This document shows, piece by piece, positions 1 through 64,000 of a DNA stretch of 64,000 bases (position 1 is its first letter; each line of letters begins with the position of its first letter). The stretch comes from Lota lota. Taxonomy: Eukaryota > Chordata > Actinopteri > Gadiformes > Lotidae. The notes below the pieces were generated by a model. It saw only the letters and a list, made by a program, of their open reading frames with translations. It was not told where the DNA came from and did not search any database. The stretch is from the NCBI GenBank assembly GCA_026745465.1, contig JACYXH010000592.1, forward strand, positions 266,220-330,219. Direction: 5' to 3'. The translations under genes and the position numbers were made by a program.

Positions 1-2791
1 ACAGAAATATTTAGGGCTGACACATTCTGGTCGGTGTGTCGATTGGTTGGTCGATATACACTTGTCCGACCAAATTCGAATTGGTAAGACAATCGCTGGT
101 GTTCCTTTCATAAGGAGAAAAGCACTTAATCCGTTATTTTCCTGCTCATTGGCGGGGGGGAGGGGGTCAGTAACGCAGTTAGGTCCACTTTCTTTTTGGA
201 TACCCGCTATGCTTCTTTGAATTAGGCACTTTATTCCGTTTTGGAGAGTTAAAAAAAGTTAAAAGTTAAATAACCCGTTGTACTGATATTATGGTGTTCC
301 ACTTAATTATGTTCAGCTTTACAACCGTTTTGAGCTTATTTGTGATTAAAAAACCAAACCTTTCTGTTAAAGTTAAAATTTTTCTCATATTGAGCTGGTT
401 TGTTTAATACATTTACATTTTAAAAATGGACTTGCATTATGTATTTAAGAGTAAAAGCTTGAAGTTATTTAAGCTATTTTGTGTTTTTGAGATCACACCC
501 ATAGGCGTGACTCTTTGTTTGGAAATCACACGGTGCTGTCTGGAACAAAAGTGGAGGGTCCTGTTTAAGTAGGGATTCACAGAGTATATGTGGACACCTA
601 TTGTTATTCTAGGGTTTATTTGTTATTACATTGGATTGGTAACACTTATAGCTCAGCCCCTGATTGCTCAAAGGTTCTCAAATTAGTCAAAGACATGTAT
701 TCCCGGTAAGCAGGTCTCCCAAATGTTTGCCACAACTTTGCCCATAGGGGGCGCTATAATATGCTCAGCCCCCCCCCACCCACCCACCCACCCAGATGGA
801 GGAAAATGCCAAGCTAAGCAGCTTGTGAAGTAATATTTCGATAAATGTATAAAGGCCTTGTTGATAAGAAGGACTATTAAAAACGGCATTAACCCTGCCT
901 TGGGTTATTACGACGTGTGTGTTTTTCTATCCTTCTTGGATTTGAGATCAAAAGCAAGGAATCGGCCACGTTGGGATTACGTTGCATAACGTGCCCTGGG
1001 AGCACTGCGGTATAAACACTGTGCTATTAACAGTCTGGAGACTCCGGTGGAAAGTATGAAGTTGGATGTCAACCTTTGCCGTGGCCAGACGCGGCTGGCG
1101 TTGCCAAAACCACGAGGCTGTTTTGGTTTATGGAGAACTGTATACTGCGTTGTTGCTCCCCTGCTTGGACCATGATTGATTACAGCTTTGTAAACGCAGC
1201 GGCTTGGATTGAAGTAGGTGATAAATTCTCTCTCTCTACTACTGTACAACTCTTCAGTCAACTCTCAATATGGCTGTCCTGATAGTTAGCTGGAGGAACT
1301 GAATAACTTCTTAAACGGTAACGGCAAGGTGTGATAGTGTATGATCTGTCTCGGTCTCTCTGTCTGTGTCTGTCTGTCTTAATTAATATCAATATCATAT
1401 CTCCAATTGTCTTCTTCAACTGTCTGACAAGATCAGTGATTAAACGTCTCCTTACTTGGTGTGCTATTTGTTTTGATGTTGGTCACATTGTGATCTGTAT
1501 TGGTCTGCTTACACTCTTAAACTGCATCTACTGAAAATTCCATTTATTAACAAACAAATACTAGATGATTACATCAATGCAAAGCTTTGTGCAGAGTTTT
1601 GATGAAAGACCGCATTACCTGTTTATTTTTTAAACATCCTAAGATTCACTTATGATCTACGTCAATGACATTCGTTAAAATATTCCAGTTTTGCAGTCAC
1701 ACACAGTTCAAGGCTAGCATGTCTGAAAGCCCAAAGAATACAACCCAAAGGATTATACATTAACATGAAACATCATGCACCATCCATATACAAATAAATA
1801 TCCTTCTCATTCATCAAGTCGCAGTAGATTCTTGCCTTTGTGCACTGCATTGTGTGAAGTGTTGCAATAATGGCAATAAACTATAAATAAATAACTCAGT
1901 TGGGGAATGAAACGAGAGGAAGAATGAGAGCTCCAGGTGTCCAATCCAAGCCCGAGATTAGAATAATCTCAGGCTAGATGTTCCCTTTACCTCCGCCCTG
2001 CCTGGCTTAACCTGGTGCTAGTCCAACCACAGGCCTCTTTTCCATGCTGTGCTTAATGCCATACATGCACAGTATGGGGCATTTTAGTGTGTATGTATAA
2101 ATAGGGTAACTCTCCAACATGGTAAAACAATTTTCTTAATGTATATGATTCCTCTTAAACTGCCCACTCTGGATAAAATGATTTTTCATGACCAAAAAAG
2201 GGCAGGTCTTTAGACCTGGGCAACATCGGAAAAGGAACCCCTAATTCACACCAGAACCGCCACGTAAGTGCAGCACAAGTGTAGGCTGCCATGTCCATCG
2301 ACGTTTCAATTCAAACCGACTCCGTGAGATGTTGTAGTCTGTTGTGGACGCGCGTGACATCAAGCAACGCTGTCCGCTATGCTTGTGTGGCGGTTTTGGT
2401 GGGAATTTGCTGTGAACCTCCTTAGATGGGTGAAGAGTTATGGTGATAAATGAAAGGAACAACTTTAAAGGGTGGCTATTTTAACAACAGGTGTGATGCT
2501 GACTAGCCATGTATGATTGATGCATCAGCCTACCATTTGGTTCAGTCCTGGTCGGCTGCTAGGTTGATCCAGCCCGCATACATCTGGTAGGACACTCGCT
2601 TGTGTCACTATAGGTTATCACTATAGTCACTAAAAGATAAAGGCTTTTATTTTCTCCGAGTTGAAGCAGGCTCAATCCTAGACAAGAACGATTTGACAAA
2701 GGAGTGATTGTTGCCCTTCCCTCACAACACACTTTCCCTCGTCCTGATGAGGTCACTGCCATTGATTAACTGTTCTCGGTATGGGCCCCAG

Positions 2792-2847
<56 letters not shown>

Positions 2848-4589
2848 GTCTGGCATGGTCCCTTCCTCTGGCGTGGACGGGGGAACAGCCGTCGTAGGCC
2901 AGGAGGTTGTGCGTCACCCTGGAGGAAGCTGTCCCTTTTAGCCTGTCCAGAGTACACTGCATGTTGGCAACGACACAGGAGTATCTGTTACATTCCCACA
3001 GTGTATGAAAAGACACTTTTTTGTGGATTTTTGGTCAACTCATTCACTTCACTGTCCCCTCGGTAGTGCGTGGATGGAACCTGCTGGCTGTATTCAGTGT
3101 TACGGTTTTCCGTTTGTCTGTTGAGCGACCTGTCGAGTGTCAGTTCCCTTAGATTACTCTCTTTTTCTTTTTTATCCTCGTTAAGACTTTTTTGTTAAAC
3201 ACCCGGGAGAAAAACTCCAAGGGGCCGAGATTAGAATTACAATGTTGTCATAATCTAGGCATGCGTGTCATTTTCCGTTTATTACAGCATTACATCATTA
3301 GTTGCTGGGGGGGGAGAAACTGTCACAACTTTAGGAATTCGCTGGTCTCCATGGAGAGTTTCATGATCTTAACCAGAATGTTTTAACGTCAATATAAGAG
3401 CGACGTGTTCAAGTTTATTATTTTCTTCATGTCGGTTTATAATAATAGTCGCCTTTCAAAGAAGTAGCCCGACACAGGCAAACCCCAGGGAGGGGTGTAG
3501 ATGATGACGACAGGAGAGTTATGTTATTCATTAAGGATATTTAATCATTTTTAGTCTGCTTTGGAATTAGTTTTATTTGAACACAGTAACCTTTTACTTC
3601 AATGAAAATGGTAGCGGTAACGTTCACTAATGGTGTTTACTTTGCAAATATGGCATCCAGGATCCGACTGGCTGAAGCTCATCCAATCGGCTGCAAAGTA
3701 AGGATGACTGAAGAAGCCCCTCAACAAACACTGCTGACGGCAGTCTTTCCAGACCTAATAAGAGAAGCGAGCTTTATTCATGGGATACAAACTGCTTTTA
3801 CATTTAAAAACACAAAATATACATGACTAAAAATGATGATTCAATAACCCTAACTTAACTATGCTAAAACCTACTAACAAAAAACAAGTTCATACAGCAT
3901 CATGCAATGCTGTCATCAGTTTTTCCCCTCCCTTTTTTCATTCTCGGTTACCTAGGAAAATTGTAAACCTGTTGAGTCGCAAGCATGATCCAGCAGTATC
4001 TAATCCCTCTGTCGGTTAGATCCAGACCACACCCCCTCAGTTGGCAGCTCCTCCTCCCTGCATTGTGAACCCACTTTCCCTGCCTGTCTGTCCTCTTTTC
4101 CCCCCACCCAACAACCAGAGTCCTGCTGAGGCCTCTGGAGGCTCTTTTGTCTGCTGTAAACTTGGGTGGCGGTAGTGTTGACTGGGTGGTTGGCATATGG
4201 GAACCCTGGGCACTGAACCCAGAGCCAGGTTTAACACACACACACACACACACACGCACGCACGCACCACACACACAGCCTCCCGCCCTGCAATAATTGC
4301 TGACAGGCGTGGGTCGGGGGGGGGTTCTTGCGTCAGTAAGTCGTCATGAAGAGTGACTCCCCTCCCAGGGATGCAAACACGGAGAGGGAGGGAGGGAGGG
4401 AGACAGAGTGTGGGAGGCCATCTGTTCCTGGACCCGTCCTTTAGCTCGTTTATAGCCCTCTAGGACCTGTATAAGAGTTGGTCAGTGTTGGTGTTAGTGC
4501 AGGTATGGGTGGTAGGGCTGGAGTTCAAACGACGCCGCTGGGTATGACCTTAAACTCGTTTTCACTCGCATCTCGTTTTCACACACATG
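1..4589. other. Non-coding DNA upstream of (or in the first intron of) hdac4
   Basis: No exon, promoter or RNA gene can be supported. The sequence is AT-rich with a C/CCCA tract at 770-795, a (TG)n array at 2793-2843 and a CA/CGCA cluster at 4230-4276. Open frames here are short and lack splice-consistent homology. Confidence 0.6.
2793..2843. repeat. (TG)n microsatellite
   Basis: Uninterrupted TG dinucleotides, about 25 units. Confidence 0.98.
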
Positions 4590-4599
4590 GTTGCTATTT

Positions 4600-4765
4600 T
4601 AGTCATGTCGCGGACGCTTTTATCCTAAGCAACTCCATTCAGACACATGCCGTTAAGGAGCAGGTATGGTTTGTGAATCGTGCTCTGGGAATGCAGACAT
4701 GCGAGCGGTTTTGGGCTGGGAGTCCCAACAGCCTAACCACTAGACTACCCTACCCCTATCCGGGG
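4600..4765 (-). mobile_element. tRNA-derived SINE, minus orientation
   Basis: The reverse complement begins with a Pol III A-box-like TAGTCTAGTGGTTAGG (from about 4755 downward) and ends at about 4601 with GCTTAGGATAAAAGCGTC, the V-SINE/LINE-type fish tail. It is about 165 bp long and diverged. Confidence 0.72.
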
Positions 4766-7700
4766 GAGTTTTTACATACTATAGCTTTTCTATCCCGGTA
4801 GTGGAGCCATTGCTTCAATGTAGCAGTGTGCTAGGAAGCCAGAACTTCCTGACTGGGGACCTGTCGTTTCCTTTTCTTTTTTTTCTTTTTTTTTACTGTT
4901 ATTTGGTACTACTGTTATTTAGTTTGCATGGTTGGGGATGCCGGACATCCAAGCATTTCATGTCCATTAATGACTTCCACCCGTTCTCTAATGTGCATAT
5001 GACAAATGGACTTGAAGGTCCACTTTTGACCAAACCTCTCTGCTCTTGTGGCCCCAGCAGCACCAGGTTGTAGAACAGCATTGCGGTGGGGTTGGGGGTC
5101 TTTTGAAGATAAACAAAGAAAGTGACAGTTCCTTAGCGTTGCTTATTCCTCTCCAGACTCCTCATTCACGGCAGATGGTTCTGAATTATTCATGTCACGT
5201 TTTCATTCTTTTTTCTTTTTTTTGGAAGTGTACGATGGCGTTCACAATTTATCAGAGGAATTGTTCCTTATTGTAGATGAGTGGAAAGGCATTGAGGGCT
5301 TAATGAAGGGGGTACAGGCTTTACAAAAGAGAGTACAGTGTAAATAACTGATGCCAAACCAGACTCGGATAATCTCTCTATTTCCGAGTATAGCTGAGAC
5401 CACGAGAGGTTTGGCAGACTTGGTGTTGTAGTCACAGCTCCTCCTCCTGAATGTTCAAGAGAGCTTGAATTTGAACACATTTCTCTTTCATTGTTATTTA
5501 TACTATTGGCGGACAGAAATATCTCCTATTATTTAAAACGGCTGAATGCAAAGCAGCATAAACTAATCATATTGGTGAAATTAAAGGTAACTACACGATC
5601 AAATATAAACCCTGAATTGTATCTTTGATAATAAGAGAGTTGGAGAAAAAGATGTTAAAGGAATGGATGGTTAGAAATCGATTTTAAATACACGGTTATT
5701 ATTTTGATACAGAGATTTGTTGCTGTTGTTTGCTTTTTGCTCTGAAAGTTTCACTATTTACTTAAGTTATGTATTTAATGTATTGAATGTATTGAATCAG
5801 TAAGTCGATTATTTTATCCGAACAACCGTGTCACAACACCGCCCGTTCTGAAGAGGAAATCAGGGGGCAAAGTTCAAAGTAGAGACACTGCAAACAAGTT
5901 GTGACACAACAGTGGTGTCGAGGTGTAAAATGGCAGGAGAATAGGCTCTCCGGCTGTCGGCACTTCAGCCTGGCGGATATGGAAAGTCAAGAGCAGGTTT
6001 ACAACCAACACGATTGTCAGCGGGGTTTGAAACCTGGGGATCGCAACCCAACAGAGCCTGACTTCCATGTGTTTGCCCAGGAAGACCACTTCCTACCATG
6101 GGCCTACCACGATCCTCCATTGCCTCTAACAACAATCTCTCTTGATTGTACAACAAGAATGATATACTTTTGGAACAGCCAGATTTGCGTAGCCGCTTAT
6201 CAATATTATGCAAAACACACCTGCATCACATGTCCTCTGTTGACCTCAATGCCAGCAGCCAGTGGTTAGCTTCTGAAGAAGTCTGGCTGCTCCCATTCAA
6301 CTAGGAGAGTTCCTTAATTCTCGGCTGTACTCTTCCGTCATCTCTTTCCCTGCATGTCTCACCTCTAATCACCGTCCGCAGTAGCAGCAGTAGAGGCTCA
6401 CTGTGGGCGCTATCAGAAGCTGCAGTAGTGGATTAGCAGCAACTGGCTAGCGTCTGGACCAGGCCTCTAGAAAGGCCATGCGTAATCTTCAAAGGGAAAG
6501 ATTAAGTCTTGCTGATGATGCATCATTTACAGAGTTCCTCTTGAGGGTGATAATTGATATGTTTCAGTCTCCGTGCTTCCAGAGCTGGCAGTGAAGAAGA
6601 TTTGAAGTCAGGGCCAAGACAGGAGGAGTTCCAGTACGGAGTCGGACACTTCTTACTAATCAGGGAGAGGGAGAGAACAGAGGAAGTTCTGCAGAGTAAT
6701 CTAGTTTCCTTTGAATGTCTGAATGTGCTTCATTTGCCAGGCTATCACTCGCCTCGCTCCACATTGGAGCGAGGCGCTCCTTAATTGTCCAGAAGGATAC
6801 AAAAGCAGCACCTCGAGGCAGGTCGGATGTAATGGAAGTACGATTATTTTCTTTCACCCTGGGTACTGTTATTTTTACCCAATGGGATGATGGGGGTTGA
6901 AGGCAAAAACAAGGGGTGTGAATAGACGTAATGCTTTTCAGAACTATGAACGCCACCGCACAGTAAAGTGATTACCTTCTCATTACGCTTTCACTGCAGT
7001 ATTCTGCATTATTCCATGAAAGTAATCTTATTGGCAGATGAAACAATTGCAATTATGCATTTAGCAATGAAGACCGGCTTGCAGGAAGCGAGTGTACAAT
7101 TGAGTTAGGCCGTTTGTGCTGAAAATGATGTGGGCTTTCCTCTCAATTAGACCCAGATCCACTAATGTTTTTACCCACTAATGCATTTCCATAATTTACC
7201 ATTTGTCTCCTTAGTACATTCAGTAACTAAGGGAGACGAACATAACAAAATGATTCCAATGATTGACAGATGACTTATGGCATTTGCCTATTGGATGTTT
7301 AGTCATCTGTCCTGTCAGTGTGTCTGTGATGGAGTCTGTTTCAGCTTATGCTGTTGTAATTCTCACATGTGATGCCTGTACAGGAAACACGTGAGTTTAC
7401 CTCTCTGTGGGATACTTCCTGCCCAGGCTGCCCTGTAACTGCAGTTCAACAGCCATGCCAGAGGTTCCGAGTTAGTGTATAAACCGTACTGGTGGAGGGT
7501 GGGGGTACTGGCTTTCTACCAGCCTTTAGTTACTCGGTCTTCTCCATCTGGCGGGTGGAATAAACTGCCAGGTTTAACCAAGGGACAGCAGGGCCAGAAT
7601 GAGCTGAGTGGGTCAGGTAGGTCTCTGGTGCGTGTAATCTCACTGATTCCCTGAGCGCAAAGCACAACCAGAACCAGAAGTTTCTGTTGCACAATCCCCC

Positions 7701-8565
7701 TGCTCGGGGGCTCAGGGTCTCCCAGGAACCGATGGACTTTTCCAGGGAATAATCTGGGGCTAAGCCCCGGAACGGAAACCTCATGTTTGTTTGTTGGTTT
7801 GTTGTCGTGCACAGAACATGCATGACGTATTTCGTTTGGATTGTAACGTTGTAGTGCTCTTATGTTCCTGCGTCTCCACAGCTCAGTGTTACAACCACCC
7901 CCACCCCTACTGTTCTCCAGCTTAGTGCACCGCCAAACCATGCGCTTTGTGTTCTCTGCTTTCCCACAGAGCTATTTTAACAACCTCTCCGGTAAGGAGA
8001 TTAATTCATTTTAAATCTGCAGTTATATGCATATTATTTAATGGAAGAATTAATATTTCATACCTCATTAAAAAAATATTACTGCAGAAAAAGCAAAGCA
8101 GGAAGTCTGGTTCTCCAGTATTTACATAAATCGTACAATTTTCTATATATCTGTCGGGATTGTTTCATGGAACACAAGACGAATGAAGTCCCATTTGGCA
8201 GTGGGAATGTGAATGGCTCTGATCGGTCTGCGAAGTCCTGTGAGCAGACGGTTCCTCAGCGTTATCAACAGGTAACGCAGCCATAATTACCACTTAATCT
8301 GGCAAACTACACTTTCCAGCCAGCCAGCCGATCGCCAAAGTATTGACCATTTTAAACTGGCTACGCTCATGAATCTAATTTACACGTATGTTTTATGATG
8401 GGGCTTTATAGAACACTGGAACTGCTTTACGTCAAAAAGTATTGTAAAAGTTAGTGATCGAAAGCCATTCGCAATACATCACTCATGCACGCATGCTGGT
8501 GCACATGTTGCATTTGGAGCCCTTGTTAGGAAAGTGAACTGTGATCCAATTATAACAACGTCAAG

Positions 8566-8566
<1 letters not shown>
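4766..8566. other. Non-coding DNA; possible conserved element at 6930-7260
   Basis: No coding exon seen. 6750-6776 holds an 11-bp GC-rich perfect hairpin. 6930-7260 is free of simple repeats and rich in homeobox-like ATTA/TAAT cores, so it is a candidate conserved enhancer; that is inferred from composition only. Confidence 0.45.
6750..6776. repeat. Perfect 11-bp inverted repeat (CGCCTCGCTCC / GGAGCGAGGCG)
   Basis: The arms at 6750-6760 and 6766-6776 pair fully around a 5-base loop, acatt. It is strongly GC-rich in AT-rich surroundings. Confidence 0.9.

Positions 8567-8655
<89 letters not shown>
8567..8655. repeat. (CA)n microsatellite, 89 bp
   Basis: A pure CA run. Confidence 0.99.
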
Positions 8656-8658
<3 letters not shown>

Positions 8659-9054
8659 GACCTCAATCACTATTATGTGTCATTGGTTTGGGAGCAAAGC
8701 ATAGGCAATGCGTTGAGCCTGGACTTTGGGTATTCACAAAGCCTGAATTAAAATCAAATCTAACAGTTGTTTACTGTGTGGCCAGTGTATTTAGATATTC
8801 CTATTTCCCATACAAAGCTTTCTTAGGAGTAAATATTTAGACCTACTTTACAGTTAAGACATGCTTTGAGGGAAGTGGATGGCTTTTTGTGTGTCTGTAT
8901 GTAAACCATGTAGCCATAATTAATAATGACATGTTTAGAGTTCATATCTTCGTACCACATCGGCTATCCCCACTTACTCCAATGTGTTTTTGTGTTAGTT
9001 CGGTCAAGCCCTGTCTTTATACAAACGTGTATGGGTTTGTGTGTGCCATTCTCA

Positions 9055-9056
<2 letters not shown>

Positions 9057-9091
<35 letters not shown>
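9057..9091. repeat. (TG)n microsatellite
   Basis: About 17 TG units. Confidence 0.98.
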
Positions 9092-9094
<3 letters not shown>

Positions 9095-12000
9095 TGTGCA
9101 TGTGTATAGTTGCATGTTTGATGGCTAATGGGCTATTAAGTGTGGGAGGACATTTGGCCCTCACATGGCTGTGGTAGTGGCCCCCCATTCAGCTGGTCCC
9201 CCAATGTAGGGTGCAGTCATTCATGGGCTGTCATGCATGCTTGTTTTTTAAGTGCAAAACGCAGAGCTGGACCAATACAGGCTGAGGGACAGATGTTCAT
9301 ATGATGGTTCATGAAGCTTTTTCCCTTTTGATACTGCATAGGGTACTATGCAGCAAAAGCACAAAACTGAACCCTGTTCATTTAAGATATCGTCCATCTA
9401 GAGTTATCATGACCGCACAACTGATAAGTAGTTATTTTTGTATATTTGTACACATTCCTGTATACATCTTGTTTTTCCTTTTTAGTGTAACTACACACAT
9501 TACCCCAAGGTTTCCCCTTGGCCCCCTTACTAAAACGATAGTTATTAACGCTGCAGTGATGTATCGTGACCATTCAAACAACACGTCTGTCTTCAACTTG
9601 ATTGTCCTGGAAAACACAGCCTGGGGAAACGTAGGCGTGTAAAAGAGCACCGAGTTCATCTACGCTTGTCATCCCCCTACATTTTTAAATCATCACCCCT
9701 ATGTCAGACATTAGCATAAACCCGAGCGCCCATTTTCTTCAGCCATCAGAGGCTGTTGCCTATAAAGTAGGCCTGGAGATGAATGGAAAAGGCGCGGGCA
9801 GCACGGGTTGTAGATAAATGAGCTGGAGGGGAACGCTCTTGCATAGTTAAATAAAAAACGTAGCTCAGGGCAGTGAGGTTTCCTGAGCTTGTTTGCTGAA
9901 GTTGAATGTCAGTAACGAGCCGTCGCTCTGCGTCCTGATGAATGAATGAATGAACTGTGACAGGCCGGAGTTTGAATGAGTGGAAGCAAATGATGTTTTC
10001 TGCAGTAATTGGGTTCTGACTGTTGTTCCTGTGGCTCGACAGGTTACAATGTGTGCGAGGGAATCAACATGCTGACAAGAAACATTACCCTCTTGCTCTG
10101 TCTTTTTCCTGAGGTTAATTAAAACCAAAGAAACCTGTTGAGCCTTCCGATTGTGGCATTCAGATTGATACAAGATTAGAAAAGGGGATAACGACAATTC
10201 CCAAATTATGTCTGCTTATTGAAATGGTATACAGGCCAACTTGCTTTGGCTCCTCTTCTTCTTCTCTGGCCGCCTATTAATGTGTTCCCTGCCCGGCTCT
10301 TCAATGTGTCCATGCCTCCTCGCCTCATACTTTCTGCTGTAGCGTCTGACTCTTTTTTTTGTAAGAGTCGGTCAGTGTCTCCATGTCATCCTCCCACAAA
10401 GGCTTTTAGGGGCCCCTGGCCCCCTCTTAATATGCATCCATACAATCAGCACTTGGCATAGCAAACATTTGTACTCTCACGGAAAGTGCAGGCTAACATG
10501 CGAGGGGCTTGGTGTGAAACACGCAAGCATCATTCTTTCCCCAGCGAATGTTTACGTGACCTTATTAACACGTAATCTGCCGAGGTCGTGTGGGTGGCGT
10601 TGCAGCTGACGAAAACACGTTGGCCGCGGAAGGCAAAGCTCTGGAACCCGCTTCGCAACTTAGAAGAGTACTGGCGTGTGTTTTTCTGTTTCCTTCTAAA
10701 TTGTTATATTGTGTCGTATTGTGTTCTGTTTCCAAAAGCCAATCTGCACTCTGTGCACTTCTACACAAACTTTGATTGTATGCTTTGATTATCATCCGCC
10801 TCTATTTGGATAGAGCAGAATTGTCTAAATAGAAATGTCAATGAATACCATATTCGATAATTGTACACATGCTTGCATTTTGGTGCCAGGCCAATGTATT
10901 TTTGTTTAGCTAGCTGTATAAAGTAGTTCATATTAGTGATAGCAGGGTCTGCCATTTCCAGCGTATATGCTAATGAATGAATTGGCAAAGAAAACTATGC
11001 ATGCTGTATGGAAGAAAAATGTTCACACAAATGCATAGCAGCCTAGTCAAGTAATACAATTAGTATGTTTCATCCTTGTAACTGAGGCCTAATGAAGAGC
11101 AACATTGGAATAGGCACAAACCATTGTGCCTAGCCATTTCTGTTCAAAAGGTTTTAAAACATGATTGGGTTTCCACTTCAGTTCATGATTTTAGACTTTC
11201 AGTGCATTGCTCCTTGACAAAAATGCTTCGAGACATGCGTTGCATATCGAAATAACATCGGATTATTGTAAAAAATACCTTCCATAAATCCCAAATCTTT
11301 TTTCCCCCTATATTTCAATTTAACTGTCATATTTAGTCGTGGATATAATATCCAGTTGTTGGTATTGGTACAGATGAGCCCAGTGGGTTATAATCACCAT
11401 TAGGTTTCCACCCAGAGCTCTGGTGAGGATTAGTGTGCAGGGCACAGGAAGCTGGGTGGGTGGGTTTACTTGTGATCTATTTATGGAAACAAACACTTTC
11501 CATTATCCCCTCCATCTCTTCCTTGCTCATACATAAATTCACCACTTAAAGCTATTGGCTGGTCGCACAGAAGAGGCATTGTCTCTTTGGTGGGTTAAAA
11601 TCTGCCCATCCCAGTAGATTTATGTATGAACGCCACCATAGATTAACCAGGGCTTTAAAGCAAGCCGTTTAAGATAAGATAAGAGGGTACTAATAAATCT
11701 CAGATGGGAAATTTGGGTTTCAACTTTATTATATAAAATTATATTTATTATATAACCGTTTTTTCTGACCAAGTAATTTGATTGCACACGAGGCATTCCA
11801 TGCGTGTTGATATTGAACTTTTAGCTATGCATGTATCACTACGCTTTACAAGTGATCTAATAACCATTCATACAATTTGTGATCGTTATCTATCTTCGAT
11901 TTTAACACATTTTCGCACCGCAAAGACAAACATATTTCCACAAATACCAATAGAGTGAAATTATGAATGGCATTCAGGAGAGGACAAAGGGGAGGAAAGA

Positions 12001-12221
12001 AGCAGAAACGCTTGAGCAACGTACCGTTGGAACAAGCTGTTACCTCACTGGTTGCACAATAAATGGAAACCTACACACAAATGTACAACTGTTGTATCAA
12101 ATGAATATCCCACTCAATGTCGTCCTCTTACACTGATATTCCATATAACAGCACTCCCTCTCATGTGATAATGCGCAACTATTAAGTCGTTTTGCAATTT
12201 ACAATGACACTTATTTTGATG

Positions 12222-12341
12222 CATGCCATTAAAAAGCAGGTAGGTTGTTGGGCATCTTGCACCATTGGGGTTCAAACCCAGAACCTTTTCGGCTGGGAGT
12301 CCAACATCCTAACCTCTAGAGACTATCCTATACCCCTAGTT
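12222..12341 (-). mobile_element. SINE fragment, minus orientation
   Basis: Shares CATGCC(A/G)TTAA(A/G)(A/G)AGCAGGTA and the reversed tRNA head (GGCTGGGAGTCC... CCTAACC.CTAGAGACTA) with the 4600-4765 element. GGGGTTCAAACCC is the reversed B box. It is truncated at the tail. Confidence 0.65.
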
Positions 12342-13377
12342 GGTTGAAGTTACCTTCTAAGCCGATGTCGTCACGCATGATCTGCCCATATGATGCTATG
12401 AGCTTAGCATCACGTCCAGGGGATCAGGACAGCTATCTAATGAAGCAAAAGCCCTGTGATGAGGCTGACAATGGGCGCTGGATTATATTGCTGCTGGTGT
12501 TGTGTAATAACCGCTACTACGCTGCCCTGATAGCCTGCTGTCTTACTGCGTTGTTTGGTGTTTGCTTTAGTCGCTGCTCTAAAGGCACTGTTATCTTCCA
12601 TCTGTGTCCACCAGAGTAGGTTTTCTTTAGCTTCAAAAGGCAACCATCAAGAACAAGTCAGGCAAACATGGATCAGTTTTTGGTTGGCAAAAAGGATCAA
12701 ATAATTCAATAATAAAATGATGATTGGATGTGTAACCACTTACTATATCATATGGTTTGTTGGTCAAAAACACTGCAACTTCATTACCCTAAAAACTGTT
12801 TCGAAATCATGTCCAAACATCCCAGCATCCTCCAGCAAAGCGTATGGTGACCAACAGAGGTTAAGCTGTACTGGTTAATAGGCCTCTGATGATTAGGGGA
12901 GTAATTGTAATTGTATTGTCATTACTTGGAGGATATAGGAACACATAGATATATATTGTAGTAGAGATTATACCATGTTATCCCTTGCTGTTAGCATGGT
13001 GGAGACAGAGGGTGGCTAAACGCAGTGGGTAACGCTCTGTTTAGCATCTCAAGCCTATCTACAGTGCCTGCATGGCTTTTGGTTCAAGGAAGCTATCAGT
13101 TGCTTAGCTTGGCCAAACAACCATTCCTTTTGGTGCACAGTGTGACTATGAACGGTAGGATTAGTAAAGTAGGAGTTTCCTTAGCAGCGTGTTGATGGAC
13201 TGCTCAGACAGAGAGAGGGATGAGGTCAGGGTGGGCTAAGGCCTTTTGCCAGCCAAGCAACAATAAACAAACAAAATATTCTGAGCTTGTTTGAGCATGT
13301 GGTTGGTTAGGGTGCATCCTTGGTTATTTTACTATAATTGCAATTAGAGGCGGTTAATTGGTTTACAGATTGATCCA

Positions 13378-13379
<2 letters not shown>

Positions 13380-13463
<84 letters not shown>
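13380..13463. repeat. (TG)n microsatellite, about 84 bp
   Basis: A pure TG run. Confidence 0.99.
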
Positions 13464-13465
<2 letters not shown>

Positions 13466-15206
13466 ATTGAGGGATATTGTTTGTGTTTAGGTCCTTACCC
13501 TCGTGGTCAATGTTTGTTCACTGTAAATCTAGTCTCAAAGATTCGGGGTTGTCCTTTCTCATGTAAACAAGGCAACAAAGGTGCTTGTATAAACCGGACA
13601 TAAGAAACATGTAGCGCAGTGTGAGAATTATCAAGCACACTAACCTGAACCCTACAGGGTTCAACAGTGTATGCTTCAATCTTGTCTGGTTGGGCCTAAC
13701 TCTTGGTAATGATAAAACAGTGGGTTATGTGATGGAAAATGACTCGAGGCCCTATTCCGAGGTCAGCTAGCTTAAACTAACTAGTTGAGATGTTCAAGTT
13801 GTTATGTGCACATAAGTGGCTTATCTGTCTTTGCAACTATCTAACTCTCTGCAGCTGCCTGTTTTCCTGTATTCCTGCATTGTGCTCTATTCTCATGTGA
13901 GAAACTCCTGAGCAAAGCTCCTCTCCCCAATTATGTGTACGGCCTTGACTGCATATTGCACCTGTTATAGATAGTAAATGACGGCATCTCGTGATATCTT
14001 TTGAGATGTTGTTTACTTCTCTCTACAAAAAGGGCTTCCCTCCTCTATTCCGTGCGCTTTTTCTCGAGAACTCTGCTCTACGTGGAGTTGCCTTTGAAAC
14101 TGTGTCTTTTATATGCTGCAGCGTATTAAATAAATCAACTTCGGATATCCATTTGTCTTAGGTTTTATTTGAGCCAGTCACCAGTTATTAATTTGCTAAT
14201 TTACAGCAGTTATATCGGGCTCAGAGCAACATTTCCCCCGAGCCCGATTAATCTTGTTATAAATTTTTTACGGATGGCAATGTCTGTAGCGGTGTAGCTC
14301 AGGGAGTTAAAATATACTTCTTAATACTTCTTGAGAGTATTTTTGTATCACCAGAATACATGAGAAGGATGTGTCTGTGTGTGTGTGTGTGTTCTGCAGG
14401 GGGTTGCGTTCTCCTGTAGTTAAGCTGACGTTCAGATGATGCTCGGCGCTCACGATGACCTTCTGTTGCCTGCTCTCTGTCATCTCTCTGTCACCAGAGT
14501 CCACAAGAGCTTTCACCTGTTTTTAATACCCACCACGACCACAGCGGTGTTGGAAGCTAGGTCTGCCTTTTGCCAGAAAAACAACCACAAACGTCATCAG
14601 TTACGTAGCTCATATGGAGAGTATGCTAGGGGAGCCTAGTTAATATTTAGCTAGCCTGTATGCCATCATGTGCCAAAAAAGATGAGGCAAGACAGTACTT
14701 TATTAATCCCAGCACTACTTGGTAGTAATTTATTAAGTGGAGTATTTAACAAAGCAATATACTTTAATACAAATCCCCTCCTTTTTAATTGTTTGCAGTA
14801 ACTTCAGTATAGCTACTGAAGCTACTGTACATACAATGTCCCAACATTGACTTGGCCTATGTTGCTCTGAAACGATGGAACAATTTAAACTGAGGTTAAG
14901 TTAAAGTGAAATGTTGCAGAACAAGGCATATAGCCAGGATGTATTTTATGAACTACTGCATCTTATTGTTTTTTATTGTGTACTTTGGTGTGTGCTAACG
15001 TAGCCTATTTGTGACAAATGTGGAATAGTTCCTCAAAACATCCTTGATGATCAATATAATGTTATTTGTTGTACCAGACAAAGTGATACAGTGGTTTTAG
15101 ATTTTCTTTCGTTTTTATCATTGTTTATATTGGGGACATTTCTTTTACCGCTACTTTGTGTTGGTGGTTTAATGAAATCGGATACAAGAGGTATCTGATT
15201 TGATGT

Positions 15207-15207
<1 letters not shown>

Positions 15208-15264
<57 letters not shown>

Positions 15265-15434
15265 CACACATACACACACACACACACACAGAGAAAGAAA
15301 ACACGCACACACACACAGATCACACACACAGAGAGAGAGAGAGAACACGCACACACACACAGGTCACACACACAGAGAGAGAGAGAACACGCACACACAC
15401 ACACACACAGAACACACACACACACACACACACA
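15208..15434. repeat. Compound (CA)n/(GA)n microsatellite
   Basis: CA tracts alternate with GAGAGA and GATCACA/GGTCACA blocks. The segment ACACGC(AC)n-AG(A/G)TCACACACAGAGAG is repeated, so the region is a higher-order tandem of about 50 bp. Confidence 0.95.
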
Positions 15435-15936
15435 GAGTTAGATGATACGTGGCTAATTACCGGTTTAAGCTCTCCAGCATCCTCTCCCAGGCTCGGTATT
15501 AGAAACCAAATCTTATAATTAACCCATCGCCTTGCATGGAGCCAGGCACGGTGACCGTGTCAAGAGCCTCGTGCTGACACTCCTATCTTCCCAGAACTAC
15601 CCCTCTGTTTCCCCCTACCCCACTACTCCTCCACCCAGCTCCAAGTGCCTTCCTAAATAGCCCAGTTTTTAAGGAAAGTTGAGCCTCCTAATGCACCTCT
15701 TCATGGGAGCGCTCCAACCATCCATCTCTGTTAATGGAGAGAGAGCTGACCTTGTGGCTTCTTCCTCTTCCTCCTCTTCCCCTTGGTCTCCTTGGCACCA
15801 GTACGGTCCTTCTCTAAGGTCACTCCTTGGGTCCTCTCTGGTGTCCTTCTCTCAAAACAATGTACAATGAAACATACTTTATGGGCGTTATGTACATTGT
15901 TCTTAGCAAATGGAAGAGAGAATGTTATTTTAAGAT

Positions 15937-16010
15937 GAAATGTATTTTATTAATCCCATCTGCAAATGTGGGTGTCACAGCAGAAGTACAGGACAGTTAA
16001 TAGCAATTAA
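15937..16010. repeat. Interspersed repeat fragment (shared with 56776-56830)
   Basis: TTTATTAATCCC...GGGTGTCACAGCAGAAGTACAGGACAGT matches TTTACTAATCC...TGGTGTCACAACAGCAGCAAGTACAGGACAGT at 56776-56830, so both are copies of one dispersed family. Confidence 0.7.
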
Positions 16011-16138
16011 CGAGAGACCAATTCAAAATGACAAAATGTGGAGAACCACCACAAATGTATCTCTGTACAAATAATGAGTCATGTAGAAACGTTTGATTTA
16101 CGCATGGCGTTTTGGGAATCGTATAGCCGATATGAGAA

Positions 16139-16167
16139 GGTATATATATACGTATATATATATATAC
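16139..16167. repeat. AT-rich palindromic microsatellite
   Basis: (TA)n around a central TACGTA. Confidence 0.9.
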
Positions 16168-16347
16168 CGTCGTCATCTTCTCAAAGCATTCGCTGGAGGA
16201 AGGAGACAACTTTATGCTCACGGTTGCGAAAGCAGGACTCTTCCAACCTTTTTAACTTCCATGAAATGGAATTATTGTGATAAAAGGGAAGTGCATGGAG
16301 TACATCAAACATGGTAACATATTGCTCAGCAGGTAGTTCGTAGTTGT

Positions 16348-16460
16348 GGTCCCATTTAGCTCAACTGGTAGCGCATGGCATTAACACTGCCAGGGTTAGG
16401 GGTTCGATTCTGTGGCCACCATGCTATGAAGGTATTGTGTGTGATCATATATTATTAATC
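16348..16460 (+). mobile_element. tRNA-derived SINE head (HpaI/SmaI-like), degraded
   Basis: A tRNA-sized 74-nt head (16348-16421) contains an A-box TAGCTCAACTGGTAGCGCA and a B-box GGTTCGATTCT, and ends GGCCACCA. The acceptor and T stems are mispaired, so it is not a working tRNA. The layout ATGGC...GCCAGGGTT..GGGTTCGATTC followed by a TATGAA-type body matches tRNA-derived fish SINEs as I recall them. Confidence 0.65.
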
Positions 16461-17938
16461 TAAAACTATTTCATGTTCTTCTTTTGGCAATTTGTCTGCC
16501 TTTATACATTTGTTCTTATATATGTGTAGAAGAGAGTAAAATATAAAAGTATATATATGCTCTTTTAGATGTTTAATCCTGTCTGAGTTGTTTGGCTTCC
16601 AGTCTCAGTATCTGTTGAATACAGATGATATGAATCTATTATTTAGAGGAATCATTATCTTATTATTCTGAACCCAACCTGTGGTTATTAACGCGGTCTC
16701 TTTGCTCAGGCTTGCTGCTCGCACGCAGTCTGTTCAAGGCTCTCCATGTAAACAAGGCACTTTGTGAAAAGAACCCAAATGGCAGCGCTGACGTAGGAGG
16801 AGGGTTGTGATGATAACGACAGAACGATCCACTGTGCATCAGATGGTCAGGTAATCAGAGTGCGAACTACTACTAATACCGAAGAGACTGGGCATTACCA
16901 CACATAATCCTCCTACCGCTGGTTTACATCATCACTGGTGTTGCAGTTTGTGAGATGTCTTACTCACTTTCTCTTTCTCTCCTTTGTCTGTCTCACCTTT
17001 TCTCACTCACCCTTTCATTTTTTTCTTTCTTCTTGCTCTCTTTCTTCCTTCTCTCTCAGTCTCTTTCACGCTGTTTATCTTTTTTGTCTTTCTTTCGATG
17101 AATCGCCCCCTTTTTTTGCAAACGCACACAACAGAGGGACAAATGGCGTGGCATTGCATTAGCATTGAAGCTAATGTGTCAGTGCCAACAGTTAAACGTT
17201 TTTGTTTTTTTTGCATTGAAGCTAATGTGTGTGTCCAATGTGTGTGTCCTAACAGTTACCCACTGGGTATAGCGAGCTGCAGATGGACCGTGTGTACCCA
17301 AGCTCTGTTCAGAAACACTCTGTTAGGAGTCGGCGCTTAGAACCGCCAAATTACTTATCAATTAGGATTTAATTTAATCTTCCCATGAAGGGGGGCTTTC
17401 AAGCCTAGTTCTTATATATTGGATATAGTTTCATTCATATTTCTAGAAAATGCCTTCTGATAAGTGTGTGATATTTAATAGAGCCAATGTGCTTGATCAG
17501 ACAAGATTCACCATCAGTACTAAGGATTAACAACAAACGCTGAATTGAAGTGGTTTGAAGTTGAGCATATCATTTGAATGTCAGGCTGGGGCCCAATGCT
17601 ATCACTATTTTGCTGAAATTGACGGTGTGTGTATCAATCATGTCCTACCCATCATGTAGGATCACGGCTCTTCTTTATCTAGAGATCCAGAGGGGTTCAC
17701 GACATCCTAGAGGGTTCTCGTGAACATAGTCAACCGATGTTGAATAATTGAATAGGTTTCCATCGCTCCTCAAATGTTTTCCTCCACCTACGAACACAAC
17801 ACGTGTGCAATCAGGCCCTGATGTTCTTTTTAATGTACTGTTTGTATACTTCTAGAAGGAAGTATACATCTCCCTCAGTTTTCTGCTAATGTCATTTGAA
17901 GGCAGTGGGATGTATATGCACTGCAGCATATTAGTATA

Positions 17939-17940
<2 letters not shown>

Positions 17941-17983
<43 letters not shown>
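17941..17983. repeat. (GT)n microsatellite
   Basis: A pure GT run. Confidence 0.98.
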
Positions 17984-17984
<1 letters not shown>

Positions 17985-18819
17985 CAAATATGCGCGTGTG
18001 TGATTGTGTACATATTAGTTATTGACACCTAATAATTGCATGCTTATTAGGTGTGTGTTTGTATAGACATAGAATAGAAGCATTCAGATTGTGTTTGTTT
18101 GTGATCTTGTCCGCCTGGCTTTTTTAAACAAGCAGAGAGCCCCCAGCCCCCCATCCCACCCCACCCAGCACTCCCTTACGCCCAGAGCCAGGAGCTGAGC
18201 CAAGAGCAGCCGTACACTAAACATTCCCCACGCCCAACCAGAGAGAGCCAGCCCTGGGAAGGTACATCATTGACGTCAGAGGGAGCCACATGTAAGAAAT
18301 ACCTCCCTAATTACCCAGAATGTGCTGGCTTATTGTACGAGTTCCAGTTTGCCTTCACTGCACAAAAGTCAACTCTTTGTTATGATCCGTCGTCTGGCTA
18401 CCTGCACGATTCGTCTCTCCTTCAACTCTTTGCGTCCACCTCTTTTTCTCCTTTTCTCATTCACTTTCTTCCCTTCATCTTTTTTTCCCATTGCTTCCTC
18501 TCCCTTCTTTCCACAGTGCTTTTGTACTGACTGGAAAATTTGTTTTTGTAAAGAAAAAGGTTTTCACACAAGAACTTACAGGCATGCACATGCACACCCG
18601 CACACACTTATGCATGCACACTCACTCAAGTGTGCTAAAACTCATGCACACACTTACTCGCACACACACTCATATAAATACACGCACACACACCCTTCCG
18701 CCTGTGTTTGTATACATTCTTCAGTAGGGCTTCCTTGTTTGCAGAGGCTGGCTGGCGTGTTTGGATTCTTTCTGCTGACATGCTGGTCCTAGCGTTGCTG
18801 CCTAGCTAGTAGCTACCCT

Positions 18820-19270
18820 CTCCTTGCTCTGTCTTATAGTGCTGTGCTACTCTCTTTTAGCACTGTCCTATAGCGCTGCACTAGTTACACTCTCCTAGCT
18901 CTGTCCTAGCTAGCACTGTCCTAGCTACTCTCTCCTAGCTCTGTCCTAGCTAGCACTGTCCTAGCTACTCTCTCCTAGCTCTGTCCTAGCTAGTGCTGTC
19001 CAAGCTACTTTGACATAGCTCTGTCCTAGCTACTCTATCCTAGCACTGTGCTAGCTACTCTCTCCTAGCTCTGTTCTAGCTAGCGCAGTGCTAGCTACTC
19101 TCTCCATGGTATGTCCTAGCACTGTGCTAGCTACTCTCTCCTAGTTCTGTTCTAACTAGCACTGTGCAAGCTACTCTTTCCATGCTCTGTCCTATAGCAA
19201 TTTGCTAGCTACTCGTACTAGATATGTTGTGCTAGCTACTCTTCTAGCACTGTGCTAGCTACACCTGCAG
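18820..19270. repeat. 40-bp minisatellite rich in CTAG
   Basis: The imperfect tandem unit combines CTAGCTACTCTCTCCTAG and CTCTGTCCTAGCTAGCACTG. Around 18910-18975 adjacent copies are identical; toward both ends copies diverge (GTGCTAGCTACTC). CTAG is normally rare, and here it occurs many times. Confidence 0.92.
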
Positions 19271-19359
19271 GGTCTTAATTACTGTACAAATTAGTCCACT
19301 ATTTAATGTTTAACTGCCCTACTACTAAGCAAAGCAAGGAGACTTTTACTCTCAGTCCA

Positions 19360-19361
<2 letters not shown>

Positions 19362-19442
<81 letters not shown>
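19362..19442. repeat. (GT)n microsatellite, about 81 bp
   Basis: A pure GT run. Confidence 0.99.
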
Positions 19443-19443
<1 letters not shown>

Positions 19444-20185
19444 ATTACATTTTGTAACAGTTAAATAATATAGGGAAAGCACTGTATTTAAAGCTTTTTA
19501 TATATATATTTCATCCTTAATATTGATAAAGTGTATACATCTCTATGTAAGGCAGCTCAGTCAGAATTTAATGGTGGGTGTGTGTAGTGTGTTTGTGAGT
19601 TGGATAGTTTGTGTGTGTGTGTCGGAGGGAAGGGTAGTGTGTGTTTGGTGGGTTGGGGAGGATAATATGTGTGTGTGTGTGTTGTGGGGTAGTAAATGTG
19701 TTAAAAGGGGGTGGTAGAGGAAAGACAGGGATTTGCAGGGGCTCCAGTATCAGATGGAGGAATGCCTTTGAGGCAACGTTTCTCCCTTCTCTCCCCCCCT
19801 TGCCTTTTATTAGCCGACTGGGGTGGTAGCTGTGAGAGGATGAAGAGATGAAGAGGAAGGATGAAGTAATGGCAGCCATTACTCATCACAGATTGAGTGT
19901 GAATTTGAGTGATTGAAGGTTAATTATGATGCTGAAACCACCATGGACGATTGTAAGATAAAGTCTGATATACTGTTTTGTTGTTGTTTCTAGGATGAGA
20001 GCTTGACATGTCTTGATCCTTTTCTCATCGTTTTTTCATTTGCTTTGGTTAAATTGTCATTTTAGCTAATTCTAGATAGGACACTTAGAATTGTATAATT
20101 TTGGCTACATTTTACCAAGCACTGGCTCATGAAGATATATATATATATATACATTTTAGACAGCAACATCGAATGGCCTAAGAGA

Positions 20186-20186
<1 letters not shown>

Positions 20187-20249
<63 letters not shown>
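20187..20249. repeat. (AC)n microsatellite
   Basis: A pure AC run. Confidence 0.98.
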
Positions 20250-20252
<3 letters not shown>

Positions 20253-21125
20253 ACGTTGTAGGACACTGGGGTGACATCTGTCCTGTGTTGGTCTCTCTCT
20301 CCTGGCAACCATCAGAACCATATGTATTACTGCATAACAGTATCTTTAATTTACTTCTGAATAATCCCTGCTCTGTACAGAGTTTAGTGTGTGTTTGATT
20401 GACTAGAGGTCTTTTATGAAACACATACACACACATGGGCACCCATCTAAAAATGTCCTGTAGTATTACTCTGGTTGGTTTAGAACACCCACAGGAAGTG
20501 TGCTGAGTAACCAATAAACATGGCCGCCACGTCAACACGGTGGTTTGAGCCGAGCTAGGATAAGTGAGCTCAGGGAGAGGGAGGCAAAACAACTTCAGCA
20601 TGTGTTTTAAAGAGACATGTTCCCTGTCTCGGATGGCCTGAAGTGGAGGATGTGAATGCTTAATGCAGTAGAGCTGAAAGCTGGGGTATGTAAAATGCTC
20701 TCATTTTTTGAATGTTTATATTTCCAAATGTTAAATTCTATTAGAATTTGGTTAAACTCTCATTCCACAACTTTCAATGAATAAAGTCCCACTATTTCTT
20801 ACTTTTTCCCCTGAGTATATTTTACTTATGAGTTGTGGTCGGGTCGTTTGTTCTACACCAATCACGTGCAAAGAGCTGGAACAACCAATTATTTACGGCA
20901 CTGCAAAGCGTGTGCACCCACCATATATTGGCTTAACTTTCCAAATGGCAGTGAGACGGCTTAATTATAGCACTTGTTTGAACCCTGACAGAGATGCAGC
21001 GAGACAGACCTCAGTTTACTTGGGAGGTGACAGACGTCTGACACACAGATGTTCTGCTCTATGCTCTACTTATGAGGACGTTCCTCAAAGGAATGCGCCA
21101 ACCCATAGCCCTGATCTGCCATGTG

Positions 21126-21128
<3 letters not shown>

Positions 21129-21164
<36 letters not shown>

Positions 21165-21170
21165 GCGCGT

Positions 21171-21220
<50 letters not shown>

Positions 21221-21232
21221 GCACACACACAC
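21129..21232. repeat. (AC)n/(GC)n microsatellite
   Basis: AC runs interrupted by GCGCGCGTGC and by CGCGC; alternating purine-pyrimidine throughout, so Z-DNA-prone. Confidence 0.97.
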
Positions 21233-21464
21233 TTTGCTATACTTGTGAGGATGTTGCTCAGAGCATGCGCTAACTTATAGCCCTGATCTGCCATGTGATG
21301 CCCATATGCGTAATGGTTTGTAATACCTCATGGGGACCGGGTCCGAGAGACAAAGGGGCCCTTCTCTCCACCCAGTGACCCCTCTGCTCCTCTCTGGGTT
21401 TCCGTGTCTAGGCCTGCACAGATGCTTGAATGCAGAAATACTCGCTCACTCCCACACACAATTC

Positions 21465-21470
<6 letters not shown>

Positions 21471-21543
<73 letters not shown>
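21471..21543. repeat. (CT)n microsatellite
   Basis: A pure TC run. Confidence 0.98.
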
Positions 21544-21546
<3 letters not shown>

Positions 21547-22720
21547 ACACTCGCTCCTTCTCAGGTATCAGTTGAATCTCTTGTATCTCCCTGTGGAGCT
21601 ATCTCCTGAAGCCAGCCTTCTGCCAGTACACATGGCTGCCTGCCCCTCCAAAAAGAATAACTATCACTAACCCTAACTCCCTCATAAAGACTAACGATCA
21701 CTAACCCTAACCCCCTCACAAAGACTACACATACCAGCAACACTAACTCTGGCACACTGTTTCTGGTACCCTCATAAAGGTACCCACACACTGCTGTGTG
21801 GCGTTGTTGGCCATCCCAACTCTGGACGCCCACAGGAAGTGCTGGCTAACCAGTAAACATGGCCGCAGCATAAACACGGTGGTTTAGGGGAAGCTGTGCC
21901 GACTGGTTCTGGTGACGTTCACAACACACTCAGTTTCTGTTTGCTGCTGTCTTAGATGATCAGCCAAGAGACTGAGAACCTTAAGGCCTCTATGGGCCTT
22001 CTAACCTTCAACTTCTTCTAGTTCTTTTGAAAAAAAAACTATTGTTTTTCGTCTGGGTTTGTTTCTTGTTTTTTGTTTTAGGTAGCTTGTAATTCAGTCC
22101 TGTATCCAATTCTCCAATGTAGTTAAACATTGTTACAAAAAAAGGGATGAGGTTGTAGTTTGCAGGTTGTTTGACTTCATGGCTAAACCCCGAGACAATT
22201 TAACACATGTAGCATCCAATGTATTTTTGAGGATAATTAGGACCCATCGAGTATGCCAGTGTAGTCTTCATACGAAATTTGTTTTGGGAGACTTTGAAGT
22301 GATTGCTGTAATTTTACAACCAAGGGTTTATTCAGTTATTCATATTTAGTAAATCTTAGATTTAGTGATCAAGCTGGTGTCTGCAGCATGATTTCTATTC
22401 AGGGTGCAACAATTAGTTTGGAAGTGAAGTGTGTGTGTGTGTGTGTGTCTGTTGTGTAGCTGTGTCCATCTGTGTTGTGTACCAGTTTTGGCTAGTCCAG
22501 CTGCTGCGTGTCACCTGGTTAGCAGGGCCAGTGGCAGGTTCACCCTGAATCTCGCAGACTAAGTCCCCCCTCCTCTCCGGAGCAGACGGCCGGTGCTGGG
22601 GGGGAGGAGGCGGGGCAGACAGGATGGTGTAGTTGGCAGTCAGCACTGACAACTCCACCAGGGCTGGTGGTTAGGGAGGAGGCATCAGGTCAGACATATT
22701 GCTCCTCCTTCTCCTCCTTC

Positions 22721-22814
22721 TCCCTCCCTCCCTCCCTCCCTCCCTCCCTCCCTCCCTCCCTCCCTCCCTCCCTCCCTCCCTCCCTCCCTCCCTCCCTCCC
22801 TCCCTCCCTCCCTC
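22721..22814. repeat. (CCCT)n tetranucleotide array inside a 220-bp pyrimidine tract
   Basis: About 23 CCCT units. CTCCTT-rich pyrimidine DNA continues to about 22900. Confidence 0.97.
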
Positions 22815-23935
22815 CTCCTCCTTCTCCCTCTCCTTCTCCTCCTTCTCCCTCCCTCCTCCTTCTCCTCCTCCCTCCGCCCGCCATCCTCCTCCTCCTCCCC
22901 CCACTGCTCAGAGCGGTGAGGTGGAGGTGAGCATCCTGGTCCCCTTCCCACTATCAGAATCAGAATCAGAGAATCAGAGTTGCTTTTATTACATCTTAAC
23001 GTACAAGTACGCAAGAGTAAAATTCTTAGGCTTGGATCCTCAACTCACTAGTGTGTGTGTGTGTGTGTGTTGAAGGGGATGTGTTTATTGTATCTGTGGT
23101 TTGTATGGTACAGTGTTGGTATACATTTGTGCATGTCGATCAGGCTTATCTGTGTTTGTGTGTGCGTGTGTGCGTGGAAAGGGGTGTGTGTGTGTTGTAT
23201 AGGACAAGTGCACTAGAGCAGGTTAACTCTCTATTGCCTCAGACCCATGGATGTGTTGATGTCACCAGACGGAGGGGGGTCTCCTCTGGGTAGCCCAGGT
23301 GTCGGCCTGGTGTCTACTGAAGCAGCCTCAGCAGCTTCCTGTATCCAGCGCCATGGCAACTTGTCCCGGCGCCAGGAACACGGTTAGCTTGGCAAGCACC
23401 TGTTTCCTATCGCCATGAGGAGTGGGGGGTGGGGGGGAGGGGACACGTATGTCCAGACACACGCTAGTCCAGGAGGGCAGGACTCACCACATATGTTGAA
23501 CAGCCATCTCTCTCTCTTTCTCTCCACAGTCTCTTCACCTCCCTCTACCTCTCTCTCTGTAGCTCGCTAGACTCTTGGCAAGTCTTTCTCTCTTTCTCTA
23601 ATCTCTTTTTTTCTTGTGTGGGACATGACGTAATTATTATATCTAGTATTCTAACAACAGATAGTATTGTACCTGAGTACCAGAGCTTGGCTCCGTCTAC
23701 TACTGTGCACAACAGTGGTCTGGGGTAGAGCAGGTAAAGTGGATGGATGAGAGCCTTGATATAATTCTGTGCTTCGTGGAAGGACACAGGCGTGCGTGCG
23801 CACATACATGCACACACACTCAAACATTCTGCCTCCCAGACAGAGCGAATTAGACCAGTGCGTCTGGTGGACAAAACCTCAACAGTCTCTAAAGCAATTG
23901 TTATCTGCCATGAAATGTCTCCTATACATGTCCCT

Positions 23936-23971
<36 letters not shown>

Positions 23972-24184
23972 CAGATAAAGAGGAAGATGCGGTACTGATG
24001 TCTTCGTCTACACGTGGGTTAGCTTTCCGTTCGGGCTTGTGTGTTGTGCATAAAGTTATTAATCATTTGTGTACTAAGTGTGGTCCAAGATATGAGGACC
24101 ATGATATCAGTTTTTGGTTTGCAGCAAATGACACCATGACTACCATCTTCTTAATAGCCTTTATTAGGTGTTAACGTCTTCATT

Positions 24185-24245
24185 GAGTCATTTAGCAGAG
24201 ACTTGTATCCAAAGGCTGCCTGGACAGAGTGCAGAGTAGCCATAG
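24185..24245 (-). mobile_element. SINE/LINE 3'-tail fragment, minus orientation
   Basis: The reverse complement reads CTTTGGATACAAGTCTCTGC-TAAATGACT, the fish retroposon tail. Confidence 0.6.
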
Positions 24246-24773
24246 GAATCAGAAATGCAAGGTCAGATATATATTTTCAACAATCCCATGTTACTATATT
24301 ACAACGTTTCAGAAATGAAGTGTATCATGTATCACATATTTATGACATAATAACACAATCCTTTTTGGGGAAATAAAAAAGATTGGGTTCTTCAATGAGC
24401 AATGTTGGACGTAGAATACTAAAGGGTGTAGCTGTAAAACGGTCTGTTGTAATCCTGGCATGGTAACGGAAAACATGCGTGCCAGTCTCCGTCTTGCTCG
24501 GTGGCGTATTTGTTTACGCTGGTTACCATGTAACCAACGTAAACACGGCAGCATCCGTCCCGCACGTTTCCTCGGAACACGTGAAGACCCGAGAGCCCAC
24601 AGTCTCTTTTCTTTCCTCTGGCAGGGGTCAAAGGTCAGTCATCTGCCCAGTCCCCTGAAAAAACAAAACAACTAAACACCGGCACCAGCTGCATTTCCAT
24701 GGCGACCAAATTCTGTGAACACACATGTTGGCGCACGCTACTTCCTCTTACAGCATTCACAAACACACATGCA

Positions 24774-24946
24774 TCTGTCTGTCTGTCTTTCTGTCTGTCT
24801 GTCTGTCTGTCATTATATCTGTCTGCTTTCTGTCTGTCTGTCATTATATCTGTCTGTCTGTCATTATATCTGTCTGTCTGTCTGTTTCTGTCTGGAGGTC
24901 GTTATATCTGTCTGTCTGTCGTTATTTCTGTCTGTCTGTCTGTCCG
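24774..24946. repeat. (CTGT)n tetranucleotide repeat
   Basis: CTGT runs interrupted by four CATTATAT/CGTTATNT spacers, which gives a higher-order repeat. Confidence 0.95.
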
Positions 24947-24947
24947 A

Positions 24948-25125
24948 TTGCTGCCAGCATAGTCTTGTGGTTAGGCTGTGTGACTCAGCAAAAAAGGTTC
25001 TGGGTTTGATCTCTGATGTCCTAGTGTAAGATGCCCCTAAACCGCTACCTGTTCCTTTATGACATGCATCTGAAATCACTGAAAGTCACTTTGGAAAAAG
25101 GTGTCTGCTAAGTGACTCAATTATT
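24948..25125 (+). mobile_element. tRNA-derived SINE, near full length
   Basis: The head TAGTCTTGTGGTTAGGCTG (A box) and GGTTCTGGGTTTGATCTC (B box) is followed by a body and a tail AGTCACTTTGGAAAAAGGTG-TCTGCTAAGTGACT. It is inserted directly after the CTGT array. Confidence 0.78.
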
Positions 25126-25141
25126 CTTAAAGTACCTACGT

Positions 25142-25143
<2 letters not shown>

Positions 25144-25176
<33 letters not shown>
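25144..25176. repeat. (GT)n microsatellite
   Basis: It directly follows the SINE tail region. Confidence 0.97.
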
Positions 25177-25177
<1 letters not shown>

Positions 25178-25525
25178 TCCCCAGCCAATCATAATGGATG
25201 GTTATCTGCCAAGCTGAGTAGAACATATATGAAGGCAGATTACAATGAACGTTACTTCATTTTCCATTTTGTTTAATAAGTGGTGTGGTGTCTGCATTTG
25301 GTAAGCCAATTTATTGTGAAAGAAACAGAAACAATGGGATTTTCTCTGTGGATTGTGAGTAAAAAGGTTGTTTCTGATTACCGGCTCAGTGTCTGTGTTT
25401 TCATATGCATATGTCTGATGTGTGTGTGTGAGAGATGCATGAATGTTTAATTTAGCTCCGCCCTGTATCATGTATTAATCATTGAGACAGTCTGCTGTGG
25501 CTCAAAATAGAAGCAGGCAACCCAG

Positions 25526-25653
<128 letters not shown>

Positions 25654-26548
25654 TAGACGTGATTGTCATGTGCAAGTACTTAACAGAGCACATGATCTTA
25701 AAACACCTCTTTCTTACTCTTTTTCATTCTCCTCTCTCCTTATCTCTGCCCCCCCCTGCCCCCTCTCGATCTCTCATGATGACATTGTGATGGACTGTAC
25801 AGGGTTCGGCTGTAGATTGGCGAGGGTCAGATGCCTAGTCATATATGTCGCTTTTTTGTGGCTCTATGGACAGGACAGTGATGACAGTCAGGAAAGTGGG
25901 TTGAAAGCAAGATATGTTGAAGTAGCATAGGGGAATGGAACCTGGGCCCCACTGCAAGGCATATAGTCAACAGGGTTTGATCGCTAGGGAATACGTACAA
26001 GGTATTTACAGTATATGCGATACTGATACCAGTTGTACCCTTTGTCCAGACGACGTGAGTCTGAAGAAAGAGATGCCTTTTTTTTTTTACTGGGAAAACA
26101 GAATATACGTTGAGCTTGGATGTAGAACATGAAATGGGAGGGAAATCTGCTTTTGTGTTTTGCTTTTTACATGAACATGCAGTTTTGGGAGATAGTTCTT
26201 GGGTTTGTAAGGAGGCTGTTGTTTTTTTTTGCAGGTATTGATTGTTGAAATAATCAATAGGGTGTGTTTGAGTGTTTGAGTCCAGGCTATTTATAGACAC
26301 ATGCTTCTTCATGCATTTTATCCACTTCCAATATAATGATCATGTATTACGCATTCACATGCACTCATTGTATCTGTTGAGTTAGGGATGGTTCTTCTTC
26401 CCAGGGAGCCTTAGACCTCGTTCCACACCTGGGTTCATTATAAGCTATATAGGTAGCTGCTTGGAAGACAGTTGTTGTGATGGTTTGTTATCATGGTTTG
26501 GACTTTGGTTGGATGTCTCACCCATAGTCTCTCTCTCGCTCTCTCCAG

Positions 26549-26617
26549 GCGGTCTGACCCACACAAATCAGCCTCTGGAGCTGCTGAAGCCATCGACCAT
26601 GAACCACTTCCAGACTG
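26549..26617 (+). CDS. hdac4: hdac4 coding exon, extreme N-terminus (GGLTHTNQPLELLKPSTMNHFQT)
   Basis: The 69-bp exon is preceded by a pyrimidine tract ending CTCTCCAG and followed by donor GTAGGA. It reads (x)GC-GGT-CTG... and ends in phase 1 (ACT-G), which pairs with the TG-GAC start of the 47217 exon to give QTVDVS. The peptide aligns with the HDAC4 N-terminus ([20 protein letters not shown]). The exon begins in phase 1, so an upstream exon must supply the start codon; I did not find one in 1-26548. An internal ATG with a good context (ACCATGA, 26599-26601) could start a shorter form MNHFQTVDV. The following 20-kb intron starts with a GT/GGGT microsatellite only a few bases past the donor. 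Confidence 0.88.
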
Positions 26618-26623
26618 GTAGGA

Positions 26624-26703
26624 TGTGTGTGTGTGTGTGTGTGTGTGGGTGTGTGGGTGGGTGGGTGGGTGGGTGGGTGGGTGGGTGGGGAGGGGGGGGG
26701 GTG
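26624..26703. repeat. (GT)n/(GGGT)n/G-tract
   Basis: GT units pass into GTGGGTGGGT repeats and then a G9 run, starting 7 bases past the donor of the 26549 exon. Confidence 0.97.
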
Positions 26704-27039
26704 GTCTGGCTTGCTGGGCTCCAGACTGAACCCGATCTGTCCACTCAGCAACATGCTGACACGACCAGCAGTGCTACCAGGAGTACTGCGGTCCAGTTTC
26801 ATATAAAGTACTGATTTGTATTACGCTTTTACTCAAGTATCCTTTGCTTCTGTTGAACTAGTAATGCGACCTGTGCAAACGATATAATACATGTAGGCCA
26901 ACTTCTAGAACCCGTAGTACACAGTGCAGTTTAACATCAGGTTTGTTAACCTCAAGTAAACTTTTACATACTATCAAAACAATCTCTTGTTGATTGTGAA
27001 TTACTTACTTAAGTACTGCTAATGGGGCAGGTAAAACAA

Positions 27040-27305
27040 CAGGTGTGACGGGTACATAACTTGCTACTACTTATCTTCTGTCGCAGATTAAAAACTCATC
27101 TGTTCAGAATGCATCTTGGCCCATACTCTATCTCTTGCTTGTAAAAGGTAGCACTTGAAGTGGTTTGCTTATTTGATTTATTTGTACTTGCATGATTCTT
27201 CCTTCTTTCTTGGTTGTACCTTCATGGTTGAATACTTTTTGTAAGTCACTGTGGATGAAAGGCTCAGCTAAATAGATGTAATGTAGATGTAATGTCATAC
27301 TGGTT
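27040..27305 (+). mobile_element. Non-LTR retroelement 3' end
   Basis: AAAACTCATCTGTTCAGAAT...TTGTAAGTCACTGTGGATGA-AAGGCTCAGCTAAAT followed by a short ATGTAATGTAG repeat resembles the common fish LINE/SINE terminus. Confidence 0.65.
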
Positions 27306-27639
27306 TTCAGCAGTTGTTGATGGTCGGTGGTTTGGCTGCGTAGATGTGGTGGTGGTGTATTCCAGCTGACATCTGGATTGGGTAACGTCTCTTTGGCTGA
27401 ACTGGTGCTTAATGGTGTCACTGGGATTACTGGCCTGGCCTGCTGACTAGTCATTTGGTGCTCATCTGACCTAGGAATACCGTACACTTGTTTATGTACG
27501 TACGTACGTGTGTGTGTATTTGTATGTGTGTTATCGTAGGGGTGTGTTTGTGTGTGTTCTTGCGTGTGTGTTTGCGTAGGTGTGTGTGTGTATGTCTGTT
27601 TGCGTAGATGTGTTTGCATTTTGGTGTGTGCAGGTTTTC

Positions 27640-27644
<5 letters not shown>

Positions 27645-27681
<37 letters not shown>
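27645..27681. repeat. (GT)n microsatellite inside a 200-bp GT-rich region
   Basis: A pure run; irregular GT-rich DNA from 27480 (with TACGTACGTACG) leads into it. Confidence 0.95.
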
Positions 27682-27685
<4 letters not shown>

Positions 27686-27816
27686 GTACGATAGCGTGAT
27701 CTTGTAATGACTCCGTAAGCCCGTAAACATCTCCCCAAAGCTGTAGTGTCACACGCTGGTTTTAGAATAGGCCACGATATATTCATCTCCGACGAGCAAG
27801 TAGGGTTGAAGTGTCT

Positions 27817-27897
27817 GGGGAGAGGGAGAGGGAGAGGGAGAGGGAGAGGGAGAGGGAGGGAGAGAGAGAGAGAGAGAGAGGGAGAGAAGGAGAGAGA
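27817..27897. repeat. (GGGAGA)n purine repeat
   Basis: Hexamer units followed by (GA)n; all-purine on this strand. Confidence 0.97.
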
Positions 27898-28129
27898 TTG
27901 ATTCGCCCTCTCTCTCACCGTCGTTGACAGGAACGTGTGAAGTTCACGCAGTGACAGCGAGATGTCAACCCACCGCCAGCATGTCATCCCCATGTGGCGG
28001 AGGAGCAATGCTGTCGTGGGTATGACACATGTCGGCTAAAAACCCTGCCGGCGAGGTCTGTCATCGCTCTGTTCAGAGTTAAACGGCCTCTAAGCATCGC
28101 CAAAGAAGCGCATGTAAAGACACACTTAC

Positions 28130-28335
28130 GCGCGCTAACAGGTGCTAATATCTGCTAATACATGCTAACTGACGCTAACATTAGCTAATGCATTCTAACA
28201 CCTACTATCACGAGTTAACGTTTGCTGATGCTCGCAAACACATGTTAACACATGCTAACAAACTCAAACATTTGCTAACGCATTCAAACACATACTAACA
28301 CGAGTTTACGTTTGCTAATACCCGTTGACATGAGC
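28130..28335. repeat. Degenerate short tandem repeat, about 12 bp (CATGCTAACA)
   Basis: GCTAA(C/T) recurs every 10-14 bases: GTGCTAATATCTGCTAATAC, CATGTTAACACATGCTAACA and others. Confidence 0.85.
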
Positions 28336-29186
28336 TCACACAGACTATTGTTAACATGATGTGACGTACTGAACCGTTATGCATGTATGTAAACTTGGCC
28401 TGGCCCGAATACATCATTTTAAGCTTCGGATAATCCTTAGATGTTCTGAACGAATATCTTAATAGTCAGAGAAAATACAAAAACAATATTGATTCATAGT
28501 GCGTATCTTTAAACGTATCGTTTCTCCTTTTCATTTCCAGTGTTATTCTGATAACATAAAGAAGAACTTCAATATCACAAAAGGATTGCTGCGTGGACGT
28601 CAGTGGGTCTGTTCAGGCAGAGCTTCAATGTAGCCTAAAGGTTCCAGACAACACATGGCTTCCATAGCAAAGCAAATGGGGAAAAAAAACATCGCTACCT
28701 GTTCTAATTTTTTTAATTAAATGAATCCAATCCGTTATTATTAGTAGGTCGAACTTACTGTTATTACAACCAGTTAGTTTAAAATCTGTCCCTGCTGGTC
28801 TTGCCGATTCTCACTCTGGACAGCAGGTGTCAAAAGTGCTAACGGAATATTCCAATAATGTTCTAATATCCTAATACAAAATGAACGGAGGATCATTCAA
28901 CTAGCCCATGGTTGGCCAGGCCATTTAAATGTTGGCTACCATAACCTCAACTGAAGCTTTGAATTGGAAGGTGTTCTCGGACTGAGGGATTTCTCGCACC
29001 CTTACCATCTATTTTAATTTTTTATCTATCACTACGGATATTTGGACGAAATGTAACCTAACCTTCTACCTGCATTTCACAACTATACTTGGCACTAATG
29101 TAAACATATATACATTTGTGTGTCCCCTGTTTTCCAAAGCATGTGGAAGCATCGGAACTACAATAAATATCTAAATACCTAAAGCG

Positions 29187-29310
29187 ACTTGCAGTGCATT
29201 TTAGATGCATGTTATTTAGGAGCAGCTAGGGACAATAAGGAACAAACCCAGTACCGTGGGCTGTGAGCCACACACCCTTACAACTATGCCCTCCAGTCCC
29301 CTATATAGAA
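29187..29310 (-). mobile_element. tRNA-like interspersed repeat, minus orientation
   Basis: CGACTTGCAGTGCATTTTAG at the left and a reversed tRNA-like head (AACAAACCCAGTACC..GAGCCACACACCCTTACAACTATG) match a common fish repeat layout. Confidence 0.6.
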
Positions 29311-29681
29311 TATATATCGGGGATAAATATATATGCCGTAATAAACAGATTTGGACAGTGTAGAGTTGCCTCCAGAGCACACCAATCACAGTAATAACAG
29401 TAATAACTTGTGACAGTAGGCTCCTCGTCCACACCTAATGACATGGTGTATGTATTGTGCTGCTGTTAAGCTCTGACGTTCCTCTAAAACAAGATCTGGC
29501 CCTGGCATCGACAAATTATAACAAATCATAACACTTCCTCTCAATCAATCTGATCTGTTTTCTTGATGCAGCACTTTCCCTCCAAAAATAAATAGAGACA
29601 TTTGTTCCGCGCAGGAAATGCGATGTTCTATTAACACGCTTATCAAATGTGTTATGTTTGTTCTCATGGCTTGCCAAGACT

Positions 29682-29682
<1 letters not shown>

Positions 29683-29728
<46 letters not shown>

Positions 29729-29879
29729 TGTGTCTGTGTGTGTGTGTGGAGGGGACTGTATGTGTGTGTGTGTGGAGGGTGCTGTGCTGTGTGTGTGTGT
29801 GTGTGTGTGGAGGGGACTGTGTGTGTGTGTGTGTGTGTGTGGAGGGGACTGTGTGTGTGTGGGTGTGTGTGTGGAGGGG

Positions 29880-29923
<44 letters not shown>

Positions 29924-29948
29924 AAGGGGACTGTGTGTGTGTGGGTGG
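29683..29948. repeat. (GT)n with a recurrent GGAGGGGACT spacer
   Basis: Five or six GT blocks are separated by GGAGGG(G)(A/T)(C/G)(T/C)GT; a higher-order tandem of about 35-55 bp. Confidence 0.95.
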
Positions 29949-30284
29949 TTGGTGCAATTTGTAAGTCAAAATAGTTTTTTTACCAATAGTAGTCTATGTT
30001 TATGTATTTGGTTTCTTCCTTAGTGGAACGTTACTACCAGTCAAATGTTTTTATTTTATTGTTTGGCTGTTTGCCATTATTTAAACCTGTTTGCTTGAGG
30101 AATTGGTTTGGAAACTGCTACTCTCGTGTTGCATATAAATCTTGGCTGCAAATTGTGTTTTTAAATAGTTGTTACTAACCTGTAACCATGGTACTTTTCA
30201 GAAAAGAATAACACAATCTACACTCCCATATACTCCCATATAATCCCTTAGAAAAGGTGTGTACTGTGTATTTATCCCCCCTCA

Positions 30285-30500
30285 CCTCCACTCCTCTCTT
30301 CACTTCTCTCCTCTCCTCTCTTCTCATTCTCCTCTCCTAACTAAGACTCCTCTTAACTCCACTCCTCCCTTCACTCCTTTCCTTTCCTCTCCTCTCATTA
30401 TCCTCTCCTAACCAAAACTCCTTTTACCTCTACTCCTCCCTTCACTTCTCTCCTCTCCTCTCCTCCCCTCCCCATTCACCTCAACTGCTCTCGCCTCTCC
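30285..30500. repeat. Polypyrimidine minisatellite, about 71-bp unit, three copies
   Basis: Each copy begins CTC(C/T)ACTCCTC(T/C)CTTCACT and carries CTCTCCTAAC(T/C)AA.ACTCCT; nearly all pyrimidine on this strand. Confidence 0.88.
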
Positions 30501-30834
30501 ACTCCTCTCCCCTCACCTCTTTCCTCCCCCTTCACCTCCTCATCTAATGTTTACCAATGTTTACCACTACTCCTCTCCCCTCACAAGCCTTGGTTCCATC
30601 AATGTATTTCTATGCGCATTAGAAAAGATTGATGAAGCGGCTTTGCCGACAAAGTTCTAACATAGCTAACACTTCTGGTTCCTAACCTCTACTTCTAATG
30701 TTTATTACAGCCATGCATAACGTAGCCTATACCGCCAAATTCTGAAGAAACTATGCTTCATGTAGCCTAGTGTATTTGCTTGAAAATGAGATGGAAACAC
30801 GACTACAGACAGCAGTGTGTTGAACAACTGGAGC

Positions 30835-30835
<1 letters not shown>

Positions 30836-30876
<41 letters not shown>
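30836..30876. repeat. (GT)n microsatellite
   Basis: A pure GT run. Confidence 0.98.
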
Positions 30877-30877
<1 letters not shown>

Positions 30878-32033
30878 TTGCCCGTGTAGTGCACTGTGAG
30901 CTAAACTGAGCTGATTCTCCTCCAGCCAAGCAGATTTCTATTCTTGCTCTACACAAATTAGCTGCAGCCCACACACACACATGGCTGTCCAACACCAGAC
31001 GCTGTGTGTGCGTGTGTTTGTGTGTGTGTGTGTGCGTGTGTGTGTGTGTGAAGGATGGAAGGAAGGAAGACAGAAGGAAGAGCTAGATTGAGTGATGGAT
31101 AACAAACGAGGAGTAATGTAAAGATTCACTGTGAGTTGTCTGAGAGAGAGGGAGAGATCCAGCGATCCAGCGGTCATGTTCTCTAGGTATCCTTGACCTT
31201 TTACCCCTGTCTGTCTGTCTGTCTGTCTCTCTCCCTTCCTCGTGAATGTGTGTGTGTGTGTGTGTGTGTTGGCAGTGGTTCTGTGTCACCCCCGGACACT
31301 AGTGCCAGTCTCCCAGATGGCCTGCATGGATCCTGGCACCCCCTCCTCTCCACTCTACCTCCTCCCCCCGGCCCTGGCATTGACAGTGGTTCTGGTTGCC
31401 AGGTGCCAGTCAACGGGGAGAGAGGAGCAGGGAGGAAGAGAGAAGAGGAGCTTTGAAAGAAAGGATCAGGGAGGGGAGAGAGGAGGAGGAGGAAGAGATG
31501 AGTGGAGTTGTAGAGGTAGAAGCAGCAGTGGATACACGATTTGCTGTCTCTTTGCAAATGGTCTGTAGTTAACCTCTTTTTAATGTGCACGCACGCACCA
31601 TACAAACCATGCACTCCGGGTGAACTCCCTTCTACATTGAGTGTGTTTCTCGACTCCAAAGCGGAATATTATCAGTGGATTTTATGAATGAAAGCTAGGG
31701 GAGCAGATCAATCCCCTGCAGCCATTGCCTTCATCTCCATGTCTAGGATCATTGATTAGGAAAATACACTTTCATTATGTATTATGTATAGAAGAGAGGG
31801 AGAGAGGGGTAGAGGATGGGCAATGAGGAGGGGAAGAGGAGAGGGGGAAGGAGAGAGAAGAGATAAGATAAGAGGAGGAGTATAATGTTGCTAGGATGCA
31901 GGTCTGCTGGATGTGATAAAGCAGACAGAAGGAGAACCAGAGAAGTCTGATTTAAGAGAAGAGAGGGAAAAGAGGAGTAAAATGGAGTGCCCCGCTTACT
32001 AATTATATCAGTCCAGACATAGCCTGGGGTGAG

Positions 32034-32068
<35 letters not shown>
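32034..32068. repeat. (GC)n(AC)n microsatellite
   Basis: GCGCGC passing into AC repeats. Confidence 0.96.
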
Positions 32069-32070
<2 letters not shown>

Positions 32071-33459
32071 CACACTACTCACACTACATACTACTCACAC
32101 TACACACACATAAAAATAGAAAGAAAAGCACACATATAGAAACCCACATTTAGAAAACGAGTAACACACTTAAAGAGCCTGGATTGAGTTAAAGATCGGT
32201 AGATAAGTGAGTTGAAGAAGAACCAGACAGACAGACAGACCTGGTCTGTCTGTTTGCAGGTTGTTTAGTCTGTTTATCCGAATGGAATAGAACGCCTTTA
32301 TTGTCATTGTATAACTCTTCATACGAGATTAGTAGCGCTGCTCCTGCTGGTGCATTTGGAACAGCTAAAACAACTACACAGGTCCTTTTTAGTAATAAAT
32401 AATGTTAAAAATACATATATATTTATAGCACTAAAAGATATGCAAGAGTCTGCAGTCTGGTTACTCTGTCTGTGAGTCTGAACGGGTTGGACATCGTTTT
32501 TCCGTGCTTCCCAGTTATGAATTTTGTATAAGGACCAGTCTGTATTTTGGAGTTGCTTGAAATGTCTGGTCTGGGCTGGATGTGTGAAGGAGGGGTAGAG
32601 AGGTGAGAGTGAGAGGGGGAGAGCGGGGTAGAGAGAGAAGAAGAGACGGACACAAACCCGTGTTAGAATAAGATCTGTCAGCCACAGGTTCAGCATCATA
32701 CAGTAAAGTTGCCGGTATATGTTAGCATTCAGTATGTGACAAGCTGTGTAAGTACTACAATAGTAAGGTACCCATTACTATCCTCAGCACACAGACGTAA
32801 TGGAGGAAACCAGCGTGTCGTGTGGGTGTGTGCTTAGAAAGGATTTTTCCAAGTTATTAATTTTGTATGGAGCTGTACTTTTCCGTGTATGTGTGTGTGT
32901 GGTTTATGGGCATATTTATGTGTGTGTGTGTGTGTGTGGTTTGTGTGCATATTTGTGTGTGTGTGTAGTTTATGTGCATATTTATGTGTGTTTGTGTGTG
33001 TGTGTGCATGTTTACTGTAGATGCTTTTGTGTGTGTAAGTGCATATTAGTGTGTGCAAGGGCACGTGCATGTGTGCACATATGTATGGTCCTTCAAATCA
33101 AAATGATGTGGTGTGTTTCCAGTTTGTTTCCCACTTCCCTACCTCTGATGTTTCTTCTGGAACAAACAGCTTGGGCAGTTTTGATTTTTGGCTTCTTTCA
33201 TGATTTGTCTATCTGTCTATCTGTCTCTTACTGTCTGTCTGTCCATTGGTTTGCATCATACTCCGTGTACTGACATATATGTAGGCCTATATCTCACCAC
33301 TCTGACTCCTCATCACACACACACACAAAATAATGCCAAAGCGTGTTGTTGTGAATGCTCTTAAAAGCCACATATTGGCTCCATGGGTGTAGGGGTGGGG
33401 GAGGCTTATGGAACCATTTATAATAGATGATCACTCCTGGGTCCAGACATAGCCACCTC

Positions 33460-33750
33460 CTTGCAAGCACCACCACCACCACCAACTCCTCCAACACCAC
33501 TACATCCACCTCATCTGCCACCACCTCCTTTCACCTCGACCACTTACACCTTCACCACCACTATGACCACCTGCACCAACATCACCGGCTTTACCACCAC
33601 CACCACCCCCAACCCCACCACCACCACCACCTCCTCCTCCACTACCACAACCTCCACTACTACTACACCGTCCTGCACTAACACCTCCACCTTCACCACC
33701 AGCTCCTCCGCTACCAACACCACCACCACCAACACCACCACCACCACCTT
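33460..33750. repeat. Degenerate (ACC)n / (CAC)n trinucleotide region
   Basis: ACC/CAC/TCC triplets over about 290 bp on the + strand. The Thr/Pro-rich reading frame here is a by-product of the repeat. Confidence 0.9.
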
Positions 33751-34283
33751 GAGCCAGATGCTCCTAACCTCTACCTCCTTCATGACGTGCATCTGGATTC
33801 ATCGTCAGTCGCTCAGGATAGAAGTGATAAAAGTGCCAAATGATGAATGACTAAATTATAAATATATATTTTGGTGACGGTCTTTATTATCGACCTACAC
33901 AGCCCTGCAACTATACATTTAATTAGCTATCCTGAAGAGGACTAAAGGACCTCAACGTATCTGTGTGCGTGCGTGTGTGGGTGCGTGCGCGTGCGCGGTG
34001 CGCAGGGTCACCAGTCTGACCCGGGGATTCTAAGTGCACAGGGGGGTGCTAGTAGAGGCTGGGCGTAGCATGGCCACGTTAGCTAATGGTTCCCTGTCTG
34101 CTGTAGGAGTGGCTGTGCAGGGAAACATTAGCATCCAGACAAGGGGAAGAGAGGGAGTAAAAAATACATGACCGCAGCTCCCCTAGGGCCCTGGACAGAT
34201 AGAGAGAAAGATAGATGTGGTGTCCTTTTGTTGTCCTGCGTTCTGAGATTTTGATTTATTTAGTATTTTTTAGCCACTGAGGT

Positions 34284-34299
34284 TTTATCAGCTGATAAA
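34284..34299. promoter_or_regulatory. 16-bp perfect palindrome GATA / E-box / GATA
   Basis: TTTATCAGCTGATAAA: a central CAGCTG E-box (MyoD/Twist class) flanked by two GATA cores, with an imperfect echo CTATCAGCCGATAAAC straight after. Function is inferred only. Confidence 0.35.
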
Positions 34300-34749
34300 C
34301 TATCAGCCGATAAACCGCTTGGTTAAGTTTTTATATTTTTTGTTTTGGCTTGTTTGCACTTGTTGGCAATCAGATCGGATGTGTCACACACATGAATACA
34401 TACACTTCTGCTTCTAGCGTGATTTTAGGTGTGTGTGTTTATCTATTGTAATTCATGTATCTATCAATGTACAAAACCGATGTGTGTGTGCGCGTTTGCT
34501 GATGCATAGGGCTGGAAGGAGACACACTAACAGACTGACTATTACAATTCCAATGTTGGTGTTTATGTGTGACTGTATAGTGCATATACTGCGCAACATG
34601 GGTTCAATTCCTAGGAAAGGCAATAGGGTTGGTTATCAGATCTAAGTTCTAAGAAGTACATTTTTTAGAGTGTGTCTTTGTTTGGCTTCCATGTTGATCT
34701 GGGTTGAGCCAGCAGTTGTAGGTGATAAAGGGCTTCAGATCTCTTCCAT

Positions 34750-34750
<1 letters not shown>

Positions 34751-34786
<36 letters not shown>
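34751..34786. repeat. Poly-G tract, 36 G
   Basis: An uninterrupted G run; G-quadruplex-prone and error-prone in sequencing. Confidence 0.97.
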
Positions 34787-34890
34787 CTAAAAGAGGAAAG
34801 AGGTCATCAAACTAAAATAAACTAATTGTTTCTGAGTCTGAAACACACACATATGTACACTTAATGCATGCAGGCACACACCCACCATAG

Positions 34891-35096
<206 letters not shown>

Positions 35097-35415
35097 ATAA
35101 ATAACCCTAATCAATAATAAATGACATCGTATCTCATATTTGGAGTCAGCCTGAAATCCTCAAGAGGGATAGATAAAAGGCAGCCCCTCCCGCACACACA
35201 CACAAAAAGGCAGAAACACACACACCAGCTGCGGAGAGCAGAAGAAGGGCGGAGGATGTTTCTGGAGGCTCTTTTCGTGTGTGCGTGGGTGCACATGTGT
35301 GTGCGTATTTTTCCGTGTGGCGGACGATGGTCATTATTTATTCATCTCTCCGTCTGCCTGGCTGCCAGGGACTGTACTCCTGCACGCTCACAATCATTAC
35401 GCCACATGTATTATT

Positions 35416-35418
<3 letters not shown>

Positions 35419-35450
<32 letters not shown>
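35419..35450. repeat. (CA)n microsatellite
   Basis: A pure run, followed by AT/ACAC repeats to about 35530. Confidence 0.97.
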
Positions 35451-35454
<4 letters not shown>

Positions 35455-36442
35455 CAATTATATATACACAGATTTATAGATTGATATATGGATATATATA
35501 TATATATACACACATGTACACACACATCACAAATGTATATAAACATACACACATGCACTCTCATATTACACACAAACACGTACACTATTTGATACATACA
35601 AGTCACTCTCTTGTCTTCATTATTTTATTTATATTTAAAACACACACACACACACAGACCCCCCCCCCCCCCTCTCTTTACGCTATACAGCACCATAAAA
35701 CAAAGATGTAACCCCTTCCACGGTGCGGCCGTAGTAGCAGTAGTAGCCAAGGATCTGCAGGCTGTGCGGGAGAGAGAGAGAGGAATCATTTTCTATTATC
35801 AACTGTTATGGTCTGTCTGTCACATTTTACCATCGCTCCTAACACATTGCACACAAAGGCTTTCCTGTTGACACCTTCTGTAGTTTGCATAAAGGAACGC
35901 GGTATCTTCTGGCTACTGTTCTCGGCAATTCAGGTGGAGGATATGGGATGAATCCTCTGGGCTCTGGGAGGAGCATTGGCTGCACTCTGACTGGACGTAA
36001 ACTGCTCGCACACTCCCTCAGTCACTCACTCACTCAACCTCACATCACTCACTCACTCAGTCACCATCACATCACTCACTCACTCACTCAATCAACATCA
36101 CTCGCTAACAAAAGAATGAATAAAATCATTTTGATAAGAGCCAAACAGCCGCCAGATCAACACAAACGTGTTGCTGGTTCTTTTCTGTTGCCGTTGTCGG
36201 TCCTCACAAATATAAGTTGTTGTCATGGATCAGCGGTGCATTTAGTGAATCTATTAACAAATGGCCCAAACGTATGGCTGCACAGCACTGCCACCAAGAG
36301 CTGTACCTCACGGAGAGTTAATATCACCCTGCATCTTCGTTCTCGGGCTACGGTGCGTGGCTAGGCTCGCCGGCCTGGCTTTGTGTACCACGGCAAGCTC
36401 TTCTGACGTCAGCGCACTGATAGCACACACCCTATCTCTGTG

Positions 36443-36443
36443 T

Positions 36444-36486
<43 letters not shown>

Positions 36487-36511
36487 CGGGGGGGGGGGGG
36501 GGGGGGGGGGG
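36443..36511. repeat. (GT)n followed by G24
   Basis: GT run, then GGGC, then 24 G. A CA array follows at 36570-36601. A full CRE TGACGTCA lies just upstream at 36404-36411. Confidence 0.97.
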
Positions 36512-36565
36512 TCTGAACAAACAATGCTGCTTGCTGAATACTTCACAAATAGCCACTGTGACTGT

Positions 36566-36569
<4 letters not shown>

Positions 36570-36601
<32 letters not shown>
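36570..36601. repeat. (CA)n microsatellite
   Basis: A pure CA run, inverted with respect to the GT run at 36443. Confidence 0.97.
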
Positions 36602-36605
<4 letters not shown>

Positions 36606-37438
36606 ACATGTGTGTACATGTGCTGGCACACACTTGTGATAAACAGCACAGATCAAACAGGGGAGCCAGTTCATCTTGTCTATTGCAGTGCTTCTGTCTA
36701 TCGTCTCCAATCGACAACTTGGAAATTCAAGCGTGTTTTTTTATGGCATATATTATCAGCAGCAGAGGGGGTGCCCTCCCTTTGGTCCTCAGTAGCGGTG
36801 GAAGAAAAGATAACTGCTTTGAGATGGTTAGTTCTAATCCTCTAGTTAATGGATAACTGGCTCTGCGTTATCTAAAAATAATGACTTTCTTTAACACACG
36901 GACTATGCAAGATTCAAAATAAATTTTTTCTTTCTGTTCTTCTAAACCCAGTGTATTTCTAAACATTCATTCAATTTGTCATTATTTATACAAAAATATA
37001 TATCAAAGATTTGACAAAAAAAGACCTATAAATCCAGGAAGTGAGAAAGTGTGGAGTTATTAGCCTAGATATAATGATTTGCTCATGATTTAACTAAAAT
37101 AACATCAAATTAATTGACTGATTTGATGATTTTTTCTAGCTAGATATAGACAGAGCGAAAGAAGATGAAAAGTTATCAAACGTTAATGCAGTGATCCATT
37201 TGGACTATTGATTAATGGATTGAGTTGCATCATTGATCTATATGGGAATCCTTCACACATACTGATTTGAAGACATGCAATACTTGTGAGGTCCGCCCAC
37301 GGCCAATAATAATTCCCTTAACCTGAGTCCTCACAGTGAGGTTGGCCTTTATGTTGGGTTGACAAAGGAATGTCCTCGCAAGTACTGAACACACACACGC
37401 ACACAGGCCCGCCCTCTACTTGTTGACTTTAGTTCATG

Positions 37439-37440
<2 letters not shown>

Positions 37441-37478
<38 letters not shown>
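37441..37478. repeat. (GT)n microsatellite
   Basis: A pure GT run. Confidence 0.98.
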
Positions 37479-37479
<1 letters not shown>

Positions 37480-37492
37480 AATATGACCGTAA

Positions 37493-37565
37493 GATATATA
37501 TATAGATATATATATAGATCTATATATAGATCTATATATATATAGATCTATATATATATATAGAT
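37493..37565. repeat. Palindromic AT repeat with AGATCT cores
   Basis: TATATATAGATCTATATATA units repeat; each is its own reverse complement, so cruciform formation is possible. Confidence 0.93.
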
Positions 37566-37899
37566 CAGTTGTCTCCTATCTTGGGGACTGGCAGTCATTG
37601 GTTGGCTTTGTTGTCACTCCATCGGCTCATCTATCAGCATGGCTAATCACTCCAGCTGACCATTCAACAAAGCCCCTCCCCCTTCAACATCTCACCCCTA
37701 GGGGAGGGGGGATGGAGGGATGCAGCCTTGACTGCAATGTTTACACTTTCTGGTTATTTGTATTCAGTTTTGGTTAGTACTTTTTGGAAATATACAAGTA
37801 CGAGTCCCATGTCAACAAAGAGAGATAATATGATGTTGTATTAAACCCTGCAGAGAGACCGAGAAGCACACAGCTAAAAATGTACAAAGTGCCGAGATC

Positions 37900-38274
37900 T
37901 GTGATGTCACCATCGGGAGGGAAGGAGGGAGGAGGAGGACAGAGAGAGAGAGGGAGGGGACAGTAAGCGCAGAGGGAGAGAGGGAAAGCAGAGTTTGCTC
38001 GGGCAGAGCAGAGTGCTGCCGTCAGTGGCGGAGTGAGCAGCGCAGAGAGAGCAGCGATAGAGCGAGACCAACGAAGAGAAGGATAGCGAGAGAGAGAGAG
38101 GGGCAGAGGGAGCGGTTCTCCAGGCGATAGACACAGGCTGTTTTTTTGGCTGAGTTCTGCCCTGCAGTGGACTTTACATCTCTAGTTCTGAGCCACAGAG
38201 CTCTCCTGCGCACATACACACACACACACGCACACACACGTAAACAAAACCTCTACGGACCACACCACTAATGG
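37900..38274 (+). other. hdac4: Candidate alternative first exon / promoter-proximal 5'UTR of hdac4 ending ATG-G
   Basis: A GA-rich, CpG-containing block runs from about 37917 to 38140 and ends in ACTA-ATG-G followed by a strong donor GTAAGA at 38275. Splicing to 47217 would give ATG-GTG-GAC-GTG, that is MVDVSTAAV, in the hdac4 frame. An in-frame TAA at 38241 shows that this ATG would be the start. The Kozak context is middling (C at -3, G at +4). The 5' edge is not defined. A CCCTGCAG acceptor at 38167 would allow a shorter internal UTR exon of 38168-38274. An ATF/CRE-like TGATGTCA lies at about 37902-37909. The transcript itself is inferred, not seen. Confidence 0.5.
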
Positions 38275-38284
38275 GTAAGAGCTG

Positions 38285-38321
<37 letters not shown>

Positions 38322-38560
38322 CGTGTTCTGCGTGCTATGACATGGTAAGGTTTTGTTCAAAGGGATGTATTTACATGTTGTGGGTGTGTGTGTGTGCCTG
38401 CGTTTGTTTGGGTGTGGGTGTATGCAAGTCTGTCTGCGTGGGTGTGTGTGTGAGAGTAGTAACAGTGTTAACTGAATAGTTGTGTGATGTTCAGAGTTTC
38501 AGCCAAAGCAACACTTGCTGTAGTTTGATGAAACAGATGGCACTGGCTGCTCCTGACCTC

Positions 38561-38567
<7 letters not shown>

Positions 38568-38617
<50 letters not shown>
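38568..38617. repeat. (GT)n microsatellite
   Basis: A pure run; a shorter one lies at 38288-38318, 13 bases past the ATG-G donor. Confidence 0.97.
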
Positions 38618-38618
<1 letters not shown>

Positions 38619-39239
38619 CAATAAATGGACCAAATGAAACCGTTTCACTAAAACTCTTCTATATGCTGTATTTTCTTTCAAGCCAGCAAACTTTCTTATA
38701 TACAATGCTGGGGCATGTAATGATGCTGGGTTGTTTCTGTCTTTACCCCATATTTCAATATGTTCACTTATACTTTTATTGTGTGTGTGTGTGTGTGATT
38801 GTGAACATATGTGGGCGGTTGTATTGCATGGTATGGCATGTAAGTGTAGCTTTTTGGCTATGAGCTGAACAATTGCGTATTGTGTCTCAAAGTGAGGACC
38901 AACATGCTTGTGTCCGATTGGTCAAGGACAGAGAAGCAGTTCTCACAACGACGGACCGGCTCTGTGCGTTTAAACCCTCGTCACTGCTGACTGTATTGTT
39001 CTGTTCCTCTGACTCAATCCTGCGTTCACTCACACACTGTATCTCCTGGCATCATGCGTTGCTGTATTCCAACATCGTTTTGCATTCTGCCAGATGCCCT
39101 GCCTGCCTATTGGCAGTTTGTTTACACACTGTTAACTGTAATGGTTGTTTACGGGAAACGGGTCCCTTTTTAGTGCACACAAGTGGTGACAAGCGCATGC
39201 ACGCACGCACGTGTGTGATTGCAGCCATGACAACTGGGT

Positions 39240-39265
39240 GGGGGGGGGGGGGGGGGGGGGGGGGG
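39240..39265. repeat. Poly-G tract, 26 G
   Basis: An uninterrupted G run. Confidence 0.97.
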
Positions 39266-39763
39266 ATGGAAACAATGATGTGACGGACCAAGGACTCCAG
39301 GAGTCAAGTGAAAAGAGGAGGAAGGAGAGTTGAGTTCAGTGACCATCTTCCACCTGCACCACACACAGCCAGATAGTGCTGAGGTGCTCACAGTCCAGCC
39401 ATGTGCTGGTCTAGCTGTTTTTTTTTTTTTTGCTGTTGGTGGTCATTGGTCCGTGCTCGGCCCGAGGCCACACCCCTCTCTATCACCCCAGCCAACCGGT
39501 GATACTAATCCCACCGGTCACCATGGCACCCCGTGCCGTCCCCTGGGACCACCGTGAGGCTTACCAAACTATGACACTCAACCCTGCGATGTCAGGAAGC
39601 ACATTTACTGTTACTGTGTGTGTGTGTGTTAATGTCCCTGTGTGTGTGCACTCGTCTGGTGGGACTGGGTGCTTCCCAGAGGGAAATCCTGTTCTATAAA
39701 TAGCTGTTTGATCCATGACGCTAGCCTGGGGCGAGCGAAGTACAGAGCGATGGAGAGAGAGTT

Positions 39764-39783
39764 GGGGGGGGGGGGGGGGGGGG
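39764..39783. repeat. Poly-G tract, 20 G
   Basis: An uninterrupted G run. Confidence 0.97.
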
Positions 39784-40534
39784 TGATGAGAGATTAAAAA
39801 GAGGGGAAACGATGGTGTTAGAGAGCGATTAAACACTTTAATTAAAGCCATGTTGACTGATTGTGGATCCTTGCTCCTTCCAATGATTATTGAATCGTTT
39901 AGATCGGTCGTTGAAAATAAACGGTTCCATTGAACACCAGCTAGGCGTTCGGCTAGCTGGCCGAATGTACATGGTCATCTCAGGAGTCTGGTAACCGCAC
40001 TGGGAACTGGCTATGAAAACCATCTAAATGAAGTCTGTTGAAAGGAGAGCTAGACCATGCCCTCATGCTGTTTTCTGTTCCACATAGAAGCCTATACATT
40101 TGTAATTTTAAATGATTTAAATATTTTTGAAAAGTAGAATTGTGTTTGAATTCAATTTTTAAGGAAATTATCTTATATTGCAACTTTCTATCTTTCTTAT
40201 GTCAAAGGTTATTTTTGCCTTCCTCATTGGCCTTTGATCTTTCTGTTTTTCAGTAGTTCCTTCATGAAAGAATGCAGCATGTGTTGCATGAGTCATAAGT
40301 CATAAGTCATCATAAACAATGCTTTCCCAAGCAATTAACACCTCAAATATGTCCAAGTAAATATATCCCAATTAAATGGGAGGGAAAGAAGGGAACAAGC
40401 AAGGGAGTTCCTCTTAAAACAAAAACCCAACCGTACCCCTCCCCTTCAAGACCTATCCAGCCCCCTGAATGATTTGACTATTAAATTATTCAGAGAAATG
40501 CCCTTCATGAGCAGGGAGGGGATTAAGGGCCTCT

Positions 40535-40638
40535 TACTCTAGGATGTCTACAGGGACACGTTGGCCATTGGGGTTCGAACTCAGAACCTTTAGTCTGGGA
40601 ATCAAACACCTTAACCACTGGACTATCCTGTACCCGGA
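40535..40638 (-). mobile_element. SINE head, minus orientation
   Basis: The reverse complement has TAGTCCAGTGGTTAAGGTG (A box) and GGTTCTGAGTTCGAACCCC (B box). The tail is missing. Confidence 0.7.
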
Positions 40639-41559
40639 ACTGAATGTCAACACTCAGAACTGAAGGTGTGATTGGTGTATTGTCTTTTAAACGGAGGCTT
40701 CATGGCTGTAACTCTAACATACAGTACAAGCTTCCGTACTGTCCGGATGTGGCTGAGTGGGCCAGCCTGGCTGAGAGGGTTTACCAAGAGACTCTGGGCT
40801 CTGGACCCCACCACCACGGATGATGGAGTGGGTGGGTGTGTGTTGGGTTCTCTAGTCAGGGCATAGGTCTTATGTTGCAGCCCCCCCCCCCCCCTTTAGT
40901 TCCTCTATTTCACTATCTCTCTTGCTCTCTACTCCATTTTCTCTCTCAATTGAATCTTTCATTCTCTTTATTTCTGTTGCCCTTTCGGATCGTGCCTTTC
41001 TCCAATAAACTCTCTCCCTCCCACTCGTCTCTTTCTCTGTCTCGGTCTCTGTCTGTAGAAGGCTGTGTGTGGTCATGTTCTCCGGCTAGCCTTAGCATCC
41101 CATCCTGTCATTGATCAGTTGGCTGTTCCTTTGTTAGTGGAGTTATGATATAATACACGCTAACCGGCATATACAAGGTGTATTCATGGTTCGCACCAGA
41201 AGTATGTCCTCATGCCACAATCACACATGGAATAATGTTCATAGCGTTCACAGTGATCTGCATTGGATCTTGTTTATTTAAACTGGTGTGCTTTTAAGTT
41301 TCTTATGAATGCATTGTTGTTGATGAAGATGAATTGCTGTATATATTCATATTTCCGATATGTAGATATATATATAGATATAGATAAAGCATAGATAAAG
41401 CATTATGCAAGACTGTCTCTGTGATTGCAAAACATGTCCCTGTGACAAATCCATGGTGTTTTTCCTTTCTATAAATAGCCCATGTGAGTGAGCAGGTTTG
41501 TCGAGATGAAATTTCCCTGAAGTGAGGAATATGTTGGATCATTTCCTTGTCTATCGGAT

Positions 41560-41670
41560 AGTGTGGGTCTGAGGTAAGGGTGTTGGACTCCCAGCCAAAG
41601 TGCCACCTGACCAAACCCTTATGTACTCCTTAATGACCTGTATTGGAATTCACTATAAGTCACAGATTGA
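41560..41670 (+). mobile_element. Degraded SINE, plus orientation
   Basis: TCTGAGGTAAGGGTGTTGGACTCCCAGCC resembles the tRNA head of the 4600 and 12222 elements; a TTCACTATAAGTCAC tail remnant follows. Confidence 0.5.
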
Positions 41671-41840
41671 CTCTCTGCTCAATGCTGCTAAACTTGATAG
41701 GAATCAATAGACTAGGAGGTGTCTCTATTGAGGACCAGGGGAACAAGCCGATCGCTGTGGGCAGGGCAGGGGGCTATGGTCACAGCCAGCATGGCAGTTT
41801 CTCTCCTTGGTCACCATGGGGCTCCAGTTAGCCAGCCAGC

Positions 41841-41844
<4 letters not shown>

Positions 41845-41877
<33 letters not shown>
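41845..41877. repeat. (GT)n microsatellite
   Basis: A pure run, followed by GT-rich DNA to 42005. Confidence 0.97.
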
Positions 41878-41878
<1 letters not shown>

Positions 41879-42416
41879 TACATTTGTGTGTGTCGGGGTC
41901 TATGCGTGTGGTGTGTGTGTCTTTGCATGCATTCATGCGTGTGGTGTCTGTGTCCGGGTCTATGCATGTCGGGGTCAGTGTGTGTGCCTTTGTGCGTGCG
42001 TGCGTACTGTTCATCAGAAGGCCGGGGGGGCCCCAAGCTATTCCCAGCAGCCTATGGGAAAGTGGTGAGCAGAGGGGACGCTAATTGAGGAGTGAGTCCA
42101 TGCGTGTCTCGGCGAGGCTGGAGAGGACCTGAAAGAGGCCAATGTGTTGAATGGCACCCGGCGTTGACCTCTGGCCCCAACAAAACCATGCATTTGGTTT
42201 ACGCCATCATACTGCTGGGTTGTTGTGTGAATGTGTTGTCTGTTTGGAAACATCAGATTACTTCTGGGTGGGTGGGGGGTGGTTGGGTGCGTGCGTGTGT
42301 GTGTGTGTCTTTATTGTGTTTAGAAACTGTTGACAGCCAGGTTTGTGTGTGTGTTACTGACTATGCGTATTTGTGTACTGTGTGTACATTTCTTTATTGT
42401 GTTCGACAGTTGTCAG

Positions 42417-42417
<1 letters not shown>

Positions 42418-42464
<47 letters not shown>
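42418..42464. repeat. (GT)n microsatellite
   Basis: A pure GT run. Confidence 0.98.
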
Positions 42465-42467
<3 letters not shown>

Positions 42468-43560
42468 GGGGTGAAGGGTTTATTCTAGCTCGCTTGGAAA
42501 GTGTTTGTTTGGACAGTTCTGGTGGCTGTGGTCCCGATGCCTAGTGGGGACACACGGAACGAACACACAGAACGCGCAAACACACGTTCATCATCTGCAG
42601 TAGCATTGGAAACGATTTAACGGATTTAAAAAGCTACTTTTAGGCGTACACAAAATTGCGTCCATACAGTTAAAAATAAATCAAATATTATATACAAGGA
42701 TCCTTAAACAGTTTGCTAGAAATATCCTGTCTACTTATGTACGTATTGAACATTGTTATTATTTGCTTAGCGTTGGAGTCTTGTTTTAAATGCATATACA
42801 TTCTGTGTAGCATTGTACTGGTCAGAGAGACCTTTTCATGGTCACTCGTTGCTTCTTCCAGGAACCACATTCTATTACTTACTTATGGAAGTGAATCGAC
42901 ACTTTATATAATCCAATCAAAAACTCTCAAATCACAACCAATGGTTGAGTCCCTGGCCCCGCCCCTCATCACCCTTCTCCTCTTCCTCAAACGCTGCACC
43001 GTAGCTCAAGTCACAGATCCGGTCCCTACTTGGGGATCCATGGTCACCTTAGTGACCAAGGCAATCACATCCATCGTATGAAGCTTAGAAATCAGCCAGG
43101 TGACAGAAATAAACACCCGTCGTCAGCTTGTGATGAGCCATAGTCTATCATGCTGCTGATTAGCACTTAGGTATCAGGCTTTACAGAATGAGTGGGCATT
43201 GTTTTACACAATCAAGCAGCAGTAACTAGTCTGCCTTTTAAAACTACTTGACCAAGACCATCCACATTTCCTATCTATGTCCATATCATCAGATTAAAGA
43301 CAATGCTACAGTTTGGAAGTGTTTGCCTGAAACAGCTCATGATATATGCACACAAAAGCTGCTGCTGACAAATAGAGGCCGGTACTAAATATTTCATATC
43401 AATTGGTAATGCAATATGTATGCCATATATATCGGTAATGTAATAATGGCAATTTAGCAGTATCACTAATGTATTGCAAACCTTGAGGTTGTCAAGCCAT
43501 CAAAATAAAGATAGGGGATGGTCATTTAAAAGCGCACACACACGCATACTGGCCCGCTTG

Positions 43561-43683
<123 letters not shown>

Positions 43684-43766
43684 GCTCCAGTCTGTCTGGT
43701 CGGACCACACCCTTCATGTCCCAGAGGAGGGTGTTGGGTTTCCTCCTGCTCTGTACCAGACCTCCC

Positions 43767-43845
43767 ATTGGCTGTCCCAGACAGTTACTACCACTCCACC
43801 ACCTTCCCATTGGTCGGCGGCGAGACCAACGCCGTCTGTGATTGG
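43767..43845 (-). promoter_or_regulatory. Three inverted CCAAT boxes (NF-Y type), helically spaced
   Basis: ATTGG occurs at 43767-43771, 43809-43813 and 43841-43845, each in a (C/T)(A/G)ATTGG(C/T) context, 42 and 32 bp apart (about four and three helical turns). Multiple CCAAT boxes at such spacing are typical of NF-Y promoters. Activity here is inferred. Confidence 0.4.
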
Positions 43846-44418
43846 TCGGACATGCGCTCCTCTGGTTTCACGGGTATCAATAATGGTATGGGAGTAGGTA
43901 TGGGCACAATGCCATCATGCTGGGCCCGCAAGTGGTGTTCTAGTAGAAGTGAGATCATATTTATTCTGAGCCAGAAATCACAATCAGAAACAGTTGGATT
44001 GCCAAGGAAAGCCTTCACATGCACAGGAAGTTTTTATATTATTTTCAACATTCGATATTATCACATTGTGTATTGAATTGACATGCTGTGCCATTTATTA
44101 TGTGCTTCATAAATTTAAAGATTTTGTTCCGGCCAGTAAATCACTAAAACTGCTACATCTACTGCACAGCTGCTGCCTGATTTGAGTATTGGACACCAAA
44201 AAGGCTGTTAGGCGATTCAATATTGCAATGCGTTGGCGAACGTGGTCTTTTGTCTTGTCCTTGGTTCGGTATGCAATAAACCGCTGGGGCAGATTCGGAA
44301 GAATGCTTCGGCGATGGTTTCGTCAGCGAAGCATCTGTTTGTGTTGCGTAGATGAAAACCCCCTTAGGGCTTTTTAATAACAGCAGTATAGGACTGTAGA
44401 TATTTCACCCCTGGGGGT

Positions 44419-44445
44419 TGGGGGGGGGGGGGGGGGGGGGGGGGG
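44419..44445. repeat. Poly-G tract, 27 G
   Basis: An uninterrupted G run. Confidence 0.97.
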
Positions 44446-44830
44446 TAGGTAGTAGACTGAGCCAGTATTTGGTGTCATCTGCTGTAGGATTACTCTGGTG
44501 TTTGTGTACCAGAAGATGTACTTTACGGGCAGTTTTACACAACCCTAATCTCTGAGTTCACTAATGCTTTGGGTTTGGTTTTGTTTGGTTTGTTCCCCCC
44601 CCCCGCCCCCGGTAGAGATGATGTTGACAGCAGCTTGTTGTTGTCATGCGTGTGTGTTAAGCGCAAAGTAGTTGTGTACAAGGATGGCGTAGAGGGGCTA
44701 TCACTCGCTCATGATATGTGGGAGTTATTGCAGAGTGAATAGTGGAAGTGGTTTGTGATGACGCGGGTCGGTAAATCCCTGCCGTTGCACGGGGATTGTT
44801 TTTGCCCTGTTGCCATGTTGCATCATTCCA

Positions 44831-44861
<31 letters not shown>

Positions 44862-44929
44862 TGCGCGCACACACACGGTTAGCACATACATGTGAATCTG
44901 CAGGAAGTGTGTTTTTTTTTGGACAGCAT

Positions 44930-45086
44930 GTGTGTGGGTGTGCGGTACGTTCTGTAAGTGTTCATGTGTGTTGGTGTGCGGTACGTTCTGTAAGTGTTCA
45001 TGTGTGTGGGTGTGCGGTACGTTCTGTAAGTGTTCATGTGTGTTGGTGTGCGGTACGTTCTGTAAGTGTTCATGTGTGTTGGTGTG
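44930..45086. repeat. 36-bp minisatellite, four full copies
   Basis: GGTACGTTCTGTAAGTGTTC recurs with starts exactly 36 bp apart (GTACGTTC at 44945, 44981, 45017 and 45053); the linker alternates TGTGTGGG and TGTGTTGG. Confidence 0.97.
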
Positions 45087-45325
45087 AAGTAAGTTTATGG
45101 CGCTGTGTGTTTGTGTGGGCGCTGGTGTATCATCAAACTAGCTGAGTGATGTTATGTGTTCTATCAGGGATGTGCATCTGTGTGTGTGTGTGTGTTCAAA
45201 CCATAGACTGTATAAAATTGGTTAAAAAAAGTGTCTCTCGTCACATAGTTGAATATATACTTTATGCTTGATCAGACGTGTGTGTGTGTGTGCACTCATA
45301 CAGTATACGTATATGTATGTGTGTT

Positions 45326-45329
<4 letters not shown>

Positions 45330-45397
<68 letters not shown>
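45330..45397. repeat. (GT)n microsatellite
   Basis: A pure run, followed by CATGCATGCATGCATG. Confidence 0.98.
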
Positions 45398-45398
<1 letters not shown>

Positions 45399-45528
45399 CG
45401 AGCATGCATGCATGCATGTTTGACTATATTTAATGTTTCATACTGATAATGCTCTTATCCTAAGCCTCTTACTTAACAAATGTGTGCATCAGTGGAGTGG
45501 GTTTAGATGTTTAGCCTGCCAATAGGCC

Positions 45529-45880
45529 AGTTTATTTATAAAGCACATGGGCTGTTTCTCAGAATATGCAAAACATAAGTGTAAGAGTAAAAATGATGTG
45601 TGTGTGTGGATAGATAGATATTATAGATATATTATAGCGATAGAAGCAGGCCTTAACGGAAGCCACAGTGAGTGAAAAGAAAGGTTCTCAGCCTAGACTT
45701 TAAGTGGCTACAGCCAGTGCTAGTCTCACACTTTCAGGAAGACTGTGTTCCAGCTAATAGCTGCATAATGACTGAAGGCGGTCTCACCATGTTTGGTTCT
45801 CACCCAGACTGTACCCATTCAGCCCAAAACCAGGAGGCCAACAGACTCTTAAGGAATAAAATGTTCAGCCTCATAGTGCT
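45529..45880. mobile_element. Teleost interspersed repeat, unclassified
   Basis: TTTATTTATAAAGCACATGG at the start and CCTAGACTTTAAGTGGCTAC...TGTTCCAGCTAATAGCTGCA downstream resemble a widespread fish repeat family. Interrupted by a short GT/GATA microsatellite. Confidence 0.5.
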
Positions 45881-46286
45881 TAACTAGCCTTGACGTCTGG
45901 TGGAGTGTTGTCTGTGTTCTCTTGTCTGGAGTAAGTTAGTGTAGATGTACAGCATCTGGTGCTAGCCGTATTAAAAACATCCTCTGCTCTCTTTTTGTTG
46001 TGCTGAACTGCCTGCCCCCCAGGAGAACTGCTGTGGTGAGGGGCGTAGAAAAATGTGCATACACACACACACACACACACACACACATATGAACAGATAC
46101 CCGGGTCATTATAAAATGCCTTGCACGACACCCCATGTGCATTCAGAAGATCTCATCGCTCTCTTTATGTGTGTGTGTATGTGTGTGTGTGTGTGATACT
46201 GAGGGTACAGGTGGTTGTAAAAGCAGGCATTGGTAACATCTTCACAACAGATCAGTCTTTTATTAAACACGCCACGCACACGCACT

Positions 46287-46319
<33 letters not shown>

Positions 46320-46939
46320 ACACACACACACTCATTCATCGGTTACCCACGCATGTAGCAAATTCTTCTACAAAACATCCGCCCACACAAACGAAGAACT
46401 TCTTCCCCCACACCACACTCTGCAGCGACCTTGTGTTAAAAAGATGTGTCTGTGTGTTGGTAGATGTTAGTGTGTGTGTTAGGACTAGTGTTTGAGTGTG
46501 TTGTCACAATGAATATACACATGTATGTATATTTGTTTGCTCAGCTGTGTTCACAATGATGTCGTGACGATGTTTTTAAGCGAAAAGCTTTTAAAACACA
46601 AAATCCCACAGATAAATGCCTTGACTTTGAAAGCTTTGGATAATAATATATATTTAATGTTCCTCCGAATGTTCACAAGCTTTCAAGTGTGGAGATCTGC
46701 CAGGGCAACCCCCTCCTCTGCTTTTATTGCGAACTTTATTTTCGTAGTTTATAGCCTAATTCAAACTGCTGAAGAGGATTCGTCTCTAAGCCAATCCCGT
46801 CTCCTGATATCTCTTGTCTTTCCTTTCCTCTCCTCCATAAACTGACGGCAACTGCCTTTTAAATTAGGATTTGGATTGCTTTTCTAGTGTTCCATATAAA
46901 CATTTTAGCGATTGATATTAAACTCATTGCTAATCTACT

Positions 46940-47196
46940 TTTTCTTACTAACTTAACCTGTTGTGCTTATTTGTGGCACTATGGTTCCTGCCCGTTTGGC
47001 CCCTATTGCACTCCTGACCAGCCCTGGAAGGAGGGATCCTTGGCAATTGTCCTTGTCAAGGTTCCTTCCCTCTGGGTTTAGGGATTTTTTCCTTTAAGAC
47101 CTTTAGAGGGCTTAGGGGGAGTCGTACAATGTGGCTCTGTGAAACCCTTTGAGACTGTAGCTGTGACTAAGGGGCTAGACTAATAAAGTTGAATTT
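46940..47196 (+). mobile_element. Non-LTR retroelement 3' tail abutting the hdac4 exon
   Basis: AAGGTTCCTTCCCTCTGGGT-TTAGGGATTTTTTCCTT, TGTGAAACCCTTTGAGACTG and AATAAAGTTGAATTTC resemble the tail of abundant fish LINEs. AATAAA at 47182-47187 lies about 30 bases before the exon at 47217. Confidence 0.65.
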
Positions 47197-47216
47197 CTCT
47201 CTTGACCTTTCCGTAG

Positions 47217-47456
47217 TGGACGTGAGCACGGCGGCGGTGCTACCCATGCAGGTGCCCCCCACCACCCCCAACATTCTCCCCATGGACCTCCGCGTAGTGG
47301 ACCACCACCACCACCACCCCCATCACCACCACATCCATCAGGCCCACCAGCAACACCACCAAGCCCAGGCGTCACACTTCGGCCTGGGACCCCCGGCTCC
47401 CCCTGCATCCACCACCTCCCCCACCTCCTCGGACCCTGGGGCTGGTCAGGTACCAG
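47217..47456 (+). CDS. hdac4: hdac4 coding exon: CtBP-type PMDLR motif and His-rich insert
   Basis: The acceptor is TTTCCGTAG. The donor used is GTGAGA after CCAG at 47456; a competing GTACCA at 47450 is in the wrong phase for the next exon. The product starts VDVSTAAVLPMQV, contains LPMDLRVVD (the P-x-DLR type CtBP-binding motif of class IIa HDACs), and then a run of histidines (HHHHHPHHHHIHQAHQQHHQ). A Pro/Ser/Thr-rich tail ends GAGQVPG. Mammalian HDAC4 has only a short DHQFSLPVAEPALRE segment here, so the exon is expanded by roughly 40 residues, mostly His, Gln, Ala and Pro. The coding DNA is CAC/CCC-rich and may be length-variable. Confidence 0.92.
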
Positions 47457-47980
47457 GTGAGACCCCCCCCCCCACACCACCACCACCTTTATTCAAGCTG
47501 TCTTTCAGTACCATGATACCAGGCATCCGTAGCATTGGTGGCCTCAGTGGGAATCAAACCTTACATGGTGAAACAAGTTGAGTCCGCTGCTTCTTATCAT
47601 CAGTGCCGATGGTACGTTACTTCTACTGCACCATCGATGAGGTGGATGAGGTGGATGAGGAGGTGTTAATTGTGGATGAGGAGGTGTGTATTGTGGATGA
47701 GGAGGTGTGTATTGTGGATGAGGAGGTGTGTATTGTGGATGAGGAGGTGTGTATTGTAGATGAGGAGGTGTGTATTGTGGATGAGGAGGTGTGTATTGTG
47801 GATGAGGAGGTGTGTATTGTGGATGAGGAGGTGTGTATTGTGGATGAAGAGGTGTGTATTGTCCTTGAGGAGGTTTGGACCTTGGTTAAGGGGTTGTGTT
47901 AAGGAGGTGTGTGTGTATGTGTCGTGTGCAGGAGCCCAGGATGGGTGTGTGGTTAAGATGCTGTGTGTGGTTGTGTGCAG
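47457..47980 (+). repeat. hdac4: Short hdac4 intron carrying a 21-bp minisatellite (47638-47875)
   Basis: The unit TGTGGATGAGGAGGTGTGTA+T recurs about 11 times, nine of them near-perfect. Because 21 is a multiple of three, the array reads as an open frame repeating VDEEVCI, but this is intronic. Confidence 0.93.
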
Positions 47981-48126
47981 GTGGTGGGGAGCAGCAGCTG
48001 CAGGAGGAGCTCCTGTCTCTGAAGCACAAGCAGCAGGTCCAGAGACAGCTGCTGATCGCAGAGTTCCAGAGACAACATGAACAACTGTCCAGACAGCACG
48101 AGGTGCAGCTACAGGAACACATCAAG
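47981..48126 (+). CDS. hdac4: hdac4 coding exon: Gln-rich coiled coil, first half
   Basis: The acceptor GTGTGCAG opens the exon as GT-GGT-GGG-GAG, which completes a Gly codon with the preceding exon. The peptide [18 protein letters not shown] continues to EHIK before donor GTAAGG and is nearly identical to human HDAC4 (REQQLQQELLALKQKQQIQ...). In mammals this Gln-rich domain forms a tetrameric helical bundle and supports self-association and partner binding. Heptad-like Leu/Gln spacing is visible. The exon ends in phase 0. Confidence 0.96.
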
Positions 48127-48286
48127 GTAAGGAGCTCACCTCCTCTTCTGTCCTCATCTTCTCTCCTCCCCTCTTTTCTGGGGCCTCCTCCTCTTCCACT
48201 GTCCCCTCTTGTCTTTTCTCATGTTCTCTTCTTTCCTTTCCTCTCCCTTATTCCCCTTTCTTCTATCCTCATCTATTTTCTTGTCT

Positions 48287-48290
<4 letters not shown>

Positions 48291-48362
<72 letters not shown>
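48291..48362. repeat. (TG)n microsatellite
   Basis: A pure TG run. Confidence 0.98.
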
Positions 48363-48364
<2 letters not shown>

Positions 48365-48833
48365 TGACCTAGCGGCAGGAGAGGGTGCTCTGTGTGTCTG
48401 TTTGCTGTTATTTGATGCAAGCCTGCTAGTGTAAATTGATCTGTTAGCCATATTATTCTGCTAACGTTACACGGTCTCCATGGGAACGTCACACGCACGT
48501 ACACACACCATGTTTCCTAGTCAGTAAAGTATATTGAAGCCATTCTGCTATAAAGGCCCCACTGGCTCTGCCACGACCACGCAGTCAGCCAATCGGCAAG
48601 AAGCAACAGAGGCTAAAAATAACCCTAGCCCGTATTGACCAATCATAGAGCTCGCCTGGTTTCTAGGCTCTTGCTGGCTCTTGGCTCCGGATGATGTCAG
48701 TTCTTTAAGGTGGGCTCACGTCCCAATCGCCTTACTAGTCAGCCTGCACAATACAAACATAGCTTTTATTGTAACACCTCCAAGCCCTGTGTAGACTATG
48801 TTTATAGTTGAAGTGTTAAATGCATTTTGTCAC

Positions 48834-48908
48834 TGTCTCGTTAAGGTTGGACTGATTGTACAACACAATCAGCCCAACCTTAACGAGACACACTCTACAT
48901 CCTTCCGT

Positions 48909-48917
<9 letters not shown>
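48834..48917. repeat. Double hairpin: 26-bp arms with a 5-base loop, then 11-bp arms
   Basis: 48834-48859 and 48865-48890 are reverse complements with a single mismatch around the loop acaac. 48888-48898 (ACACACTCTAC) pairs with 48907-48917 (GTAGAGTGTGT) around an 8-base loop. Confidence 0.93.

Positions 48918-48967
<50 letters not shown>
48912..48967. repeat. (GT)n microsatellite
   Basis: It continues directly from the arm of the second hairpin. Confidence 0.98.
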
Positions 48968-48969
<2 letters not shown>

Positions 48970-49451
48970 TGAGTGTGGGTGTGTGGTTGCACCAGATGGT
49001 GCCCAAGACTCTACCTTTCTTCCTCCTCCTATATCATTACATCATTCAGTGAATATGTCATTGTGGTCATCCTATCAACAGTTGGTTCTTTTATTCCTTT
49101 TTTGCAATGCATGGTGATTGGTGAATGATGAAGGTATAGTTAAGAGCAACACATGTCATTTAAAATGGCCAAATGGAAGTGGTTAATTAAAACATAATAT
49201 CAATTTTGTCAATATCGCTAATCCTTTAGCAATATAAAAAAACTAAGGAAATAGTACCAAAGAGTAATTCCTAGCAACTATTCATAATTTCTCCTCCTTT
49301 CTCCTCTACTCCTCTCGCTGGTCTCAACGAGTCCTCTGTCCTGCCATCTTTGGTCTCTACTACTCCTTTCTCCTGGTCTCTCTCCTCCACCTCCTCCTCC
49401 TCTCTCCTGGTTCTTTCCCCACTCTCCTTGTACCTCCTCCTCACCTGATAG

Positions 49452-49602
49452 CACCAGCAGGATCTGCTGGCCCTGAAACACCAGCAGGAGCTGTTGGAGC
49501 ACCAGAGGAAGATGGAGCGCCATCGCCTGGAGCAGGAGGTGGAGAAGCAGCAGCGGGAGCACAAGCTGCAGCAGCTCAAGAACAAGGAGCGGGGCCAGGA
49601 GA
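49452..49602 (+). CDS. hdac4: hdac4 coding exon: Gln-rich coiled coil, second half
   Basis: The peptide [20 protein letters not shown] continues through a charged helix to [10 protein letters not shown] and ends one base into the Ser codon before a perfect GTAAGT donor. Human HDAC4 has QQQEMLAMKHQQ at the start, so the TAG acceptor (49449-49451) gives the best match. Two further in-frame CAG acceptors follow at once (exon starts 49458 and 49461). The segment carries the rest of the Gln-rich helix and leads into the MEF2-binding region. Confidence 0.95.
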
Positions 49603-50774
49603 GTAAGTCACCTCGGCGGCCTGCGTTCATGTCACGATGCACACTGAATGAGCCCAATCGATCGGGATTTTGTAGACCTCGGAACGACGAGGTCACATTT
49701 ACATTGCGCCGACCGCGATCATCGTGATCCCGCTAACATCCCATCGTTATGGTCACGGTCACATCAAATCGCAGTACATCACTGCAATCACATTAACGCT
49801 ACATCACATTGGCATTACATCGTCATGGTCATGTTCACATTACATCGCCACCAATACATTTACATATCATCAACACCATAACAACATGATCAACACGATG
49901 CCGCATCACCTGACCTAGCTGCTAAAGGAAGAAACCCTGCGTATGTTCCCATTGGAGGGACAGAGAACAGAAGCAGTAAAAATAGTAAGAGACGAAAGCA
50001 TCACGGACGCGCTCCAATCTTAGTGAACAGAGATGTACGCTTTCTGTTCCAACGCCAAATGTTCTGGGTTCGATCCCCATTGTCCGACGCTTAACCATTA
50101 GGAATCCCAGAGCAAAATGGCCTATCCCCCACTCTGCATATTGGCTTATCGTGAATAAATGAGTGCTGGTAATGGTTGGATTAGTGGTATATCATCTAGC
50201 CTTCTGCTCGTACATGACACTCTCAACGCCAATCTTCAGGTGTCTCTGGGCACTCTGTGTGATCCCAGCTCTGGACACAGGGCTCATAAACAGGGGAAGC
50301 TTTGTTAAGTGCTGCAGTAAATTGCCTGGAAGGGAATCTCATAAAAGCCAATTTGCCTCAGTGGCAAGGAGCACATATTGGAATGTCAGCAATTCCAGTG
50401 TCAATGTGATTTAGAGTGGCTATATTAGCACTTGTCACTTTCTTGTTTTCTAAATGACTCCCTTCTCTCTGGGGTTCCGGTAATTGACTGTCTGCTACGC
50501 TCTTGCCCGGATGTACTCTGATGTGTAATCCTTCTGGATACAACCAGCATCCTGTTGCCATCTGTACCCAAATATCACAGATTGCTATCACAGTAAAATA
50601 CCAACATGATCCTAAGATTATCTCCTGTCTGTTTTATTTTATTTCTCTTCTATTCTCTTTACATGTGTTTCTTTCTTTTCTTCAATCTTTAATCTGTCAT
50701 CTTTCTCTCCGCTCTTTCTCTCTCATCACCTCGTCCTCTCTCCTCCCCTCGCCTATTCTCCTCCTGCCCACTAG
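49603..50774 (+). other. hdac4: hdac4 intron
   Basis: 49735-49900 is a degenerate CACATTACATCG-type short repeat. 50035-50120 is a SINE-like remnant with a B-box-like GTTCTGGGTTCGATCCCC. The pyrimidine-rich end leads to the 50775 exon. Confidence 0.8.
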
Positions 50775-50892
50775 GTGCAGTAGCGAGCACAGAGGTTAAG
50801 ATGCGCCTACAGGAGTTTGTCCTGAACAAGAAGGCGTTGGCTCACAGGAGCCTGAACCACTGCCTGCCCAGCGACCCACGCTACTGGTATGG
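50775..50892 (+). CDS. hdac4: hdac4 coding exon: MEF2-binding segment
   Basis: Acceptor CCCACTAG, donor GTGAGT. With the carried A it reads [20 protein letters not shown] and then [20 protein letters not shown]. The [14 protein letters not shown] helix is the conserved class IIa segment that docks on MEF2 and, through it, on muscle, chondrocyte and neuronal target promoters. The DPRYWYG end is a mark of HDAC4 as against HDAC5, 7 and 9. The exon ends in phase 2. Confidence 0.96.
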
Positions 50893-52919
50893 GTGAGTCT
50901 CTCATTCTCTCTCTCCCTGTCAGTTAGGGGTTTGTATGTGTTGATGGGTTTCTTTGGTGTGACTGTGTGTGCAATATAAGCATACCAAAAGCCAAATGTT
51001 GCCATCGCCGTAGCTTACTTGTACCTACAAGCACCTGTGTAGAGACCCAGGGGGTAGCTATGGCAGCTGTTTAATGCAGGTATATATAATTCAACCTAAA
51101 GCCTCTGTCTCTGTCTCTATGTCTCTGTGTTGTATGATGGTGTGTTTCCTAATTCAGACCAGCAGGTGAAGTGGTAGAACGTGATCATTACTCTTCATAG
51201 GAAAGGAATAATAAGGGGGATTTACCCCTCAATGTATTCTTATTCCTGTGTATTTCTCTCTCTGTCTCTTCCCCCATGTCTCTGTCGTGCTCTGCTGTGC
51301 TTTGCTCAGCGTGATCTCAACCAGAGAGTTAGGTGTGCTGTGTTGGCTTTTCCTCAAGTCACACATTGGTGGTCTCTTCTCCTTCATTTTCTTAATCTTG
51401 ACTGTCCATTCTTTCACTTATCCTCCTCCCCTCGTCTTGCTCTCTCCCCTCCCCCTCTCTTTAGCTGTCCTTCATACATTCATTCATTCATTCATTCAGA
51501 CAGACAGCACTCCGCTGCTTCAAAGTCAAAGCTGAAGATCAGACTAGCAGCACAAGAAGAAAAGAAGAAAAACATTTGGGCATTTTTTCTTTGCCTCTGT
51601 TCTGCTACCTCTTTGAAAGCTTCCATCTCCCCTCTCTGTCGACTCCTCTTGTCATGTGTGGCTGGCTGTTCACACCTAAGGAGGGTTTCTTCCATGAGGT
51701 TTACTGTGTACTCCGAAAGAAAGTTCTGGATTCAGGGGAAAAGCTCTCCTTCTCTTGATGTTGGCTCCCAGAACTTCCACTGATGATGCAGTTAAAGTGT
51801 TCTCTCCCTGTCCGATTCAAGAGAAGGTCATGGGATGGATAAGGGAATAGAATATCTAGACTTCTACTCAAGTGTTTAGGTTTGGAGTGGTATGTGAACG
51901 AAAGCCAGCTTATGCCCTGATCAGACCGCTTGGCGTTTTGCTACCTGCAAAATGCGAGGCCTGCAATGCCTTTTCTTGTTGAAGCCTACAGTTTAAAAGA
52001 AAAGCAGCTTGCTGCGTCTTTTGTTTATTGTTACTAGGCAACCACCGAATAACTGTTCTTATCCTAACCGCTATTTAAACATCGATTTACACATTTATCA
52101 TTTATCTAAACATCCTATATGCATAAGCAAATAGCTCCAGGGATGCAGCAACAGCCAGCACTCGTTTCTCCTCCATGTTGTAAACACTTGTTGTCGTCCC
52201 CACCACAGAAGGCCCGCCTCTCAATTAATCTGATTTGACAGTGGAAAAAAACAAAAAATGCGTGGTGCATAGAGCGGAAAAAGGCGAGGCACTCCGCAAC
52301 GCAAACGCATTGAAAACAGTAACAAAAAGCAGCCCCGAGCTGCTGAAACGCGCCGATCCTGTTGGATCGGGCAGCTTACTCTGGTTTGATTCACGGTAAA
52401 CTCCTCCCACTGGGACATCTCGTTATGGAATGGAACTCGGAACTTAAGAAGACTCCTCCCAATTGGAGAGGTCCTAATGTGCTTACACACTGTTCCAACA
52501 AACAGGTAAAATGCAACTGCAACACCCAACTGTAGAATGTTGGCTGAAGAACAAGAATCGTCTTCCGGCAACTGCCAACAACAACCACCCACAGGTATGG
52601 CACACTGGCCCAATGAGTTTGCCGGGGTTTGTTGGAGCAGTGTGCAAGCACCGTAACGTGGGAGGGGTCTAAAGTGGGAGGAGTCTGAACAACACAATGT
52701 AAATTCCCTTCTAGGAGTTCCATTACATAATAAGTATCAGGGGTTGGAACTCTTGGAAGGGGTCCATTGTGGGAGGTTCCATTACATAAGGAGTATCTTG
52801 GAGCACTTAGGACCTGAATGTTATCTTCACCAAAACAAGGTAACGGCTTCACTAAAACCAAATGAAATTGCATCTTTAGACTGCACTGATTTTGGTTGTA
52901 TTCTTTTCTTTTGCAATAG
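50893..52919 (+). other. hdac4: hdac4 intron with a fold-back element
   Basis: Non-coding. (CATT)n at 51476-51498; the inverted-repeat element at 52423-52730. Long antisense open frames over 52221-53053 have no splice or homology support. Confidence 0.8.
52423..52730. mobile_element. Fold-back / MITE-like inverted repeat, about 308 bp
   Basis: The outer arms TTATGGAATGGAACTC (52423-52438) and GAGTTCCATTACATAA (52715-52730), middle arms GACTCCTCCC (52451-52460) and GGGAGGAGTC (52676-52685), and inner arms ACACTGTTCCAACAAAC and GTTTGTTGGAGCAGTGT are nested about one centre near 52565-52576. No transposase frame. Confidence 0.85.
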
Positions 52920-53038
52920 GAAAACTCAGCACAGTTCTCTGGACCAGAGTTCGCCGCCGCAGACCGCTCTGTCGGCCTACAACCACTCGATGCTGGGGAT
53001 GTACGACTCGCGGGACGACTTCCCCCTCCGCAAGACAG
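52920..53038 (+). CDS. hdac4: hdac4 coding exon: linker to the first 14-3-3 site
   Basis: Acceptor TTGCAATAG, donor GTAACG. It completes the Gly codon and then reads [20 protein letters not shown], followed by [19 protein letters not shown]. The last residues are the basic part of the RKTxSEP 14-3-3/CaMK/SIK site, whose serine is encoded by the next exon, so the phosphosite is split by a 5-kb intron. Human HDAC4 has [20 protein letters not shown], giving one small deletion here. The exon ends in phase 1. Confidence 0.96.
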
Positions 53039-53665
53039 GTAACGACCCCTCACTCACCATGGCAACCGCTTTTCCATCATTACTTCAGGGTCTGGGTCGT
53101 TAAATGTTTTTTCACGCCATGGTTGGGACTCAAGACGCGCTGATTACTCAGGCGGGGGGGTTTAAATGGCCGCCTGGGATATTCTGGAAAGAACTTTTTT
53201 ATTTTAACAGTTTAAACATTCCCTCAAGGGCTTTTAATTGGAATTTGGTGAAAATGGCATTTAGGCTACAATGCCACCGTACCTCAAATACAGTGTTCAG
53301 TTCATTCTGGTTCATATAAATATGTCCTTTCATGCCTGCACAAAATCAGCAATAATTGGTTCGATTTGTCCAGTAGCCCCATGACAACACAGAGGAACTT
53401 CGACTGTCCGGTTTGAACGTCGTACATTTCAGTGCAATGTCTACGTGGAGATGGGGTTTGCTGCTCCATTTGACTACACACACCATCCTTGAACACGTTG
53501 CAAATGTGACCATTAAATGTGATTCCATGTTTAATTTGTCTGGATAAGCAGCCGGTTTAGCCTGAGAGTTTGCATGCGGAGCTAAAAGCTTTGTGGTCGC
53601 TAAGTTTTGTGGAGCGGGGAGATAAGGAGGATTGCTGGTTAGATTTGCATACACATTGATTTGAT

Positions 53666-53775
<110 letters not shown>

Positions 53776-54314
53776 ATAGTGATGGGATTTGGAAGTGATG
53801 AGGAAGAAGATTGTTTGGGGCGGTATAGCAAGGCGTGCTGTCAGAGGAGCGAGCCGCGCGTCATCAAGTAAGAGATCAGGATCCGTAGTTCGATCGCCGG
53901 TGGTCTCAGAGCGGGGTGGTTACCGCGGTAACCGCTGTCGTCACGGATGACATCGCTACCCTGTCACCATGACCTGCTGCGTCAATCCACATATCAAATG
54001 TAGATCCAGAAGGTTAATCATCCTCGTGTGTATGGCCGGGCGCTGGCGGCAGTCCAACACAGTTTCCTTGTCTCACTCAAAGAGGCTTTGTAATGGTAGA
54101 GCACAGAGGGCCACTTTAATACCGACACAGGAAGTGGATGAAGCCCACATGACGTACACCACGCTCCCTCTGTCTGTCTGTCTTTATGTCTGTCACGTAC
54201 GCATGCACAGGCATGCACACACACACAAGCATGCACTCACTCACTCACCTACTCACTCACACACACACATTCACATTTAAAGTACATTTGTTCTCTCTAA
54301 CTCTGCCTATCGGT

Positions 54315-54438
<124 letters not shown>

Positions 54439-55479
54439 TGCAGAAAGGGATAGGTTTTCCCTTGTTCTTTCCTTATCTTTAATTCATCATGGCGTTTTAC
54501 TCACCCGTCCATAAAGATTATGTTTCAGATGAATACAGGCATCCATTACATCCCAATTGACTCCTTACATTTTAGCTTGAAGTCACTCTACGATTGCTCA
54601 TTTTTCCCATGTTCTTTTTTTGTGAATAAAGGATGAGAATCAAGAGATGCAAATCCAGACTTTATATTTTTTCATGTCCCCAGTGTCGGTTGGATCAAAT
54701 ACAATATTTAAATGTGATGCATAATTATCATTCCCCCAAACCTTCTTCTACATTTCAAAGTTGAGTGAGTCACATTAGTCATAATTTAGTTCAACTCAGT
54801 GTCCAGAGTTCTTACTGTTGGCCTCTTTTAATAGAACAACCAAGCACAAACACTCTTCTCCTCAAGTACTATCTGTCTAACAATCCAGCTATCTGCTTTC
54901 TTCAAGTACTGTCTGTGTGTTTGTGTTAGATTATCTGTTCTTCTATACGGTTTGGTCAGGGCCGTAGCCAGCATTCGAAAAATAGTGAGGTCCGTGTGTG
55001 ACACCACCAGATGTCACACACGGCAGACACAAAGTAACAAGTCAAAACTGAATTAAGCATGCACTCATCTTGGTTACCTCATTACTGGCTACGGGCATGG
55101 GTGTGGTGCTTGTGTTAGGTTATTATTGGTTGTCCTATTCATTGTGTTGGTCCATAAAGTCACATAAAAGATTCATCCAGACATGACATTTCTGGGAAGC
55201 CAAGGCTTGCTGCAGATGAGCTTCAACAAACTACTCAATTGATTCTCATGAATCTCTCGCTCTCTCTCGACCACTGCACATCCATCAGAGCATACGAGCA
55301 GCTGATCTATGTGTTTTATATTGGATGAAACACTTCCTGAGCGTCCTCACTCTGAAATATTAAGCAGCTCTTTATTGGCCCTAATCAGGACCTAGCATGC
55401 TAGCTTATTGCTAGTGGTTGGCCATTGTGGATGGCAAGCGTACGGATTGACACAATCGGGCTGGGTCATCAAATAAGAT

Positions 55480-56140
55480 GGGGAGAGAGACGGAGCGATA
55501 GAGCTACACAGAGCTGGAGGGAGGGGCAGATAGATGGATAGGCATGTAGAAATGGATAGCTAGAGATAAATAGAGAGAGAGAGAGATTGAAAATAGATGG
55601 AGAGATGGATGGATGACAGGGAGAAAATAAACAAAAGGTCTAAATCGGTACAGAGGAATTTAACTCTGATAAGTGAGCAGTTTGTTTAGGGTCTATGAGT
55701 GGTAAACACAGATACAGCTGGTGCATGTTGATGTAGACCAAGGTATGTTGCATGACGATAACAGAAGTACAGAACCAGGACACAAACGGGTCATAGTGGG
55801 GTGGGGGTCACCTGCTGCGCTCCTTGGGAGGACAGCGAGCAGAGAGAGGGATGGGGGGGTGAGGGACGGAGAGAGATATGAGGGCGAGAGAAGAGGGAGG
55901 GCGGATGGAAAGGGAGAAATAAAACGGGCGAGAATGGGAGAGATAAAGAGGTGGGGAGAGTGAGATACTTGAGAGGAGAGAATGGTGAGGTAGCGAGGGG
56001 GGCTTGGAAGAGGAAAGCAGTAGAGCGTGAAGAGAGCGAGGGGAGGTGTAGACAGAGAGTAGAGCGCGAGGGCAGAGGTAGAAGTAGTAAATTGGATAGA
56101 CGGTAGGAGGGTGGAGGTGAGAGAAGGAGAGAGCTAAACT
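55480..56140. repeat. Purine-rich (GA-biased) tract, about 660 bp
   Basis: GAGAGA, GGGAGG and GATAGA motifs dominate this strand without a fixed unit. Confidence 0.8.
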
Positions 56141-56181
56141 AAAACCACCAGTGTCAGCACAACACCGGCCTATGGCCTCCG

Positions 56182-56304
<123 letters not shown>

Positions 56305-56393
56305 AGCATGCACACAGGCTTGTCGTTTCTTTCTCTGCCTGGATACAGTTAACACCTGTCAAAGTCACAGCCCAAGGTGAACAGCCCTGTAGT

Positions 56394-56499
<106 letters not shown>

Positions 56500-56775
56500 T
56501 TTTATTTTATAAATAAACTATGATCCCTTGGAAACAATAGAGAGCTAAATGTCCGTCATCTATGCTTACTTCATATAGTTGATATCAAGGGTCGATAGCT
56601 TTATCAGTCAGCACTGTGATCTCAAGCATACAGGAATTAGCATTAGTACATTACTTTAAAACATGACTGGCCATTACGGTCTTCACATTGGGAACCCCTC
56701 TTGCTTCAACATTACAAATATTCCCACTTAGAAAAGGCCTGACAGCCGCTCCCAAGCCACCATGAACATTATACT

Positions 56776-56830
56776 TTACTAATCCTAGAAAGGAAATGCT
56801 GGTGTCACAACAGCAGCAAGTACAGGACAG
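56776..56830. repeat. Interspersed repeat fragment (shared with 15937-16010)
   Basis: TTTACTAATCC...GTGTCACAACAGCAGCAAGTACAGGACAGT, a second copy of the family described at 15937. Confidence 0.7.
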
Positions 56831-58084
56831 TAGTAGAATTAAAAAGTAATATTGAATATATATACAATGCACACGAGTAGTAAACGGTGGAGTGTTGCTG
56901 GAGTGCATGAAGCCAGCCTCTGTCTTCGCCTGATTAGCGTTCAGTGGTACGTGAGGCTAGCTGAGTTTTTGGGCTGTAGACAAAGAGCTATTTCCTCCTC
57001 CGTGGCAGAAGCTAATGAGGTTAGTGTGAGCCGTGCTCTAAAGTGAGCCTGTGAATCTAGTGTTAGGGTCACGCGCAGGTCATCTGCGCTAGCTAGCAAG
57101 GACCAAGTGGCTAAAACCGGAAGCATGTGAGCGATGAGATAATAAGAGCCGTTTGTGTCTGTGGCAATCACGATGGCGGGTGGGGGCTTTGGTCCTCTGC
57201 CTGACCTGAGGAGGTTCCCAGAGCATGGCCCTCCTCTTCATACCCCTGTCTTCCACCCCTCCTTTACTCTTCTCCATCTCCTCCTCATCTTTCTCCTTCC
57301 CCTTCTCCTCCTCCTCTTCCCCCTCCTCATCTCGTTCTCCTCGCCTTTTCTTTCTAATTTCTGATTTATTTTCTAATTGCGGCTTCGTTATTGGATTGCA
57401 GTGGTGGCGGTGTCATTAACCTGCAGGTCGACAAATCGGAGCTGGCAGGGACTGGATGACTTGATCACAAATACAGTCATGGTCGGGCACCCTTGCCGTC
57501 CACCACATCACACAGAGCAGTGTCACGCTAGAGAACACGCTGATCAACACGTTGACGTGCAGGCTTTTAATCAAACCCATGTGTCATCTAGAGGGCGACA
57601 GGTTTTTGGCATGTTTGTCTGATGTGCATTATAGCGTTGTGAGTACATCATGTTTTTGAGGGAATAATGTTAGTGAGGACATAATGTTCATGGGGACGTA
57701 AAGTTTGTGAGGACATAATGTTTGTTAGTAGCTAAAGTTTCAGCATAGCTGGACCACCATACAACCTCATGGTCCCGTACCAATGTTCAATAGACAAAAC
57801 ATACCGTGTACGTTTGATCTTCGCTAAGGAATACATTTTACAGTAAACCCCTGACTGGTGCATTCTGGGTAACTTCCTTATCCTCGAAGCCCAGCCTGAA
57901 GCTCCTATATGTTTATATAGCAGTTTATATAGATACATTATAGTCTGGGTAATTATATAGTACATTATGTATTTTCTGGGTCTCCTTGTGTTCCTCAGCG
58001 TTTTATGCCAACCTGAAGCTGCTGTGTATATATATATATTTATTTATATATTTTACATTAATTATATGTATACCCCCTCCTCAG

Positions 58085-58213
58085 CGTCTGAGCCCAACCT
58101 GAAGCTGCGGTCTCGGTTGAAGCAGAAGGTGACGGAGCGCCGCAGCAGCCCTCTGCTCCGCAGGAGGGACGGCGCCATCACCACCGCCAAGAAGCGCTCC
58201 CTGGACATGGCCG
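58085..58213 (+). CDS. hdac4: hdac4 coding exon: 14-3-3 site 1 and nuclear-import region
   Basis: Acceptor CCTCAG, donor GTGAGG, 129 bp. It supplies [20 protein letters not shown] and then [27 protein letters not shown] carries the serine equivalent to human Ser246, the CaMK/SIK/PKD target that binds 14-3-3. The following Arg/Lys-rich run is the nuclear localisation region masked by 14-3-3. Differences from human are conservative (AERR to TERR, RRKD to RRRD). Confidence 0.96.
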
Positions 58214-58861
58214 GTGAGGAGATTGTGCCTTACTTGAAGGTTATTTAAAAGATGAAGCGGACAACTAATGTTTTGAGCTTATCTTGGTCCTTGTGCCGCA
58301 CGGCCTTATGGGATAGCCTATACTGACCAAGGAACCTTCCGATGCTTCCTTGAGATGTTGCAGAACCCAGGTACCTAGTTAGGATGTTTCGTAACAAGTT
58401 TCCTGACTAGGACAGTCCTACAGTGCAATATTACCTTTACTTGCACCTATTAGGGAAGCATCCTCACAATTGAGACACCGCAATTTTGAAACAGATCTCA
58501 CTTCTCTTGTAGAATCAGAATGTATCCGATAATTATCTTCTTCTCCTGTAGAGAAAGTGTAACGGATCATTCTCTTCTTCTCCTGTAGAATCCGCGTGTA
58601 ACAGATCATTCTCTTCTTCTCCTGTAGAATCAGCATGTTACAGATAATTCTCTTCTTCTCCTGTAGAATCAGCATGTTACAGATAATTCTCTTCTTCTCC
58701 TGTAGAATCAGCATGTTACAGATAATTCTCTTCTTCTCCTGTAGAATCAGCATGTTACAGATAATTCTCTTCTTCTCCTGTAGAATCAGCATGTTACAGA
58801 TAATTCTCTTCTTCTCCTGTAGAATCAGCATGTTACAGATAATTCTCTTCTTCTCCTGTAG
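58214..58861 (+). repeat. hdac4: hdac4 intron with ten tandem splice-acceptor copies (58500-58861)
   Basis: The unit TCTTCTTCTCCTGTAG plus AATCAGCATGTTACAGATAA is repeated with AGs at 58511, 58550, 58587, 58626, 58665, 58704, 58743, 58782, 58821 and 58860, a 39-bp step apart from one 37-bp step. The last AG is the real acceptor. The copy at 58587 is followed by the same 16 bases (AATCCGCGTGTAACAG) that begin the true exon, so the array derives from the exon border. Confidence 0.96.
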
Positions 58862-58968
58862 AATCCGCGTGTAACAGTGCCCCTGGCTCTGGCCCCTCCT
58901 CCCCCAACAACAGCTCCAGTAACATCCCCCACGAGAATGGACTGCCCATCTCTAGCAGCCCGTGTGAG
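58862..58968 (+). CDS. hdac4: hdac4 coding exon: Ser-rich linker ([20 protein letters not shown])
   Basis: Acceptor TTCTCCTGTAG at 58860-58861, donor GTAACC. The peptide continues NIPHENGLPISSSPCE and matches human [20 protein letters not shown] at its start. This acceptor is the last of ten tandem copies of the same splice-site motif (see the 58500-58861 repeat). Only this copy continues into an open frame; the nine upstream copies run into stop codons. The exon ends in phase 0. Confidence 0.93.
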
Positions 58969-59580
58969 GTAACCACCACCACAACTATGTGTGTGTGTGT
59001 GTGTGTGCATTCATAATATATAAATAAAACATATATTTAAACAGTCACAAAAAAGTGACAAAATGCTTGAAATGGGGTTTACAAAACCGCAGTACAACCA
59101 CAAGAAAACCTACTAATATTTAAAAAAGAAATGAAAATTTGCTTTTTGATGGATGGGTGAAAAAACGGATAGTAAAATCCTATGCTGAATAGGAGTTTTT
59201 TTTAAGTGCAACTGACACAGATGAACTGATTGATGAAGGGAGATGTTTGTGTACGCTTGTGTTAATGTGTGTTGTCCACGAGTGGAGTCTGCCTATCGAA
59301 CGGTGTATTGACGTCCTTGTATTGACTGTAGGTGGAACATACTTCAGTCTTCTCCGCTCGTGTCCTCTGAAATCAAACCGACCCCTCCTCTTCGAACCGC
59401 GTTTGTGTCTCTGTGTGTGTGTATCTGTGTGTGTGTCGGGGCATAATAGCACGATGTATCGAACAGTGGTCTCGCCAAACCTCTATAGACACGTCTGGCC
59501 CTTAAGTGTGTGGAGATGGATGGAGGGGCGCATCACTCACTAAAGAGGTGTCTCATCATCTGTCTGTGTTTGACTCCCAG
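58969..59580 (+). other. hdac4: hdac4 intron
   Basis: A short GT array at 58988-59007; otherwise plain intronic DNA. Confidence 0.85.
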
Positions 59581-59700
59581 GTATCCCTGCTCCAGAGGCT
59601 GGCGGCCAGAGAGGGCTCTGTGAGCCAGCTGTCCCTGTATACCTCCCCCTCACTGCCCAACATCACCCTGGGCCTGCCAGCCACCGGCCCGGCCAGCAGC
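59581..59700 (+). CDS. hdac4: hdac4 coding exon: YTSPSLPNITLGLPATGP segment
   Basis: Acceptor GACTCCCAG, donor GTGAGT, exactly 40 codons. VSLLQRLAAREGSVSQLSLY is followed by TSPSLPNITLGLPATGPASS. The TSPSLPNI(T/S)LGL core is shared by HDAC4, 5 and 9; ATGP favours HDAC4. No enzymatic motif lies here; it is part of the flexible adaptor half. Both ends are in phase 0, so the exon could be skipped without a frameshift. Confidence 0.95.
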
Positions 59701-60077
59701 GTGAGTTCATCATCCACAACGCTACTGATGCCGCTGCCATCACTGCTACAGCCGGGGGTTCACAACATGTGGCACGAGAGCATTCTTGGGGCCCGGGAAT
59801 TCCTCTTTCAAGGGTCGCCTGATCAGTTTTATGAGCATACTCAAAAATATTTGATATTGGTGGTTGACAAATTATATGTACAATGTATGATAAAATATGA
59901 TACTTTGCAGGAAAGAATGTTCTTTCTTTCACATTTCCTAGGAAAAGTTGTGTGTTGTGTTCTTTTAAACATTTTTATGAAATGTCAAAAGGTGTTAGGT
60001 TGGGAAATGTGGGTTGCTATTTAATATTGTAGGCCACTTTACATTTGTTTCTAATTCTCTCCCTGCTCTATCCTCAG
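59701..60077 (+). other. hdac4: hdac4 intron
   Basis: No notable element. The frame stays open for about 100 codons past the donor (to 60024), so retention would lengthen rather than immediately stop the protein. Confidence 0.85.
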
Positions 60078-60270
60078 TTACTATCAGTCTGTCAGGACGG
60101 AGAGAGTCGGCTGGCGTTGCCAGGGTTACAACACGGGATCCCGTTGTCTCCGCCCTTCCGGCCCGGCACTCACATGCCGGCCTACCTGGAGGGGGCTGGG
60201 GTGCCCGGGGGCTCCCACAACCCCCTCCTCCAACACATGGTCTTACTGGAGCAGGCCCACAACCCACTAG
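60078..60270 (+). CDS. hdac4: hdac4 coding exon: PLLQHMVLLEQ segment
   Basis: Acceptor TATCCTCAG, donor GTCAGT. It reads LLSVCQDGESRLALPGLQHG, then IPLSPPFRPGTHMPAYLEGA, and ends SHNPLLQHMVLLEQAHNPL. SHNPLLQHMVLLEQ is almost identical to HDAC4 (HSPLLQHMVLLEQ). A second phase-0 acceptor (GTCAG at 60091-60095) would remove six residues and begin DGESRLALP. The exon ends in phase 1. Confidence 0.93.
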
Positions 60271-61669
60271 GTCAGTACATTCAGATAGATAGATAGAGAA
60301 ATCCACTTCATTTTAGTTACATGACTAGCCTGATTAAAGTAGCATCTGTTGCATTAGCATCTACCTAGACTGTTATAGTAGCCTCTGTTACACTAGCACC
60401 TGGTACACTAGCCTATGTTGCACTAGACTGTGACAATTGCACCTAGCCTGTCACAGTAGCATATGTTATATTGGCATTTTCTTTACTAGTCTTTACAGTC
60501 GTTACATTAGCTTCTGTTACAATAGTTTATGTTACACTAGCTCATGTTACATTAGCCTCTGTTACACAAGCTTAGCTTCTGATCAACTATATCATCTCTT
60601 ACATTAACCTCTGTGCCACTTGACTGTTTCATTAGCAGTCCTCTTGCTGTAACTTCTTCTCCACTAAGCTAGCTAGCCTGCTACTAACTCACTTAGTGAC
60701 AAGCTGCTAACTAAAACTACATAACGTTTTCCCTTGCTAATGTTAGTCAAGTGAACGTAATTATACTCTGACTTATAGCCTTCCTAAATGAGAACCTATA
60801 ATAACAACTTTATCCCACTGATTATAATACAGCAAATCCATTTAATTCTAAACCATGAGTTTCCTGCATGATTTCAATTATAAGAAACTTCAAAGATTCC
60901 ATTGAGGCTTAAGTGAATATTTGCTGTGTTTTTCTTTTGTGGGTCAAACTCAAGTTATAAGTGAACAGTTTTCACTTTAGCTTTCAACGAGTCTATGACC
61001 TCTCTTTGTTTTTAAAATAACTTTTCTGCTCATCTTTGGCCTGTGAGTCATCGTTACACAACAGTCAGCATCTCCTGTCATCTGCTGGGCTAGCCATCTG
61101 GCCAACCTGCCCGCCCCTACCACCCAAACCGTCAGAGCACCTAGACACACTGTCACCTGAGGCTGGATGTCCCCTCATACACCACACGAAGGGGATTGTT
61201 ATACACAATAAGATAATACCTTTTGTTGAGCGATAGTGAGGGCCAATTATAGTTCCACTCAATGTTTTCTGTGTATAAGACGAAGAGGAGTCGATCTCAG
61301 AAGTAACCTACAGAGGGAAAGCAATGCTTTCGGCCAGAGCAAAGTGAGAAAGATTATCCCTTAGTTATTTCATCTGATTGGCTTGAGTTTTTTTTTAACA
61401 ACGTAAGGCCACGCCCATATTTGGAAATCAATAGCTGGCCAGCCGAGGTCAGACTGATATTTATTGCTGAACGCACACTTGAATATCCGGATGGTCTCAC
61501 GAGGCTAGCGCAGCACCACTCCAATTTTGATTGTATGCTCCTCCAAATTACATCTGATATTAATAGTAAATAGTACTTTTCTTCACCCTTTTTTGTAAAT
61601 AGAGTTACCACATTCAGCTGCTTATTAACACCCCTGTGTCTGGCACCCCCTCCCATCCCCATCCACCAG
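60271..61669 (+). other. hdac4: hdac4 intron with degenerate GTTACACTAGC repeats
   Basis: 60310-60610 carries about a dozen imperfect copies of TTAGC(A/C)TCTGTTACA(C/T). The remainder is unremarkable; no exon for the human [12 protein letters not shown] loop was found. Confidence 0.8.
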
Positions 61670-61866
61670 GACTCCCCCTGCCCTCGCCCTCCGTGTCCAA
61701 GCTGGCGCGGGGCCACCGGCCCCTGGGACGCACCCAGTCGGCCCCCCTGCCCCAGCAGCAGGCCGGGCCGGCCCAGGCCCTGCAGCAGCTGGTGGTCCAG
61801 CAGCAGCACCAGCAGTTCCTAGAGAAACACAAGCAGCAGTTCCAGCAGCAACACATCATCAACAAG
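61670..61866 (+). CDS. hdac4: hdac4 coding exon: second 14-3-3 site and Gln-rich helix
   Basis: Acceptor ATCCACCAG, donor GTAGGG. It reads [20 protein letters not shown] and then [20 protein letters not shown], followed by [20 protein letters not shown] and a QHIINK end. GRTQSAP carries the serine equivalent to human Ser467, the second CaMK/SIK/14-3-3 site. The human segment between VTGLGALPLH and HRPLG ([20 protein letters not shown]) is shortened here. The frame before 61670 is open but an upstream start would break phase with the previous exon. The exon ends in phase 0; no following exon is seen before 64000. Confidence 0.95.

Positions 61867-64000
<2,134 letters not shown>

Follow-up and report, generated by a model that had tools for sequence, protein, structure and literature searches.

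How is a single 3' splice site chosen when ten of nearly equal local quality stand in a row before the same exon, and how does such a row come into being? This question is raised by an intron in a window of 64,000 nucleotides from the burbot, Lota lota, which is the whole stretch of DNA analysed here (GenBank assembly GCA_026745465.1, 575 Mb in 867 contigs; contig JACYXH010000592.1, positions 266,220 to 330,219 of the forward strand, or G000:C592:266220-330219 in our notation). Directly upstream of a conserved coding exon, this intron carries a minisatellite whose 39-bp unit is itself a splice junction, composed of the first 16 coding nucleotides of the exon and the 23 nucleotides of the intron end.

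The gene is hdac4, as the original prediction had already stated. Its exon at 49452-49602 matches the glutamine-rich N-terminal domain (Pfam HDAC4_Gln, E 2.3e-9) as well as two PDB entries of histone deacetylase 4, 7xuz and 2o94 (E 1.6e-15 and 9.7e-10), and catalytic exons are found downstream of the window's hdac4 exons. A protein query of 642 aa, for which the exons of the window and three downstream exons were joined, found 3891 proteins at E <=0.001. The best 120 of these 3891, with Gadus morhua at the top and several isoforms for some species, all come from fish and carry PF12203 together with PF00850; most are named histone deacetylase, and a few are unnamed, hypothetical or uncharacterized. 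One of these 120 is a Lota lota record, P0003, in which three unusual segments (47932, 60078 and 61603) agree letter for letter with the window and which are present in none of the other 119. Since one residue differs between record and window (L to F) over the 119 compared, the window probably derives from another individual. As a separate observation, two similar GTGTGCAG acceptors lie 49 nt apart before one hdac4 exon (47930-47980), and P0003 reads through in frame from the upstream one, which may be an annotation error.

The exon upstream of the array, placed by its translation and donor (58085-58213, forward strand, as are all array features below), ends in ...LDMA at phase 1, GCC-G, and matches the query at 98% at its place and the paralogue at 88.9%. 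From its donor at 58214 (score 9.1), a non-repetitive part of the intron extends over 58214-58499, and Tandem Repeats Finder delimits the array at 58501-58877, with a period of 39, 9.7 copies and 92% matches. By direct parse, ten TGTAG acceptors have their G at 58512, 58551, 58588, 58627, 58666, 58705, 58744, 58783, 58822 and 58861, spaced by 39, by 37 and then seven times by 39. The last of them, at the end of the intron stretch 58839-58861, is the acceptor that gives the conserved protein. It opens the exon ESACNSAPGSGPSSPNNSS... (58862-58968), which is 107 nt long and has its donor at 58969. The 16 coding nucleotides copied as unit heads form the head of this exon (58862-58877); they encode ESACN and have a homologous head in the paralogue.

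The units differ in how well they have kept this composition. Unit 1 (58513-58551), which the decoy acceptor at 58512 precedes, is diverged and identical to the common unit at 34/39 positions; unit 2 (58552-58588), also diverged, is 2 nt shorter (37 bp), has 31 identities to the common unit and ends in the decoy acceptor at 58588. Unit 3 (58589-58627) begins with the exon head at 16/16 identity, has an open frame, ESACNRSFSSSPV, without a stop of its own, and differs from the following units at 4/39 positions. Units 4-9 (58628-58861) are six identical 39-mers, each of which consists of an exon-head copy, TAA, a pyrimidine tract and TGTAG, and the final TGTAG is the protein-coding acceptor. Two short motifs divide the units in another way, ATAATT being common to unit 1 and units 4-9, and ATCATT to units 2 and 3. 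The original prediction of nine upstream repeats of the junction, at steps of 39 bp with one of 37, thus stands as regards the acceptor and holds loosely as regards the exon head: the motif is clean in the seven upstream copies of units 3-9 and diverged in units 1 and 2 (AATCAGAATGTATCCG and AGAAAGTGTAACGG).

Ten acceptors of near-equal local quality, each with its own pyrimidine tract and AG, had likewise been proposed, and this description is borne out. The eight acceptors 3-10 are identical to one another over 20 intron and 4 exon bases, so that no score computed on this stretch can separate the real site from seven of the decoys. On a consensus matrix, each of acceptors 2-10 has a score of 11.7, and the weaker acceptor 1 has one of 9.3. 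Of the 21 hdac4 acceptors that were called automatically, the 20 others lie between 1.1 and 10.4 on the same matrix; three acceptors of the hdac4 paralogue reach 11.1-12.4, and strong acceptors are therefore not peculiar to the array site. A score of at least 11 is reached by 15 of the 3920 AGs in the window. Acceptors 2-10 account for nine of them, a density of high-scoring acceptors which is not due to chance. The tracts are separate, 37-39 nt apart, and the AG-free stretch upstream measures at least 21 nt for acceptors 2-10 and 16 nt for acceptor 1. By a TNA rule for branch points, a branch-point-like candidate lies about 20 nt upstream of each of acceptors 2-10, and eight of these nine have another at 27 nt. 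A dispersed element was considered and rejected, as the 15-mer TTCTCCTGTAGAATC is almost confined to the array: eight of its nine places in the genome are acceptors 3-10 and one lies elsewhere, and the reversed control has one place.

For every decoy, the reading frame leads to a premature stop. When joined to the GCC-G of the upstream exon, all nine meet a TAA, the first base of which is at 58530, 58560, 58645 (for decoys 3 and 4), 58684, 58723, 58762, 58801 or 58840; this agrees with the original prediction, which had named the decoys at 58511, 58550 and 58587 (A of the AG) among others. A single base of the unit decides this outcome. Unit 3 reads GAA-TCC-GCG-TGT-AAC-AGA-TCA-TTC-..., and units 4-9 have TAA in place of TCA; because 39 nt make 13 codons, an array built of units of the unit 3 type would add 13 residues per unit and no stop. 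Use of a decoy would lengthen the exon from 107 nt, its size with the last acceptor, to 146-456 nt. Transcripts whose stop lies upstream of an exon junction by more than about 50 nt are usually directed into nonsense-mediated decay (NMD), and such a premature stop is one mark of NMD-coupled, or poison, splicing, regulated or conserved use of the decoy being another. All nine TAAs exceed this distance, being 126-436 nt away from the donor junction at 58968, and the decoy transcripts are thus predicted NMD targets under this rule.

The last acceptor, in turn, is the one that continues the protein, again as predicted, and the junction that it produces is that of the best 120 of the 3891 fish records. 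Across it, the segment from KKR to GSGPSSP has a constant 23 residues in 115 of these 120 by pattern, and the remaining five are the same by eye. An insert at the array junction occurs in 0 of these best 120 of 3891 fish Hdac4 records, a comparison in which protein records cannot show decayed transcripts. Further readings of the array were tried and set aside. A coding repeat, that is, a longer exon spanning the array, is contradicted by the TAA in all six of units 4-9; microexons or new introns find 0 donor-like sites scoring at least 8 in the array; and an RNA structure is not indicated, as array and exon together fold no better than shuffled sequences (z 0.52; 68/100 shuffles at least as good). 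The opposite strand, too, has an open frame through the array (58418-58951, 177 aa, minus strand), with a 13-residue repeat, KRIICNMLILQEK; such a frame is expected of 39-bp units that lack a stop in this register.

As features of the DNA, the array, its eight identical acceptors, the exon-derived unit head, the stops behind the decoys and the last acceptor leading to the conserved protein are established. From these features, we lean towards a reading in which a minisatellite derived from the junction supplies decoys that likely compete with the real acceptor and draw part of the pre-mRNA into predicted NMD. Nine acceptors, eight of equal matrix score, would compete with the real one from upstream, and each use of a decoy would yield a stop-containing hdac4 transcript that is predicted to enter NMD. 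The last acceptor is expected to supply most of the mRNA, with a leak through the decoys into decay; that it supplies the working mRNA is suggested by exon definition, since it alone stands directly on the 107-nt exon body. Measurable use of the decoys, decay of the resulting transcripts and differences in copy number between individuals are the predictions of this reading.

The alternative that survives best, possible and still clearly unlikely in our estimate, is that the minisatellite arose from the junction and is silent, so that the decoys are practically unused and the last acceptor is singled out by the body of the exon, by its enhancers and by the donor at 58969. The lengths speak for it, as the last acceptor alone gives the 107-nt exon and the decoys give 146-456 nt, and so does the burbot protein record P0003, which is normal at the array junction and fits the last acceptor, as any working annotation would. 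Against it stand seven decoys that equal the real site over 24 bases and that, lying upstream of it, are transcribed first. A scanning view, in which upstream AGs tend to be chosen (PMC1431707), also argues against silence. In that report, the use of upstream AGs and the degradation of the products are given as the authors' simplest reading of their own substrates, and degraded products may be missing from steady-state RNA (PMC1431707). The hdac4 array resembles this system in the rule by which upstream AGs are preferred and their products degraded; it differs in that the exons described there have a long AG-free zone, whereas the array has dense AGs and repeated branch-point candidates (PMC1431707).

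If the competing decoys are taken one step further, each 39-bp unit would add a poison acceptor and hdac4 output would fall stepwise with the length of the array, which we regard as a doubtful extension. Were such a copy-number rheostat true, one base (TCA or TAA) would switch a unit between 13 additional in-frame amino acids and destruction of the message, and the array would be the first acceptor-side counterpart of the human ABCA7 donor VNTR (see below) among the literature found.

A stronger claim starts from the original prediction that the array could act as a poison-acceptor brake on hdac4 dosage; in it, selection has retained the array for its lowering of hdac4 output, and dosage is tuned by array length. 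It can appeal to the stop behind each of the nine decoys and to the fact that the six identical copies are of a unit with a stop. The history of the array argues otherwise. In the hdac4 paralogue, which lies on the minus strand of G000:C837 in this genome, a homologous exon head follows a GT-rich acceptor, and the paralogous intron contains no such array. A junction of constant length in the best 120 of 3891 records, together with this homologous head, indicates that the exon head is old and that the intron copies are derived; and since the head is coding and old and unit 3 equals it at 16/16 positions, copying ran from exon to intron. Coding sequence was thus copied into the intron and then amplified, probably recently, as the six identical units suggest. 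A tandem duplication across the junction, followed by growth through unequal exchange or slippage, would account for this origin, and the identity of six units needs no selection. Because of the same six identical units, variation of copy number between individuals is likely. Short tandem repeats are described as abundant in codfishes (PMC13011446).

Duplications of splice junctions are also found elsewhere in this gene pair, as single copies. At 57992-58025 (forward strand), a decayed copy of the acceptor end and 27 nt of the preceding exon is identical to 58078-58111 at 29/34 positions; 0/2000 dinucleotide shuffles reach its score. The copy lies 86 bp upstream, a distance not divisible by 3, so that its use as an acceptor would shift the frame. 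Three donor junctions of the paralogue, at positions 447, 2245 and 20388 of the reverse-complemented G000:C837:732001-762000, each have a copy downstream. The first of these junctions belongs to the glutamine-rich exon and has its intronic copy 127 bp downstream, at 86.5% over 52 bp (411-462 and 538-589 of the L040+L041 reverse complement, G000:C837), and the copy of the junction at 20388 has no mismatch over 36 bp, as judged by score.

How far such copies gather at junctions was assessed with 39 conserved exons of both hdac4 genes, for which a non-simple copy within 800 bp was counted; 2/78 windows were dropped for short flanks, which left 76, and the junctions were placed automatically, some of them wrongly (e.g., hdac4 48024 and 60123). 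Copies were found for 4/76 junction windows, the array being one of the four, versus 98/6000 random intronic and 0/76 exon-middle windows (one-sided Fisher P 0.038). The complexity filter removed two high-scoring junctions, the hdac4b donor 447, which looks real by eye, and a CA repeat, and the same filter removed 847/6000 random windows; with donor 447 counted, the figures become 5/76 and P 0.009. This enrichment is weak, concerns one gene pair in which random intronic windows are copied too, and is suggestive only. The single duplications at other exons of both genes do fit a mutational origin.

A survey of 264 kb for arrays of period 20-100 with at least three copies, from which simple-repeat units were excluded, returned 22 arrays. 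One other of these has acceptor-like sites in at least three units (G000:C592:350220-350570, L011:1-351), and three have donor-like sites (47651 of the window and two in L010). The array of L011:1-351 consists of 10 copies of a 35-bp unit, TTCTTCTGTTCTAG|AA. It is situated some 25 kb downstream, within a different intron of hdac4 and about 1.7 kb before the next called exon, with similar, less regular copies reaching back into the end of L010. No exon was seen adjoining it, and acceptor-like units thus also arise without an exon boundary. The intron flanked by two other hdac4 exons holds a 21-bp array of 10.7 copies with 95% matches (47651-47874); most of its units have a donor-like GAG|GTGTGT, with 9 sites scoring at least 8, and it is not flush with an exon.

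For the selected brake, then, nothing found speaks from the side of selection, and the paralogue without an array, the six identical units and the single duplications elsewhere weigh against it; we consider it improbable. The array is best read as a by-product of mutation, a young minisatellite and not an evolved regulator.

A quite remote alternative moves the effect from the AGs to the pyrimidine tracts, since their accumulation could act as a sponge: the repeated UCUU-rich tracts would recruit PTBP1-like repressors, and the 107-nt exon would then be skipped, with a frameshift. The array contains 35 YTCTYY and 19 TCTT motifs, where the rest of the intron has 0 and 1, and the density of YTCTYY is 54 per kb in the array as compared to 0-16.6 in the seven other hdac4 introns counted. 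In human ABCA7, moreover, the reported effect of array length is skipping of the next exon (PMC5954066). Set against these points, ten copies of any pyrimidine tract would yield counts like these, and binding to the motif is putative. A false expansion in the assembly, finally, is hardly credible for an array of 377 bp on a 4.5-Mb contig, in which four unit types follow in order, one of them of 37 bp, which makes assembly stutter unlikely.

The preferred reading, that of decoys which likely compete with the real acceptor, can be set beside several known systems. Pairs of NAGNAG acceptors share one branch point and one tract, and the array was rejected as a case of this type on account of its spacing of 37-39 nt and the separate tract and branch-point candidates of each AG. 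Both arrangements have more than one AG competing for one exon, the AGs being described as 3 nt apart in NAGNAG acceptors (PMC3250501) and standing 37-39 nt apart in the hdac4 array.

Closest among the published cases found is the VNTR in intron 18 of human ABCA7. It has 25-bp units in about 12-427 copies and begins with the donor GT of exon 18; when the donor of the next unit is used, one unit is retained and the frame shifts to a premature stop (PMC5954066). The length of that array tracks skipping of exon 19 and lower expression, and not unit retention, and the VNTR has been linked to Alzheimer risk (PMC5954066). Both arrays begin at an exon boundary and include the exon's own canonical splice site; in this respect the hdac4 units resemble a splice-site-bearing VNTR, with the acceptor of the adjacent exon and not its donor. 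The ABCA7 array repeats a donor, whereas the hdac4 array repeats an acceptor in a unit with 16 coding nucleotides; an effect on splicing has been reported for ABCA7 (PMC5954066) and is predicted for the hdac4 array. In its arrangement, the hdac4 array is the acceptor-side mirror of ABCA7. An acceptor-side repeat array was not found in the open-licence literature, searched by title or abstract start.

Two further systems share single aspects with the array. VNTR6-1 in intron 6 of human TERT is, likewise, an intronic minisatellite, of 38 bp, that alters splicing, and together with another variant it is reported to change expression via splicing and decay (PMC11830802). It differs in lying about 3.5 kb from an exon and in being thought to act via G-quadruplexes, and the available part of the report mentions no splice site in the unit (PMC11830802). 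In intron gain by tandem duplication, a duplication across exon sequence is reported to create splice sites (PMC4974935), as it would have done here; unlike in that process, no new intron is made by the hdac4 array, which has no donor (0 sites scoring at least 8).

The observation itself is real, and an effect on hdac4 splicing is plausible. Without artificially duplicated sites, it is difficult to study how one of several equal 3' splice sites is chosen, and the array offers a natural case. Its seven identical decoys match the real site at 20 intron and 4 exon bases, so that the decision must fall to position and exon context; the gene is conserved, and its alleles probably differ in length. 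What would be new relative to ABCA7 is a splice-site VNTR on the acceptor side, in a codfish hdac4. A gene can come to be loaded with decoy splice sites through the ordinary growth of a minisatellite, and the hdac4 array of the burbot illustrates one way in which this may happen.
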